DNA of 64,000 bases from Paludibacterium denitrificans (GTDB lineage: Bacteria; Pseudomonadota; Gammaproteobacteria; Burkholderiales; Chromobacteriaceae): positions 310,001 to 374,000 of the forward strand of contig NZ_WLYX01000001.1 in assembly GCF_009707705.1 (NCBI RefSeq), given 5' to 3'. The notes under the pieces are model-generated. The model did not search any database. It was not told the DNA's origin and worked only from the letters and a program-made list of their open reading frames with translations. The translations under genes were made by a program, and so were the position numbers. Of the stretch, positions 1 through 64,000 are shown piece by piece. The number at the start of each line of letters is the position of its first letter. The stretch's first letter is position 1.

Positions 1-268
1 CCAGCAGGCGCGGCAGCAAAGCGAAGCGGCCAAACAGCAACACGGCCTAACCGCCATTTCCGATGTCACTGACAGCGCCGTGCAAGCGCTACTGGCCGAA
101 CACGGCTGGCCAACACTGATTCACGGTCATACCCATCGGCCAGCCTGCCACGAGCACCGCGACGGCCCGTATCGTGCCCAGCGCTGGGTGATTGCCGACT
201 GGCATGGTGACCATGGCGGCTACCTCAAGCTGGACGAATACGGCGTAAGCGCCCACCCGCTCAGCTGA
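1..268 (+). CDS. lpxH: UDP-2,3-diacylglucosamine diphosphatase, C-terminal part
   Basis: The 5' end lies outside the window and about 88 residues remain. The tail carries the metallophosphoesterase signature HGHTHRP followed by a WVIADW segment, as in LpxH, which removes UMP from UDP-2,3-diacylglucosamine in lipid A synthesis at the inner membrane face. The frame is open from base 2. A terminator follows at 316-340, so this is the end of its transcription unit. The generic metallophosphoesterase fold makes LpxH likely rather than certain. Confidence 0.75.
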   Translation, partial: QQARQQSEAAKQQHGLTAISDVTDSAVQALLAEHGWPTLIHGHTHRPACHEHRDGPYRAQRWVIADWHGDHGGYLKLDEYGVSAHPLS

Positions 269-315
269 GGTCGCGAGCAGCAGCCAACCGCCACCCGGTT
301 GGCCGAACCACCCAC

Positions 316-340
316 ACCGGCCACGCGCCGGTTTTTTTTC
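316..340 (+). terminator. Rho-independent terminator after lpxH
   Basis: A 6-bp stem ACCGGC/GCCGGT (316-321 with 327-332) with a 5-nt loop is followed by eight T. A GTTGGCCGAA motif lies just upstream at 298-307. From 341 to the lactate permease ribosome site at about 552 no gene or clear promoter was seen. Confidence 0.8.
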
Positions 341-567
341 GCCCCGCTCCCCTACAAGCCACGCCAGACAAGGGTAAACCCGCAAGGGCAACCCCTAAAT
401 GACGGCGACACGGCACATCTCTACAGTTCGCCCATCCGCCACAACAGCAAAAACCGGCGGGACGCTCATACCCGGCAAAACCGGAGCTTACCGGTATGCC
501 GCCAAAGGCACTGTTGGCCTCCCGGCCAGATCAGGTGCCTCGTGATAACAACAGGAGAGAATCTCAC

Positions 568-2244
<1,677 letters not shown>

Positions 2245-2261
2245 TTTCGGCCAACCCTGAA

Positions 2262-2290
2262 CGAAAAAAGCGCCCACGGGCGCTTTTTTC
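2262..2290. terminator. Bidirectional terminator between lldP and selO
   Basis: An A-run, a GCGCCC/GGGCGC stem and a T-run form a symmetric hairpin between two convergent genes, so it can serve both strands. A TTCGGCCAAC motif precedes it at 2246-2255. Confidence 0.85.
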
Positions 2291-2304
2291 TTGGCTTCAC
2301 TTCA

Positions 2305-3765
2305 TCAGCTGGAACAACTCACACAGATGTCGCCCGCCCAGTCCGGCGGCAACGCGGCATACGCCTCGAAATGTGGCTGCTCGTCAAAGGGCCGCTCCAG
2401 ACACTGGCGCAGCCGTTCAATCTCGCTGAAGTCGCCGTCGTCCTGTGCGCAACGGATGGCCAGTTCGGCCAGATGATTGCGCAAAACATATTTCGGATTG
2501 ACCCGTTTCATGGCCGCCGCGCGTTCAGCCGCCGGTCGGGATTCAAGCAGCAAGCGGGCACGATAGCGCTCTGCCCAGTCATCAAATGCCTCACGCTCGA
2601 CAAACAGGTCACGCACCGGCTCTTGGCCCGCCTGATCAAAGCCTGCCAGTCGGCGGAACAGCAGGGTAAAGTCCACGCGCTGCGCGTGCATGATGCGCAG
2701 CAGGTCTTCGATCAAACCGGCATCCCCGGGCTGACTTTCGGCCAACCCCAGCTTGGCGCGCAGGCGTGTCAGATACGCCGTTTCGTAGCGAGCGGCATAA
2801 CCGTTAAGCACCTCGAGCAAACGCTCCTCACTCACCAACGGCAGCAAACTGGACGCGAGGCAATGCAGGTTCCAGAACGCCACCTGCGGCTGCTGGTTAT
2901 AGGCGTAACGGCCAGCGTAATCGGAGTGATTGCAGACATGGGCCAGATCAAAACCGTCGATAAAGCCAAACGGGCCGTAGTCCAGCGTCAGGCCAAGAAT
3001 GGACATGTTGTCGGTATTCATCACGCCATGGCAAAACCCCACTGACTGCCAGTCGGCCATCAAGCTGGCTGTACGTTCCACCACCTGAGCAAACATCGCG
3101 GCATAAGGGTTGTCCGCTTCGGCACACTCCGGGTAATGGTGGCGGATGACATAATCGGCCAGCTGGCGCACGGCATCATGCTGGCCGCGGTGGTAAAACA
3201 CCTCGAAATTGCCAAAGCGCACAAAGCTTTCGGCCAACCTTGTCACCACCGCCGCGGTTTCCACGGTTTCGCGATACACCGGCTCATTCGCTCCCATGAT
3301 CGCCAACGCGCGCGTGGTCGGAATCCCCAAGCCGTGCATGGCCTCGGAACACAAGTATTCACGGATACTGGAACGCAGCACCGCGCGGCCATCGCCCATG
3401 CGGGAAAACGGTGTCAGACCGGCGCCCTTCAATTGCCACTCCATCACCCGGCCATCCAGCGCCACACTATCGCCCAGCAACAAGGCACGGCCATCCCCCA
3501 GTTGCGAGGAATAGCCGCCAAACTGGTGTCCGGCGTACAACGCCGCCACCGGACGGAACATCGGCGGCACGGCACTGCCGGACAGCGCGGCCACCGCAGA
3601 CGGCTGACGCAGCGAGTCCGGATCAATGCCCAATTCGGCGCTGAGGCTCGCATTGATGGCAACCAGATACGGATCAGCCAGCGGCGTGGGGGCCACCGGG
3701 CGGTAAAAAGCAGGAGGAAGCGTCTGGAAGCGTTGGCCGAACGGCACGGAAAATAGCGGAGTCAT
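2305..3765 (-). CDS. selO: Protein adenylyltransferase SelO (YdiU/UPF0061)
   Basis: At 486 residues this is the normal length for SelO, a pseudokinase-fold enzyme that transfers AMP to Ser, Thr or Tyr of target proteins and is linked to redox stress. Seen in the sequence are the N-terminal YAGHQFGGY block, the [11 protein letters not shown] motif holding the nucleotide-binding lysine, and the [23 protein letters not shown] block with metal-binding Asn and Asp. The C-terminus ends in CVSCSS, consistent with the conserved C-terminal cysteine. The frame is intact. It is convergent with lldP. Confidence 0.93.
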
Positions 3766-3811
3766 GCCCCGATTCTAGCCGGGGCATGGCGGAATAAACA
3801 CCGGATGACAA

Positions 3812-4275
3812 TCAGGGTTTTTGCTGCTTCCACACCTTGCGCATGTCGCGCGCGGCATTGAGTGGTGCGGTGGAAAAATTGGTGGCGGCAAAATGACCAA
3901 CCCGGCGCGAGACCTTGTTAAACGCACTGCCGGACTGGTAGCCCACCTGCAAGGCCTGACGCAACACGTCCATCGAAGGATGGTGGCCTGCCTCAGCCAG
4001 CCGTCCCAACAGCACACGGTAATAATCCGCCAGCCATTTCTCGCTGGTCAGCAACAGGTCACGCTGCGTATCCGCCTGCGCCTGCCATAGCGACGCACTG
4101 GCCAGCAAACTGCCCTCCACCCGCTGCTGCATCTCGCTGTCCGGCAAGGGAAAGGCGTCCGGGCGGCAAACCACATGCGACAGGCGTCTTGCTGTGCATC
4201 CAGCAAGCGGTTCTGTCCCTGCTCCACCACGCCCAGATAACGACTGAGTGCCTCGGAAAACCATCGGTATGGCAT
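3812..4275 (-). CDS. Phasin-like small protein
   Basis: About 154 residues starting MPYRWFSEALSRYLG, with a GGAG ribosome site a few bases upstream. The frame shifts near 4155 in a CCC/TTG run; sequence on both sides fits one helical, Ala/Gln-rich protein without membrane segments. Length, helicity and the C-terminal AFNKVSRR...NAARDMRK tail recall phasins, which coat polyhydroxyalkanoate granules, but no decisive motif is visible. It lies between selO and a LysR gene on the same strand. Confidence 0.45.
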
Positions 4276-4337
4276 GCACGCTCCAGCAAAAAGTCGAAAC
4301 AACGGCAGCATCCCGCGACACCGCCCCGAGCTTATGT

Positions 4338-5315
4338 CTAACACCGGATACTCACGGCTGACCAGCAGGCTAAGCCCACAATGGGCAGTCCCTGCCGCCT
4401 ACTCGGCTTAAGCACACTCTCCTTCATCACCGCCGCATCCAGCTGCCAGACGGCAACCAGCTCTTGCAGCAGCGCTTCCAGAATCGGGTCGCCCACCCGG
4501 TCGGCCGGAAAGGCAAACTGCAGCGCCGCCAGCTTGCGCACGCCCGGCACCACTGTCAGCTTCCCGGCGGCGGCAAAGGCTTGCGCATCATCTTCCCGCA
4601 CCAGCGCCATGCCCACGCCGTGCACCACCAGTTCCATCATGGCATCCAGATGATCACATTCGGTGGATTTTTTCGGCGAAATATTCAGTTCACGCCACAG
4701 CTCGGCGGTGATTTTCGACAAACTGGAAAATTGCGACACGCCAATCCACGGCAACTTGCCCAGCTCTTTCGGGTTTTTCAGGTCAATCCGTTCGGCCCAA
4801 CCGTTGGGCAGCACCACGCATAACGGCAAATCCGTCAACTTGACCGTATGCACATTGACGTAAGGGTTCTTGCCCAGATAGAAACCGGCATCCAGCTCTT
4901 TCTTGCGCACCAGATTGAGAATATCCCCGGTCACGCCATGACGCAGGCGCAAGTCCATCAGCGGGTACTTTTCGGTCAGCCGCGCCACCCACGGCCCCAT
5001 TTTCAGGATATCCGGCGTCAGCGAAATGCCCACTTCCACCTTGCCCGCCAGTTGCCCCTTGAGGTTTCTGGCATGGTTAAGAATGTCGCGCGCGGCCGCG
5101 AGAATGGCATGCGCTTGCGGCAATAACTCCTGTCCGGCCCGGGTCAGGCGCACGCCGCCGGTGGTGCGTTCAAACAACGGCATGCCCACTTCTTCTTCCA
5201 GCGCCTTGATCTGCGCCGTCACGGCAGGCTGAGACAAATGTAGCAGCTCGGCGGCCTGCGTCAGGTGCCCTTGCTGAGCCACCGTGACAAAGGTACGCAA
5301 CTGATAGATTTCCAT
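4338..5315 (-). CDS. LysR-family transcriptional regulator
   Basis: The N-terminal winged helix-turn-helix (MEIYQLRTFVTVAQQGHLTQAAELLHLSQPAVT... pattern, about residues 1-60) is typical of LysR, and a substrate-binding domain follows. I chose MEIYQL as start because AGGGAAG lies a few bases upstream. The last 25 or so residues (after VMKES) have unusual composition and might be read-through after a sequence error. It is divergent from the yjcH-actP-acs operon across 337 bp, so acetate metabolism control is a reasonable inference. Confidence 0.85.
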   Translation of the reverse strand: MEIYQLRTFVTVAQQGHLTQAAELLHLSQPAVTAQIKALEEEVGMPLFERTTGGVRLTRAGQELLPQAHAILAAARDILNHARNLKGQLAGKVEVGISLTPDILKMGPWVARLTEKYPLMDLRLRHGVTGDILNLVRKKELDAGFYLGKNPYVNVHTVKLTDLPLCVVLPNGWAERIDLKNPKELGKLPWIGVSQFSSLSKITAELWRELNISPKKSTECDHLDAMMELVVHGVGMALVREDDAQAFAAAGKLTVVPGVRKLAALQFAFPADRVGDPILEALLQELVAVWQLDAAVMKESVLKPSRRQGLPIVGLACWSAVSIRC

Positions 5316-5652
5316 GCTCTTCCCTAATGTCATCTGTTGTTATGTGAGAGCCGGGATGCTGTCCCTCCAGCGTCAGCCAGCCCGAAAACCGCCAGCGACG
5401 ACACCTATTCTCACGGCATTATGCACGTCGTCACAAGCCTTTTTCTGCAATTTTAGCGTCAAATTTCGGCTATTTTTTTAGCCATAGCAGAGCAAAAATA
5501 CTATTTTAAGTTATTGAATATATTTAGTTTTTGCAACGCAGCATCCGTCAGGCAAATTCTGCCAATCAAAAAATGCGATTAGCGTGACATTTGTTCTGTC
5601 CCGTATGTTTCTTCCAACGATCACAAGATCGTGACTTCCAAAGGAGGATGCA
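5316..5652. promoter_or_regulatory. Divergent control region between lysR and acetate operon
   Basis: This 337-bp gap is AT-rich from about 5450 to 5580, unlike the flanking coding DNA, and lies between two divergent gene starts. It should hold both promoters and the LysR operator. I could not pick a convincing -35/-10 pair or a clean LysR inverted repeat by eye. The strong ribosome site AAGGAGG at about 5640-5646 serves the downstream gene. Confidence 0.5.
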
Positions 5653-5964
5653 ATGAACGAGGACGTACTCAGAAAAGTACAGTCCAACCCTAAGTTCATG
5701 GAGCTTGTTCACAAGAAGACAAGCCTGGGTTGGACGCTCTCCATCTTGATGCTGGCCATCTACTACGGTTTCATCCTGCTGCTGGCCTTTTCTCCCGCCA
5801 CACTGGGTAAACCGCTGTCGCCAAACGGTGTCATGACGCTGGGGATTCCGGTCGGGATCGCCATCATCATTTCAGCTTTTGCGCTGACCGGCATTTATGT
5901 CCGCAAAGCCAACAGCGAATTTGACCAACTCAACCAAGAGATTGTCGAGGAGGCCAAGCAATGA
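5653..5964 (+). CDS. yjcH: DUF485 membrane protein YjcH
   Basis: 103 residues with two hydrophobic segments (about 27-50 and 62-86), the DUF485 pattern. These small inner-membrane proteins are nearly always encoded directly before the acetate permease ActP, as here, and are thought to assist it. The ribosome site is AAGGAGG and the stop overlaps the actP start as ATGA, implying translational coupling. Confidence 0.88.
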
Positions 5965-7635
5965 AACAACAGTTTACAAAACTGAGCGCCGCCGCACTAA
6001 GCCTGCTGGCGCTGGCGATGGCCGGTGAAGGCATCAGTGGTGAGGTAAAACGCCAACCCACCAACTGGCACGCCATCATCATGTTCTTCGTGTTCGTCGC
6101 CTTTACCACGGGGGTGACCTACTGGGCGGCTCGACGCACCCGGTCGGCCAGCGACTTCTACGCTGCCGGTGGCGGCATTACCGGTTTCCAGAACGGCATG
6201 GCGATTGCCGGTGACTACATGTCTGCCGCGTCGTTTCTGGGTATCTCCGCCATGGTATTCGAAAAAGGCTACGATGGCCTGATCTACTCGATCGGCTTCC
6301 CGGTTGGCTGGCCGGTCATTCTGTTCCTGGTGGCCGAACGCTTGCGTAACCGGGCAAATTCACCTTTGCCGACGTTGCCTCCTATCGCCTGCAGCAAACC
6401 CCGGTTCGCAGCTTTGCCGCAACCGGTACGCTGGTGGTCGTGGCCCTGTACCTGATCGCACAGATGGTGGGTGCTGGCAAGCTGATCCAGCTGCTGTTCG
6501 GCATGAACTATACCTCCGCCGTGCTGATGGTAGGCGTGCTGATGGTGCTGTACGTGATGTTCGGCGGCATGCTGGCCACCACCGGGTACAGATCATCAAG
6601 GCGGTGTTGCTGCTGGCTGGTGCAACCTTCATGGCTGTCATGGTCATGGCCAACGCTGGCTTCAGCCCGGAAATCATGTTCGAAAAAGCGGTCGCCGCTC
6701 ATGCCAAAGGCGTGGCCATCATGGCACCGGGCAAGGCGGATCCGATTGACTCGATCTCGCTCGGTCTGGCCCTGATGTTTGGTACCGCTGGCTTGCCGCA
6801 CATCCTGATGCGCTTCTTCACCGTGTCCAACGCCAAAGAAGCTCGCAAATCGGTGTTCTACGCAACGGGCTTCATCGGTTACTTCTACATCCTGACCTTC
6901 ATCATCGGCTTTGGCGCCATCATGCTGGTACTGAACCAGCCGGGGATGATGGAAACGGTGGTCAAGAACGGCAAGACCGTGACCCAACTGGTAGGCGGCA
7001 ACAACATGGCGGCCATCCATCTGGCCGATGCGGTAGGTGGCAACCTGTTCCCGGGTTTCATCTCTGCCGTTGCTTTCGCCACCATCCCGGCGGTTGTGTC
7101 TGGCTTGGCGCTGTCCGGTGCTTCCGCGGTGTCGCATGACCTGTACGCTTCGGTCATCAAGAAGGGTAAAGCCAACGAAGCTGACGAAATCCGCGTATCC
7201 AAGATCACCACGCTGGTACTGGGTGTGGTCGCCATCCTGCTGGGCATCCTGTTCGAGAATCAGAACATTGCCTTCATGGTGGGTCTGGCCTTCTCGATCG
7301 CGGCTTCGGCCAACTTCCCGGTGCTGTTCCTCTCCATGTTCTGGAAAGGCCTCACCACCCGCGGTGCCGTAATCGGCGGTTTCATCGGTCTGATCTCGGC
7401 CGTGACCCTGATCGTACTCGGCCCGACCGTCTGGGTGGATGTACTGCACCACAAGGAAGCGCTGATTCCTTACAAGAACCCGGCGATCTTCTCCATGCCG
7501 CTGGCTTTCGTGTTCACCTGGTTGTTCTCGGTACTGGATACCTCCAAGCAGGCGGCTGAAGAAAAAGCCAAATTTGAAGCCCAGTTTGTCCGTGCCATGA
7601 CTGGTATCGGCGCAACCGGTGCCTCCAAGCACTAA
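5961..7635 (+). CDS. actP: Cation/acetate symporter ActP, frame broken
   Basis: A sodium:solute symporter family protein of about 558 residues that takes up acetate. The first 30 residues look like a signal sequence; [33 protein letters not shown] is the typical N-terminal SSS block. Two single-base losses break the frame, near 6352 (AACCTGGGC read as AACCGGGC) and 6588 (ACCTGG read as ACCGG); restoring T joins all three pieces into one normal ActP. It overlaps yjcH by 4 nt and precedes acs. Confidence 0.92.
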
Positions 7636-7703
7636 ATCGTACTATCCCTCGGGGCCGCACCCGGTGCGGTCCCGGCAGCACAGTGATAACAAAGGAGATG
7701 TTT

Positions 7704-9666
7704 ATGTCCACCATCGAATCGATCCTGAAGGAAACCCGCAGCTTTCCGCCGTCCGACGATTTCCGCCACAAGGCCGCTGTTTCCGGCATGGATGCCTACA
7801 ACGCCCTGTGCGAACAGGCAGACGATCAATACCTGTCCTTCTGGGGTGATTTGGGACGTGAGCTGATTACCCGGAAAAAACCGTTCTCCCGCGTGCTGGA
7901 CGATAGCAACGCACCGTTCTTCAAGTGGTTTGATGATGGTGTACTGAACGTTTCCTACAACTGCATTGACCGCCACCTGCCGGTTAATGCCAACAAGATT
8001 GCCATCATTTTCGAAGCTGACGACGGTGAAGTCACCCGCGTCACCTACTCCGAACTGCATCGCCGCGTGTGCCAGTTCGCCAATGGCCTCAAGAGCCCGG
8101 GCGTCACCAAGGGCGACCGCGTGGTGATCTACATGCCGATGGTGATTGAAGCCATCGTGGCCATGCAGGCTTGCGCCCGTATCGGCGCCATCCACTCCGT
8201 GGTATTTGGTGGCTTCTCGGCCGGTGCGGTAAAAGACCGTATCGAAGATGCCGGAGCCAAGGTGGTGATTACCGCCAACGAAGGCCTGCGTGGCGGCAAG
8301 ACCGTTGCACTCAAGGCCACCGTGGACGAAGCACTGACACTGGAAGGCACTGCTTCGATCGAACACGTGGTGGTTTACCAGCGCACCAATGGCGGGGCCG
8401 CCCGGACCGAAGGCCGCGACGTGTGGTGGCACAAACTGATCGAAGGCCAATCCGAACAATGCGAACCGGAATGGGTCAACGCGGAAGATCCGCTGTTCAT
8501 CCTCTATACCTCCGGCTCCACCGGTAAACCGAAAGGCATCCAGCACAGCTCCGTGAGCTATCTCTTGGGCGCGCTCAACAGCTTCCGCTGGGCTTTCGAC
8601 TACAAACCGAATGACGTGTACTGGTGCACGGCCGATGTGGGCTGGATTACCGGTCACTCTTACATCTGCTACGGCCCGCTGGGCATGGGCGCTACGCAGG
8701 TAATCTTCGAGGGTGTGCCGACCTACCCGGATGCGACCCGCTTCTGGCGCATGATCGAGCAGCACAAAGTGACCATTTTCTACACCGCGCCGACCGCCAT
8801 CCGCTCGCTGATCAAACTGGGTTCCGATCTGCCCAAGCAGTTCGACCTGTCCAGCCTGCGCCTCTTGGGCACCGTGGGCGAACCGATCAACCCGGAAGCC
8901 TGGATGTGGTACTACGAAGTGGTCGGTGGTGGTCGTTGCCCGATCGTAGATACCGGTGGCAAACCGAAACCGGCTCCGCCATGATCGCCCCGCTGCCGGG
9001 CGCCGTACCGACCAAGCCGGGTTCTTGCACCCTGCCGCTGCCGGGCATCATGGCCGACATCGTCGACGAATCCGGTGCACAGGTGGAACCGGGCAGCGGT
9101 GGTTTCCTAGTGATCAAGAAACCGTTCCCGTCGCTGGTACGCACCATCTGGAACGATCCGGAACGTTTCAAGAAGACCTACTTCCCGGACGAATTCAACG
9201 GCCAGTACTACCGGCGGGCGATTCGGCCAACCGTGACGAAAACGGTTACTTCTGGATCATGGGTCGTATCGATGACGTGCTGAACGTGTCTGGCCACCGT
9301 CTGGGCACCATGGAGATCGAATCGGCGCTGGTCGCCAACCCGCTGGTGGCCGAAGCCGCCGTGGTCGGCAAGCCGCACGAAGTGAAGGGTGAAGCCGTCG
9401 TGGCCTTCGTGGTCCTGAAGGGCGACCGGCCGGAAGGCGATGAAGCCAAGAAAGTGGCGGCCGAGCTGAAGAACTGGGTCGCTCATGAGATCGGCAAGAT
9501 CGCCCAGCCGGACGACATCCGTTTTGGTGAAAACCTGCCGAAGACCCGTTCCGGCAAGATCATGCGCCGTCTGCTGCGCTCGATCGCCAAGGGCGAGGAA
9601 ATCACCCAAGACGTTTCCACACTGGAAAACCCGCAGATTCTGGGGCAGCTCCAACAAGCCCTGTAA
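7704..9666 (+). CDS. acs: Acetyl-CoA synthetase, frame broken
   Basis: An AMP-forming acetate:CoA ligase of about 654 residues, the normal length. The ATP-binding motif [11 protein letters not shown] and the [16 protein letters not shown] block are present, and the C-terminus carries [13 protein letters not shown] with the conserved regulatory lysine that is acetylated in Acs. Start MSTIESIL is chosen because AAAGGAG sits 7 bases upstream. CCTGG read as CCGG breaks the frame near 8954 (restoring DTWWQTETG) and 9212 (restoring YLAGDSA). With yjcH-actP it forms an acetate uptake and activation operon. Confidence 0.94.
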
Positions 9667-9701
9667 AGAAGTTGTAGGAGGAGCACACTGACTGGAATTC
9701 G

Positions 9702-9728
9702 GGCCCGGCTTGCCGGGCCTTTTTTTTC
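9702..9728 (+). terminator. Terminator of the acetate operon
   Basis: A GGCCCGGC/GCCGGGCC stem with a 2-nt loop is followed by eight T. The rest of the gap up to rnfB (9994) holds a TTCGGCCAAC copy at 9768-9777 and otherwise nothing I could identify. Confidence 0.88.
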
Positions 9729-9993
9729 GTGCCCCCTGCCCTGCTATCCCGGATCCCGGCCACAACTTTCGGCCAACCTTTGTCACTCAGCTACCAGCAC
9801 CCCGCCGATTTATGTGCCGCCGATTAAGATAATCCCACTGAATAAGCACTCTAGCGCCTATCCAAGGTACGGTTGCTGGCCTAAGATACCGCTCCGCCAT
9901 CTGCTTCCCGGTTGAATGACGGCGCTGAAATCCGGATAATTTTCCGGCTTCGGCACTACTGCCCGGCCAATCTGCACACTGTAAGGATCGTCA

Positions 9994-10757
9994 ATGATTG
10001 ACGTACAGCTGATAGAAAAAATTGACGATATTCTGCCCCAAACCCAATGCGGCCAATGTGGCCACTCCGGCTGCCGTCCGTATGCCGAAGCGCTGGCAGC
10101 CGGGGACGACGACATCAATCGTTGCCCACCCGGCGGCGAAGACGGCATCCGCCAATTGGCACAACTGCTGGGCAAACCCTTCCAGCCGTTTGACCCTGCT
10201 TCCCACAACCCAAGCCCAAAGCCGTCGCAGTCATCGACGAAAACAGCTGTATCGGTTGCACCCTGTGCATCCGGGCCTGCCCGGTGGACGCCATCATCGG
10301 CGCCTCAAAACAGATGCATACCGTCATCAGTGACGAATGCACGGGCTGTGAACTCTGCCTGCCGCCCTGCCCGGTAGACTGCATCAGCATGCAGCCAGCC
10401 GCCGTCACGCCGCCTGAGCAAGCGCGACAAGTGGCCCACCACGCCCGTGAACGCTACCGTTTTCACCAGTTCCGTCTGGAACGTGACAAGCAGGAAAAGG
10501 CACAAAGGTTGGCCGAACGTTCGGCCAACACCGCTACCCAGTCTGCTGCCGCAGCAACACCTACCAGCGACAAGGCGGCATTGATCCAGGCCGCCATGGC
10601 GCGAGCCGCCGCCCAGCAGCCAACCGCGCCCAAGCCTGCTGCCCCGGCCAACACACTGGACGAGGCCAAACGCGCCATCATTCAGGCCGCCATGGAACGG
10701 GCCGCCGCCCAGCGCGCTGCCCGTGACCAGACCCACCCCTCCGACGATAAAAATTGA
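9994..10757 (+). CDS. rnfB: Rnf-type electron transport subunit B, frame broken
   Basis: A four-cysteine iron-sulfur domain ([12 protein letters not shown]) is followed by two [4Fe-4S] ferredoxin motifs ([14 protein letters not shown] and [14 protein letters not shown]), the RnfB layout. The Ala/Lys-rich tail holds two copies of an IQAAM.RAAAQ element. A one-base loss near 10205 separates the domains, and the second half reads in the other frame. The N-terminal membrane anchor of classical RnfB is missing, as in the soluble Neisseriales version. A 22-bp palindrome of the host 10-mer lies inside the gene (10508-10529). The start has an AAGGATC ribosome site. Confidence 0.82.
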
Positions 10758-10801
10758 GCAGGCCAGCCGGAACCCCGGCTTGGTCTCGTACACAGAGAGC
10801 C

Positions 10802-11437
10802 ATGAACGCCGCCAAGCGCCTTGAAATTTTCACCCGGTTACGAGCTGCCAACCCACAGCCCACCACGGAACTCCTCTACCGCACGCCGTTCGAATTGTTG
10901 ATCGCCGTGCTGCTGTCCGCTCAAGCCACCGATGTCAGCGTCAACAAGGCCACGCGCCTGCTGTACCCGGTGGCCAACACGCCAGCGGCCATGCTGGCGC
11001 TGGGTGAAGAACAGCTGGCCGACTACATCAAGACCATTGGCCTTTACCGGACCAAGGCCAAAAATGTCATCGCCACCTGTCATCTTTTGCTGGAAAAATT
11101 TGGCGGAGAAGTGCCGCAATCGCGCGAGGCGTTGGAAAGCCTGCCCGGCGTGGGGCGCAAGACGGCCAATGTAGTGCTTAATACCGCGTTCGGCCAACCT
11201 ACCATTGCCGTCGACACCCACATTTTCCGCGTCGCCAACCGCACGCGTCTGGCACCGGGCAAGGATGTCCGGGAAGTGGAAGACAAACTGATGAAATACG
11301 TGCCCGCCGAGTTCCGCGTCGATGCGCATCACTGGCTGATTTTGCACGGACGCTATACTTGCAAGGCGCGTAAACCGGATTGCCAGCGCTGTATTATTGC
11401 TGACCTCTGCGAATACCCGGCAAAAACGGTATCATAA
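10802..11437 (+). CDS. nth: Endonuclease III
   Basis: 211 residues, the same length as E. coli Nth, a DNA glycosylase/AP lyase that removes oxidised pyrimidines. The helix-hairpin-helix LPGVGRKTANVV with the catalytic lysine, the catalytic Asp in VDTHIFRVANR, and the C-terminal [4Fe-4S] cysteines (C-X6-C-X2-C-X5-C in CKARKPDCQRCIIADLC) are all present. The start is chosen by family length. It lies 44 bp after rnfB. Confidence 0.95.
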   Translation: MNAAKRLEIFTRLRAANPQPTTELLYRTPFELLIAVLLSAQATDVSVNKATRLLYPVANTPAAMLALGEEQLADYIKTIGLYRTKAKNVIATCHLLLEKFGGEVPQSREALESLPGVGRKTANVVLNTAFGQPTIAVDTHIFRVANRTRLAPGKDVREVEDKLMKYVPAEFRVDAHHWLILHGRYTCKARKPDCQRCIIADLCEYPAKTVS

Positions 11438-11522
11438 TCAGCAACAAGTGGCCGAGACGCCACTGGAAAACCGGAACCACCGCCCCAATTTCCGGTGAGC
11501 CTCCCTAGTGAAAGGATAGTCT

Positions 11523-13003
11523 GTGAAACCGTATCTTCGCACCCTTGCTTACGCCATGCTGATCGCGTCGTTAATGACCGGTTGCGACAAGATCGAACGC
11601 TTCTTCAAAGGTAACGGCCCGGAAACGCAAGTGGCGATTCCCGCCCAATCGGACGGCCGGGTTGCCATGCTGCTTCCCGACTTTACCCAGCTGGTCGAAC
11701 GGGATGGCCCAACCGTGGTCAACATTCAGGCCAACAAGGCCGAAGCGGCTTCGCAGCAAAACGAGCTACCCTTTCCGATTCCGGAAGATGACCCGTTTTA
11801 CGACTTTTTCAAACGCTTCATCCCCAACCAGCCTCAACAGCAAGATCCGACACCGTCGGAAAGCGTATCGTTTGGCTCCGGTTTCATCATCAGCCGGGAC
11901 GGCTACATTCTCACCAATGCGCACGTGGTTGCTTAAGCAGCCAGATCCGGGTCATGCTGACCGACAAGCGCGAAATGAAGGCCAAGCTGGTGGGGATGGA
12001 CAAACGCACCGACGTCGCCCTGCTCAAAGTCAACGCCAGTGACCTGCCGGTGGTCAAAGTCGGCAACCCGTCGCAACTCAAGGTAGGTGAATGGGTCGCC
12101 GCAATTGGCGCACCGTTCGGCTTCGAGAACAGCGTCACCTCCGGCATCGTTTCCGCCAAAGGGCGCAGCCTGCCGGACGAAAATTACGTACCGTTCATCC
12201 AGACGGACGTCGCGATCAACCCGGGCAACTCCGGCGGGCCGCTGTTCAACCTGCGCGGCGAGGTGGTGGGCATCAACTCGCAGATTTACAGCCGATCCGG
12301 CGGCTTCATGGGCATCTCGTTTGCCATCCCGATCGACATCGCCATCAATGTTGCCAACCAGATCAAGGCCAAGGGTAAAGTCAGCCGCGGCCAGTTGGGC
12401 ATCAACATTCAGGAAGTCAGCCGAGGAACTGGCCCAATCGTTTGGCCTCCCCCGCCCAAGTGGCGCGCTGGTAGTGCGTGTCGACCCGAACGGCCCGGCT
12501 AGCAAGGCTGGTCTGCAAACTGGCGACATCATCCTGCGTCTGGACGACCACAACATCGAAAGTTCGAAAGACCTGCCGATGATGGTTGGCTCGATGCAGC
12601 CCGGCGCCAAAATCAAGCTGACCGTATGGCGCAAGGGACAGCAACGCACGGTTCAGGCCACACTGGGCGAGTTGGCACAGGACCCGACACCGGCAGCCAA
12701 CCAGCAACAAGAAGCGATGCCGCAAAACTATCAGTTTGGCAAACTCGGCCTGACCGTAACCGAACTTTCGGCCAACCAGAAAACCGAGCTGGGCATACGC
12801 GGTGGCCTGCTGGTACAGAAAGCCAGCGGCATCGCTGCTCGCTCCGGGCTGATGCACGGCGATGTGATTCTGGGACTCAACCAGACGGAAATCACCAGCA
12901 TTGCCTAGGCTTTGAAAAAGCCCTGCTCACCGCCAAAGGCAGCATCGCGCTGCTGGTACGGCGGCAAGACAACACGTTGTTCGTCCCATTACGCATGGAT
13001 TGA
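11523..13003 (+). CDS. degQ: Do-like periplasmic serine protease (HtrA/DegQ), frame broken
   Basis: GTG start after AAAGGATAG. The N-terminus ends in a lipobox-like LMTGC at residues 18-22, suggesting a lipoprotein. The trypsin-like domain shows the catalytic His in TNAHVVA, Asp in RTDVALLKV and Ser in NPGNSGGP, followed by two PDZ domains. Breaks occur at 11933 (GCTGGC read as GCTTAAGC), near 12425 (one extra base) and at 12905 (GCTGGC read as GCCTAGGC). The reconstructed length of about 493 residues is normal for a two-PDZ protease that degrades misfolded envelope proteins. A terminator follows. Confidence 0.9.
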
Positions 13004-13039
13004 GCCAACGTAACGGCGCTACAAGGGGAAATTACAGAG

Positions 13040-13090
13040 CGGCAGAAATCGGAGAACAGACGTTGTATTCATCCGAATCTGCCGTTTTTT
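13040..13090 (+). terminator. Terminator after degQ
   Basis: A CGGCAG...CTGCCG outer stem with an inner TCGG/CCGA pairing is followed by six T at 13085-13090. Confidence 0.75.
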
Positions 13091-13103
13091 CATGCCCGGC
13101 CAT

Positions 13104-13141
13104 CAACGGCCTGCCCGCTTTGCGGCAAGAACAGGCCGTTG
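13104..13141 (+). promoter_or_regulatory. Leader hairpin before the amidotransferase gene
   Basis: A perfect 10-bp inverted repeat, CAACGGCCTG with CAGGCCGTTG, encloses a smaller CGC/GCG stem and ends just before the CAGGAG ribosome site. There is no T-run after it, so it is more likely an mRNA leader structure than a terminator. Confidence 0.5.
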
Positions 13142-13154
13142 CAGGAGATGTTTC

Positions 13155-13863
13155 ATGAAACCGATAGCCATTTTTCAGCATCACCCCGGCGAAGGCCCGG
13201 GATACTTCCTGCAGTTCGCCCGCCAGCATCAGTTGCCGGTACGCATCTATTGCAGCTTCCTGAACGAACCGCTTCCAGCCACCAGCCGTGACTACGCTTT
13301 ACCGGGTCTTCATGGGCGGGCCAATGAGTGTCAATGACGACCTGCCCCGGCTGCACCACGAGATCCGACTGATCCGAGGAAGCCATGGAACTGGATACTC
13401 CTGTGCTGGGCCACTGCCTCGGCGCACAGCTACTGGCCAAGGCCATGGGTGCCCATATCTCCGCCAACCAGCTGATTGCGAAATCGGCTGGCATCCGGTG
13501 CATCCGACCCACACGCAAGCCAGCCAGGAGTGGTTTGGCGATACTCTCGGCGTCGAGTTCATGCACTGGCACAGCGAGAATTTCAGCATTCCGGAACGCG
13601 CCGTGCGCCTGCTATCCAATGAGCACTGCCACAATCAGGCTTTTGCCAGTGGCAAACACCTTGGTATGCAGTTTCATCTGGAAATGACCGAAGCCATGGT
13701 GCAACAGTGGAGCGAACAGCAGGAAGAACTGACCCGCTGGCAGCACCTGCCAAGCGTACAGAACCGTGAACAACTGCTCCACCGGCATACGTCACGCGTC
13801 GCCGCCATCAACCGCGTGGCTGACCATGTGTACGGCCGCTGGATACAGGGTCTGGCACACTGA
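13155..13863 (+). CDS. Class I glutamine amidotransferase (GMP synthase-like), frame broken
   Basis: About 236 residues after reconstruction. The nucleophile cysteine is in GHCLGAQLL and the catalytic His-Glu pair in MQFHLEMTE, so this is a triad glutamine amidotransferase fold. Such stand-alone proteins often act as GMP synthase-like or gamma-glutamyl hydrolase-like enzymes; the substrate cannot be told. The frame is broken near 13343 (GCTGGCCTGG region, restoring AGLVFMGGPMSV), 13379 and 13485. A 10-bp hairpin precedes the ribosome site. Confidence 0.75.
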
Positions 13864-13902
13864 CCCACGATTTCCCTCTTGAACAACGCCAAAGGAAACA
13901 CA

Positions 13903-14382
13903 ATGACTTTCTTGACCACCGACCTCTACGATGCCAATGAAGGCAAGGTGGACGTAGTAGAACCGATGTTCCAGCTGTACGGCAGCCATCCGCGCTTTAG
14001 CGGCCAGATCGTCACCCTCAAACTGTTTGAAGACAACACGCTGGTACGCGAAACGTTGGCCGAACCGGGTCAGGGCAAGGTACTGGTGGTGGATGGTGGC
14101 GGCTCCAAACGCTGCGCGCTGGTGGGCGACCAGATTGGTGAACTGGCGGTAAAAAACGGCTGGGCCGGTATCGTGGTGTATGGCTACATTCGTGACTCGG
14201 TTGCCCTCAATACCCTGCCGATCGGCATCCGCGCGCTGGGTAGTAACCCGAAAAAATCCGTGAAACGCGGTGAAGGGCAACGCGATCTGCCCGTGACATT
14301 TGGTGGCGTTACCTTTACCCCGGGGCAATGGCTGTACGCCGATGAAGACGGCGTCATTGTTTCCGCTACCGCTTTGCTGTAA
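13903..14382 (+). CDS. rraA: RraA-family protein
   Basis: 159 residues, the usual length of RraA, with [16 protein letters not shown] and [11 protein letters not shown] blocks. In E. coli RraA binds and inhibits RNase E. The related 4-hydroxy-4-methyl-2-oxoglutarate aldolases share the fold, and the aldolase role cannot be excluded. The start is set by AAAGGA 7 bases upstream. The gene ends at a strong bidirectional terminator. Confidence 0.88.
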
Positions 14383-14391
14383 TCGGGACAA

Positions 14392-14433
14392 GACAAGAAA
14401 AAAGGCGATGAACTTCATCGCCTTTTTTCTTGT
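14392..14433. terminator. Bidirectional terminator between rraA and panD
   Basis: A near-perfect hairpin of about 19 bp (GACAAGAAAAAAGGCGATG paired with its complement) separates convergent genes, with an A-run on one side and a T-run on the other. Confidence 0.92.
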
Positions 14434-14444
14434 CGTCGCAGCAA

Positions 14445-14831
14445 TCAGGCCGCTTGCGTAGGCGTTGCGCCCTTCACTTCGGTAATCTGATTGCGCTCAT
14501 CCACAAACACCAAACGCGGGTGATGCGCCTGCTGTTTCAGCTCGGCATCATCAAACAAGCCGAAGGCGGCAATAATCAATAAATCGCCCACCGCTGCGCG
14601 GCGTGCCGCCGAGCCGTTAACCGAGATAGTGCCAGAGCCACGTTCCGCCTTGATGGCATAGGTGGCAAAACGCTCGCCATTGGTGACATTCCAGATCTGG
14701 ATTTCTTCGTGTTCCAGAATGTCTGCTGCTTCCAGCAGGTTTTCATCAATGGCGCACGAGCCGATGTAGTGCAACTCCGAGTGCGTGGCCGTTACCCGGT
14801 GGAGCTTGGATTTCAGCATGGTACGCTGCAT
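14445..14831 (-). CDS. panD: Aspartate 1-decarboxylase
   Basis: 128 residues. The self-cleavage site Gly-Ser lies in HYIGSCAID, where cleavage makes the pyruvoyl cofactor that converts aspartate to beta-alanine for pantothenate. Start [13 protein letters not shown] is preceded by AAGGCG. It is last in the minus-strand panB-panC-panD run, 27 bp after panC. Confidence 0.95.
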
Positions 14832-14858
14832 AGTTATCGCCTTCTTACCTGAGGCCAA

Positions 14859-15689
14859 TCAGCGATTGACTTCGATGTTATCGATCAGACGCGGCTTGCC
14901 CAGACGTGCCGCGGCCAGAATGATCAGATGCTTTTCGCCAGCATGGGCAATTTCCAGCGTGTCCGCCCTGGCGGATTTCCACATAATCGACAGTCCAGCC
15001 TGCTCCAGATCCGCACGTGCCGCCGCTTCCAGTGCAGCGTAGTCATTATTGCCAGCCAGCAGGCTGTCACGCATCACCGTCAGGTTACGATACAAGCGCG
15101 GTGCGGCCGCGCGTTCTTCGGCGGTCAGATAGCCGTTACGCGATGACAGCGCCAGGCCGTCTTCCGCCCGGCCAATGTCAACCGGCACCACTTTTACCGG
15201 CAAGTTCAGGTCTTCCACCATCGCCTTGATGATATGCAGTTGCTGATAATCCTTCTTGCCGAAACAGGCAGCATCCGGCTGTACGATGTTGAACAGCTTG
15301 CACACCACGGTGGCAACGCCACGGAAATGGCCGGGGCGGAACATGCCACACAATTCGTTCTGGATATGCGGTGGCTCGACATTGAAGTCCTGCTTCACGC
15401 GCGGATAAAGCTCGGCTTCGGTCGGGAAAAACAGTGCATCCACGCTTACCGCCCGCAGTTTTTCACAGTCGGCTTCAAAAGTACGTGGATACGCATCAAA
15501 GTCTTCACCTTGGCCAAACTGCAAGCGGTTGACAAAAATACTGACCACCACCTTGTCAGCCTGCTGGTGAGCCGCAGCTACCAGCGCCAAGTGCCCCTCG
15601 TGAAGGTTGCCCATCGTCGGCACCAAAGCGACCTTGCTTACCGCACGCCGCCAGGCACGCATGTCCTCCACGGTACGGATAATTTCCAT
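14859..15689 (-). CDS. panC: Pantothenate synthetase
   Basis: 276 residues. ATP-dependent ligation of pantoate with beta-alanine. The [10 protein letters not shown] motif and the FGKKDYQQL and SSRNGYL blocks are typical of PanC. The frame is intact. It lies 18 bp downstream of panB and forms an operon with it. Confidence 0.96.
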
Positions 15690-15707
15690 CTACAACGCTC
15701 CCTGGTC

Positions 15708-16499
15708 TCAGAAGGAATGTTCTTCCGACGGGAAAGCCCGGGCTTTCACCGCATTGACATAGGCTTCCACAGCACCACGGATGCTGCCTGCCTCATTCAT
15801 GAAATTCTTGACGAACCGGGCTTTCTTGCCCGGGTATACCCCCAGCAGGTCGTGCATCACCAGCACCTGCCCACCCACGTCGGCGCCTGCGCCAATACCG
15901 ATGGTCGGGACGGCAAGGCTACGGCTGATGCGGCCCGCCAATTCGGCCGGGACACACTCCATCAGCACCAGGCTGGCACCGGCTTCGGCCAACTGTCTGG
16001 CATCATCCAGCAGGCGAGCGGCAGCATCGTCGGTCTTGCCCTGCACCCGATAGCCGCCAAACGCATTGACGAACTGCGGGGTGAGCCCGATGTGCGAACA
16101 TACCGGAATGCCGCGTTCCACCAGGAAACGCGTGGTTTCCGCCATGAAAGCGCCACCTTCCAGCTTGACCATGTGGGCGCCAGCCTGCATCAGCCGGGCC
16201 GCATTGGCAAACGCCTGCTGCGGGCTTTCCTGATAGCTACCAAACGGCATATCGCTCAGTACCAGCGCATTCCCTGCGCCAGCCGCCACACAACGGGTGT
16301 GGTAGATCATCTCTTCCATGCTCACCGGCAAGGTCGAATCCCGGTTCTGGATCACCATGCCCAGCGAATCTCCCACCAGCAGAATCTCTACCCCCGCCTG
16401 ATCAAGTAAGGAGGCAAAGCTTGCGTCATAACAGGTCAGCATGACAATTTTCTGGCCTTCATGAGCCAGCTTCTGCAAGGTGTTGACGGTAATTTTCAT
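15708..16499 (-). CDS. panB: 3-methyl-2-oxobutanoate hydroxymethyltransferase
   Basis: 263 residues. [21 protein letters not shown] and the late [20 protein letters not shown] block identify PanB, which makes ketopantoate from alpha-ketoisovalerate with methylene-tetrahydrofolate. It sits between a deoxynucleoside kinase gene and panC on the same strand. Confidence 0.96.
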
Positions 16500-16556
16500 A
16501 CCTGTATTCCTCGTTGCGTTCGGGAAAATCCGGGGGTCTGTCAGCGTGCAAACGCT

Positions 16557-17192
16557 TCAGACACTCTTGTTGAAGTAACTGCGTTGACCACGCATGTCAC
16601 TAATGCAGCGCAACAATAGCTCGAAATCTCCGTTACCATCAACCAGGTTGAGGTGATCAGTATTCACGATCAACAACGGGGCGGCCTCGTACTGATGGAA
16701 GAACTCGCTGTACGCGGCATGCACACGCTTCAGATACCCCTCGGGGAAATCCAGTTCGTACTCCTCGCCACGGGCGGCCACCCGGTTAAGCAGAATGTCA
16801 TCCGACGCCTGCAAATAAATCACCAGATCCGGCACCGGATACTCCGGCATCAGCTTGGCTGCCAGCTGGCTATACAGGGTGTGCTCCTGCTCATCCAGAT
16901 TGACCTTGGCAAACAAGGCATCTTTCTCAAACAGGAAATCGGAAACCAGCGGCGCAGCGAGCAGATCGCCATCCACCATCTGACGCGCCATTTCTGCACG
17001 CTGCAACAGGAAAGACAGCTGTGTGGCCGTGCCATGGGCCTGCAAGTTGCGATAAAAGCGCGGCAGAAAAGGATTGGCGCCGGGATCTTCCGGCAGCAAG
17101 CGTATGCCCCAATATTCGGACAGACGACGTGCCAGCGATGATTTACCTGCCCCGATCGGACCTTCTACCACGACATAACGCAACTGACTCAT
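16557..17192 (-). CDS. Deoxynucleoside kinase
   Basis: 211 residues with the P-loop EGPIGAGKSSLA near the start, and the DRS-like/LID segment with RGEEYE. This matches the deoxyadenosine/deoxyguanosine kinase family that phosphorylates salvaged deoxynucleosides; exact specificity cannot be read. AAGGAGA precedes MSQLRYVVVEG. The folK-dNK-panB order is common in Neisseriales. Confidence 0.88.
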   Translation of the reverse strand: MSQLRYVVVEGPIGAGKSSLARRLSEYWGIRLLPEDPGANPFLPRFYRNLQAHGTATQLSFLLQRAEMARQMVDGDLLAAPLVSDFLFEKDALFAKVNLDEQEHTLYSQLAAKLMPEYPVPDLVIYLQASDDILLNRVAARGEEYELDFPEGYLKRVHAAYSEFFHQYEAAPLLIVNTDHLNLVDGNGDFELLLRCISDMRGQRSYFNKSV

Positions 17193-17239
17193 GCCATTCT
17201 CCTTATTCAACTATCCGCCAAGTCGACACCACAGCGCGA

Positions 17240-17743
17240 CTACATGGCGTGGCGATCATCCCCATCCGGCAGGCGCATCACACCGCTGACATCCAGCCGT
17301 TTTACTGCCTCGCGCACTGGTATATCGCCCGCCACCAACAGCTCCGGGGCGATTTCGGCCAACGGCACCAACACAAAGGCCCGTTCATGCAGACGCGGGT
17401 GTGGCAGCGTCAGCGTTTCGGTTTGCATCTGGCACCCGTCCACATGCAAGACATCCAGGTCCAGCACGCGCGGCGCATTACGAAAAGTCCGCACACGGCC
17501 AAAGCCGGTTTCGATCTGCATCAAGGCTTGCAATAACGCCAACGGCGTCAGGCTGGTATCGAGTTCAGCCACCGCATTGATGAAGTCCGGCTGATCAAGA
17601 TAACCGACAGGGGTGGTTTTATACAGTGATGACTGCCGTACCACACGCGTGCCATCCAGAGCGGCCGGGGCCGCAAATGCGGCCCTGATCTGTTCCGATG
17701 GCCGCTCGAGATTGCTACCCAAAGCGACGTAAGCTCGGGTCAC
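17240..17743 (-). CDS. folK: HPPK, 6-hydroxymethyl-dihydropterin pyrophosphokinase
   Basis: 167 residues with AYVALGSNL at the start, the FxRVRTFRNAPRVLDLDVL block and PHPRLHERAFVL, all HPPK signatures (folate synthesis). The GTG start overlaps the pcnB stop as GTGA, so translation is probably coupled. Confidence 0.95.
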   Translation of the reverse strand: MTRAYVALGSNLERPSEQIRAAFAAPAALDGTRVVRQSSLYKTTPVGYLDQPDFINAVAELDTSLTPLALLQALMQIETGFGRVRTFRNAPRVLDLDVLHVDGCQMQTETLTLPHPRLHERAFVLVPLAEIAPELLVAGDIPVREAVKRLDVSGVMRLPDGDDRHAM

Positions 17744-19104
17744 TGGCTCTCTCCGGCGGAATCAGCGGGTGCCCGGCGACGCGGAGAGCGACGGCGGCGA
17801 CGCTTCTTCACCGCCTCTGCCTCGCCAGTGCCGTCCTGCCGTGCGGCGGCAATCAGCGCTTCGCGCTCATCATGTTCGCCATGCTGGAAATCGTCCCACC
17901 ATTGCACCAGCGTAGTCGGTACTTCACCCACTTCGGCACGCAGGGCAAAAAAGTCGAACGCAGCCCGGAAACGCGGCTGTTCGAGGAAACGGTATGGGCG
18001 CTGACCGGTACGGCTATCAAAGCGCGCCTGCAACGTCCAGATTTCGCGCATGGTAGTACTGAAACGACGCGGAATGGCGAAATCGTTGTCCTGCTCCGAT
18101 TCGACATCGGCAATCGCCAGCAACAGCGCATGTACCGGCTTTTCGCCTTCCGCCAGATGTTGCTGCCAGTGACGGTGTACCTGACGCCACAGCAAGGTGG
18201 CCAGCAAGAAGCCGACCGACACCGGTTTCTCGGCATGGATGCGGGAGTCGGTGCTTTCCAGCGCCAGTTGCAGGAAGGTGTCTTCGCCACCTTCATCCAT
18301 GACGGCGTCCAGCAGCGGAAACACGCCGCGCGACAAGCCTTCATCCCGCAACTTCTTCAGGCAGGCATAGGCGTGGCCGGACATCAGCAACTTGAGCATT
18401 TCGTCAAACAAGCGCGCAGGCGGTTCCTTCTTCAGCAAATGTGCGTGGGAGCGAATCGGCTTGCGGGTATCTTCGTCAATCTCGAAACCCAGCTTGGCAG
18501 CCAAACGCACGGCACGCAACATGCGCACCGGGTCTTCCTGATAGCGCCGGGTAGCCTGGCCGATCATCACCAGACGGCGGGCATGCAGGTCTTTCACCCC
18601 TTGGTGATAATCGATGATGGTTTCGCTATGCGGGTCATAAAACAGCGCGTTGACAGTGAAATCGCGACGGTGCGCGTCCTCTTCCTGACTGCCAAAGGTA
18701 TTGTCCGCCATGATGCGACCGGTTTCGTTGAAGTCGTCGATACCACCACCACGGAAGGTGGTGACTTCGATGGTTTCCGGCCCGACCATCACATGCACGA
18801 TACGAAAACGCTTACCGATGATGCGCGAACGCCGAAACAGATGATGCACCTGTTCCGGCGTGGCATTGGTGGCCACGTCAAAATCTTTGGGGACAGCACC
18901 AATCAACAGGTCGCGCACTGCGCCGCCGACAACAAAGGCGGCAAAACCGGCTTCCTGTAATTTGGAGGTGACTTTCAGCGCGGCATGGCTGAGCTGATCT
19001 CGGTGAATGCCATGCTGAGCCAGCGGCAGCACGTGTGGCTTGTTGCGACGTTTGGCCATGCCGGATGGCAACTCCAGTACTTTACGGATAAGCTTGCGGA
19101 TCAT
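17740..19104 (-). CDS. pcnB: Poly(A) polymerase I
   Basis: 454 residues from MIRKLIRK. The nucleotidyltransferase signature GGAVRDLLIG...PKDFDVATNA and the RRRDFTVNALFYD block identify the class II poly(A) polymerase/CCA-adding superfamily. The long Arg-rich tail (RRRRRSPRRR) and the folK neighbour favour PcnB, which adds 3' tails that mark RNA for decay. An in-frame start exists 27 codons upstream but gives an unusual N-terminus. Confidence 0.93.
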   Translation of the reverse strand: MIRKLIRKVLELPSGMAKRRNKPHVLPLAQHGIHRDQLSHAALKVTSKLQEAGFAAFVVGGAVRDLLIGAVPKDFDVATNATPEQVHHLFRRSRIIGKRFRIVHVMVGPETIEVTTFRGGGIDDFNETGRIMADNTFGSQEEDAHRRDFTVNALFYDPHSETIIDYHQGVKDLHARRLVMIGQATRRYQEDPVRMLRAVRLAAKLGFEIDEDTRKPIRSHAHLLKKEPPARLFDEMLKLLMSGHAYACLKKLRDEGLSRGVFPLLDAVMDEGGEDTFLQLALESTDSRIHAEKPVSVGFLLATLLWRQVHRHWQQHLAEGEKPVHALLLAIADVESEQDNDFAIPRRFSTTMREIWTLQARFDSRTGQRPYRFLEQPRFRAAFDFFALRAEVGEVPTTLVQWWDDFQHGEHDEREALIAAARQDGTGEAEAVKKRRRRRSPRRRAPADSAGESQ

Positions 19105-19421
19105 TTGGGGGAATGGGTCTTGGAATGTGAAGAGGATTCGCAAGAGTTGGAATTCAAGGGCAAGATTATAGCCTGAATCCGTCATGAAAATACACCAGCG
19201 CCCGGCGCATGGCCGGGTGACAGCGCCAGAGCATGGTTTCTCTCCGTGCTCACACGGGGCAGCACTCCTGTTGTCAGTAGGATTTTCTGTTTATCTACCA
19301 ACACCCAAGCTGCCTCATAACAGCTAATTGATGCCCGGCCACCCCGCATCGTTGCGCCACGCAATATCACACCTTCGAAGCATGAGACCAATTACCCGCA
19401 TGACACAGCACGCCAAGCGGC
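19105..19421. other. Intergenic region upstream of pcnB, no gene seen
   Basis: The region contains a short inverted repeat (GCCCGGCGCATGGCCGGG at about 19200-19217) and presumably the pcnB promoter on the minus strand. Short reading frames here lack ribosome sites and family signals. Confidence 0.4.
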
Positions 19422-19450
19422 TTGACAGTGCAAAACCAGAGGCATAGTCT
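19422..19450 (+). promoter_or_regulatory. Putative sigma-70 promoter for the pseudoknot RNA
   Basis: TTGACA, a 17-nt spacer and TAGTCT (4 of 6 matches to TATAAT). Transcription would begin near 19457, exactly where the first pseudoknot helix starts, which supports both calls. Confidence 0.55.
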
Positions 19451-19457
19451 GACCTCA

Positions 19458-19509
19458 TGCGCCGATTTGAAGACAGCTTGCTGGGCGCACTACAAATACC
19501 AGCTAAAGC
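19458..19509 (+). ncRNA. H-type pseudoknot element 1 (SAM-II-like riboswitch candidate)
   Basis: Helix P1 pairs TGCGC (58-62 of the 19400s) with GCGCA (19485-19489). Helix P2 pairs GCTGG (19480-19484) with CCAGC (19499-19503). The first loop begins CGATTTG and the 3' end reads GCTAAAGCG. P2's 5' strand directly abuts P1's 3' strand, the classic H-type layout of SAM-II, which also has GAUUU in loop 1 and AGCUAAA at its 3' end. A terminator follows within 10 nt. The ligand is inferred from resemblance only. Confidence 0.6.
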
Positions 19510-19522
19510 GCGCGACGGTAAA

Positions 19523-19552
19523 ACCCGCCAACGCTTTGCGAGCGGGTTTTTT
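19523..19552 (+). terminator. Intrinsic terminator after pseudoknot 1
   Basis: ACCCGC pairs with GCGGGT around a small internal GC stem and is followed by TTTTTTGTTTTG. Its position a few bases after the pseudoknot fits transcriptional control by that element, or the end of a small RNA of about 95 nt. Confidence 0.75.
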
Positions 19553-19639
19553 GTTTTGTGCTGTGGCTCATACCGGCACTTCCGCACCGTCTTCATGATC
19601 GACACACGCTATACCGTCCGGCCATGCCGGATGTATCAG

Positions 19640-19694
19640 GGCGCCGAGTTAATCGACAACTTGCAGGGCGCCTCCAATAAATCCTGCTAAAGCG
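19640..19694 (+). ncRNA. H-type pseudoknot element 2 (tandem copy)
   Basis: Helix P1 pairs GGCGC (19640-19644) with GCGCC (19668-19672). Helix P2 pairs GCAGG (19663-19667) with CCTGC (19683-19687). Compared with copy 1, both helices carry compensatory changes (U-A to G-C in P1, U-A to A-U in P2), while CTTGC before P2, an A-rich AATAAAT loop and CTAAAGCG at the end are kept. It lies about 55 nt before an orphan gene. A GGGCACGC/GCGCCC hairpin just before the AAGG ribosome site could transmit the signal. Confidence 0.6.
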
Positions 19695-19748
19695 TCGCCC
19701 CTGGCGTCAGTAGCCGGGCACGCACTAGCGCCCGCTAAGGACATGACC

Positions 19749-20052
19749 ATGTACGACTGCCGGGACGACTCCTATACCGATTTTTCATTTGCCGAATTTG
19801 ATACCGTGGGAAGCTCCAGACCTCTTTGCGGCAGCCTGACTGCCTCGCCGCTCCAGCCCGATGACACCCTGCCCTTGTCCGATCTGGCCTTGTTTGCCAG
19901 CCAGCAAGGCTACCTGACGCAACGCCATGGCCACGATCTGATTATTTGTGACATCAATCTGGCCGATGCACTGATGGTCAACAACCGTTTTGGCTAAGCA
20001 GCTGATCATCAGCTGTGACCTGCGGCGCGACCCGCCTGCCCAGTTCGACTAA
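19749..20052 (+). CDS. Unrecognised small protein downstream of the tandem pseudoknots
   Basis: About 101 residues after repair of a break at 19995 (GGCTGGCAG read as GGCTAAGCAG); the other frame then continues WQLIISCDLRRDPPAQFD to a stop. The start at 19749 is preferred to 19743 because AAGG at 19737-19740 is then 8 nt away. It is acidic with no membrane segment or signal peptide. I do not recognise the family, so the regulatory elements upstream cannot be explained by its function. Confidence 0.55.
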
Positions 20053-20070
20053 GCTTACCACACCTGAGCA

Positions 20071-20093
20071 AGGTTGGCCGAAAACGCCAACCT
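20071..20093. repeat. Hairpin built on the host 10-mer
   Basis: AGGTTGGC (20071-20078) pairs perfectly with GCCAACCT (20086-20093) around a 7-nt loop, and the 5' arm is part of a GTTGGCCGAA copy. No T-run follows. It lies between the orphan small gene and the MATE gene. Confidence 0.6.
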
Positions 20094-20177
20094 GCCTGCC
20101 ACGCCACACGGTCAAGACAGCCTCTGCGCCAGCCCCGTATAATCGCCGGTTTTCCGCTTTAGATTTCGCAGGAATGC

Positions 20178-21586
20178 ATGTTCTTTGAACTGAACCACGC
20201 CTCCCGTCGCGACATTCTGGCCGAAGTGCGGCGTATTACCGCCCTCGCGTTGCCCATGATGGTGGCACAGATCGCCCAAGTGGCCACCAGCTTTGTCGAT
20301 ACCGTCATGGCTTAGCCGGGTCAGCACCGACGATCTGGCAGCGGTATCGCTGGGCGCCAGCGTGTTTCTGACGGTGTACGTGACTTTGCTCGGCATCGTC
20401 ACGGCCCTCAATCCGATTCTCTCGCACCAGTTAGGCTCGGGGGAGCGCGCTGCTATTGGCGAAACCGCGCGCCGGGCATCTGGTTTGGGCTGTTCCTAGG
20501 GCTGGCCGGTGCCGCCCTCATGCTGCTGTGCCAGCCCTTGCTACGTGCATGGCTGGACTTGCCCGCCGAGGTGGAGGACAAGGCGATGCTGTTTATCAGC
20601 GGCACCGCTGTCGGCATGCTTAAGCGGCCATGATGCACCGCGCTCTGCACGCCTACGCCTCCAGCCTTAATCGTCCCAAGCCGATCATGGTGGTCAGCCT
20701 GATTGCACTGGCGCTCAACATTCCACTTAATTACCTGCTGATCCATGGCCTGTTTGGCTTGCCCCGGCTGGGTGGTGCTAGCTGTGGCTGGGCGACCGGG
20801 GTGGTGTTCTGGTTCAATTGTCTGGCGCTGTTTGCTTACCTGTGCTGGCACCGGCATTTTCGTGACTATCGGCTAACCGAACGTTTCAGCCCGCCGCACT
20901 GGCAGCGCTATCTCACGTTCTTGCAACTGGGCTTGCCGATCGGCTTGTCGTTTTTTGTCGAAGTCAGCCTGTTCACTTTTATTGCCTTGCTGGTGGCGCA
21001 GCTCGGTACGGTCGTGGTTGCCAGCCATCAGGCTGTGCTGAATTTTTCCAGTATTCTTTACATGTTGCCGCAGAGTCTTTCCACCGCCTTGAGCATCCGC
21101 GTCGGGCAGAATCTGGGGGCGGGCAATTATCGCGGGGCACGCTTTGTCTCTGGCGTTGGCTTGCTCACCGGGGTGTGTCTGGCGGCAGTCGTCATGCTGG
21201 TGGTGCTGTTCGGGCGCCATACCATCATGCAGATGTATAGCCCCGACCCTCGTGTTGCCACGCTGGGAGCCACCCTATTGCTGTTTGCTGCCATTTACCA
21301 ACTGACCGATGCGGCCCAGAGCATTGCCTCCGGCGCCTTGCGGGGCTACAAGCTGACTACGGTGCCCATGCTGATCCACATCACTTCGTTCTGGGGGTTG
21401 GGCCTTGGGCTAGGCATCACGCTGGGGCTGACCAACTGGCTGACGCATCAAGCCATGGGTATTGTCGGCTTCTGGTTTGCACTGGATATCAGCCTGACCG
21501 TCGCCGCACTGCTGCTGGTCAGCTATCTGGCGTTTGAAAGCCGACGCCGCCTGCACCGTCAACTCGATCAAGGACAAGCCACGTGA
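20178..21586 (+). CDS. MATE-family multidrug exporter (NorM-like), frame broken
   Basis: About 468 residues and twelve predicted membrane segments. The N-terminal ITALALPMMVAQIAQVATSFVDTVMAG and central NIPLNYLLI...GGASCGWATG blocks are MATE signatures. It should export cationic drugs in exchange for Na+ or H+. Breaks are at 20310 (GCTGGCC read as GCTTAGCC), near 20472 (CCWGG read as CCGG) and 20622 (GCTGGC read as GCTTAAGC). The stop overlaps the murB GTG start as GTGA. Confidence 0.9.
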
Positions 21587-22609
21587 GCCTTGTTATTCAG
21601 CACGACATTTCCCTCAAGCCCTTCAACACCTTTGGCATGGCGGTGCGCGCCCGTCATTTTTGCCACCTGACCGCTGCCGAACAGCTGCCCGAGCTACTCA
21701 AGTTGGCCGAATACCAGAACGGGCCGGTCTTGTGGCTGGGTGGTGGCAGCAATGTGCTGTTTACCCGTGATTTTGACGGGCTGGTGGTGAAACTCGACAA
21801 CAAGGGAATTCGCCAACTGGAGGCCGATGCCGATCACGTCATCGTCGAAGCCGCCGCAGGCGAAATCTGGCACGATTTCGTCTGCCATAGCTTGCAACAG
21901 GGCTGGTATGGGCTGGAAAACCTCAGTCTGATTCCCGGCACCGTGGGAGCCAGCCCGGTACAAAACATCGGCGCTTACGGCGTGGAAGTGAAAGACGCCA
22001 TCCATGAAGTGGTGTGCGCCGATCTGCAACGCGGTGGCGAAATCGTGGTATTGAGTAATGCCGATTGCCGTTTTGGCTATCGTGACAGCCTGTTCAAACA
22101 CGCCGAAGCCGGGCGATGGCTGGTTCTGGCTGTACGTTTCCGGCTGGCGCGCCGTGCCAGTTTGCACATGGATTATGGCGATATCCGCCAACAGCTGGAG
22201 AGCATGGGAGTCAGCCAACCCACCGCGCAGGATGTGAGCCGCGCCATCATCCACATCCGCTCGACCAAGCTTCCCAACCCGGCCGAGCTGGGCAACGCTT
22301 ACAGCTTCTTCAAAAACCCGGTGGTGTCGGCAGGGTTGGCCGAAACACTGATTGCACGCTATCCGGCACTGCCGCATTACCCGGCTGGCCCGGGTCAGGT
22401 GAAACTGGCGGCTTAGCTGGCTGATCGATCAGGCTGGCTTCAAGGGCTACCGGCATGGCGACGCCGGTGTCCACACGCGTCAGGCGCTGGTGCTGGTCAA
22501 TTATGGCGCGGCCAGTGGCGAGCAAATATGGCAACTGGCCAACGATATTCGTCAGGCGGTATGGGAACGTTATCAGGTTCGGCTCGAGCCGGAACCGGTC
22601 GTGCTGTAA
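21583..22609 (+). CDS. murB: UDP-N-acetylmuramate dehydrogenase, frame broken
   Basis: About 342 residues, the E. coli-type (type I) Mur[10 protein letters not shown] at the start, WLGGGSNVL (FAD binding), [17 protein letters not shown] and the [11 protein letters not shown] block with the catalytic serine region are seen. It reduces enolpyruvyl-UDP-GlcNAc in peptidoglycan synthesis. One break at 22413 (GCTGGC read as GCTTAGC) hides the last 65 residues ([11 protein letters not shown]...). The GTG start overlaps the MATE stop. Confidence 0.93.
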
Positions 22610-22623
22610 GGGCAGGCAACAAC

Positions 22624-23271
22624 ATGACGCAAGCGGTAGAGGTGCTGGTATTCGATCTGGGCGGCGTCCTGGTGGACTGGAACGGGGTCGATCCGCTGAT
22701 CGAGCTGACAGCTTTAAACCGCCTGAGCCGCGAGGCGGCGCGCCAGTTCTGGATGCACACACCATGGGTTGCTGAACTCGACAGCGGACGCTGCACGCCA
22801 GAGCAGTTTGCCACCGCGATGACAGAAGAACTGGAACTCGGCCTCAGCGCCAGTGAGATGACCCGCCTGCTGGGTGAATGGGTACAAGGCCCCTACCCCG
22901 GCGTCAAGCCATTGCTGCAACAACTCAAAGCACGCTACCGACTAGCGGTATTGAGCAATAACAATGCCCTGCACTGGGAGAAAATTGGCCGGGACATGGT
23001 GTGGGACGAACTGTTCGATGCCACGTTTGCTTCGCACCTGCTGGGCTTGCGCAAACCGGATGCTGCCATTTATCAGCATGTGCAGCAACAACTGGCCGTG
23101 TCGCCGTCACACATCGTCTTCTTCGATGACAACATCGAATGCGTGGAAGCCGCCCGTCGTGTTGGCTGGCAAGCGTTTCACACCAAAGGCATCGCGGAAT
23201 TGACGCAAGTGCTGCACCGGCAAGGCTGGTTAGCACCAGACCTTGCCGATACCACAGCTGCCGTCAGATAA
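22624..23271 (+). CDS. HAD-family hydrolase (YihX-like)
   Basis: 215 residues. Motif I is VFDLGGVLVDW with the nucleophile Asp; motif II is LSNN and motif III/IV is HIVFFDDNIECVEAA. It is similar to the alpha-D-glucose-1-phosphate phosphatase/epoxide hydrolase-N branch, but the substrate is not determined by sequence. It starts 14 nt after murB. Confidence 0.85.
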   Translation: MTQAVEVLVFDLGGVLVDWNGVDPLIELTALNRLSREAARQFWMHTPWVAELDSGRCTPEQFATAMTEELELGLSASEMTRLLGEWVQGPYPGVKPLLQQLKARYRLAVLSNNNALHWEKIGRDMVWDELFDATFASHLLGLRKPDAAIYQHVQQQLAVSPSHIVFFDDNIECVEAARRVGWQAFHTKGIAELTQVLHRQGWLAPDLADTTAAVR

Positions 23272-23644
23272 CCGCTCCGGCCAGCAGAAACAGATACACC
23301 ACCACGCCATAGCCCAGCGTCCAGACCAAGGAACGCGCCGTGGGCCAATCCAGCACGTAACACACGCCATGCAGCACACGGGCCAGTAAAAATACCGCTG
23401 CCGCCACATCCAGACGCGGGAAAGGTACCTTCATCAGCACCGCTACGATAATGGCCGCGGCATAGATCGGCAACGCCTCCCGTGCATTCTGCTGCGCCCA
23501 GTTGGCACGCTGCCGGTAGCCGCTGGCCTGCGCCAGCACATCGCGCGGACGGTGATTGTCATACGGCGCCCCGGCTTTGGCCACCACGGCCCACACCAGC
23601 GGCAAGGCGGCGACCAGCAAAATACTCCACAGTGCAAACGGCAT
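23264..23644 (-). CDS. MAPEG-family membrane protein
   Basis: 126 residues, four hydrophobic segments, and the family pattern NHRPRD...RANWAQQNAREALPIYAAA. MAPEG proteins include glutathione transferase-like and eicosanoid-related enzymes; bacterial members are mostly uncharacterised. It overlaps the HAD gene tail by 8 bp on the opposite strand. Confidence 0.8.
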   Translation of the reverse strand: MPFALWSILLVAALPLVWAVVAKAGAPYDNHRPRDVLAQASGYRQRANWAQQNAREALPIYAAAIIVAVLMKVPFPRLDVAAAVFLLARVLHGVCYVLDWPTARSLVWTLGYGVVVYLFLLAGAVI

Positions 23645-23680
23645 GATGGCTTCCTTCTAATCAGACCACGACACCGGCGC

Positions 23681-24358
23681 CTAGATGTCGTCATCGTCGG
23701 GCGAGCGCAGATAATGCGCATCGTCAAACGTGGACACCCATTGCGGCCGGTACACCACCATGACCGCAATCACCAGACCGGTGGTAAACGCCTCGGACCA
23801 AGACAATAAAAAATAGAACGGCAATGTATCCGCCAACAGGTAATCCCACGGATAGGCTTCGGCCAACCCCAGCGTAACCAGCCCGGTAAGGCCCGCGGCA
23901 AACATGCTGAAACCACCGGCCGAGAAGGCATTGACGAACACATACACAAAAAAGTGGCCGGGCAACTTGTGCCGAGCCCAGTGCAAGGTCGCGCGCACCA
24001 CCATTACCGGCACCAAGACCGTTGCCAGCCAGTTGATGCCCATCGCCAGCCAGTCACCCTGTGTCCCCGCGGTCACAGCCAGCAGCACCGCCGCCAATCC
24101 CAATAAAGCAAATGGAGCACCGGCCAGCAAGGTCAGGACGGCCGCGCCGATCAGATGAAACGACAATCCGGGCTTGAAGCCACCCTTCATCAGCCACAAC
24201 ACCATGATCAGCACGCAGCCGCCCAGCCAGGCATTCAGGACATGTGGCGCCAGTGAATGCCAACGCACCCGCGTCGCAGCCAAGCCGAGCAGTGCAAGTG
24301 TCAGGCCATTGGCCAGCCACAAGGCCCAGTCGGCAAAAAAGAAAGAGGGTAAATCCAT
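23681..24358 (-). CDS. CbiM-like energy-coupling factor permease
   Basis: 225 residues, about six membrane segments. The FHLIGAAVLTLLAGAPFALLGLA stretch and the NAFSAGGFSMFAAG block resemble the CbiM/NikM substrate-binding membrane subunit for Co or Ni. No ATPase or T-component is nearby, so transport partners are unknown. Start MDLPSFF is chosen over an upstream ATG because the extra residues are polar and poorly composed. Confidence 0.7.
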   Translation of the reverse strand: MDLPSFFFADWALWLANGLTLALLGLAATRVRWHSLAPHVLNAWLGGCVLIMVLWLMKGGFKPGLSFHLIGAAVLTLLAGAPFALLGLAAVLLAVTAGTQGDWLAMGINWLATVLVPVMVVRATLHWARHKLPGHFFVYVFVNAFSAGGFSMFAAGLTGLVTLGLAEAYPWDYLLADTLPFYFLLSWSEAFTTGLVIAVMVVYRPQWVSTFDDAHYLRSPDDDDI

Positions 24359-24467
24359 GATGATAGTTGTCGGCAGATTTTCTACCGCCATGATACCAGA
24401 GCCATCAACACCACCCCCACAGTCAGGCGGCTGACCGGTACAATATCGCCTTTACGGAGAGACGCAG

Positions 24468-25308
24468 ATGCCATCCTTACCAGCCTTTCACCTGATCGCG
24501 CAGCAAGTCAGCCAGACGTTGGCCGAAGACATTGGCCAGTGTGACTGGACCGCCCAGCTGATTAGCGACGACGCCATCGGCCACGCCACTGTCGTGGCAC
24601 GCGAAAGCGCCATTCTCTGCGGCCAGCCATGGTTTGATGAATGCTACCGGCAGGTGGATGCACGCTGCCGGTACACTGGCATGTGGCTGAAGGTGACCGG
24701 GTCAATGCCGATACCGTGCTTTGCACTGTCAGCGGCCCGGCGCGCGCCTTGCTCACCGCCGAACGCTCCAGCCTCAACTTTCTGCAGACCCTGTCCGCCG
24801 TCGCCAGCGAAACCCGCCGCTATGTGGATGTGGTAACTGGCACACGCGCCCGTATTCTGGATACGCGCAAGACCTTGCCGGGCCTGCGCCGGCACAAAAG
24901 TATGCGGTTACGGTCGGCGGTGGCGTCAACCAGCGGATCGGCCTGTTTGACGGCATTCTCATCAAGGAAAACCACATCATGGCCGCTGGCAGCATCCGTC
25001 AGGCTCTGGCTGCCGCGCTCCAATCCCTGCCGCCCAACGTAACGCTGCAAATCGAAGTGGAAACCCCGGATGAACTGCAACAGGCGCTGGACGGCGGCGC
25101 CAAACTGGTGCTGTTGGACAACATGTCGACGGATGACATGCGCCGCGCGGTTGAGATGACCGCAGGCCGCGCCGAACTGGAAGCCTCCGGTGGCGTCGAC
25201 CTGACCACCGTGCGCGCCATCGCCGAAACCGGTGTCGATCGCATTTCCGTCGGCAAACTCACCAAAGACGTGCGCGCCATCGACCTGTCGATGCGCTTTG
25301 CCCTGTAA
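24468..25308 (+). CDS. nadC: Quinolinate phosphoribosyltransferase, frame broken
   Basis: About 281 residues. [31 protein letters not shown] and [21 protein letters not shown] are NadC signatures; it makes nicotinate mononucleotide in de novo NAD synthesis. Breaks are near 24662 (one base lost, restoring [10 protein letters not shown]) and at 24892 (CCTGG read as CCGG, restoring LRLAQKYAV). It is convergent with the Nudix gene. Confidence 0.93.
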
Positions 25309-25311
25309 GCG

Positions 25312-25925
25312 CTAACGGGGTGGCGGACACAACGCCGCCGCCAACAAACGCAGCATGGCAGCAGTCGCCCCCCAGATGGTGTGCTGCTGCCGGTCAACGA
25401 CAAATAGTGGCCACTGATGCCATCGCGCTGATAGGCATGACGTTGATAGCGTGTAACATCCAGCGCCAACGCGAGCGGCACTTCAAAAATCTCGGCCACC
25501 TCTCCCGGCGCGGGGGTCAACGCAAGCGGCGGCAACAACAGCCCCACCACCGGCGTCACCTGATAGGAAGTAATGGTCATGTAATCCGGCAAGGTCCCCA
25601 GCAGTTGCACGTGACGGGCATCCAGACCGATTTCTTCACGCGCCTCACGCAATGCCGCTGCACAGGCATTGGCATCTTGGGGGTCAATCTTGCCACCGGG
25701 GAAACTCACCTGACCGGCATGCTGGGATAAATGGTCGGTACGGCGCGTCAGCAACACGCTAGGCTCTGCCTCATGCCAGACCAGCGGCACCAGCACCGCA
25801 GCTTACCGTGGCGTACCTGATGGTGGACGAAACGGAATATCTCCGGCGCGTCCGGTAAAGTCGAATTCGGCCAACCTTTGCCGAATCCATGCCTGCGCCT
25901 CTGATGCCTCAGCGGGCCACATCAT
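25312..25925 (-). CDS. Nudix hydrolase, CoA pyrophosphatase type, frame broken
   Basis: The Nudix box is GGKIDPQDANACAAALREAREEIGL; this one has the CoA-type spacing of the NudL family (UPF0035), with LLTRRTDHLSQHAGQVSFPGGK upstream. Two breaks hide the ends: 25801 (CCAGC read as TAAGC, restoring TPRPAAVLVPLV) and about 25398 (CCTGG read as CCGG, restoring LTWQQHTIWGATA). The start ATGATG overlaps the stop of the UPF0126 gene upstream. Confidence 0.82.
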
Positions 25926-26574
25926 GACTGTCCCTTATCGCTTTTGCGTTCAATTTTTGGCAGCGACAGCTCCCTCCAGTGGGCCAGCAATCTCAGCGCC
26001 GGGCCAGCCAACAGTAATAGCTGCAAGGACAAGGGGCTGACCCAGCCTACCAATCCATCAAAAACAATCCGCTTGCCACCAGAATAGACACGGTGCCGTA
26101 AAAATCCTGATGCAGGATAAAAGGAATATCATTGACCATCATGTCGCGTACCACCCCTCCGCCCACGGCGGTCACAAACCCCAGCAGCACCACGCCAAAA
26201 GCATTCAGCCCCAGTGTCAGCCCCGCCTCTGCCCCTGTCAGGCTGAATGCCACCAGCCCCAACGAGTCTGCCAGAATGAACAGACGGGTCACCGTGCTAC
26301 CCTCCCGCCGATGCAAACCGGCCAGCCACGACACAAACAGCGTCGCGGTAATAATTCCCAGATTGGTATAGTCAAAAAACACCGCCGGGATACGGCTGAT
26401 CAGCACATCACGGATCATGCCGCCGCCGATTGCCGTCAGCAACGACACAATCACGATACCCAGCAAATCCAGCCGTTTGCGCACGCCGATCAGATAACCG
26501 GAAAACGCAAAGGCCACCGTGCCAATGGCAGACAACAACTGCATCTGCAACAGGCGATTGGTCAAATCCATCAT
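25922..26574 (-). CDS. UPF0126/TRIC-like membrane protein, frame broken
   Basis: About 217 residues, two repeats of three membrane segments, each with GGG-RD motifs (TAIGGGMIRDVL and TAVGGGVVRDMM), as in UPF0126 proteins related to TRIC channels and glycine transporters. The C-terminus is cut by a break near 26052, after which WVSPLSLQLLLLAGPALRLL continues in frame +1. The stop overlaps the Nudix start, indicating an operon. Confidence 0.82.
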
Positions 26575-26582
26575 GGTCGTAA

Positions 26583-26618
26583 TCAAAAAAAACGCCAGAC
26601 CTTGAGCGGTCTGGCGTG
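26583..26618 (-). terminator. Terminator after rho
   Basis: A 10-bp stem ACGCCAGACC/GGTCTGGCGT with a 6-nt loop is followed on the minus strand by eight T. Confidence 0.9.
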
Positions 26619-26640
26619 GATTATTCGTTAACGATAACCC

Positions 26641-27893
26641 TCAGCGGCGCATCGAATCAAAGAAAGCCAGATTCGACTTGGTCGCCCTGATTTTATCTTG
26701 CAGGAACTCCATCGCTTCCACATCATCCATCGGATACAGCAACTTGCGCAACACCCAGATCCGTTGCAGTTGGTCTTGTGGAATCAGCAACTCTTCACGA
26801 CGCGTACCAGAACGATTGATGTTCAGCGCCGGGAAAATCCGCTTTTCTGCCATGCGGCGGTCAAGGTGGATTTCACAGTTACCCGTACCCTTGAATTCTT
26901 CATAGATCACATCGTCCATACGGCTGCCGGTGTCGATCAGCGCCGTAGCGATAATGGTCAGGCTGCCGCCCTCTTCCAGATTCCGCGCCGCGCCAAAGAA
27001 ACGCTTCGGACGTTGCAGGGCATTGGCATCCACACCACCGGTCAGCACCTTGCCGGAAGCTTACACCACGGTGTTATAAGCCCGTGCCAGACGCGTAATG
27101 GAGTCAAGCAGGATTACGACATCTTTCTTGTGCTCAACCAAACGCTTGGCTTTTTCAATGACCATTTCGGCCACTTGCACGTGACGGGTAGCCTCGTCAA
27201 AAGTCGACGAAACCACTTCACCCTTGACCGAACGTTGCATCTCGGTCACTTCTTCCGGGCGCTCGTCAATCAGCAACACAATCATCACGGCTTCCGGATG
27301 ATTGGCGGTAATCGCATGGGCCAGTGCTGCAGCATCACGGTTTTACCCGATTTTGGCGGAGCCACCAGCAGTGCACGCTGGCCTTTGCCAATCGGAGCCA
27401 CCAGATCAACGATACGGCCAGTGATATTTTCCTCACCGCGAATATCGCGTTCCAGTTTGAATTGCTCAGTCGGGAATAACGGCGTCAGATTCTCAAACAG
27501 GATTTTATGTTTGGAATTTTCCGGCGGCTCGCCATTAACCTTATCGACCTTCACCAGCGCAAAATAACGCTCGCCATCCTTAGGTGTGCGAATCTCGCCT
27601 TCGATGGAATCACCGGTGTGCAAATTGAAGCGGCGAATCTGCGACGGGCTGACATAAATATCATCAGGCCCAGCCAGATAAGACGTATCCGGGCTGCGCA
27701 GAAAACCAAAACCGTCCGGCAACACTTCCAGCGTGCCTTCACCATAAATGCTTTCGCCTTTTTTGGCCTGGTTCTTGAGAAGCGCAAAAATCAAATCCTG
27801 TTTGCGCAGACGGTTGGCGCCATCAATCTCGTTGGCAATAGCCATTTCAACGAGTTCGGTGACATGAAGGTGTTTGAGATCAGATAAATGCAT
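26641..27893 (-). CDS. rho: Transcription termination factor Rho, frame broken
   Basis: About 418 residues. N-terminal Rho domain ([18 protein letters not shown]), RNA-binding GYGFLR-like [14 protein letters not shown], Walker A PPKSGKTV, Walker [16 protein letters not shown] and the Q/R-loop region are all present. The essential gene is split at 27062 (CCAGC read as TAAGC, restoring TVVPASGKVL) and 27336 (CCTGG read as CTGG, restoring [15 protein letters not shown]). Since a cell needs Rho here, these breaks argue for sequence error. It is followed by its own terminator. Confidence 0.95.
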
Positions 27894-28020
27894 AGCAGCC
27901 GTAAGGTCGACTCGAAAACGATTAGGCGGAACGCTTATTCGGGGGTGTGGAAGCGGATACGAAACAGGCGGCATGGTAAAGCCGCCTGTCTTTGAAGAAT
28001 GTGAGGGGAGAATAGACGCT

Positions 28021-28347
28021 TTAAATGTGGCTGTCAATAAAAGCGGTCAACTGGCTTTTGGCCAAAGCGCCCACTTTGGTAGCGACCACATTACCATCCT
28101 TGAAGATCATCAGAGTCGGGATGCCGCGAATACCAAATTTCGGCGGCGTCAGCTCATTCTGGTCGATATTCAGCTTGGCTACTTTCAGGCGGCCATCGTA
28201 TTCCTTGGCCACTTCATCCAGAATCGGCGCAATCATCTTGCAAGGACCACACCACTCAGCCCAGTAATCAACCAGCACCGGGCCTTCGGCCTTCAGCACG
28301 TCTTGTTCAAAAGAATCGTCGGACACATACTGGATCAGATCGCTCAT
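28021..28347 (-). CDS. trxA: Thioredoxin 1
   Basis: 108 residues with the active site WCGPC and cis-proline in GIPTLMIF. A cytoplasmic disulfide reductase. The trxA-rho order on one strand is widespread in proteobacteria. AGGAAG precedes the ATG. Confidence 0.97.
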
Positions 28348-28663
28348 GGCTTCCTCTCAATGAATTCTGTAGGTGAAGAAAACGTAATCAGGCCTGCACT
28401 ACTCTTCATTAAAGCAGCCGACACCGCGTTTTCCGGCAAGATTGCAACGATGGTAACAAGCGACCGCGCCAGCGGCAACCTGCAACACGCCGATGCAAGC
28501 TACATGGTGCAAATTGGCCAGCTTTCAAGCACACAGCAGTCCGCAAACTGACTCAATGCCAGCCATCATGCCAGCGGGCTAACATTTGGATAACAATCTC
28601 CTGCTACTGTCCTGCCCGTGCTTCGGTATAATGCCAAGCTGTTTCTACCAAGAAGGACTCAAG
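28348..28663. promoter_or_regulatory. Divergent trxA/fabI intergenic region with fabI -10 box
   Basis: No gene is seen. A perfect TATAAT lies at 28627-28632, 32 nt before the fabI start; the -35 region (CTACTG about 17 nt upstream) is poor. AAGGACTC is the fabI ribosome site. Confidence 0.55.
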
Positions 28664-29453
28664 ATGGGTTTCTTGCAAGGCAAAAAAATTCTCATCACCG
28701 GCATGATTTCCAACCGCTCCATCGCCTACGGCATCGCCCGTGCATGTCACCGTCAGGGTGCGGAGTTGGCGTTTACCTATGTGGTAGACAAACTGGAAGA
28801 CCGTGTCCGTGACATGGCTGCCGACTTTGGCTCCAAACTGGTTTTCCGCTGCGACGTACAGAACGACGATGAGATCAACCAGTTGTTTGTCGATCTCGGC
28901 AAAGAATGGGACGGGCTGGACGGTTTGGTACATGCCATCGCCTTTGCCCCGCGCGAATCGCTGGAAGGTGATTTCCTGGACGCACTCACGCGCGAAGCAT
29001 TCCAGACAGCTCAGGACGTTTCTGCCTACAGTTTCCCGGCTCTGGCCAAAGCTGCCCGCCCGATGATGCAGGGCCGCAATGCAGCACTGCTGACCTTGTC
29101 CTATCTGGGCGCAGTTCGTGCCATTCCGCATTACAACGTTATGGGTCTGGCTAAAGCCAGCCCGGAATCGGCCGTACGTTTCATGGCTGCCAGCCTCGGT
29201 CGTGAAGGTATCCGCGTCAATGGTATCTCCGCCGGTCCGATCAAAACCCCGCCGCTTCAGGCATCTCCGGCTTCTCCAAGCTGCTGAGCATGGCCTCCAG
29301 CCGGGCCTGCCTGCGGCGCAACGTGACGACAGAAGAAGTCGGCAATACCGCCGCCTTCCTGCTCTCCGATCTGGCATCCGGCATCACTGGTGAAATCACT
29401 TATGTGGACGCTTAAGCTACAACATCAACGCCCTCAACGTTCCGGATGCTTGA
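28664..29453 (+). CDS. fabI: Enoyl-ACP reductase (NADH), frame broken
   Basis: About 263 residues. [20 protein letters not shown] nucleotide-binding start, the [11 protein letters not shown] block and the Tyr-X6-Lys catalytic pair ([20 protein letters not shown]) define FabI, the target of triclosan. Breaks occur near 29262 (a CCTGG context, restoring [16 protein letters not shown]) and at 29410 (GCTGGC read as GCTTAAGC, restoring [16 protein letters not shown]). It is an essential fatty acid synthesis gene, so the breaks are probably artefacts. A terminator follows. Confidence 0.94.
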
Positions 29454-29488
29454 GCATAGCTTCTCGAACTAAGCGCAAATCACACCAA

Positions 29489-29516
29489 GAGCCCGGCCAG
29501 TGTCGGGCTTTTTTTG
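29489..29516 (+). terminator. Terminator after fabI
   Basis: An AGCCCG/CGGGCT stem with an 8-nt loop is followed by seven T. Confidence 0.85.
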
Positions 29517-29621
29517 TTTCTGCCTGATTACTTAAAACAGCTGCTCGAGCAGGGAACATCTCAGCCTGTTAAACGCAGCTATGCCAACGGTTTATTCAAT
29601 CCGCCAGCGCATTATCTTTAG

Positions 29622-30717
29622 CTATTGCGCAGGTGGTGCGGTTACCGCTCCAGCTCGTTCTCCAGCCGCGGCAGGTTGCACCGGCACCTGAGCGTTATTG
29701 GCTTCCGAGCCATACGGCGGGAAGTTATACGGTTCTACCGGCAAAGCTTTCAACTTATCTTGCACATCGGGCTGCGCAGCAGAGATATCGACCGGTACCG
29801 ACTGATAGACATGAGTCAGCCGTTCGATACGCCCGCCATCGATATCGGCTTAAGCAATGGTACTCGGCTTTCTTCCAGAGCCAACTCCGTCAGGTTGCTC
29901 TCAGCACGCACGACAAGTGGTCGTTTGTCGGCATATTCCTGCACCGGTTCGTAGGGAAGCCATGACCCAACGATCCTGATCCAGCCCGAACAAGAACGGC
30001 TCGTCAATCACCCGCACCGGCGTACCCGGCTTGAGCTGCGGGAACAATTCGGCCGCATCCTCCGGATACAGATGCAAACAGCCATGACTGGTGCGCATTC
30101 CCACTCCCCATGGCTTATTGGTTCCATGGATGAAAATTCCGGGGAAGCCGGTTTGCATGGCCAGCATCCCCATCGGATTATCCGGACCGGGGGGAAATAC
30201 TCCGGCAGTTCAACCCCCTCTTCCTTTAAATGCTCATCATGAATACTCTTGGGAACGAACCAACCGGGGTCGCGATATTTGGCGGTGATCTTGGTGGTAC
30301 CGAGCGGCGTTGACCAGCCTTCCCGGGCGATACTGACCGGATAAGTAATCACCTGCGGCGGCTGGTTTTGGGCAGCGGGCGGAAAGAAAAACAGCTTGCT
30401 GGGAGATATTGATGATGATTCCATTCCGGGCCTGGGGGCAAAATGAATTGCCGTGGCACCACCACTTGCTTGGCCGCCAGCCATACCGATGCATGAGGAT
30501 TGGCAAACACGATTTCGTCATAGCCCACATCGAAGTGCCGGGCGATGTCCAACAACGTATTATCCTGACGTGGACTGACCACTATGGTTTTACCGACGAC
30601 AGTGGAGCCGTCCGTAGGCAGCGTGAACGTGGCGGCCACACTATAGGGAGCGATACCGCAGGCTATCAGTAACCCCAGCCCACCGCATCGCAACACTGAC
30701 CACAGCGCCGACATCAT
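29622..30717 (-). CDS. L,D-transpeptidase of the ErfK/YcfS/YbiS type, frame broken
   Basis: Reconstructed length about 365 residues. An N-terminal signal peptide is followed by a LysM-like part (NTLLDIARHFDVGYDEIVFANP) and the YkuD catalytic domain with HGTNKPWGVG and SHGCLHLYPEDA, holding the catalytic Cys and His. The frame shifts several times (about 30190, 30330-30420, 29960, and GCTGGC read as GCTTAAGC at 29850). YcfS-type enzymes attach Braun lipoprotein to peptidoglycan, and a Lys-ended lipoprotein is encoded nearby. The start at 30717 (MMSALWS) is preferred; 30738 is possible. Confidence 0.85.
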
Positions 30718-30726
30718 AAAAACACC

Positions 30727-31293
30727 ATGTTTATGCATAACTTCAGGAAAATTCGGTTTGCGTGCTTGCTGCTCGGGTTGATGTTATCGACACCCGTCTG
30801 GGCCGACTCGTCGCACTGGATTCTGGTCGACAGCGCCAGCCATACCTTGACAGTATTAACCACCAATAATCGTGTTCTGGCGCGATTCGATAATATTTCC
30901 CTCGGTCGGGGCGGCGTCGCGCCGGTACATTATCGCGGCGATGACACCACGCCACAGGGAGAATTTCGTATTTGGCAGATCCGTCCGTCCGCGCAATTCG
31001 GCATGTTTTACGAATTGGACTATCCCACTCCCGCACATGCCAAATTGGCATGGCAAGCGGGAAAGATTGATCAGCCAACATTTGATTCCATCACCCAGGC
31101 CAATCTTAATCACCAGCCACCACGCCGCGACACGGCACTGGGCAGTGAGATCGGCATACATGGACTTGGCCATGGTAACGCCATCATTCACAAACAATAC
31201 GACTGGACTTCCGGCTGTGTGGCGCTCACCAACAGCCAATTGCATCATCTCACGCGCTGGGCCAAGCCCGGCATGCGGGTAGTCATTCGCTAG
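30727..31293 (+). CDS. Second L,D-transpeptidase catalytic domain protein
   Basis: 188 residues: a signal peptide (to about AWADS), then a compact YkuD domain with IGIHGLGHG and the catalytic SGCVALTNSQL. No LysM part. It is divergent from, and almost touching, the larger L,D-transpeptidase gene. It may make 3-3 crosslinks or tether lipoprotein; sequence alone does not choose. The frame is intact. Confidence 0.82.
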   Translation: MFMHNFRKIRFACLLLGLMLSTPVWADSSHWILVDSASHTLTVLTTNNRVLARFDNISLGRGGVAPVHYRGDDTTPQGEFRIWQIRPSAQFGMFYELDYPTPAHAKLAWQAGKIDQPTFDSITQANLNHQPPRRDTALGSEIGIHGLGHGNAIIHKQYDWTSGCVALTNSQLHHLTRWAKPGMRVVIR

Positions 31294-31327
31294 GGGTAAG
31301 AACCGGCGATGACTACCCACTACAGCG

Positions 31328-31603
31328 TTACTTCATCATGGTTTTCTTGAACATGCGGTTCAGCTTTTCATTGGTTTCTGCCGCTGTCTGATTGGCCTGA
31401 TTGGCGGTGTTCACCGCCTGATCGGCCTTCTGGTTAGCCATATTTGCAGTCTGGTTGGCCTGATCGGCCGTTTGCTGTGCCTGCATGGCCATGGCACGTA
31501 CTTTTTCCAGATCGCCATTGCTGGCACAGCCACCCACCAACAGCAACGCGGCACAGGTGGCCGAAGCCAGTAACGATTTACGTGTGATATACGATTGAAG
31601 CAC
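31328..31603 (-). CDS. Lpp/OprI-like alanine-zipper lipoprotein ending in Lys
   Basis: 91 residues, GTG start after AAAGGAG. The lipobox is LLLVGGC; after it runs a long heptad-like coil rich in Ala, Gln and Asn (TADQANQTANMANQKADQ...). The C-terminus is KKTMMK, so the last residue is lysine, the residue through which Braun lipoprotein is joined to peptidoglycan in E. coli. Two L,D-transpeptidases lie next to it. Attachment to the wall is an inference. Confidence 0.75.
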   Translation of the reverse strand: MLQSYITRKSLLASATCAALLLVGGCASNGDLEKVRAMAMQAQQTADQANQTANMANQKADQAVNTANQANQTAAETNEKLNRMFKKTMMK

Positions 31604-31937
31604 GGTATTCTCCTTTACGAATAAAGATATCCAGATTAGTGCATCTATCGCCGAATCATGGCTATTGCTAGCGGCGTCTTGGGTAGAGCACGTCTATTCA
31701 TCATAAAAGCATAGTCGGGATAGTACAAATTGACCGACTCATGGCAAAACCATGGCCTCATGGCCATGGCGGTGAACCTGTTTAAGCCTTGCCTATGCAG
31801 CAGCAACCACCGCCCCCCAAGGCACATGATGTGAGGCGGCTTTGAAATGCAGACACTGCGGGATGGGTATCTGACGTATTAAAATGGCCAAAGACTGCAC
31901 CGCCATTTTCTATCCAATTGTTATCAGGAAGGTCGTC
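31604..31937. other. Intergenic region, no gene supported
   Basis: 334 bp between the divergent lipoprotein and peroxidase genes. It should hold both promoters; no convincing box pair stands out. Reading frames at 31645-31827 and 31884-31937 lack support beyond the peroxidase start chosen. Confidence 0.45.
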
Positions 31938-32819
31938 ATGGCAAACACCCAACCGGGAATACTGGCTCCTATACCCAGTGTAGGTCGACATTTATACTTT
32001 TCCATTGAACACAGCAATGAGATTGCCTCGTGCCTGCAGGCCCTGCGGGCTTTCGTCGATGGAGAACAGGTGGTGGTTGGACTTGGCCAATCAACGGTGC
32101 TGGCGCTGGGACATGCCATTGCGGGGTTGAAGCCGTTTCCTGACAGCGTGGCACCCGGGCTGGATATTCCTGCCACACCGGCAGCGCTGTGGTGCTGGTT
32201 ACGCGGGGAAGATAACGGCAAACTTTTTCATGTTACCCGCAAGCTTGAACAGCTGTTGGCTCCGGCCTTTCGCCTCAGCCATAGTCTGAGTACGTTCAAG
32301 TACGATTCTGGTCGCGACCTGACCGGCTATGAGGACGGCACGGAGAACCCGGAGGGTGACGAGGCACTGGCCGCTGCCATTGTGGCAGGCCAAGGCGCCG
32401 GGCTGGATGGCTCCAGCTTCGTTGCCGTGCAGCAGTGGGTCCATCAGATGGAAGCGTTTTCCAACCTGCCGCAACAAGAGCAGGACAACATCATGGGACG
32501 GCGCCCGGCGGATAATGAGGAGCTGGATGATGCCCCGCTGTCTGCGCACGTCAAGCGCACAGCGCAGGAAAGCTTTGACCCGGAAGCCTTTATCCTGCGG
32601 CGCTCCATGCCATGGGCAGAACAGGGCAAGGGCGGCTTGGCTTTTGTCGCATTCGGCAAATCGCTTGCGGCCTTTGAGGCACAATGGCGACGGATGACAG
32701 GGCAGGAAGATGGTATCTGCGATGCCTTGTTCCGTTTCACGCGACCAGTCACTGGCGCTTACTTCTGGTGCCCACCGCTGGCTAACCAGCAGCTGGATTT
32801 ATCCGCATTGGGCCTATAA
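31938..32819 (+). CDS. DyP-type heme peroxidase (YfeX-like)
   Basis: 293 residues. The GXXDG motif is GYEDGTENP with the catalytic Asp, and the downstream HVKRTAQESFDPEAFILRRSMPW block carries the proximal heme His and distal Arg. AGGAAGG precedes MANTQPG. It has no signal peptide, so is cytoplasmic. It reduces peroxides with dye-like or porphyrin substrates. It ends at a strong terminator. Confidence 0.9.
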   Translation: MANTQPGILAPIPSVGRHLYFSIEHSNEIASCLQALRAFVDGEQVVVGLGQSTVLALGHAIAGLKPFPDSVAPGLDIPATPAALWCWLRGEDNGKLFHVTRKLEQLLAPAFRLSHSLSTFKYDSGRDLTGYEDGTENPEGDEALAAAIVAGQGAGLDGSSFVAVQQWVHQMEAFSNLPQQEQDNIMGRRPADNEELDDAPLSAHVKRTAQESFDPEAFILRRSMPWAEQGKGGLAFVAFGKSLAAFEAQWRRMTGQEDGICDALFRFTRPVTGAYFWCPPLANQQLDLSALGL

Positions 32820-32856
32820 TCGATCAGGCCCTAGCAGTGGGTAAAGGTTGGCCGAA

Positions 32857-32893
32857 ACAAGGGCGATGCCGTCATGGCATCGCCCTTGTTGCT
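32857..32893. terminator. Bidirectional hairpin after the DyP gene
   Basis: A 15-bp perfect stem (AACAAGGGCGATGCC and its complement, 5-nt loop) lies between convergent genes; the T-run is weak. A GTTGGCCGAA copy abuts it at 32847-32856, as seen near other terminators here. Confidence 0.75.
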
Positions 32894-32895
32894 TA

Positions 32896-34136
32896 CTAAC
32901 TTACCCAATCATGCTTAAGCATGGTGGTGCGGCAGAAGGCTTTCATGTCTGCCGCTGTGAGCGGGCGGGCAAACAGATAACCTTGCATGACGTAGCAGCC
33001 GCGCGACACCAGATAATCGCGTTGTTCCGGCGTTTCGACGCCCTCGGCCACCACATCCATCCCCAGATCGCGCGCCAACGATAGCGTGGCTGTGGCCACG
33101 GCAGCATCTTCGGCATTGCCGGGCAGGTTCATCACAAAGGAGCGGTCGATCTTGAGGCGGCTGATCGGATAACGTTTGAGCCGTGACAGCGAGGAGTAGC
33201 CGGTGCCGAAGTCGTCCAGGGCAAACGAACTACCCAAGGCAATCAAGGCATGGAAGCGCTGCAGATTGTCATCGGAATCGTCCATCAATGCGCTTTCGGT
33301 CAGTTCAAACTCGATGGCACCCGGTGGTATCTGATGGCTGGCAAACAGCAATTGCACGCTGGCCGCCAGCGTACTGCGGCCCAACTGTACCGGAGAGAGG
33401 TTGACCGAAATGCTCAACGGCATGCCCTCGGCCTCCCAAATCTTGTATTGTCGGCAGGCTTCGGCCAACACCCACTGCCCTAACGGCACAATCAGGCCAC
33501 TGCGCTCCGCGAGACTGATGAACGCATCCGGCATCATCATGCCGCGTTCCGGGTGATACCAACGCACCAGCGCTTCGCAGCCGATGCACTGGCCACTGAC
33601 CGCGTCCACCTGCGGCTGATAGTACAGTTGCAAACCACCAGCCGAGTCCTCCAGCGCATGACGAAGGTCGCGCTCAAGCGTCAGCCGCTCCAGCGCATCG
33701 GCGTTCATCGACGGCTGGTAATAGCGCACATCGTTGCGCCCGGCGGCCTTGGCAGCATACATGGCCAGATCGGCGTGGCGCAGCAGGATATCGGGATCCG
33801 GGCCATCCTGAGGAAACAGCGCCACCCCGATACTGACGGTGCAGCTCAGTTCATGATGTTCAACCAGAATCGGCCGGGCAAAGGCTTGCAGCAGGTTCTG
33901 CACAATGTCGGTGAGCGATTGCTCCAACCCTAGCGGTAACAGTACGACAAATTCGTCGCCGCCCAGTCTGGCGAGCAATGCTTCCGGCGGCAGCGGAACG
34001 GACAGCCGTCTTGCCGCTTCCACCAGCAGCAGGTCACCCACCGGATGTCCCAGACTGTCATTGACGGTCTTGAATTCGTCCAGATCGAGAAACAGCACGG
34101 CAAACTGGCTACCGTTGTTGTAACGTTGCGAATTGA
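32896..34136 (-). pseudogene. GGDEF-EAL protein gene cut by the prophage
   Basis: The remaining part begins inside a GGDEF domain (QFAVLFLDLDEFKTVNDSLGHPVGD; active-site signature GGDEF is intact in LARLGGDEFVVL) and contains a whole EAL domain (EALVRWYHPERG, ELTESALMDD, DDFGTGYSSLSRLKRYPI). It would make and break cyclic di-GMP. The coding sequence stops matching a GGDEF domain at about 34135, exactly where phage end repeats begin, so the N-terminal sensory part should lie beyond the other prophage end, outside this window. Confidence 0.85.
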
Positions 34137-34193
34137 TTTGCACAGTTTAGCGCTTGCTTTTGCACTGCCTAAGATGGTCAACCGGTGCAAATA
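34137..34193. repeat. Candidate transposase-binding sites at the phage right end
   Basis: TTTGCACAGTTTAG (34137-34150) and TTTGCACTGCCTAAG (34159-34173) start exactly 22 bp apart, the spacing typical of Mu-type end repeats; an inverted TTTGCACC lies at 34186-34193. The phage terminus should be at or within a few bases left of 34137. Mu-family ends carry such repeated sites, but the exact terminus is inferred. Confidence 0.6.
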
Positions 34194-34223
34194 ACCCGCA
34201 AAAATCCCGGCTTTTAACCCCCC

Positions 34224-34675
34224 CTACTCAATCAGACTGGCCGCGACAAACAGCGCATCCAGCTGCGCATCGGTCAGCCCAAGCAGCTGCCCCACGCCGG
34301 TGATAAACGGGCTGTACCGCTTGAACGTCTGCGCATCCTGCCAAGCCAGCTTCAGCATCATGTCCGTACCCTCGGCGGCAATGAAAGCTTCCACCTTGTC
34401 CAGCAGACCAGCCTGATACAGGGCGCCACGCGCTTGAAAGCGAGTGACTTCCTGCGGAATAGCCGGTGATAGGTCTGGCGTCACTTCCTGTTTGACAGGA
34501 CGCTCCGGCAACACCATCCACTGACCGCCCTGATACCGGCCACCTCGCTCCCTGATGTTGGTGGTACCGGCGTTAGTGTCGAGTAGTGCGGAAGCGGTCC
34601 AGTCGGGTCAAGCTGTTCAACATGGTCAAACAGCCAGTCAGGACCACAGACGTAAACACTGATCAGGTCGGCCAT
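34224..34675 (-). CDS. Tail fibre assembly-like protein, frame broken
   Basis: About 150 residues in two frames joined near 34545 (restoring a CCTGG gives EVAWYQGGQWMVLPE). The C-terminal half (QARGALYQAGLLDKVEAFIA...FKRYSPFITGVGQLLGLTDAQLDALF) resembles the conserved tail of phage proteins encoded after fibre genes. It is the last gene before the phage end, where Mu-like phages often carry fibre assembly genes. Confidence 0.55.
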
Positions 34676-34677
34676 GG

Positions 34678-35841
34678 TTAAGTCCTCACGTAGGCTTTGA
34701 GCTGGGTACCACGGACACACAGACTTTCTATGTTAGGGACAACGAACTGGGAGACAGGGTCATAGCTATAGCTCCTTGCGTCAGAGGCTACGGCGCCTAT
34801 CGCTGACCCGTAAGGGATTGCCACAAAGACGCCGTTTCCATGAGCGATCATTTTGCAGGGGCTATAAACCGGTAGCGGTATAACTTCCCAGTCGATACCG
34901 TTCAGAGAAACGGCAATAGCTGATGCCCTAGTGGCGGCAGCTATTGCTACAAAAACCCCATTTCCATAGGTGATGCTGCTCCAGTTGGCGGCCGCAGTAA
35001 CCGGGTAAACGTCCCATGTAATGCCGTCGCTAGAGATAAAGACATTAGCCGACGTCCCGTAATACAACGCCACAAATACTCCATTCCCATACGCCACTGA
35101 ATATATGGTGGCGGCCATCGGGAGGAGGCGCTGCGTCCAAGTGATTCCATCTGGCGACGTGACGTACTCTTGTATGCTGGTTCCGCCCATGGCAATAAAC
35201 AGGCCATTGGCGAAAACAAGGGTATTCCAATAGGAATAGATGGGTATCGAGCGCTGGGTCCACGTCACGCCGTCTGCCGACGTTGCAATGACATTAGACG
35301 TCCAAGTTATCGCCAAAAACGTACCGTTGCCGTAAGCAACGGCCTGCCAGTATGCCGACGCTGGTAGCGTCCGCTGGGTCCATGTCACACCGTCTGCCGA
35401 CGTTGCAGCAATAGCCGAGTTATAAGTCACCGCTACAAATACACCGTTTCCGTAGGCGATGGACTGCCAGTTAGCCGATACCGGTAGTGCGCGTTGTACC
35501 CAATTAATCCCATCGTTCGAAGTGGCGGCAATGGCTGTTCCGTAGGCTATTGCTACAAAAATGCCATTCCCATAAGCCATAGCCTTCCGGGTAGTCGATG
35601 CCGGGAGAGAACTGCTAGAAAAATCTCCAATATTACGTGTGGGGATAGTTCCCAGCTTCCCGTACAGCACCGGATAGCTGCTTTGCAGGTAGGCCGAGCC
35701 ATCACAGGGCAACCAGTCAGGGCCGGGGGCATCGGCTGAATAGAGAATGTCGCCCGACTTGCTAGAGCCACGGTTAAACAGGCTTTTGATGTCAGCTCCA
35801 ATCGCGCCGAGGGCAGACTGAATGTTCGCAAGCAGCGACAT
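34678..35841 (-). CDS. Repeat-rich tail fibre or tip protein
   Basis: 387 residues. After a short head domain (MSLLANIQSALGAIGADIKSLF, then GDILYSADAPGPDWLPCDGSAYLQ, which looks like a phage collar/fibre segment) come seven repeats of about 42 residues containing (A/T)YGNGVFVA and SxDGxxWTQR. This suggests a beta-propeller-like receptor-binding region. It is the last large structural gene and a likely host range determinant. Confidence 0.7.
   Translation of the reverse strand: MSLLANIQSALGAIGADIKSLFNRGSSKSGDILYSADAPGPDWLPCDGSAYLQSSYPVLYGKLGTIPTRNIGDFSSSSLPASTTRKAMAYGNGIFVAIAYGTAIAATSNDGINWVQRALPVSANWQSIAYGNGVFVAVTYNSAIAATSADGVTWTQRTLPASAYWQAVAYGNGTFLAITWTSNVIATSADGVTWTQRSIPIYSYWNTLVFANGLFIAMGGTSIQEYVTSPDGITWTQRLLPMAATIYSVAYGNGVFVALYYGTSANVFISSDGITWDVYPVTAAANWSSITYGNGVFVAIAAATRASAIAVSLNGIDWEVIPLPVYSPCKMIAHGNGVFVAIPYGSAIGAVASDARSYSYDPVSQFVVPNIESLCVRGTQLKAYVRT
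34830..35600. repeat. Seven imperfect coding repeats in the fibre gene
   Basis: About 125-bp units, each encoding YGNG(V/I/T)F(V/L)A and a TS.DG..W block. Two neighbouring units share long near-identical stretches (around 35255-35300 and 35378-35415), which suggests recent unit duplication. Confidence 0.75.
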
Positions 35842-35853
35842 ACGGCAGCCCTC

Positions 35854-36327
35854 TTACGCCTTGGCAGCGTTGTAGGCGGCAACAAGGTCCACAGTCGGGT
35901 CGCCCACGCCAATGTTCTGGCATGCCTGCAGCTGCTGGGCGGCGGTCAGGCTCTGCACATCAGCGAACGACACGCGGTTCCCCACGGCGGTGAGCAGGTT
36001 GTCCAGCGCGGTGTCATCACTGCCCAGCTTGGCTTCGATTTCCTTCAGCGTGTCATAGGCCGCGCTGGCCCCGCCGAGGATGTCCGTCTTCAGCTGGTTG
36101 AGCAGGTCGGTGAGCTTGCTGGATGAGTAGGTTGAAGTAGTCGACGCAGACGTGTCGTTGATGACCGTCGTGGACTGCAGCGCGGCCTTCAACTCGTTGA
36201 TAGCCGCGACCAGCGAAGCCTTGGCCGTAGTAGTCAGCGCCGCTGGGTTGCCGACAGCCGCGTTCAGGGTTTTGACATCAGTGCCAAGCGCCTGAGCCAG
36301 CAGGGTCAGTTTGGTATCAAGGGACAT
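35854..36327 (-). CDS. Tail fibre-associated protein
   Basis: 157 residues, Ala/Thr/Ser-rich, with a repeated LTTTAKASLVAAINELK pattern that is common in phage fibre proteins near the distal end. It has no catalytic motifs. It is 12 bp upstream of the repeat fibre gene and 13 bp after a collagen-like small gene. Confidence 0.6.
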   Translation of the reverse strand: MSLDTKLTLLAQALGTDVKTLNAAVGNPAALTTTAKASLVAAINELKAALQSTTVINDTSASTTSTYSSSKLTDLLNQLKTDILGGASAAYDTLKEIEAKLGSDDTALDNLLTAVGNRVSFADVQSLTAAQQLQACQNIGVGDPTVDLVAAYNAAKA

Positions 36328-36339
36328 GGTGGGGGTTCC

Positions 36340-36525
36340 TTACAGTTTGGCGATTTGATAAATCAGAGTGAGGTCTAAGTCGAAGTCATCGGTACCGGAT
36401 GGCCCGGGCGGGCCGGGTGGACCCTGCTCTGCCGAGGTGGTGAGCACCTCGCGGTCGATAGCCGTGGTTTCCAGCACCTCGGCCTCGATGCCCGGCACCA
36501 GTTCGATGATTTCCGGATCGCTCAT
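36340..36525 (-). CDS. Small protein with a collagen-like GPPGPPG stretch
   Basis: 61 residues: acidic N-terminus, then GPPGPPGPSGTDD. Short Gly-X-Y repeats serve as trimerisation stalks in phage fibre proteins. The ATG overlaps the stop of the upstream gene (ATGA). The role as a fibre stalk is inferred. Confidence 0.6.
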   Translation of the reverse strand: MSDPEIIELVPGIEAEVLETTAIDREVLTTSAEQGPPGPPGPSGTDDFDLDLTLIYQIAKL

Positions 36526-36878
36526 GGCGCCAGCACTCCCGGTTTCACGACGATCGTCCCGGTCATGACAAGGTCCACGCGGCGTGGCTCAGGGCCGGGC
36601 CAGCGCACTCTCAGGTTGAAAACGGCAGAACGCCGGGCGTAGGCTCGGGTGATGTCTGATTCGATACGGACGGTGAAGGTACTACCTGTCACGGCAATCC
36701 CAGTGCCAGTGGTCAGGAACAAGAGTGTATCCGTGGCCCCAGCATCGGCCTTGGCCACCAGTTCGAACTCGGCCCCGGTTAGATCGACAGGCTTACCACC
36801 CGCCGTCCACTGCCAAGACTTCTCGAAGGTGCAGCCTTGGGTAATCTCCAGTGGGTCGGGACGGGCATACGGTTTCAT
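36522..36878 (-). CDS. Tail tip protein of unknown fold
   Basis: 118 residues beginning MKPYARPDPLEITQGCTFEKSWQW, a start seen in fibre-proximal proteins of siphophages (beta-rich, GTGIAVTGSTFTVRI). It is the first gene after a GGGAAGGGGTTCGGTTA element and a small hairpin with a T-run, suggesting a new transcript starts here. Confidence 0.55.
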   Translation of the reverse strand: MKPYARPDPLEITQGCTFEKSWQWTAGGKPVDLTGAEFELVAKADAGATDTLLFLTTGTGIAVTGSTFTVRIESDITRAYARRSAVFNLRVRWPGPEPRRVDLVMTGTIVVKPGVLAP

Positions 36879-36943
36879 GGGGTTCCTAAAGCAAAAACGC
36901 CGAACAAGGTGAATTGTCCGGCGTCTGGTTGCTTCAGGGAGGT

Positions 36944-36962
36944 GGGAAGGGGTTCGGTTAAG
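36944..36962 (-). promoter_or_regulatory. Late-promoter-like element, copy 1
   Basis: GGGAAGGGGTTCGGTTAAG on the plus strand. It is one of four near-identical intergenic copies in the prophage, all pointing to a minus-strand gene start (here 65 nt away). Confidence 0.55.
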
Positions 36963-36995
36963 TTATGATCAATCAACATTGATATGGAGTAAAAA

Positions 36996-37271
36996 TTGGA
37001 ATTACTTATTAATGCTATAACGGATTCTTGCTGGGCAACTAATACCTTTGGGGTTGGATTAATTGCATTAACAAGATTTTTTAACCATACAAAGATTGGA
37101 TGGGCATTAGTTGGGCTTACTTTGGTTATTATTGCATTTGGAAATACTATTATAATGATAAATATCGGACAAAACCCGTCGCAACATATAGCTTCAATAT
37201 TCAGTACGTTTGCACTTGGATCATTGGGAGTTCGTTTTATTGGAAACTGGATAACAGATGGTGCAAAGTGA
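36996..37271 (+). CDS. Small AT-rich membrane protein (moron)
   Basis: 91 residues, TTG start with GGAG 6 nt upstream. Two to three hydrophobic segments (GVGLIALTRFF, WALVGLTLVIIAFGNTIIMI, STFALGSLGVRFIG). It is on the opposite strand to the tail genes, with codon use and base composition far more AT-rich than its neighbours, so it looks like a later acquired prophage-expressed gene. Superinfection exclusion is possible but not shown by sequence. Confidence 0.6.
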   Translation: MELLINAITDSCWATNTFGVGLIALTRFFNHTKIGWALVGLTLVIIAFGNTIIMINIGQNPSQHIASIFSTFALGSLGVRFIGNWITDGAK

Positions 37272-37306
37272 ATAACATGAAATACGTTATAGGCTAATCT
37301 CTCTAA

Positions 37307-38608
37307 CTAAACAAAAAACACACTCTGGTCGTTCGGGTTATCTGACAGGAAGATCCTGTCCGGGGAGATGGCCCGGACATAGCTGGCGTTGGCGTTCTTG
37401 CGCAGGATTTTGTCTTCGGGGATAACCTGCTGGGTGGTCAGGTCGTAGTAGACGTGGTGGTCGACATGGCTGGTTGACTCACTGATCGTCAGCGGCATGA
37501 CATTCAGGGTATGGCTGCCGTCCGAAAAACTACCGACATCAATATCGTCGGTGCCGATATCAATCCCGATCAGGCTGTGCGTGATTTCCAGCGCCGGAAG
37601 GTCGAAGCTGTCCGTGCCGTACGGCAAGATTTCCCCGGTATCTTGCCGACGCGACCAACCATCCTCTGCATTTTTCCGATGAAAATCAAACGAAATGGAC
37701 CCGATTTTCTGGCTGAAGGTGTAGTCCTCCAGATAGTAGCCGTACTCGACGATGTACGGCGTCCCCATCGGGTGGCCCGCCCCGTCAGAGGTCGGATACG
37801 TCAGCTCTTCCCTGACTTTGACCATTTCGACGGTACTGGTTGTTCTGACATAGAAGTCGACCGGTACGACTTTGCCCGCTTCACTCAGGGTATAGAGCGG
37901 CCCTTTGTAAAAATACGTCCATCCCCCTTCTTCTACGTCAACCCGTACCCGTCCAAGCTGTTGAATCGTCATCGTCACGTCGTAGCGGGTCTTATTGATG
38001 CGGTACGGGTCACTGACATTGTCCGTACGGACCACGCTGGTCACGTTGACCTGGTAGTAATAGCGCCGGGTGCTTCTCAACAAGGCCGTCTTTCCATCTT
38101 TTGAGGCCATGACCCACTCGTAGTCGCTGTCATCGTCCTCGGTCTTGGTGATGGCGCTATGAACCACGACGTTGGGCTGGTAGGTGTACTCCCGGTCATC
38201 GGCGTAGCCTCCCGCCCCAACCGTGAGTTTCAAGACTTCGCCGGGAGCGATGGGGTACAGCCAACAAAGCCATCCACCACCAAGACGATGCTTGCCGCCA
38301 TACACCGACATCTGCGGCCCGGATGTCCAGATATCGTTTCGGGCACCGGGCACGTTTTTAGGGGCGTTCGGTACCGTCGTGACATTCATGTACACGGGGC
38401 TGCCACCAGTAAGAAATCCACCATAATTATTCAGTTTGCAATCAAACGGATTGATGCCCTTCCATGGGAATGTTTGGCCGTCATCGCGGAATAGTGTTCC
38501 AGTGGTACCAAACCCGGTGATGCTTGAATATGGGGCATCTTTGTCTGGGGTAACGACGACATACCCACCGCCAATGAATCCGTATTGGGTCGGCTGGTCG
38601 ATCATCAT
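37307..38608 (-). CDS. Large tail-tip/fibre protein
   Basis: 433 residues, intact frame, Tyr/Asp/Gly-rich with beta-strand character (GGGYVVVTPDKD, GGAGGYADDREYTYQ). I do not recognise a domain. The position after the tail hub genes and before fibre genes suggests a structural tail component. Its ATG overlaps the stop of the upstream gene. Confidence 0.6.
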   Translation of the reverse strand: MMIDQPTQYGFIGGGYVVVTPDKDAPYSSITGFGTTGTLFRDDGQTFPWKGINPFDCKLNNYGGFLTGGSPVYMNVTTVPNAPKNVPGARNDIWTSGPQMSVYGGKHRLGGGWLCWLYPIAPGEVLKLTVGAGGYADDREYTYQPNVVVHSAITKTEDDDSDYEWVMASKDGKTALLRSTRRYYYQVNVTSVVRTDNVSDPYRINKTRYDVTMTIQQLGRVRVDVEEGGWTYFYKGPLYTLSEAGKVVPVDFYVRTTSTVEMVKVREELTYPTSDGAGHPMGTPYIVEYGYYLEDYTFSQKIGSISFDFHRKNAEDGWSRRQDTGEILPYGTDSFDLPALEITHSLIGIDIGTDDIDVGSFSDGSHTLNVMPLTISESTSHVDHHVYYDLTTQQVIPEDKILRKNANASYVRAISPDRIFLSDNPNDQSVFFV

Positions 38609-38970
38609 GCCCCCTGTTTGAAGGTGATGGTGACGGGTGACCCAGTGGGGTTTCCGCTGCTGTTTGACTCGGCAATGGTCAGGGTTTTGATCGGCACTGT
38701 TCCAATCCGGAACAGCCCGTCATGGGTAAAGTAAGGCGTGGTGTCGGTGGTGCTGTCGTAGAGCGTCCGGCCAGTTTCCACATAAGCGGCGGCCAGTCCC
38801 GCCGACGTCTGGCCAGTCCCACTACCTTCCGTTGCCTTGCCACGAAATATCCCGCCGGGAATGCCGCCGGGTCCGCTGGCGGGCGGTAGGCCGTTATCGG
38901 TCTTCTGGCTGGAGTGCCGGGCCAGTGCCCGGGCGACTTCGGCCGCTTCTTGTGCGCTCATTCGGGCCAT
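38605..38970 (-). CDS. Small tail protein
   Basis: 121 residues. The N-terminus is helical (MARMSAQEAAEVARALARHS) and the middle Gly/Pro-rich. No known domain was recognised. It lies 2 bp from the upstream gene and overlaps the downstream one, so it belongs to the tail operon. Confidence 0.55.
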   Translation of the reverse strand: MARMSAQEAAEVARALARHSSQKTDNGLPPASGPGGIPGGIFRGKATEGSGTGQTSAGLAAAYVETGRTLYDSTTDTTPYFTHDGLFRIGTVPIKTLTIAESNSSGNPTGSPVTITFKQGA

Positions 38971-38972
38971 GG

Positions 38973-39332
38973 TTACACCTCGTAGATTGCGTTGCTGACC
39001 AGGGAAAGGTTGGCGTACTGGCCATCGTCCAGTCCGGCATCTTCAACCTGCAGCCACAGTGCTTGCATGCCGGACACCACTTGCCCGATGGCCACGCTGG
39101 CATTGCCATGGGCGAGTTCTGAGAGTGAGTTGGCCAGTTTGACCTGGCTGGCCGGGAGTCCGGGTCCGATGGCCTGCGCCGTCAGGGTGATGGTTTCACC
39201 ACTGGGTGTCATGGCCACCTTGCTGCCATCGGTACCGACCCAGATCCGGGTAACAGTGCCACCGGCCAGTGACAGGCTGGCAAGCGGCTGGCTACGCTCG
39301 GCATCACGATAAAAGCCGAATGTCAGGTTCAT
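38973..39332 (-). CDS. Tail protein of unknown function
   Basis: 119 residues, beta-rich (TFGFYRDAERSQPLASLSLAGGTVTRIWVGTDG...). The gene overlaps the upstream one by 4 bp (ATGA). It has no catalytic motif. Its neighbours indicate a tail tip component. Confidence 0.55.
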   Translation of the reverse strand: MNLTFGFYRDAERSQPLASLSLAGGTVTRIWVGTDGSKVAMTPSGETITLTAQAIGPGLPASQVKLANSLSELAHGNASVAIGQVVSGMQALWLQVEDAGLDDGQYANLSLVSNAIYEV

Positions 39333-40377
39333 GAGCGGAACTCCAGATGATCGACAGGAATGGCCACCGACACGGTGTAGGCCAGTTCCCGCGAGACCGG
39401 GTCGGTGAGGTAGACCGGAATCTCCGGCACGGCGATGGCCACTTCATGGGGGTATTCCGAGGCGGCATCGCCACTAGCCCCCGTGGTATAGCCGGTGGTG
39501 CTGGTGCTGTACTGGCTACGTCCCTCAAGGCAGGTGCCCAGATCCGCGCTATCCGCCTGTGACTGGCTGGGCAGTGCCTCCAGCTCCGGGCTTTTTAGCG
39601 GGTCGCTGTCGACGGTGCCGACACCGATAAGGCCCGAGATGGCTAGCTCGACAGCAGCCAGTGCGCTACCCGCCGTCAGGTCGTAGGTTTCGGTCAGGCG
39701 GGCAATCTTGCCGCTGGCCAGCAGGTCGGGCCGGTCTACTGTGATCGCCCGCGAGGTGTCTAAAGCCGGGTTAATCGGAAGCGTGAATTTAACGCGGGTT
39801 AAGCGGTGGGATTCCAGAATCTGGCGCCGGGCAATGGCAGCCAGTGTCTGGATGGCCAGATTGGCGTCCTCTCGGGTGGCATCGGCCAGACTGGTGAGGT
39901 CGACCGAGGTGGTGCCCACTTCCGGTAGCATGGTGGTCGAGTCCGTCCAGGCTGAGGCGTCGAACGCACTGCTTCGGCATCGATGCTGGCGGTCTGCCCC
40001 TGTTTCTTCATCTCGCCCAGCGCGGTAATGCTGTCTGGTGCCTTAACGGTGATCCGCCAGCGCTCGGTCAGGGTCTGCACCACCCGCTTGGCAATGGCGA
40101 TCACCGCCGACTCGCAGCGCGGATCGTCTTCGGGCTTGCCGGTGTAGTCGTTACGGTACCAAAGCACGGCGGCGGCATCGCTCGGGACGGTTTCACCGTC
40201 ATGCAGATTGCCGCTGCTGTCGATATAGCCGACATAGTGCTGGCCTTGTAGCGGTGGCGTGTAGAACTCGGAGAGCAGCTTCCAGCCGCTGCTGTCGACC
40301 GCTGATTTGAACAGGCTTTTTTCTGGGAGTTTGTACGGCTTGCCGTTGTTGCCTTGGGCAAAGGCGGCATAGCTCAT
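39329..40377 (-). CDS. Tail protein, frame broken
   Basis: About 350 residues: MSYAAFAQGNNGKPYKLPEKSLFKSAV at the start, and MLPEVGTTSVDLTSLADATREDANLAIQ after a break near 39960, where one base is missing. No known domain was recognised. The start overlaps the upstream stop as ATGA. Confidence 0.6.
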
Positions 40378-41484
40378 GCCCATCGACCGGTATAGGTGCG
40401 ACGGTATTCGTGCAGGCGTGGATAGCGGTATTGCAACGAGCAGTCGACGACGCGCTCTTGCGCGGCCTGACCGATGATTGCCGTCCCTTTGCCATTCCGG
40501 GCAACTTGAAATGGCGTGCCCCACATCGTGCACTGGATAGTGCCGTAGGTGAGCGTGACGCACGGGGTATAGCGGCCATCGGCCGGGGTTTCGTGACCTT
40601 GGCCGACCAGTGGCCACCGGCGCCTAAACTGTGGCGGTCAAGGTCTGGCCACCGACCTTCACCGTTACGGTCATCCCGGGCGTGGCCACGCCGGTGAGTG
40701 TCGGCTGGGTGCTGGTGGTCAGGGTCTTGCCGTCCGACAGCTTGCAGATCGCCGTGGTGCTGATGGCCTGTTCCGACTCGTTGTCATTGGTGACCGGGTT
40801 GATCACCGACTTGTGGCTGCTGGGCTGAATCGACAGCGATTCATCGACGATATCGCCCGCATGCAGGGTCAGGCTGGACGCCAGCCCGGCCCATGGTGTC
40901 AGGCGCGGATTGCCGTAGACATCCAGATCATAGGCAGCGGGAATGGTAGAGAGACGGTCCGTGGCGTACTGCAGGCTGTCGGCGTAACGGGCAAAAACAT
41001 GTTGAGACCAGTAGCCGCCCAGCAATGCTTCCAGCTCGGCCCGGCTGGACAGAGCCAGCGACTCGCTGCGCCGGTCACGGGCATGCAGGGTGACAAAGTC
41101 ACGATCCTGGCCAAACTCGGGCGTGTCCACGATGCCGGTAAAGCGTCGCTGCCAGCTGGCCAGCACGTTGGGGCGCATCTCGACCACCAGTGGCTTGCCG
41201 GTCAGGTCAAACAAGCGTTGCCCGGTCAGCAGCAGCTTGACCGTGGCGATACGGGAGGCAGACTCCTCCGCTTCGATGACGACCGACCCGGTCAGGTGGT
41301 CGGTGATGTCCTGGTCAGCGAGTAGAACACGGATATCCCAGATCGTGGCGGCATCCGGCTGGGTATGGGCGACGGTGACCACCAGCGGCAGCGAAACGGT
41401 TTCGCCGGTGATGGATTCGCCTCCGGCCGTACCGAATGGCGCCGGCCAAGGGTCGTCAGGCCGAACATCACTGAGGCACTCCAC
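40374..41484 (-). CDS. Tail hub-like protein, frame broken
   Basis: About 370 residues, GTG start overlapping the upstream gene. It contains TIWDIRVLLADQDITDHLTGSVVIEAEESASRIATVKLLLTG, a beta-rich block like hub domains of siphophage distal tails (inference). Breaks are at 40625 (GCTGGC read as TAGGC) and near 40600; after repair the protein continues to YPRLHEYRRTYTGRWA. Confidence 0.6.
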
Positions 41485-42115
41485 CACTACCGCCTCCGGT
41501 ATACCCCGGGGGAAGGTCAAACCACGGCATCTCACCACCCAGCAAGGTGGATTGCAAAACGACGTAAAAGAAACCGGTTCGATAACACAACAAAACAAGC
41601 GAAGTCGCGGTGGTGGTGTCATCAATCACAGGGAAGGTAAACGCTGATCCATCCGCATTTTTAATCGTGGGAGACCAACCGAGCACCGGCGCCCACTGAT
41701 CGCCATTCACGACATAGGGAAAGCATGTCGGGGCGGTATTCATCAACTTCTGCAGATCGGCGGAAAAAACCGGCATGTAAACACGGCTACCTGCTGGCAT
41801 GGATGTCCACGGCGTTTGTGCAGAAGTTGCCATGTCAGGTAGCTTACCACTGGCAATCCGTCCGGCCCTCGGGCAATACAAGATAAATTTCCGCCGGAAT
41901 GTTTTCCCGCCATCGATCCATTCGACAGCGATATACGCTGACGAATATTGGCGATTTAACAGTGCGGTATCCAAGGTGATCCAGTCTGCGAGCGGGGGCA
42001 CGCCCGTCCCGTCCCAGTCCGCGCTTAGTGTCGTTTCCCAGCCGTCGAAATAGATTGGCTGGCCATTGATGGCCTCAACTTCCGGGGAAAAGTTTGGATT
42101 AGGCGTGCTCATCAT
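41468..42115 (-). CDS. Tail protein of unknown function
   Basis: 215 residues (MMSTPNPNFSPEVEAINGQPIYFDGWETTLSADWDGTG...), ending in a Gly-rich tail. The frame is intact. The position between distal tail genes suggests a structural role. No known motif was recognised. Confidence 0.55.
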   Translation of the reverse strand: MMSTPNPNFSPEVEAINGQPIYFDGWETTLSADWDGTGVPPLADWITLDTALLNRQYSSAYIAVEWIDGGKTFRRKFILYCPRAGRIASGKLPDMATSAQTPWTSMPAGSRVYMPVFSADLQKLMNTAPTCFPYVVNGDQWAPVLGWSPTIKNADGSAFTFPVIDDTTTATSLVLLCYRTGFFYVVLQSTLLGGEMPWFDLPPGYTGGGSGGVPQ

Positions 42116-42535
42116 TCTTCCTCTATGGTTATGGTCCAGCCCCATGTGGCCGAGCGCGGGTCGGTGTCTTCCGTGAGTTCCAGATAGCCGGTGAGCCGGG
42201 GCCAGTACACATACATGCCGTCGCGGATGACGCCGGGAACATCCGGGCGTTCGGAGACCGGAGTGCCAATGGGCACGGCACGCGGGGCAACGCAGTCAAT
42301 GGTGTGGACGATGCTCCGATCCGGTGGCGGCCAGCGGGAGCGGCGTCCAACCGGTGCCGGACAGTTCGCTACGCAACTTGCTCCAGCGGGATTGCAAATG
42401 GCCACGGCCATTGCTCATGCGCGTCAGGGTGCGTCCGCCAAGGGTCTCGTACCGCTGGGTGACTTTAACGGCGGATTTAACCGGGATTAACACGCCGTCG
42501 ATGCCGAATGTCAGGGCATAGTCGTGGATGTTCAT
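42112..42535 (-). CDS. Distal tail-like protein, frame broken
   Basis: About 141 residues: MNIHDYALTFGIDGVLIPVKSAVKV and, in another frame after a break near 42325, DRSIVHTIDCVAPRAVPIGT...WGWTITIEEE. It lies 4 bp after the tape measure, where distal tail proteins are usually encoded. The exact family is unknown. Confidence 0.55.
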
Positions 42536-42539
42536 GGTG

Positions 42540-45500
42540 TCAGCCCCTCTTCAGGTTCATGAGTTTGGCGGCAGCCACCAGCTGTTTCACCGCATCCTCG
42601 CTACCGGAGAGCGGGACCGGGTCGGACTGGCCGGGAAAATGCAGGTTGATCGCCCGCAGGTTAGAGCCGGAGGCACTGACCGGGGCGTCTTTGAGGTGTG
42701 GCAGCTGGGGCAAGGGATTGAAGGTAGGCAGGTTCGAGACCAGTCCGCCGGTGTCATAGCCACGCCAGCCTTGCAGGGCTTTCAGCCCATACTGGTTGAT
42801 TTGGGCAAACAGGCCCAATGCGCCCGGCTCACGGGTGACTTCCTGACGCATCACAAACTCATCGGCGTGAACAACACCGGCGGGCGTGTATTTGCTACCC
42901 GGCCCGGTCCAGCCACCACTATCAAACCCCTTGGGGGCAGCAGCAGGTGCCGTGGCGGGACTGCCGACCTGCTGTGTGTTCACCGTCACTGTGACGGTTT
43001 TATCCGACAGCTTGGCAATCTGCGCTTCCAGATCCTCAACGTCTTTGCGGGCTTTTTCCGTATCAGCAGAAACCGTGACACGGGCTTCTTTACTGATCAG
43101 CGCACTGAGCCGGGTTTCCAGATCGGTGATGGCGGTTTTTTGTGCCTCGATGTCCTGCTTGGCTTTTTCACGGTCAGCCACCAGCTTTTCAGCCTCGGCC
43201 TTTTTCGCGTCAATCTCATCCGTATAGGTCTGGTCAACCAGGGCATTGGCCCGCTTGACCTTATCCATCGCGGCACCGTTGTCTTTCAGCTGTTCCGCCA
43301 GACTGCTGGCTGCATCGGCCAGTTTGCGGGCACGGGTAAAGTCACCAGCAGCCCGAGCCGCATTGGCCGTGCTCAGATTGCTGTCGACCTCGCCCCCGAT
43401 GTCCTTTTGCTGATCCTCTTCAGACATCCCCTTGCGCTGCAGATTGCGGAGCTTGGCGGCACCGCTGTCTCTGGCATCGAGCTGGGACTCTTGCAGCTTC
43501 TTGATGTCATCAGCGACTTGCTTCTCTTTTTCGGCAATCTTTTTCAGGTCTTCTTCGCGCTTGCGGACGCGTTCGTTACCGGTTTTGATTTCTGCCTTGA
43601 GAACGTCCTGTTGCAGCCGGTTAGTGGTGTCGACAATCTTCTGTTCTTCTGCCGTTAGCCGGACACCGGTCTGGATTTTATTGGCAATGGAATCCTCCAT
43701 GGCCTTGCGCTCGGCTTCAGCCTGTTTCTTCAAATCCTTGGCTTCAGCATCCGCCAGTTCCTGCCGAGCCAGTTGAAGCTTGGTGGTCAGTTCCTCACGC
43801 TTTTGCAGGGTTTTGTTCAGTTCCTCGGACTGGTCAGCCGCCTGCCCATACAGACGGGCCGAGCGGGCGGCATCCAGTGCTGACTGAGAGGTTTTGCTTG
43901 GGTCGGTGGCATCCTGCTGTGCAGTACGTTTAGCCGTTACCGCATTCCAGTACGATTGAGCGGCATGGATGCTGTCGGTGTAGTCCTTCCGTTCCGCCGC
44001 GTTCATAGCTGCAATTTCACTGGCCGATTTCAGCCGGACGTCTTTGTATTTCTCGTTATCTTTGATCGCAGCATCGATGTCCGCTTTGCGTTTGGCGTCC
44101 GCATTCTCAATGTCGCGGTTTTCCTGATATAGCTTGTAAAGCGTAATAATTTGGTCGATCAGTACGGCATACGCAGCCAAGTAAGCAAGAGAGGTGGCAA
44201 TCCCTGTAACCGCCATTCCAATGTTCTTCAGGCTTCCAACCACCGCTGGAGCCATAGAGCTAAGGTTGGCGGCACCACTCGCCATACTGGCCAGCGTGCC
44301 CACGCCACCAGACTTGGCCAAGTCCATCGCGGCGGCAGAAACAGATTTGATTTGGCCGAGAATGCCCGTCACCGTTTTGATGACATCGCCCCCCTTGAGC
44401 ACAAAGCCGTCCATCACCCCCATGACGCTGCCAAGCCCAACTTTCAGGCCGATGAATTCCACCAGTAGCGTGCGCAGCGCCGGGGAAAAGGCCAGCGCGG
44501 CACTGACGCTGATCAGCCCGAGCGTTATATCTTTGATGACCGGATCAAGCCCGTTCAATCCGTTTAGCAGATCCCGGATGAACTGGACGACGGGTAGCCC
44601 GGCGGTCGCCAGCTTCCCAAGTTCCAGCATGAGATCCTTGATGGCGGTCACAAACTCATCGACCTTGGCTTTGTCCGAGGCCTGGACAATGTCGAAGGCA
44701 CCCTTGGCCGCACCGTTGGCGCCCTGCATGCGGCCAACCTCGGTATTCAGCATCCGGTAGTTATCTGCCAGCGCCATGACCCCACGAGCCGCCTCACTAT
44801 CCGGGACGATGGTCCGGATCAGATCGATGCCGATATGCTTGTCAGCAATCTGGCGGATGGTGTTATCCAGCCCATTCCATGTAATGCCTAATGCCCGGAG
44901 TTTTTCCTTGGCCTCGCCCGTTGGGGCGGATAACTGATAGATGGCACCGTTTACGGCCGTAATGGCTTGTGGGGTCTGATAGCCATTTTTGGTGAGTACG
45001 GCCAGTGCGGCCCCCAACTCTTCAAACGACACACCACCAGCCTTGGCCGTTGGCAGGACCAGGCCAATCGACTGAGCCAGTGCCGGAAAGGTCGTTACCC
45101 CGTCCTTCACGGTCTGGAACAAGACGTCATAAACCTTTGGCAACTCGCTGACGCTTTTCCCATACGTGTTCAACACGCCCAATCCGACCTGTACGGACGT
45201 GGATACATCGGTAAAACCGCCCTTGGCGGCCATGGTCGCTTGCCGCAATACGGCCAGAGCTTCGGAAGGATGGTCAAAGTCACGGCTACCAAAGACATCC
45301 GCTAACGCATTGGCGGACTGGGTGGCATCGACCCCCATTTCCCGGCCATCTCGCGGACGTTCTTCGTCAGCATCTGGACCGGTTCCAGTTGCCCATCCAG
45401 TTGCGTGGAGACCTTGGCCATGGCCGTGCCAAAGTCGAGGTACTGACGCACGGATTGCTGGGTAATGTAGGCCGCCCCTAGCGAAGGGACCAGCTGTTGG

Positions 45501-46503
45501 GCTGCACTAGGTAAAACCGTACTGCCCGGACTTCCGGCCCCCTTGGCTTCAGCCCGTAACTCTGCGATTCGTGCCTTGGCGGCACTAGCTGCCCGCTCAA
45601 GTTCTTGCGTGGATACCGTTCCCGACTGTGCCAGCCGGGCATAGGCAGCAGAGACCAGATTGATTTCACGCTGCAAATCTTTCTGGCTGCGGATGGCCAA
45701 TAGCTGTTCGGCTCTGACGATTCTCTGCGACTGATTGACCCGTTGTGACACCGTGGCCACCACCGTCGCCATGCGCTCCTGCTCGGCCGACAGGTTGTGG
45801 GTATCCACGCCAGCCGCCGACAGTTCCCGCCGCAGGCCAGACACGGCCATGGTGCTTAAGCCCGCATTTTCAGTTCGGTCTGGACCAGTTGGCGCTCGGC
45901 CGTGGCCAGCTGGTTTTCCAAGTCCTTGACCGGCTTGGTCACCGTGGCCAGCTGAGACTTGTAAGCCGCCAGTGCCTCCTTGTTGGCGGTGTACTCGCTG
46001 GCGCTTTTCTCCATCGCCGCTTTATGCTGACTCAGTGCGGTGGTGGCGCTATCCAGTTGCCGTTTGGCCTGTGCAATTTCCCCCGCAAAATCTTCTGCTG
46101 TCCCTCCGGCCTGGATCGCTTCCTTGCGGATGCTGGTATAGGCCGACGTGGCGGTTTTCAGGGCCTCTTCCAGCGGTTTTAACGCCGAGCGTTGATGCCC
46201 CACCTCAACCGCGCTTTGCCGGGTTGTCAGTTCAACTGCCGCCATCGCCTGCTGGAATTGCTGCAAGGGTGCCCGAGCGCCTGCCAAGGCCAGCTGGTAG
46301 GAAGCCGTCTGCTCTTTCAGCTTGAAGAACTCTTGTGCCGCCTGCTTGGCACTCTCCTGTGTTTTCTCAAATAGCTGTATCCGGGACGCCTTGTCGGACA
46401 TCCCCTGCAAGGCCTGGCTGTACTTTGCCTCGGCCTGACCAATGGCCGAAACGAATCCGGCGACATTGGCATTGATGACGTATTGCAGGGTCTGTTGGGT
46501 CAT
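42540..46503 (-). CDS. Tape measure protein, frame broken
   Basis: About 1,320 residues, the largest protein here, coiled coil at the N-terminus (SALKPLEEALKTATSAYTSIRK) and again at 550-800 (KQAEAERKAMEDS, REEDLKKIAEKEKQVADD), with hydrophobic segments between (SVSAALAFSPALRTLLVEFIG). The VDATQSANALADVFGSRDF block is typical of phage tail tape measure family proteins. Breaks are at 45855 (GCCAGC read as GCTTAAGC) and about 45343. It sets the tail length. Confidence 0.88.
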
Positions 46504-46631
46504 GATCGGCTACGGTTTAACTCGTTGATGGCGGCCATAAAAAGCCGCCATGGGTAAGTGAGCGCATTGGGATGGCCTGCTGTGATCACGGCGCACAGCA
46601 TGGCTTCAAACGTTTCTAGCTGTTCGTCCAC
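46500..46631 (-). CDS. Small ORF between tail chaperone and tape measure
   Basis: 44 residues from a GTG overlapping the upstream chaperone stop: EQLETFEAMLCAVITAGHPNALTYPWRLFMAAINELN. It overlaps the tape measure start as ATGA. Siphophages often make a chaperone extension by ribosomal frameshift at this place. No clear slippery sequence was seen, so this may be a separate gene. Confidence 0.5.
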   Translation of the reverse strand: MDEQLETFEAMLCAVITAGHPNALTYPWRLFMAAINELNRSRS

Positions 46632-46982
46632 TGAAGGTTGGACAGTGCCGTGATCTCCGCCCGCTGTTTCGCTTCCTCCAGCCGGGCCAGCATCCCGAAA
46701 AAAGCGGGTTCAGTGCCCGGCAGTGATCCGCAATGGTTTGCAACTCGGACTGGTTAAAGTCAGCCAGCCCGGCACGGTCCAGCCCGGTGATCTGACGAAC
46801 GGCGGCCAGATCCACGCCGGGCAGCAGCATCTTGTCCAGGATGGTGTCGGCCTGCTGCTCCGGGGACATGGCCTGCGGGTTGGCTTGCAGCGACGAGTCG
46901 ATGAGCAACTGGCGGATATCTGCCACCGTCAGTTCGGTGACGACGATGGTCTTGCTTAAGCGATTTCGTGGGTTTTTTGCAC
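46616..46982 (-). CDS. Tail assembly chaperone-like protein, frame broken
   Basis: About 121 residues, GTG start seven bases after GGAG. Breaks are at 46956 (GCTGGC read as GCTTAAGC, restoring IASKTIVVTELTV) and in a T-run near 46702. It is helical with VADIRQLLIDSSL and ADFNQSELQTIADH. It lies directly upstream of the tape measure, the usual place of tail chaperones. Confidence 0.6.
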
Positions 46983-47028
46983 AACGGATGCTCCATGGGG
47001 CGGGCACGGTGTTCCGTGCCCGGAGGGG

Positions 47029-47788
47029 TTACTTCATGAGGGTTTCACGTACCCACTGAGAGAGGCCATCACCGGTCTGCAGCGGGTCAGACAGCACTTC
47101 GAACTTCAGACCGGCCCCACGGAAGTCCTTGCCCAGCAGGGCATACTTGTCGGCAAAGCCGAACTTGCCCCGGAAAATCTCCACGGCCACCTCTTTACGG
47201 TTGGCCTTGTTCACCCCATGGAAGATGAGCGAACGCTCTTGGCTGGAGCTTACCAGCCAGTTGACGATGTTCGCCTGCTTGGCCTTGTAGCTGACCTTGA
47301 TCTTGGCGCCATCAGCGATAGCGCCACTTTCCAGAACAAAGATACCGGCAGCGGTCGGCAGGTAATCTTTACCGGCCACGTAGGGGTCCGGATTCGTACC
47401 GGCTTCATCGGTCACAATAAAGTCACCGGCACCGATGTTTTCCAGCGGAACCAGCGTGCCCTTGTAGACAGTCTGTACTTCATCAGAGATAGCCTCTTCC
47501 GCCCGCGTGGTGGCCACGCCCATGGTCATCTCAGCGATGATTTCCGGCTGGAAGGTCTTGATGTCCAGATCCAGCGTGACGGCTTTCACTGAGTACATCT
47601 TGTCGTAGTTACCACGGCCGCTGTACGCGTCCGGCAGTTCCCCGGGTTTCCTGCTCAATTGTCAGGTTGGCGGTATCGACCATGGCAAACGGCTTGTACT
47701 TTTTTTCGCCGTAGGCCGACATCAGCATCTGGCCGGATACCGAATAGGTGTGTTTTTCAGTCGAGGTAAGAATCGGTGCGTAACTCAT
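47029..47788 (-). CDS. Major tail (tube) protein, frame broken
   Basis: About 254 residues: MSYAPILTSTEKHTYSVSGQ at the start and a break near 47650 (CCTGG read as CCGG), then GELPDAYSGRGNYDKMYSVKAVTLDLDIK. It is beta-rich, located between DUF2635/gp37 and the tail chaperone as tube proteins are. The absence of a sheath gene supports a non-contractile tail. Confidence 0.65.
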
Positions 47789-47825
47789 GCTTCATGCTCC
47801 GTAGTGGGGGTAACGGTTGCCTTGG

Positions 47826-47972
47826 TTAAGGTGGCTTGGCGATTTTGTGGCGGTACAGCCGGGCAGCGGTGCTCGAAGACACCACCAGCTCATGGCCAAC
47901 CGGATATTCGGTACCGGCGTTTTTGTGCACTTGTAGCAACTCAACGCGCTCGCGCTGGGACGATCCAGCCAT
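47826..47972 (-). CDS. DUF2635 small tail protein (Mu gp38-like)
   Basis: 48 residues, MAGSSQRERVELLQVHKNAGTEYPVGHELVVSSSTAARLYRHKIAKPP-like reading. This short gene sits after gp37 in Mu-type clusters. It has AAGGAGG upstream. The function is unknown. Confidence 0.7.
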   Translation of the reverse strand: MAGSSQRERVELLQVHKNAGTEYPVGHELVVSSSTAARLYRHKIAKPP

Positions 47973-47984
47973 GGGTGCCTCCTT

Positions 47985-48404
47985 TCAGGCGTAAAAATCG
48001 GCGTTAAACATCAGCGGGAAATACCCCCAGTCACTGAGGTACATGGCAGCGGGAGGCGTTGCCGCTTGTAGCGGGTCATATAACGCGGTGTCCGGGGTCC
48101 AGCCCAACATGGCATCACGGACGCGCGCCAGCAGCTGGCCCGCCTTGGCAATCAGTTGATCCGGACTACCCTGTACGGCGACCACCACCATCCACTGCTG
48201 CACGATATGGTTCATGCCATCCATGCTCTGGCTACCGGATGGCACCCCATCCCGGACATAGATCACATACAACGAGGGAGAGATTTGTTCGCCACTGGTG
48301 ACATCGCTCATCTCCCCGCGCAGGGCGATTTGGCGCACGTCACTGATCTGCTGTTTTAGCTGGGCCACGATGGCTGGCCCCAGCGCGAGGTGATCCGGGC
48401 GCAT
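47985..48404 (-). CDS. DUF1834 protein (Mu gp37-like)
   Basis: 139 residues, beginning MRPDHLALGPAIVAQLKQQI, with DGMNHIVQQWMVVVAVQGSPDQLIAKAGQLLARVRDAMLGW. It matches the gp37-like family encoded next to gp36 and probably completes the head-tail connector. The start overlaps the upstream stop (ATGA). Confidence 0.82.
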   Translation of the reverse strand: MRPDHLALGPAIVAQLKQQISDVRQIALRGEMSDVTSGEQISPSLYVIYVRDGVPSGSQSMDGMNHIVQQWMVVVAVQGSPDQLIAKAGQLLARVRDAMLGWTPDTALYDPLQAATPPAAMYLSDWGYFPLMFNADFYA

Positions 48405-48835
48405 CAGTAGTCCTTCATGCTGTGGCGGGAGAACTTGCGCCGGAGGGCTACCATGACGACCTTGCCGGTCGAGCTGACCGGGGTTTCCGGCACCGGCAAG
48501 CCCAGCGAAACGACGCCATTGGCCACGTCCTTGAGCCACTTGATCCCATCGTCGTAGCGCTTGGTCACTTCCTCGCCGGGCTGGCTGGCATAGAGGAAAT
48601 AGCGCACCAGATCAGCGGCCACACGTTCCAGCGAGCCGGGCACAAACGGCACCGGCAAGGTGTAGCGCTTACCCAGATAGGAATTCACCAGCTCGGTGGC
48701 ATCGCTGATGGCGCGGGCGACCTTGCCCTGGTCAACTTCGCCGGTATTGGTCGGGTCGGTCACCCGCAACAGGAACTCACGGCCGAAGCGATCTTCGAGA
48801 CCTTGTTGGGTGATGTAGGGAGTAGAAGTCGTCAT
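48404..48835 (-). CDS. DUF1320 protein (Mu gp36-like)
   Basis: 143 residues, with ITQQGLEDRFGREFLLRVTDP and ARAISDATELVNSYLGKRYTLP, the gp36 family pattern of head-tail adaptors. The ATG directly follows a GCCCGC/GCGGGC hairpin with no Shine-Dalgarno, and a late-promoter-like element lies 38 nt upstream. Confidence 0.87.
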   Translation of the reverse strand: MTTSTPYITQQGLEDRFGREFLLRVTDPTNTGEVDQGKVARAISDATELVNSYLGKRYTLPVPFVPGSLERVAADLVRYFLYASQPGEEVTKRYDDGIKWLKDVANGVVSLGLPVPETPVSSTGKVVMVALRRKFSRHSMKDY

Positions 48836-48852
48836 GCCCGCATTGTGCGGGC
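48836..48852 (-). promoter_or_regulatory. Start-codon hairpin, gp36
   Basis: GCCCGC ATTGT GCGGGC directly abuts the start ATG. The protease gene has an almost identical arrangement (54177-54196). No ribosome site is visible. Confidence 0.55.
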
Positions 48853-48873
48853 ATGGGGGAAATGGCAAAGGCA

Positions 48874-48890
48874 GGAAGGGGTTCGGTAAG
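48874..48890 (-). promoter_or_regulatory. Late-promoter-like element, copy 2
   Basis: GGAAGGGGTTCGGTAAG, 38 nt upstream of the gp36 gene; transcription toward lower coordinates. Confidence 0.55.
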
Positions 48891-48997
48891 CGTACTGAAT
48901 GTACGTGGTATATTAATCAATCAGCACATGATTATTCATTTATGATAAACGGTCATATGACTGTCAAAAATTTCATGAGAAAAAACAGGAGAAAAAG

Positions 48998-49414
48998 GTG
49001 AGAGAAAAATTATTTCTAACCCCGGAGACAGAGTCTTGGGTAATTTCCGCTCTTGTAAAGAATGCTGATGTTGGAGAGGGAACCTACTCATTTGTACTGG
49101 ATGCGGAAGAGAATGGATACGTTGTGAAATTAACCTGCTCAGAAGCAGACTACAAAGCGCTTGTTTACTTTAGCTGTACTAATCCACATTTCCCGGTAGT
49201 AGTTAAGCATGCCGCAAATCAGGTAAAAGATAGAGCATCTTGTTTATACCATGCCGTCATGATGGAAAAACTAATCACATATCCACCTGAAGCCAACGTT
49301 ATCGCCAATCATCTTAACGGCATGAATAACAAACGCAACCCTCTTTCACTTATTTCTACTGCAGAGAATATAAATAAAGGGAAATTCAATAAATACCCAA
49401 TTTCGCTGCGGTAG
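48998..49414 (+). CDS. Unknown AT-rich plus-strand gene (moron)
   Basis: 138 residues, GTG start with AGGAG upstream (AGGAGAAAAAGGTG). No membrane segment. I do not recognise the fold (SEADYKALVYFSCTNPHFPVVVKHAANQVK). It is on the opposite strand and much more AT-rich than flanking head genes, so probably an acquired gene with its own promoter and possibly expressed from the prophage. Confidence 0.6.
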   Translation: MREKLFLTPETESWVISALVKNADVGEGTYSFVLDAEENGYVVKLTCSEADYKALVYFSCTNPHFPVVVKHAANQVKDRASCLYHAVMMEKLITYPPEANVIANHLNGMNNKRNPLSLISTAENINKGKFNKYPISLR

Positions 49415-49558
49415 GCTTTACATAACCTATGAACATATGCACATAAAGAAATGCAACTCGTCGAGTTAAATCAGCTTAGCAACTGGGGGAAACGTTCAGA
49501 TGGAAGCCTAGTTATCTTAGATTTAGTGCATTCGAGAAATGAGTAGTGGGTTAATTGA

Positions 49559-50451
49559 TTACTGTTTTTTGGCCTTGTCATTAATTACCCGTACAACAGT
49601 GATCTGATAAGGCTTGATTTCATTTGTACGACCAATTGGTTTAGAGTTCACAACAACATCTGCCCTTACTGTAAACTTTCCAGCTAAGTCTGTTGGCAAT
49701 ACACCTGCGCCAAGTACCACTTTTACACGGCGATCAATAAGACCGGTATCAGTCCAGCCCAGCCTTGTTCCTTACTATCTAAGTTAGTCGCTCGAATGTT
49801 GAGATCTACATCTGGATAGCTTCGCTCAGTTGGCACATCTTCGATTTTTAGGGTGCTAGGCGCCTTCTGCACAATATCTGAAGGAATGGAAAGTACATCC
49901 TGATTTTCCATTGTGATACTTGCTGTGCTGTCACTTTTAGCTGGCTTTACGAACGCGACTGCATCTTTTGCCAGCCCCTTTTTGTCGGAGATAGCTGATT
50001 CAACAATGGCCGTCAATTGTTCTGGCTTCAGACTTGCTTGATCCGCCCCAATATTGATAATGACATTGTTATTAATGTTAATGGCTTTCGCCGCTTCCGG
50101 GCTCTGCATTGCTACAGCTGCTTTGTACAGTCCATAGCCAACTATAGCCGGGACAAGGGAACCGATCAGTATGTTACGGGTCACTTTTTTCCTGCCTAAT
50201 GTTTCGCGTATACGAGTTAAGAACGCATCGACTTCTTCTTGATCCTTGAAGAAGATCTTGAGAATGATGTCTTCGGTAAGACTGCCCGTCTGGATCTCTT
50301 CGACATAAATGTCCATATGTTCAATAGGGACTGAAGTCACAGCGGTAAGCGTCTTTGGTAAACGTTGCAGTATCCTCTCCAAGGCGACAAGAGAGGATGC
50401 TATTTCATGGATCGGGACCGGCTCCTTGTTGGAGTAGTGAACTCGGTGCAA
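49559..50451 (-). CDS. Unknown membrane-anchored protein (moron), frame broken
   Basis: About 298 residues. TTG start with GGAAG upstream. Residues 1-90 are charged and helical, followed by one hydrophobic segment (ILIGSLVPAIVGYGLYKAAVA) and then a region with IVQKAPSTLKIEDVP. A break near 49745 (CCTGG read as CTGG) hides the tail (KVVLGAGVLPTDLAGKFTVRADVVV...). It is AT-richer than neighbours. The function is unknown. Confidence 0.55.
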
Positions 50452-50599
50452 AACTTCCAGTGCAAAAATCCGTAGTCATGTGCAGGTATCATCATTTGAT
50501 TTTTAGATGATATTAGCATTAATCCTATAAACCCTTAAGCAAATTGCGGTGACATCCGCCATACATGCCCCCCTCCGGTGATGTATGGCGTTCTTTCCC

Positions 50600-51373
50600 C
50601 TAGCTAAAATTCCGAATTACCAGCTCCCCCGTTTCCTTACGGGTTGCTGCCGTTCCTCCCACCGTATAGCAGATCCCAACCCGCTCCATGGCCAGCCCGG
50701 CAAACACTTCCCGCATGGCAGGTACATCATTGATGGAGATGATCATCTTTCCTTTGATGGTTCTGGCCAGTTCGGCTAGGAGTTGGTATTGCTCCATGCC
50801 GAACGCGTTGCCATAGCCCTCGGTCTGCCAGTACGGCGGATCGCAGTAGAACAAGGTATGGGGCCGGTCGTACTTCGCTACGCATTCGGCCCAGTCCAGA
50901 TGCTCAATGTACGTCCGGGCCAGCCGTAGGTGGGCGTTTGATAGCTCCTCCTCGAGGCGCAGCAGGTTCAGCCGGGGCGCACTGGTGGTGGCGGTGCCAA
51001 AGGTTTGGCCCGTCACTTTTCCACCAAACGCCATTTTCTGCAGATAAAAAAACCGGGCTGCTCGCTGGATATCGGTCAGAGGCTCCGTGCGGGTCAGTTG
51101 TAGCCACTTGAACATTTCACGGCTGATCAGGGACCATTTGAACTGCCGCACGAACTCTTCAAGGTGGTGCTGTACCACCCGGTACAGGTTCACCAGTTCG
51201 CCATTCAGGTCATTGATGACCTCGGTTTTGGCGGGCGCCTTCATGAAGTACAGCGCGGCAGCGCCACAGAACGGTTCGACATAGCAGGCGTGTTCGAGGA
51301 ACAGCGGCAGGATGTGCTTGGCCAGACGGCGTTTGCAGCCGATCCATGGCACAAGGGGGTTAGCGTTAGGCAT
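50600..51373 (-). CDS. dam: D12-class DNA adenine N6-methyltransferase
   Basis: 257 residues. The AdoMet-binding start is PWIGCKRRLAKHI and PFCGAAAL; the catalytic motif is FYCDPPYW (DPPY). This is the Dam-like alpha class methyltransferase. The target site cannot be read from sequence. The start codon overlaps the end of com by 8 bp. Mu pairs com with mom at the same kind of locus; here a methyltransferase takes the place of mom. Confidence 0.88.
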   Translation of the reverse strand: MPNANPLVPWIGCKRRLAKHILPLFLEHACYVEPFCGAAALYFMKAPAKTEVINDLNGELVNLYRVVQHHLEEFVRQFKWSLISREMFKWLQLTRTEPLTDIQRAARFFYLQKMAFGGKVTGQTFGTATTSAPRLNLLRLEEELSNAHLRLARTYIEHLDWAECVAKYDRPHTLFYCDPPYWQTEGYGNAFGMEQYQLLAELARTIKGKMIISINDVPAMREVFAGLAMERVGICYTVGGTAATRKETGELVIRNFS

Positions 51374-51542
51374 CAGGTATGTCCTTTTTATTGGCACTCC
51401 CGGTGCTCGGGTCGTGGCTCGTGGCCCTGAAATGATTTAGTGCCCGGCATCGCGGGCACTTGATGGAGAGTTCGGTATAGCGGCCTTCGGCCAGTTTGCG
51501 GCCGCAATGGCCACAGCGGATGTCTTCCAGTGGGGTGTTCAT
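51366..51542 (-). CDS. com: Com-like zinc finger translational regulator
   Basis: 58 residues with two Cys pairs (CGHC and CPRC), a zinc ribbon matching Mu Com. In Mu, Com binds mom mRNA and exposes its start. The 3' end overlaps the methyltransferase start, as com overlaps mom. Confidence 0.82.
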   Translation of the reverse strand: MNTPLEDIRCGHCGRKLAEGRYTELSIKCPRCRALNHFRATSHDPSTGSANKKDIPDA

Positions 51543-51701
51543 ACTCTGCAATGCAAATAAACCCGCTAAACTGTTCAGGCTTTCGTGCACGAAAGTGACA
51601 GCCTCGGGTTGGCTTGCAGCTCTACTCTGCGGGTCAGCTGTCCGGGTGGGTGTTAGTCGCACCCACCCGGTCGCTGTCTCTCTATCGCCTTCCGGCGACG
51701 C

Positions 51702-52730
51702 TTACTTCAGCTGCAATTCCACCAGCACACCCGGACGCAAGCACAGCGGCAACGGGTTGGATTGGGTGTGCAGATCCACGCCCCGGTCAAAGTCGGTGTT
51801 CTTGATCTTGGCGTAGTAAGGTTGGCCGATGGTGCCCACCGCTTCGATAAAGTCACCCGGCGCATCGTAGATGGCAAAGGTCGACATGGTGCCCAACGGC
51901 ACTACATGGCCACGGCCAGATGCGATCAAGGACACCGAAGTCTTGCCATCTGCAGTCGGTACTTCACCGGTGTACTCTTCGAAAGTAACGCCACCGAATT
52001 TGAATCCACTGCGCGTATCGCCCCCCAGTGCTTCTTGCGCCGCCGCCCAACCAAAGAAGGCTTTTTCTACGTTCGGATGCGTGGTGAAAGCATCAAAGAA
52101 GTCTGCATCAACCCAAGCCTTAATGCCGTTGGACACGTCGCCCAGCAGGTTCTTTTCAACGTGGCGGCAGATATCGGCGCAGGCCTTCTTCACATTGAAG
52201 GCCGGGTCCGATAGTTTGAACTCGATCACCTTCTTCTGAATGCCGAATTCCTTGAAAAGGTCATACATCAGCTGGCCATCGCCATCCAGAATCTGGCCCT
52301 TTGCCGCGCCCAACATCATCCATTCACGTGTCAGGTCATGGCGAGACTTCATATCCTGCAAGTGGTCGTTGACCACGCTGGCTACATCGGCCACCGTCAA
52401 GGTGTCGCTGCTGCCAAAGGTGCGAGAACCAATCAGATCGGCCGCAAGAATGGTGTCGTCGTGCGGGATATGTGGCACACCGAAGTAACGGACGTTGCGC
52501 GGGTTACGTTTGGTCCGTTGACCCGGACTACCGACGTCCTTGTTGGCCAGCAGATGGATGCGGCCTTGGGCGTATTCGATGGCAACGGTACGGGTGTTGA
52601 TCCCCTTGCCCTTAAAGATGCCGCTTTGGCCGACCTTGGAGAAGGTATTGGGCAGCAGCTTGATGGACTCGGTCAGGCTGGCGACGTTAAAGCACGGGTC
52701 TTTCAGAATGTCCGCAAGCGATTGGGGCAT
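51702..52730 (-). CDS. Major capsid protein (Mu gpT-like)
   Basis: 342 residues: MPQSLADILKDPCFNVASLTESIKLLPNTFSKVGQSGIFKGKG at the start, then IPHDDTILAADLIGSRTF, the pattern of T-type/lambdoid major heads in Mu-like phages. The frame is intact. It lies after the protease and one small gene, as in Mu. Confidence 0.85.
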   Translation of the reverse strand: MPQSLADILKDPCFNVASLTESIKLLPNTFSKVGQSGIFKGKGINTRTVAIEYAQGRIHLLANKDVGSPGQRTKRNPRNVRYFGVPHIPHDDTILAADLIGSRTFGSSDTLTVADVASVVNDHLQDMKSRHDLTREWMMLGAAKGQILDGDGQLMYDLFKEFGIQKKVIEFKLSDPAFNVKKACADICRHVEKNLLGDVSNGIKAWVDADFFDAFTTHPNVEKAFFGWAAAQEALGGDTRSGFKFGGVTFEEYTGEVPTADGKTSVSLIASGRGHVVPLGTMSTFAIYDAPGDFIEAVGTIGQPYYAKIKNTDFDRGVDLHTQSNPLPLCLRPGVLVELQLK

Positions 52731-52763
52731 TGTGTTGTTCCTTTATATAGGAGTCGGTGGCGA

Positions 52764-53159
52764 CTATTCGCCAGCACGCTCGGTGATACGGATGCCACGC
52801 GCCGACAACTGGCGATAAACGTGGCGATAATGGGCGGGCGAGGCAGACTGGGCCTCACTCAGGACCGGTAGCGAGTCGAGGGCAATCACGCAGTCACCGG
52901 CTGCAATGCTTCGGCATTACGCGAGGTCACGCCCGCGTCGGCAGCTGGCAAGTCATGGCGCAGGACGCCCAGCACAAAGGCCAGCGGGTCACTCGCGGCG
53001 GCAGACCAGTGGCACGGCCAGCTCATCATCCAATGAGGCCACACCGAGAATGGTGCCACTTAAGAGAGCGTCCGGGCCGACCTGTACGGTTTCGCCGTAT
53101 TCGTCCGGTTCGCCACACAGCGGAATTTGCGGTGGCAGCTGTTCAGTCACGGAAGGCAT
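52764..53159 (-). CDS. Small head gene between protease and capsid, frame broken
   Basis: About 131 residues, MPSVTEQLPPQIPLCGEPDEYGETVQVGPDALL..., ribosome site CAGGAGAAG. Breaks near 53005 and 52905 (after repair: SDPLAFVLGVLRHDLP and DCVIALDSLPVLSEAQSA...RITERAGE). A 53054 TTAAG inside an in-frame stretch may be another altered CTGG. Mu-like phages carry a small decoration-type gene here; I cannot name it. Confidence 0.5.
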
Positions 53160-53171
53160 ACTCTTCTCCTG

Positions 53172-54176
53172 TTAGTGCGATGCAGCTCGCGCCTTGGCAT
53201 TGGCGAGCAGCGGGTTGTCGTGGGGTTTTTCTTGCTGGCTGTTCATCGCACGGCTGGTAGCATCCGTACCGGGCTTGACCACGACCGGCGCTGTTTTGAT
53301 GAAGTCCTGGAAGGCGCTCATGTCGGCGCTACACATGGCCTTGTAAAAACCACGGCTGGTAAGCGCGATCTTGCCTGCCGCCACCGCGTCATCCAGCTGC
53401 TTGTCGATTTCCGCCTCGGCCGTACCGGCCTGCAGCTGCCGCAGCGAGTTGGCCACGCGTTCGTATTCCGCCTTCGGCACAAAGCCGGTCATGATGCTGC
53501 TGGTCACGGCTTTCAGATCAGCATCGGCCGCTGCACCGGTAACTTGGCGCAAGCTATTCATCGCGGTGGTGGTATCGGCACTGGCGGACTGCAGCGTTTT
53601 GATCGCCTCAATCACCGCTGCGGCATCTGCCGCCGGGTCCAGTCCGAGCAGTTCAATCAGTTGTTTCAGCAGGTCCACAGAGGTCTCCATTGAGTTAAGG
53701 GCACGTAAAAACAGGTTCGGGACATTGACGATGGCCACGGATATCAGCTTGACGATGCGGCCCGTAGCATCGAAATCGAATACCGGCGAGAGATAGCGAT
53801 ACTTTTTAGCGATGACTTTCTCGGCCCCCTCCGCGACCCATTCGACACGCGCCCAGATCGCACCATCACGGACCTCAAGCTGCTTGATCCATCCGGCGGC
53901 CTCGGCCTTGGTACCGGGTCCGCAGGTCTGATGGTTGTAGTCGACAACGGGATCAATCCCCGCCGCCTGGTCAGCGGCAAAGGACTGCAAGATGGCCGGA
54001 ACATTGCTAAACCATGGCCCACGCCCATCACGACCTTTAAACGTCCCGGCAGGAATGACCTCTACCCACTCGGGAGCCGAGTCACCCTCTGGCAACGAAA
54101 GGGTCAGCGCGTTAATGGCCCTGCCAGCGGATGGCATGGCATTGATGGCCCGAAAGAGTTTTGGAGTGGTGTTCAT
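53172..54176 (-). CDS. Head maturation protease/scaffold (Mu gpI-like)
   Basis: 335 residues from MNTTPKLFRAINAMPSAG. DGRGPWFSNVPAI, VVDYNHQT and KKYRYLSPVFDFDATGRIVKLISVAIVNVPNL are typical of Mu I-like protease. The C-terminal half is helical (scaffold part), with an internal ATG at 53690 (METSVDLLKQL) that could start a separate scaffold, as gpZ in Mu. Confidence 0.87.
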   Translation of the reverse strand: MNTTPKLFRAINAMPSAGRAINALTLSLPEGDSAPEWVEVIPAGTFKGRDGRGPWFSNVPAILQSFAADQAAGIDPVVDYNHQTCGPGTKAEAAGWIKQLEVRDGAIWARVEWVAEGAEKVIAKKYRYLSPVFDFDATGRIVKLISVAIVNVPNLFLRALNSMETSVDLLKQLIELLGLDPAADAAAVIEAIKTLQSASADTTTAMNSLRQVTGAAADADLKAVTSSIMTGFVPKAEYERVANSLRQLQAGTAEAEIDKQLDDAVAAGKIALTSRGFYKAMCSADMSAFQDFIKTAPVVVKPGTDATSRAMNSQQEKPHDNPLLANAKARAASH

Positions 54177-54196
54177 GCCCCGCATTGTGAGCGGGG
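54177..54196 (-). promoter_or_regulatory. Start-codon hairpin, protease gene
   Basis: CCCCGC ATTGTGA GCGGGG directly before the start ATG, matching the gp36 hairpin in stem position and loop. No Shine-Dalgarno is present. Confidence 0.55.
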
Positions 54197-54212
54197 AGAA
54201 ATTGGGAAAAAC

Positions 54213-54232
54213 GGGGGAAAGGGTTCGGTAAA
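54213..54232 (-). promoter_or_regulatory. Late-promoter-like element, copy 3
   Basis: GGGGAAAGGGTTCGGTAAAA lies 36 nt upstream of the protease gene, as Mu's PI does. Confidence 0.55.
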
Positions 54233-54368
54233 ACCGAGTGGGGATTGCTGCGTACCCTGTCGATAGCGTTAAAACCCCGTTAAAACTTTCAGGACGGCAT
54301 TAGGACTGCCATAGATAAGCCATTAGGCGATGAGGATAAAACAGTGCGCTGTCGGCCATTTGTGCGGC

Positions 54369-54927
54369 TCAACGCCCCTCATCGTCAAAGTGCCGCCCCA
54401 AGATGGCCAGCAGCTCCGCTTCAGCGACGGGTGCCAGCTGGCCAGTCTCATCTACCGGCAGATAGGCCCGTGCCGGGATATACACGCCAAGGCCTCGGCC
54501 TGCCCGGCCACCCAGCTGTTGGATGGCCGCATAGGCATTCAGGCCATTACCCCATGGGCCGAAGGTCAGATGATCCGGTCCCGCCTCAAAGCTGAAGGCG
54601 TACTGGCGCAGATTGTTGGTATGGCCCTGCAGGATTTTCTTGCTTAAGCTAGCACGGTCTGGCCGCGCTTGGATAGCGAGCCATCTTTCTTGAAGTTCTT
54701 CTTGCCGCCGTGCCGGATATACGCCGCCAGTGTCGTCGGGGCGTTCGGCTCCCAAGGCTGGCCATGCCAGTCCTTCTGTTCGGCAAAGCGCTGGTCGGTC
54801 TCTGCCTTTGCCCACTCGGCAAAGTCCAGCAGTGCCGGGCGCAGGTTGTGGGCTTGCGCCAACAGTTTATCCAGTGCCGGCCAACACTGTCGTTGACGAC
54901 TTTGATTTCGAAGCTGTTGTCACTCAT
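54369..54927 (-). CDS. Virion morphogenesis protein (Mu gpG-like), frame broken
   Basis: About 187 residues. KKNFKKDGSLSKRGQTVLA and GAGPDHLTFGPWGNGLNAYAAIQQLGGRAGRG are hallmarks of the phage virion morphogenesis family (gpG). Breaks near 54885 (one base lost, restoring GPALDKLLAQAHNL) and at 54645 (GCTGGC read as GCTTAAGC). Together with DUF935 and MuF it belongs to the head operon. Confidence 0.82.
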
Positions 54928-55035
54928 AATGAATATAGGCCGTGCAGAAGTACGTGAAATATCGCATTACGTACTGCAACCCCGAAAGGGCGTGCACACG
55001 CAGGGGGTGGCGTCCTGCCTGCACGGCTATCCTCC

Positions 55036-56325
55036 TCATATGATCCGCCGATACAGGGCCGGGTTATTCAAGTCCCGTAAATCCACATAGCCCAATGTGG
55101 TCAATGTATTTGTCTGCATGGGTATACGCTTCCCGTTCCGATCCTTGTCTTTCACGCGGTAATTTGCATTGATCACGGCTTTTACGTACCGCTTCTCATC
55201 CGGGCTTTCCATACCGCTAGATAGATCGGCTCAAGCTGGTCATTGCTTACCTGCTGATAGACCCGTTCAGGCTCCCACATGCCAATAATTGTCTGCATGG
55301 CATCGTCCGGGGTAATCCGCTTGTCTGCCTTGGCCCCCGTATCCCGCAAAGCATGTTTCACCTCGCTGTCATCGACCGATACCACTGCCGTGGCCAATGA
55401 CTCGCCGGTGGCCTGCTCAATCTTGTCGACCAGTTGCGGTGACAGTCCGCCAATATGGATGCGCCGTTTGGTTGGCCGGTAGCCCGCTGGGTCCGGGTAG
55501 ATCTGCTGGACCAGCGGTTGCCAGCGTTCCTGGACGATCTTGTCCAGTGCCTGAATGTTGTCGACTGCGCTCTGAATGGCTGCCGCCCCGATCCGGGCGG
55601 ACGTTGTCGCGGCCTTGTCCAGCAGCAGGCGGCCAAGGTTCGCTTGTCCCGGGGCATAGTCCCACCCGTAGTCGATGCCGTCGGGAACGGACACCGGTCC
55701 ATCTGGCGTGTCCTGCTCGACGTACTGAATGGCCGGGGCTGTGTCAGGTCCAGTCTTGCCGTATTTCTCGCGTAGTTCTTTCTCGGAGACGCCGTAGACC
55801 GTGCACTGGCAGCCCCAACCGTTTGGCGGATAGTGGGTTTGCCACCACGGATCATCGGCTCGCAGGATCAGGCCGTTCCGTGCTAAATGCTGCGGCCGTG
55901 GATGCAGGACTGAATCGGAGTGCCGGTAGCGCCAGTACGGCCGCGCTTTCAGCATGTCCGGGTCGGTCAGCTGCTGGTAACGGCCAGCGGCATAGCTGGT
56001 CTGCAGATTGGTCTGGTAGATGACGCGGGTTCGCCAGTTTCGACCACCCTTATAGTCCCAACCATGCCGGGCGACGATGTCGTCAAACCCGGCCCGGAAA
56101 TCTTCCAGCGTCGACTGGCTAAGCAATGGCCTTATCGACTTCCTGCCGCAGATCCTCCAGCAGATCGCTGGCCATAGCCCCGGCCACGACGAACGAACGG
56201 TCGTGCTGGGCCTTCATGATGTCGGTCCACTGTGCAGTCGGCAGGTTCAGCTTCTGCCGGAAGTAGTCCATCTGAACCGTCCACGGCTGCTTGAACACCG
56301 CGCCCAGCAACGCATCATCGGCCAT
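55036..56325 (-). CDS. MuF head morphogenesis protein (gp30-like), frame broken
   Basis: About 430 residues. MADDALLGAVFKQPW start; the MuF core is GRNWRTRVIYQTNLQTSYAAGRYQQLTDPD..., with CTVYGVSEKELREKYGK. The C-terminus, WEPERVYQQVSNDQLEPIYLAV then ESPDEKRYVKAVINANYR, resembles the barnase/EndoU-like nuclease domains often fused to MuF proteins. Breaks are near 56108 (GCTGGC read as GCTAAGC, restoring IAGQSTLEDF) and about 55215. Confidence 0.8.
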
Positions 56326-57866
56326 GGCGGACCTCATAACGACCGGCCAGCTCTGCCAGACTAAAGGCGGTGTTCATTACCCGCTGCAGCTCGGTGGTAG
56401 GCAAGTCACCAAACCCATTGATCAACCACGCCCGGAACGACGCCAGATCCGGGGCATCGGCCAGTGCTTGGCGAATGACCTGAAGAATGGCTTCCATCGG
56501 GTCGGTAGTCTCGTTGGTAAGCTGTTCAATTAGCGGTGCCATCGGGTCAGCCGGTCCCGGCTGCAAGGCGTTAGTCGCCCGATAGTGATTCATCGCCGCT
56601 TGGGTCTGAGGGGCTGGCACATCAACCGGAACCATCAGCGCTTCGCCTCTTTGGGGCGTTCCAGACCGAAGCGCTCATAGGTGGACTCCTGACCGACCGG
56701 CAGGCTTAAGCACGCACCAGCTTATCCACCACGGCTTACCAATGCGGTCAGGTCTTCCGGTTTGTTAATCCGCAAACGAATGGCCGGGTACTTTTTCTGC
56801 GGCCCCAGATTCAGGTCCACCACCGGCTTGACGTAGTCGCGGACCAGCGTGGCTTCCAGCTGCTTGACGTCGGCGTCCAGAATGTCTTCGCGCACTTCGT
56901 TATGGACCTTGCCCAAGGCATAGGCGCCACCGCCACTGCTTCCGCCGGTGTTGGTGGCAAGCGTCTGGCCAAGGACGATCTTGCTGGTCTGCTTGTCGAA
57001 GTATTCCGTCAGGCGGGCATAGATATCGACCGAGGCGGTTTTATTACCGGCGTCGACAAAGTCGATTTCCATGTTTTTGGGAATGGCAGCGGCCGCATCC
57101 GTGCCGAGGCTACGCAGGGCCGTCAGCAGGGTTTCAATGTCCTGCGGCGTGGCCGAGACATCGTATTTGCCGACACGCAGCGGCTGGCCATACGCCTCGG
57201 CAAACGTGACCCAATCCTTGATCGCGTAGTTGCTGAACAGAAAAGCCCAGCACGCCATGCGGGCCAGACCGCCCCGGATCAGTACGCCCGACTTGGCCTT
57301 GACCTTGTGGGTGATGAATTTGTAGGGGGCCAGCGGATCGCCGTAGATGTTGGTATCCGAGCGCAGATACAGGGTTTCCGGGTCTTCGCGTCGGGTTTGC
57401 AGCCAGTACGGTTGCAGATAGGACAAGCCACGCGGCATCCACTGCCGGGCACTGGTTTCCCAGTCGATCTCATGCACGCTGAAGCCCTTGCCGATGGCGT
57501 CCAGAATATCGAACAGGTTTTCACTGATCGGGGCCAGCGCTTCTTCCACCAGTGCGGCGGCCTGCTGACTGGCGGCATCATCGCCTACTCGACGTACAGC
57601 TCCAGACCAACCAGGGCACGCTTGCGAGTCGACAACTCGGAGCCATAGTGCAGGTACTTCTCTTCCATGTCCTCGGCCAGCCGCAAGTAGGCGCTGGCAT
57701 CACCGTTCACCGCCTGACGCAGCATGTGACCCAGCAATTCCGGGTCAAGGCCATGGCTGGCAGAGGCAATGATCTGCCGTACCCCGGTGGTGGTCGGGGT
57801 GGCGATGGTGGTTTTTAACAGGCCAATGTCAATCGGCTGGCCATCTGGCCCAAGAATTCGCGCCAT
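56315..57866 (-). CDS. DUF935 portal protein (Mu gp29-like), frame broken
   Basis: About 516 residues. ARILGPDGQPID start; EIDWETSARQWMPRG, GVLIRGGLARMACWAFLFSNYAIKDWVTFAEAYGQPLRVGKYD and the C-terminal ALADAPDLASFRAWL...LAELAGRYEV blocks are DUF935. Breaks: 57582 (GCTGGC read as TAGGC), 56706 (GCTTAAGC) and about 56645 (one G lost); at 56738 CCAGC became TAAGC without a stop. It forms the head vertex portal. Confidence 0.87.
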
Positions 57867-57884
57867 GTTTTGCATTCCTCGTTG

Positions 57885-59514
57885 TTACCAGGTGCCGCGC
57901 CCGAATCGGGCTGATGCCGCAAACTGTCCTCGGCCGATGCCCTTGTAGCCTTTGGTTGCCAGTGGCGCGGCATCAATCACGCGGGCCGCGTACCGGGCCA
58001 AGGCCACCGCAACGGCCACGTCACCGTGGCGCTTTCCCTTGTCTTCGCCGGTGGTCCGGGTGTCCGGGATGCGCGGCACCCCGTTGATGATTTGCACTGC
58101 CCGCAGGTCGGCCAGCACATCCTTGTCTTTCGGCAGGCCATCCAGATCGCCGTCTTCCAGCGCGGCTTTGACCGGCGGCATGTTCTCCCGGTACCACCCT
58201 TCGGACAGCATGACCTGGTGGATGCGATCCGCGCCGTAGCGCTGCATGGCCACCTCGGCCAGAAACTGGCCGTTACCCCGCGCATCGAAGGCACCCCCGG
58301 CAAAGCCCGGCAGGGCATCCAGCAGATGGAAAGTGACTTGCTCTTGTTGGCGGAAGGGCACGTTGCGCATTTCCAGAATGAACGGCACGCGCCGCACCAG
58401 GTTCTGCAGTTCGATCAGCGGCACATGGACCGACAAGTCACCGCTCCGGGCGAAGTCTTCCCCGTCAAAGCTGCGGACATCTTTGGGAAGTTTGTCCAGC
58501 TCCGGTTGGAGCACTTCATCAATCCAGTCCTGGCAATGGCGCTCGCGCACATAGTCAGGCTCCAGTTCAAAGCCTTGGGGGCACTCGTAGCGCAGCACCG
58601 GCGTGTCAGCCGACATGCGCTTTTCGATCAGCAGGCTGGATAGCCAGTTGCCGCCGCTGTTTTTGGGGATACAGCCGTACTCCTCGTCGGCCGACTCGGG
58701 GTTCGGGGCATTCTTGTAGAGGTCATCGCGCCATTTCTTCTCGGCTTCGGCTGACCAGGTCTGACCGGTGACATAACAGATGCGCTTATAGAGGCCGTCG
58801 GCAATGGCATCATCCAGCGTGATGCGATGCACGCTGTAATCTTTCTTGCTTAAGCCCGCGCTTCCTGAATCAGTTCGTTGAAGATGTTTTCGACACCGTT
58901 ATGGGTACTGATCAGCCGAACCTTGTTACCCCACATGGTGAGGGCCAGCGCGGCCTTGAGTAGTTCTGCGAGTGAATCGTGGAAAGCCGCTTCATCAATC
59001 ACCACATCGCCCTGCAGACCGCGCAGGTTGGAGGGACGACTGGATAACGCCTGAATCTTGAAGCCAGACTTGGGGAAGCGAATCATGTAGGCGAGGATTT
59101 CCTCCTGCTTGCCCTCATCCCAGAAGGTTTGCTCATACACATCGGCCCGCGCCAGCTCATTGAAGGCTTTGGCAAACAATGCAGCGGCGGCGATGTACTC
59201 CAGCGCCATTTCCTTTTTGCTGCCGACATAGAAGGTATTGCAGCCTTGGCGGCGCCGTGGTCTGGCTGCCTTGACCACGTTACGGCTTCCGCCCACGTCA
59301 GACCGGTACGGCGTGACTTCTCCGCGATCATGATCTGGGACTCGTCCTCAAACCAGCGCTGTTGGTACGGCAGTAAAACCGGTTGATTCTCCGGGATGGC
59401 CTCGGCCACGTCCTGCGGCACCACCACCCCGGCCAGCTCCATCTCTTCGGCCAGGTTAATCTTGCGCGGGCTGCCCAAGGCTTTTAACGGGGCGTGTTCC
59501 TGTTCGGCCATCAT
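57885..59514 (-). CDS. Terminase large subunit (Mu gp28-like), frame broken
   Basis: About 543 residues. Walker A-like AEKSRRTGLTW; DVVIDEAAFHDSLAELLKAA is the Walker B/DEAA motif; a nuclease half follows with LRYECPQGFELEPDYVRERHC and DRIHQVMLSEGWYRENM. Breaks near 59275 (one base lost, restoring AEAVNVVKAA) and at 58852 (GCCAGC read as GCTTAAGC). The ATG overlaps the small terminase stop. Confidence 0.88.
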
Positions 59515-60080
59515 TCTTTACCCAACAGAATGCGGCGGATGCTGTTTTCCATCTGCTCGCTCATGCCATCCGAGCCACGCAGTTCTTCCAGCTTTTCTTC
59601 CTGCTCGGCCAGCAACGCCTCACGGGCTTTCTGCTCGATGCGGGCCTGTTCGTCCAGCCGGAATTTCTTCTGGTTGACGCTGGCCCGGCTCAACGTGGCA
59701 ATGTTCTTGGCCACCTTGGACAGCAAAGCAATGCGGTCTTCATTGGAGACATCCTCGTCACTGGCCTCCTGCAGGTTGACGATGGAGTCGAACAACTCGG
59801 TCTGCACCAGAGCGATCACCGCCTCGGAGCGGGCATCGGTATCGTCCGAGGCGCCTTGCGTCAGCAGTCGGGCGGCCTCAGTACTGGCCTTTATGGCAGC
59901 GAAACGTCGTTCAATCTTCTGGCCATAGCGATGGATAGCGGATTTGCTGATGGCAAACCCCTTGTCGCGCAGGGCTTCTTCCAGCGCCCGGTAGCCGCTG
60001 AAATTACCTTCAACCAAGGACTGATCCAGCCACTCACGCACGGCTGATGGCAGCATGGAAACGCTAGTGCGTGCCGCCAT
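59511..60080 (-). CDS. DUF3486 small terminase subunit (Mu gp27-like)
   Basis: 189 residues. N-terminal helix-turn-helix (MLPSAVREWLDQSLVEGNFSGYRALEEALRDKGF ISKSAIHRYG pattern) then helical regions; the DUF3486 family. The frame is intact. It lies between VpaChn25_0724-type and large terminase genes. Confidence 0.85.
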   Translation of the reverse strand: MAARTSVSMLPSAVREWLDQSLVEGNFSGYRALEEALRDKGFAISKSAIHRYGQKIERRFAAIKASTEAARLLTQGASDDTDARSEAVIALVQTELFDSIVNLQEASDEDVSNEDRIALLSKVAKNIATLSRASVNQKKFRLDEQARIEQKAREALLAEQEEKLEELRGSDGMSEQMENSIRRILLGKE

Positions 60081-60081
60081 G

Positions 60082-60393
60082 TCAGTTCCAGTACTTTTCC
60101 GGTCGACCAATACCGGGCTGGCAGTCGATGGTGTACTCGGCCAGATCCACGCCATAGCGGGTGATATCGGCCCACCAGCGGCCAGACGGTTCCTTGCGGA
60201 CCTTCACCATGGCTCGGTCGACCAGATACTCCAGTTCCTTGCGCACTTCCAGTGGCGACACATCCGGGATGATGACGCGCATGGTCGCCTGAATGACATC
60301 CTCGACCAGTTCCTCTGGCCGGGCGTTATACAGGGCCAGCACCAGATACCAGCGCATGCTCTCGCGACGAACTTTGGCGGCATCGATATTCAT
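60082..60393 (-). CDS. VpaChn25_0724-family phage protein
   Basis: 103 residues, a winged-helix-like protein: RRESMRWYLVLALYNARPEELVEDVIQATMRVIIPDVSPLEVRKELEYLVDRAMV and YTIDCQPGIGRPEKYW, matching that family in Mu-like clusters. Probably DNA-binding; function unproven. Confidence 0.82.
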   Translation of the reverse strand: MNIDAAKVRRESMRWYLVLALYNARPEELVEDVIQATMRVIIPDVSPLEVRKELEYLVDRAMVKVRKEPSGRWWADITRYGVDLAEYTIDCQPGIGRPEKYWN

Positions 60394-60764
60394 TGCTGTA
60401 GTCCTTTCAGTTGGACGTTTTCAATCTTGAGGGCGATCGAATCGATCTTGGCTTCGATCACGGTCTGGTTGCGGACGTAGTCATCCCGGCGCACGTACTG
60501 CAGCGGCAATTCAGCCTGGAAGCGCAGGAAGTCTTTTTCGATGGTTTTCCAGCCTTCAGCCTCGCGCCGGTTCTGTTCCAACAGCGCAGAAAAGCGTTCA
60601 TCCCAATGCGTACTGGAATCCTTGTTGGCCTTATCAATCGTCTCGAATCGCTGATCCAGACGTTTCTCAATCTCCCCCAGCAACAGCTTGCCAAAGGTGA
60701 AAACCACGCCCAAAAAGCCCAACAGCAGGCCGACCAGATACCAAAACTCAACAGTGACCTTCAC
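60390..60764 (-). CDS. DUF2730 membrane protein
   Basis: 124 residues. One N-terminal membrane segment (FWYLVGLLLGFLGVVFTFGKLLLG) followed by a long coiled coil. The GTG start overlaps the upstream traR stop (GTGA). The family is typical of the Mu-like gp25 position. Confidence 0.82.
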   Translation of the reverse strand: MKVTVEFWYLVGLLLGFLGVVFTFGKLLLGEIEKRLDQRFETIDKANKDSSTHWDERFSALLEQNRREAEGWKTIEKDFLRFQAELPLQYVRRDDYVRNQTVIEAKIDSIALKIENVQLKGLQQ

Positions 60765-60975
60765 CGTGGTCCCCCATTTCGGCGCTCAACGGCGCTCTGA
60801 CAACGTGTGCAACGCAGGCCGGGTGCAGCGGCCTGACGCTCTTTCGGGATTTCGCCCAGGGCAATCAACACAGTGCGTGGAAGGCTTACCGGATGGCACC
60901 ATCGCCCTGGTGCTCCGCGATCCTTGTTTCGCGCTCTTCCAGCTCCAGTTTCTTGGCTCGATCAAATTGATCCAT
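60761..60975 (-). CDS. TraR/DksA-type zinc finger protein, frame broken
   Basis: About 70 residues. Start MDQFDRAKKLELEERETRIAEHQG; the finger reads HCVDC...PGLRCTRCQ after repair, with LGEIPKERQAAA. Breaks are at 60884 (CCAGC read as TAAGC) and in the middle (one extra C in a CCTGG context). TraR-like proteins bind RNA polymerase and mimic DksA plus ppGpp. It overlaps the Acb2-like gene stop by 14 bp. Confidence 0.7.
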
Positions 60976-61180
60976 CAAAGGATGTCGTCGCCTTGTCGAT
61001 CCACATTTTTGCCTCCTCAAACCGCTTGGTGGCTTCCATGGCCAGCTGGCGATTCCCGCCTAGCGGGGGAATCCGCTGGATCAGTTTTTCCAGACGGTGG
61101 GTGGCTTCAGACAGGTCATCCAGCAGTTGTGCTTGTTCGTTCTGACGGACGCCAAGGTCCGCCGGTGGGAGCTGAGTCAT
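60962..61180 (-). CDS. Acb2/Tad1 hairpin-domain-like protein
   Basis: 72 residues: helical throughout, with LSEATHRLEKLIQRIPP and then RQLAMEATKRFEEAKMW, close to the SLALTKLEEAMMWAN pattern of the Acb2/Tad1 hairpin family. Acb2 proteins bind cyclic di- and trinucleotides and block CBASS signalling. The start overlaps the i-spanin stop. A generic phage helical protein is the alternative. Confidence 0.6.
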   Translation of the reverse strand: MTQLPPADLGVRQNEQAQLLDDLSEATHRLEKLIQRIPPLGGNRQLAMEATKRFEEAKMWIDKATTSFDGSI

Positions 61181-61775
61181 GGCGTCTCCGATGCTTGAGT
61201 GTGAAACGTGATCAGGCTGTCAAACTTCGCTTCCAGCGCGCCGCACCAGGCACCGTAATCACTGGCGTGAGCCAGGATGTCTTCTGGTGATAACCCGGCA
61301 CCGGGGCTGCTTGATCGGCTTTTGCAGCATCTCCGGGCTGGGTTTCGGGCAGACTCGGATCACCTGCGGTTCCGTAGCCGAGTTCGGCTTGGTAGAGGCG
61401 CAGGCTGACAGGGCCAAGGCCAGTCCAATGCTGACCATCCATGCGTATCGCATCGGGAATCCTTTGCTTGATTTGTTGCTGTTTGGCTTTGAGCTGGCTT
61501 TCTGTGGCCAGCAAGGTGACGCCTAACTGGTGAGCCAGCTGGGCGTACTTCTGGGTATCGGAAGCCGCCTTGGCCAGTTCGCGGGATTTGGCCTCAGCCG
61601 TCTGGCGCAAGGTCGACTCGTAATCCGCCTTTTGCTTGTCCAGCTTGTCTTGCCAGTCAGGCGCCGCCGCTTGATAACCGGTGTGGTAGATGCCATAGCC
61701 GACACCAGCGAGAACGGTGACGATGGCCAGCGGTTTGACCCACCACGGCAGCAGGGAAATGGAAGGAAGATTCAT
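61177..61775 (-). CDS. i-spanin (Rz-like), frame broken
   Basis: About 199 residues. N-terminal membrane anchor (WWVKPLAIVTVLAGVGYGIYHTGY) then a coiled-coil periplasmic part (DKLDKQKADYESTLRQTAEAKSRELAKA). A break at 61303 (CCTGGG read as CCGGG) gives the typical Rz tail EDILAHASDYGAWCGALEAKFDSL. It fuses inner and outer membranes during lysis. Confidence 0.85.
61259..61453 (-). CDS. o-spanin (Rz1-like) lipoprotein nested in Rz
   Basis: 64 residues in another frame within the i-spanin gene. Signal peptide with lipobox ALSACAS; then a Pro-rich region. Nested lipoprotein frames are the normal Rz1 arrangement. The true C-terminus may differ because the region holds a sequence error at 61303. 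Confidence 0.75.
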   Translation of the reverse strand: MRYAWMVSIGLALALSACASTKPNSATEPQVIRVCPKPSPEMLQKPIKQPRCRVITRRHPGSRQ

Positions 61776-62041
61776 GCTGTCTGGTCCTTGTCGTCGGCTT
61801 GCAGGTCGGCCAGCAATTGCCGCGTCGCTTACTGATGCACCACACGGCTCACGGCAGACAGAAAGCCAAACACCGTCGACAGGACAGCAAACGGCATTGG
61901 GGGTAACGCGGCCTGCCAAACCGGCAGCAGATCGGTGCCGGTTTGCAGCAACGCGGAGACCAAAGCACACACAGCGGACAGCAGCGCAAAGCGGATGGAC
62001 CACAGGCGGTGCCAGACCGGGGCGATTGGATCGAAGCGCAT
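61772..62041 (-). CDS. Holin, frame broken
   Basis: About 89 residues. Two membrane segments (LWSIRFALLSAVCALVSALL and PFAVLSTVFGFLSAVSRVV) and a charged tail. A stop at 61828 (CCAGC read as TAAGC) hides PATRQLLADLQADDKDQTA. The start overlaps the amidase stop (TAATG) and the stop overlaps Rz (ATGA). Confidence 0.75.
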
Positions 62042-62565
62042 TACACGCCCCCCAAAATCTTGCCGGACAGCGGCTTCATTCCACCTTTAAGCCACTCTGC
62101 GACGTTGAAGCCGGGGCAGGTCTTCAGCCACTCAGTCGGTTCGATGATCCCGTCGTGATTTTTATCGGGCGACAGGTCACGGTGACCAACAATGCGCGCG
62201 GCCGGATACTTCGCCGCCAGCGCTTTGATCAGGCTGGTCAACGCTTGCCATTGCAGCAACGTGAATTGGTCAGTGCCGACCATGCAGACGCCGATGGAGT
62301 TGGCGTTGAAACCGGAGACATGGGCACCGACTTCATCCAGACCACGGCCGGTAGATTTGCTGCCATCGGTATCCAGCACAAAGTGATAGCCGATGGACTT
62401 TAAAGTAGGGTTAAACGCAGCGACAGCGGCTTACTGACGGTGGAAACCACGGGTACTGTGCCAAACGTCAATGGTGGCGGCGGCCGTCTGGCCATTCTTG
62501 GCCAGCTGCTTGCCATTCGGGCTGGCCGAGCAGTGAATGACGATCAAGTTGATAGCGCGGGGCAT
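62041..62565 (-). CDS. Endolysin, N-acetylmuramoyl-L-alanine amidase, frame broken
   Basis: About 175 residues. Amidase_2 fold: zinc ligands in VIHCSAS, GYHFVLDTDG and the late GHRDLSPDKN...TCPGF. A break at 62432 (CCAGC read as TAAGC). GAGGAGG ribosome site inside a hairpin (CCTCATG/CATGAGG). A late-promoter-like element lies 62 nt upstream. Confidence 0.88.
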
Positions 62566-62627
62566 CATGCCTCCTCATGCTGAAAACATGAGGGCTATCG
62601 TAGGGATTCAGGCGGGACGGACGGATT

Positions 62628-62645
62628 GGGAAGGAGTTCGGTAAA
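62628..62645 (-). promoter_or_regulatory. Late-promoter-like element, copy 4
   Basis: GGGAAGGAGTTCGGTAAA, just downstream of a minus-strand terminator and upstream of the endolysin, as Mu's Plys. Confidence 0.55.
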
Positions 62646-62648
62646 AAC

Positions 62649-62674
62649 AAAACCCCGCTGGGTAGCGGGGTTTG
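62649..62674 (-). terminator. Terminator before the lysis operon
   Basis: AAACCCCGCT/AGCGGGGTTT stem with a short loop, followed on the minus strand by TTTTGTTTTT. It ends the upstream gene unit (62681-63046). Confidence 0.85.
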
Positions 62675-62680
62675 AGTCGG

Positions 62681-63046
62681 TTACTTACAAAGGCTTTGTG
62701 CTAGATCGAAAAGCGGAGCGAGTGGCTTCTTATTTGGTCCGCCGTCAGTGCTATTCGATCCATTCGACGCAACAATCGGATCAATGCTTCCATACTGCGA
62801 GATGGCAAACCCGTTGATCCCCCATTTTTTACCAGAGTCATCCGTGAAGACCAGCGTATCGCCGCCGCGTTCGCACGATACCCATCCATGATCAACAGTG
62901 AGGGGCCATTGGCTACCCATTTTTGCGGCAGATACCTCAGCGCTATTCACCTGTTCAGATGATTCATGTGCTGAGGATGTAGATGAAGAAGAAAGACTTC
63001 TAGCACACGACTTAAACGCCGTCAGACATACCAATCCAAGAATCAC
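62681..63046 (-). CDS. DUF2511-like exported protein
   Basis: About 121 residues. Hydrophobic N-terminus (VILGLVCLTAFKSCA) suggests export; the rest, WPLTVDHGWVSCERGGDTLVFTDDSGKKWGINGFA, matches the YebY/DUF2511 pattern with a pair of cysteines. The start is unclear: no ribosome site precedes the GTG at 63046, and AAGGAG lies 30 nt further upstream before another frame. It may be a moron gene. Confidence 0.6.
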   Translation of the reverse strand: MILGLVCLTAFKSCARSLSSSSTSSAHESSEQVNSAEVSAAKMGSQWPLTVDHGWVSCERGGDTLVFTDDSGKKWGINGFAISQYGSIDPIVASNGSNSTDGGPNKKPLAPLFDLAQSLCK

Positions 63047-63098
63047 GACAATAATTAAACGTACACCGGGCTCAAAATATTCTCCTTACCAGCACCTA

Positions 63099-63554
63099 TC
63101 AGAAAAGCTGACCTTGGGGGACGTTCTCAGGAAGCAGCTCGTCGGCCTTGCTCAAAATCTCTTCGATCCGGCGGTCACACAGTTTGAACTTTGGCACCAG
63201 TATATTATTGACAGTGGCATTATGTCCCAGCTCCCGGCAGTGTCTGTCATAGTCTGCCCGGATCTCTGCATCACGTAGCGCCCGCAACGCGGCGGCGCAT
63301 TTCGGTACGTATAACCGCGTGTTCCCGTAGTGTTTGGTCAGTGTTCGGGCTGCATCCACTCCCACCACCTCAGCCAGCGCCGAAAAATACTGGCCTTCCT
63401 GCCGGGCGGTTTTAGGAATGGGGAAATGGGTGCCACCCAGCAGGTCGACCAGCTTCATCGTCATGGGCAGGCTGATCAGCCGCACCAACTCGCGGGCGTT
63501 TTCCGGTAGCAGGTGCTGGGCACGTAGAATCGCGTCCTCTCTTACTTTTCCCAT
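63099..63554 (-). CDS. mor: Mor transcription activator family protein
   Basis: 151 residues. ELVRLISLPMTMKLVDLLGGTHFPIPK start and a C-terminal helix-turn-helix (VNNILVPKFKLCDRRIEEIL) fit Mor, Mu's activator of middle transcription. The product would switch on the middle or late promoters of this prophage. It overlaps gemA by 13 bp. Confidence 0.85.
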   Translation of the reverse strand: MGKVREDAILRAQHLLPENARELVRLISLPMTMKLVDLLGGTHFPIPKTARQEGQYFSALAEVVGVDAARTLTKHYGNTRLYVPKCAAALRALRDAEIRADYDRHCRELGHNATVNNILVPKFKLCDRRIEEILSKADELLPENVPQGQLF

Positions 63555-63973
63555 GCTTCAGTCCCTTTCCCATGGCGGCGGGCATCGATTTCCAGCCCGA
63601 TCATTAACCGGCGCAGCTGGTCATCATCCAGCCATGCCACCTTCTCAACCTTGAACATGCGGAGCGCCATTCCATCGGCGTAGTCCCATGGCCGTTTCTG
63701 GTCAGCCAGCAGCGCTTCAACCTTGGCCATGTAGCGCTTGCGGTCATCTTGGGGATTAGGGCGTTTACCGATGTTTCGCACTGTCTTTTGCACAAAGCCA
63801 AGGCGCTTCATTTCGGCCAGTACGTCATCCAGTTGCTGCAAGGTCAGCTTGGTGCTGCTGGTCTTGCCTTCGGCCAGACGGGCGAGCATGGCCCGATAGC
63901 TGTCATCCGCCATCTGCAGCTGCTGCTTGGCGATATGAATCTTGGAGATCATCGCCTTGCGTCGGTCTGTCAT
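63542..63973 (-). CDS. gemA: GemA-like regulatory protein (DUF1018)
   Basis: 143 residues, AGGAGAAG ribosome site. MTDRRKAMISKIHIAKQQLQMADDSYRAMLARLAEGKTSSTKLTLQQLDDVLAEMKRLGF is the DUF1018 signature. In Mu, GemA modulates host gene expression. It is the leftmost early gene in this window. Confidence 0.88.
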   Translation of the reverse strand: MTDRRKAMISKIHIAKQQLQMADDSYRAMLARLAEGKTSSTKLTLQQLDDVLAEMKRLGFVQKTVRNIGKRPNPQDDRKRYMAKVEALLADQKRPWDYADGMALRMFKVEKVAWLDDDQLRRLMIGLEIDARRHGKGTEAWEK

Positions 63974-64000
63974 TATTCTTCTCCTGGTCAGACTCAATGC

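Follow-up and report, generated by a model that had tools for sequence, protein, structure and literature searches.

Two SAM-II-like pseudoknot elements were found in tandem in the 64-kb window (the whole stretch of DNA analysed), ahead of an operon that encodes a small conserved protein, MYDC, and a MATE transporter. They are most probably SAM-II-class riboswitches that together give a two-level, SAM-dependent shut-off of this operon, a reading to which we assign a probability of roughly 0.83.

Structure of the tandem leader and its operon

Both pseudoknots reported in a preliminary description of 19422-19748 were present at that position, and all sequence pieces named there were found. The features of the leader and the genes behind it were as follows.

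19422..19450, plus strand: promoter, with -35 TTGACA at 19422-19427, a spacer of 17 nt and -10 TAGTCT at 19445-19450
19451..19516, plus strand: copy 1, type A SAM-II-like aptamer (model R2, 63.7 bits; pocket nucleotides kept)
19458-19463 and 19484-19489, plus strand: P1 of copy 1, TGCGCC with GGCGCA
19480-19483 and 19500-19503, plus strand: P2b of copy 1, GCTG with CAGC
19464-19468, 19478-19481 and 19502-19507, plus strand: pocket of copy 1, GAUUU, UUGC and GCUAAA (loop GATTT)
19520..19552, plus strand: intrinsic terminator of copy 1, hairpin ACCCGC...GCGGGT followed by a T run
19633..19700, plus strand: copy 2, type B SAM-II-like aptamer (model R2, 48.3 bits; covariation)
19640-19645 and 19667-19672, plus strand: P1 of copy 2, GGCGCC with GGCGCC
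19663-19666 and 19684-19687, plus strand: P2b of copy 2, GCAG with CTGC
19654-19657 and 19694-19697, plus strand: P2a of copy 2, CGAC with GTCG
19646-19650, 19661-19664 and 19686-19691, plus strand: pocket of copy 2, GAGUU, UUGC and GCUAAA (loop GAGTT)
19692..19741, plus strand: putative expression platform of copy 2, a hairpin lying between P2a and AAGGA, the ribosome site at 19737-19741
19749..19997, plus strand: small conserved gene MYDC, start ATG at 19749 or 19743, stop TAA at 19995-19997
20178..21586, plus strand: MATE (NorM-like) transporter gene, located in three frames by tblastn with relatives' proteins of up to 78% identity

Covariance model R2 was built from 30 leaders of other families of the order (Burkholderiales), almost all of them upstream of methionine genes, and its training set held no sequence of the window or of the home family (Chromobacteriaceae), which avoids circularity. 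On the 64-kb window it returned exactly the two sites, with E-values, rough owing to a short calibration, of 8.7e-18 for copy 1 and 4.8e-13 for copy 2; the next best match reached 12.1 bits. The B copies of relatives were recovered by the same model. P1, originally given five pairs, is better described with six in the SAM-II register, because the first G of GGCGC is the partner of the C preceding GATTT. The tail of both copies was GCTAAAGCG, from 19502 in copy 1 and from 19686 in copy 2.

The terminator claimed behind copy 1 proved real, its hairpin (19520-19550) folding at -15.4 kcal/mol with a z-score of -2.43. The proposed TTGACA-17-TAGTCT promoter was borne out in part: its -35 was conserved in relatives, while a consensus promoter scan gave no site above threshold before copy 1, and CATAGT with a 15-nt spacer is an alternative -10. 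In all 32 tandem leaders of MATE operons, TTGACA or a one-base variant stood upstream of copy A at a similar distance. The best-promoter score was 9.9 before A, against 6.5 in shuffles, and 6.3 before B, against 6.2; no promoter signal was seen before copy B in these leaders. With a promoter before A only, one transcript most likely carries both copies.

The two copies also differed in what followed them. A terminator lay within 110 nt after A in 38 of 39 tandems and after B in none of 38 (shuffles, 1-3 per set). Type A elements before metZ and metX were likewise followed by terminators (43/45 and 5/5, respectively), and a terminator came after type B in 18 of 54 metK leaders, so some type B metK leaders may terminate too. 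Copy 2 does lead into a ribosome site, as had been noted, but AAGGA lies about 37 nt past it with a hairpin in between. Folding of the region from B to the start codon showed that in many metK leaders a hairpin straight after P2a covers the GGAG ribosome site; in tandem MATE leaders the hairpin was usual, yet the ribosome site was not always covered, and for this reason we infer translation control by copy 2 rather than report it. Alternative pairing between aptamer and platform was evaluated by swapping partners: it was weakly locus-specific in metK leaders (6 of 300 swaps were as low), and no locus-specific pairing was seen in tandems. No switching model by antiterminator or anti-sequester pairing is put forward on these results.

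The gene behind copy 2, described earlier as an orphan, is indeed without a known family, no Pfam or NCBIfam family being matched, but it does not stand alone and leads an operon with a MATE transporter. MYDC begins M(Y/F)DC and occurs in several families; M1, D3, C4, A74 and L75 were invariant in an alignment of 25 sequences. Its predicted structure was beta-alpha-beta-beta-alpha-beta, a ferredoxin-like fold (mean pLDDT 81), and the top matches of a fold search were de novo designs or else ribosomal and EF-G domains, with no functional lead. In relatives, MATE starts within about 150 nt of MYDC, sometimes overlapping it, and the MATE protein of one relative matched PF01554 (MatE) at 160.6 bits (E 3.3e-47, cut-off 24.9); relatives' MATE also matched NCBIfam TIGR00797. 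The MYDC frame of the window encodes 84 aa, ending at an early stop at 19995, compared with 95-111 aa in relatives, and the MATE gene of the window is broken by several frame changes while relatives' genes are intact. The assembly has a completeness of 80.6% and a contamination of 6.7%, so the broken frames may stem as readily from sequencing errors as from decay.

Two subtypes, the ligand pocket and covariation

When all matches were aligned, two types were distinguished, with copy 1 belonging to type A and copy 2 to type B. The copies share the pseudoknot architecture that had been noted for them, and are two distinct subtypes instead of a simple duplication. The consensus of type A was xGCGCC-GAUUUGA..CAGCUUGC-G-GGCGCx..AAAUNCNGCUAAAGCG, and that of type B was xCGCC-GAGUUAA..GACAACUUGC-R-GGGCGx..AAAUNCYGCUAAAGCGUC.

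The ligand pocket of SAM-II is formed by U10-U12, U20-C23 and G42-A47 (PMC3764141); the crystal numbering was mapped onto the elements by us from the published base triples. All 13 pocket nucleotides were present in copy 1. Across 105 type A sequences, 12 of the 13 positions were invariant, and position 10 was U in 102. Copy 2 kept 12 of the 13, with U10 replaced by G. The same position was the sole change in type B as a whole, where G was found in 88 of 106 sequences and U10 was kept in 16. UUGC and a GCUAA-like motif served as anchors in parsing the matches, so that conservation there is partly by construction; this bias is small, because 262 of 263 matches were parsed.

The claimed covariation of P1 and P2 was confirmed, compensatory changes being found in both types. 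In the type A alignment (n=30), 95.1% of cells were paired and the covariation score was 0.109, against 0.053 in shuffles; the corresponding values for type B (n=39) were 92.5%, 0.173 and 0.069. For either type, none of 500 shuffles scored as high, and the score lay above all controls in which the partner strand was slid. Sliding the partner by 1-3 columns lowered pairing to 33-53%. Changes on both sides were seen at 4 and 5 pairs, respectively. The variable P2b pair of type B was A-U, G-C or G-U in 99 of 99 sequences, and A-U, U-A, G-C and C-G all occurred among the outer P1 pairs; GCGUC/GACGC was the P1 of Burkholderia-like and some gammaproteobacterial leaders. The P2a of type B was almost constant (C-G 39/39, A-U 39/39, G-C or A-U 37/39).

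In Rfam searches, no family matched anywhere in the window at its gathering score. RF00521 (SAM_alpha) matched copy 1 over its full length, but the 23.0 bits reached (E 0.0035 for 4227 families against 361 nt) fell below its gathering score of 36, and it did not match copy 2; the SAM_V model, SAM-V having also been suggested for checking, gave no match on 19400-19760 at E-values up to 10. Of 150 genomes of the order, 26 had RF00521 matches above the gathering score, at type A leaders, and sibling type A elements reached 52.5, 45.2, 44.3, 43.9 and 39.4 bits. None of the type B elements tested gave any RF00521 match. Searched as a whole with RF00521, the genome of the window gave only a 24.5-bit site (L022), apparently within coding sequence, which was dismissed as chance, because 10 of 14 control genomes also match at that threshold. 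By Rfam score, type A thus counts as SAM-II in 26 of the 150 order genomes, and copy 1 is SAM-II by pocket and fold, not by score, while type B fails the Rfam SAM-II test and one pocket position.

The SAM-II-like assignment was upheld. The preliminary description had held that it would fall if there were neither an Infernal match nor covarying homologs; instead, the analysis yielded the RF00521 match, passed above threshold by siblings, as well as a kept pocket, covarying P1 and P2 in homologs, and methionine or SAM genes as neighbours.

Distribution and downstream genes

A DNA search recovered the leader stretch in 50 of 61 related genomes, with both copies in most of the family. Model R1, built from the home family, matched 61/61 genomes of the family, 194/250 of the order and 78/185 drawn from the class; beyond the class, two further members of the phylum scored above 50 bits. 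SAM-II had been noted as mainly alphaproteobacterial, RF00521 is titled alpha-proteobacterial, and SAM_alpha was seen in Rhizobiales and Rhodobacterales only (Leyn 2014, PMC4239095); the present element, with R1 matches in 194 of 250 Burkholderiales genomes, is not so limited. A search of relatives for conserved tandem copies had also been suggested, and among the matches listed at least 53 of 60 genomes of the family had two copies, the copy starts lying 129-207 nt apart in 53. The second copy of two genomes (G011 and G033) was detected by other searches, and one genus of four genomes in the home family had the B copy only. Tandem leaders before MATE were not confined to the home family, occurring as well in at least three further families of the order (f5, f22 and f32).

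Seven reference proteins served as tblastn queries to assign the downstream genes, identical leaders being counted once; the counts refer to loci fetched rather than to all genomes, and some loci are near-duplicates. On this basis, single A leaders preceded metZ (46), metX (5), metY-like genes (5), metH (2), metN (2), metK (2) and unclassified genes (6). Single B leaders (n=67) preceded metK in 54 cases and MATE in 3, with 7 unclassified and 3 at a contig end. The link with metK is no selection effect, because in named genomes the type B loci were picked out with a DNA pattern blind to genes. A-B tandems (n=42 distinct) preceded MATE in 32 cases, with 9 unclassified and 1 at a contig end.

Further leaders were observed beside these. 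In the genome of the window, metN is preceded by a third copy, a very compact type A element of 58 nt (L002:1492-1549) that has a shortened L3 loop and a terminator. Judged by position and size, the compact element of the metN leader occurs in most of the home family too. Type B or A-B leaders were seen before an operon with a MoxR-type AAA ATPase (L034, L048, L114, L117, L137, L168 and L232), and a metK-like paralog lay downstream in L117. A-B tandems stood before small unclassified genes in L032, L056, L107, L115, L134, L163 and L234, several of them Rhodocyclales; a metK-like gene was near the L115 tandem, and a recurring protein family with the motif INWA..PG..WPESY was found near L032, L072 and L163. 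Translations inspected by eye at L236, L250, L249 and L215 pointed to metE-like, homocysteine methyltransferase-like and threonine dehydratase-like genes as targets. Two gammaproteobacterial metK leaders (L259 and L260) carried a single type A element with the P1 GCGUC/GACGC, and L260 passed the Rfam SAM_alpha threshold.

Proposed SAM-dependent control and its alternatives

In SAM-II riboswitches, ligand binding represses methionine genes. By this model, the leader 19451-19748 would hold two SAM-II-class aptamers in series on one transcript, with SAM as the probable ligand of both and repression as the probable direction. Copy 1 would act by transcription attenuation: when SAM is plentiful, the P1/P2 pseudoknot would form and the terminator behind it would stop RNA polymerase. 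Copy 2 would act on the transcripts that escape, where, with SAM bound, P2a/P2b would form and the following hairpin would close the ribosome site. Both copies together would give tight repression, the operon being made only when SAM is low. The metZ SAM-II element of Sinorhizobium meliloti is predicted to terminate upon SAM binding (PMC9373788). Against this reading stand the scores of the window copies below the RF00521 gathering score, the failure of SAM_alpha to see type B in the elements tested, and the pairing of aptamer with platform, which was weakly locus-specific in metK leaders and not so in tandems. In addition, the MATE gene is no obvious target for a SAM OFF switch.

The ligand of type B could differ, because of the G at pocket position 10. 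That A senses SAM and B a related compound (SAH, methionine, decarboxylated SAM or another), so that the leader works as a two-input gate, is improbable. U10 is fully conserved in SAM-II (PMC3764141), yet G takes its place in most type B sequences, to which the Rfam model is blind; on the other hand, U11, U21, G22, U44, A45 and A47, SAM contacts in SAM-II, are all kept in type B, the 16 sequences with U10 belong to the same type, and its place before metK in 54 of 67 single leaders agrees with the usual metK logic of SAM feedback. A wider version, unlikely though less so, takes the tandem as an A/B gate with differing affinities or ligands, B being a new SAM-II subclass, which controls a MATE transporter and MYDC that move a compound of the methionine/SAM cycle; if true, methionine/SAM-cycle transport would be a MATE function so far undescribed. 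An ON switch, in which SAM on copy 2 frees the ribosome site and MATE exports surplus SAM-derived compounds, is quite improbable. MATE proteins are mostly exporters, and the 3' strand of P2b in the home family, UCCUGC, could, judged from sequence alone, pair with the GGA of the ribosome site when SAM is absent. UCCU is not conserved in type B, however, where UUCUGC and UACCGC are common; copy 1 directly precedes a terminator, which is the OFF arrangement of SAM-II, and metK leaders of the same type would be activated by their own product.

We also consider it very doubtful that the locus makes a small RNA instead of a leader. RF02424 (Bp2_287, a Burkholderia sRNA) matched the minus strand of copy 1 (window 19428-19552) at 28.3 bits, far below its gathering score of 70, and a copy 1 transcript ending at the terminator, about 95 nt long, would resemble an sRNA; yet the one match of RF02424 over threshold (G152, L210:1500-1720) lies antisense to a metZ leader whose sense strand carries the same aptamer. 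The small-RNA reading of RF02424 was accordingly rejected as the wrong strand of a metZ leader, and RF02424 may be mis-stranded, because it is the reverse of the metZ-leader aptamer. The least probable alternative, with hardly any weight, takes the element as a binding site, on DNA or RNA, of a protein such as a methionine regulator, the pseudoknot being incidental. The primary sequence is strongly conserved, as in GATTT, CTTGC and the common tail, but compensatory changes in P1 and P2 of both types, the constant position of the element behind the promoter and ahead of the terminator, and a pocket that matches SAM-II exactly argue against a protein site.

The SAM-dependent shut-off by two SAM-II-class aptamers may be compared with known systems. 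The elements resemble SAM-II (RF00521; Corbino 2005, PMC1273637) in the H-type pseudoknot of P1 and P2a/P2b in the same register, the pocket GAUUU/UUGC/GCUAAA, a promoter just before P1, a terminator behind and methionine genes downstream, and differ from it in the sub-gathering scores of the window copies, the G10 of type B and MYDC-MATE as the target in the window. SAM-V lacks the final 3' pairing element (P2a) found in most SAM-II (PMC2704228); type B keeps P2a and is therefore not SAM-V. The metXZ element, found once per genome ahead of metX or metZ in beta-proteobacteria, was described as a pseudoknot that has six conserved regions and is accompanied by a terminator; its ligand was left unassigned and it was not equated with SAM-II (Leyn 2014, PMC4239095). 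Type A agrees with that description in its pseudoknot, its metZ and metX leaders (46 and 5) and their terminators, and is probably the metXZ element, the two being equated here by position and description. 'Candidatus Pelagibacter ubique' likewise combines two SAM pseudoknot aptamers, SAM-II and SAM-V, in one leader, with action proposed at transcription and translation (PMC2704228, PMC11508383). The second aptamer is SAM-V there and a SAM-II-like element that keeps P2a here, and the present tandem belongs to another lineage, has another target operon and is conserved over several families. With the SAM/SAH and SAM-III (SMK) leaders of metK, type B shares a predicted feedback on metK by a small SAM-binding RNA; its consensus is different, and neither family was matched in Rfam at the type B loci searched.

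In the open literature searched, we found neither the SAM-II identity of metXZ, type B with metK, nor the A-B tandem and a SAM-controlled MATE operon. Priority is not assured, and an early survey counts SAM-II among beta-proteobacteria in passing (PMC2258182; PMC2704228). These results link the metXZ element to SAM-II and place SAM-II-class leaders also before metK, metY, metH and metN. Regulators of metY, metK and metNIQ in beta-proteobacteria had been sought and not found (Leyn 2014, PMC4239095), and leaders are now found at metY, metK and metN. In the A-B tandem, two sister aptamers paired by nature divide the work cleanly, a terminator following A and not B, and B adjoining the ribosome site. 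This pair, conserved over several families, makes a two-level 'digital' riboswitch logic directly testable. The target of the tandem suggests a role not found in the literature searched, namely that the MATE transporter and MYDC are parts of SAM homeostasis.
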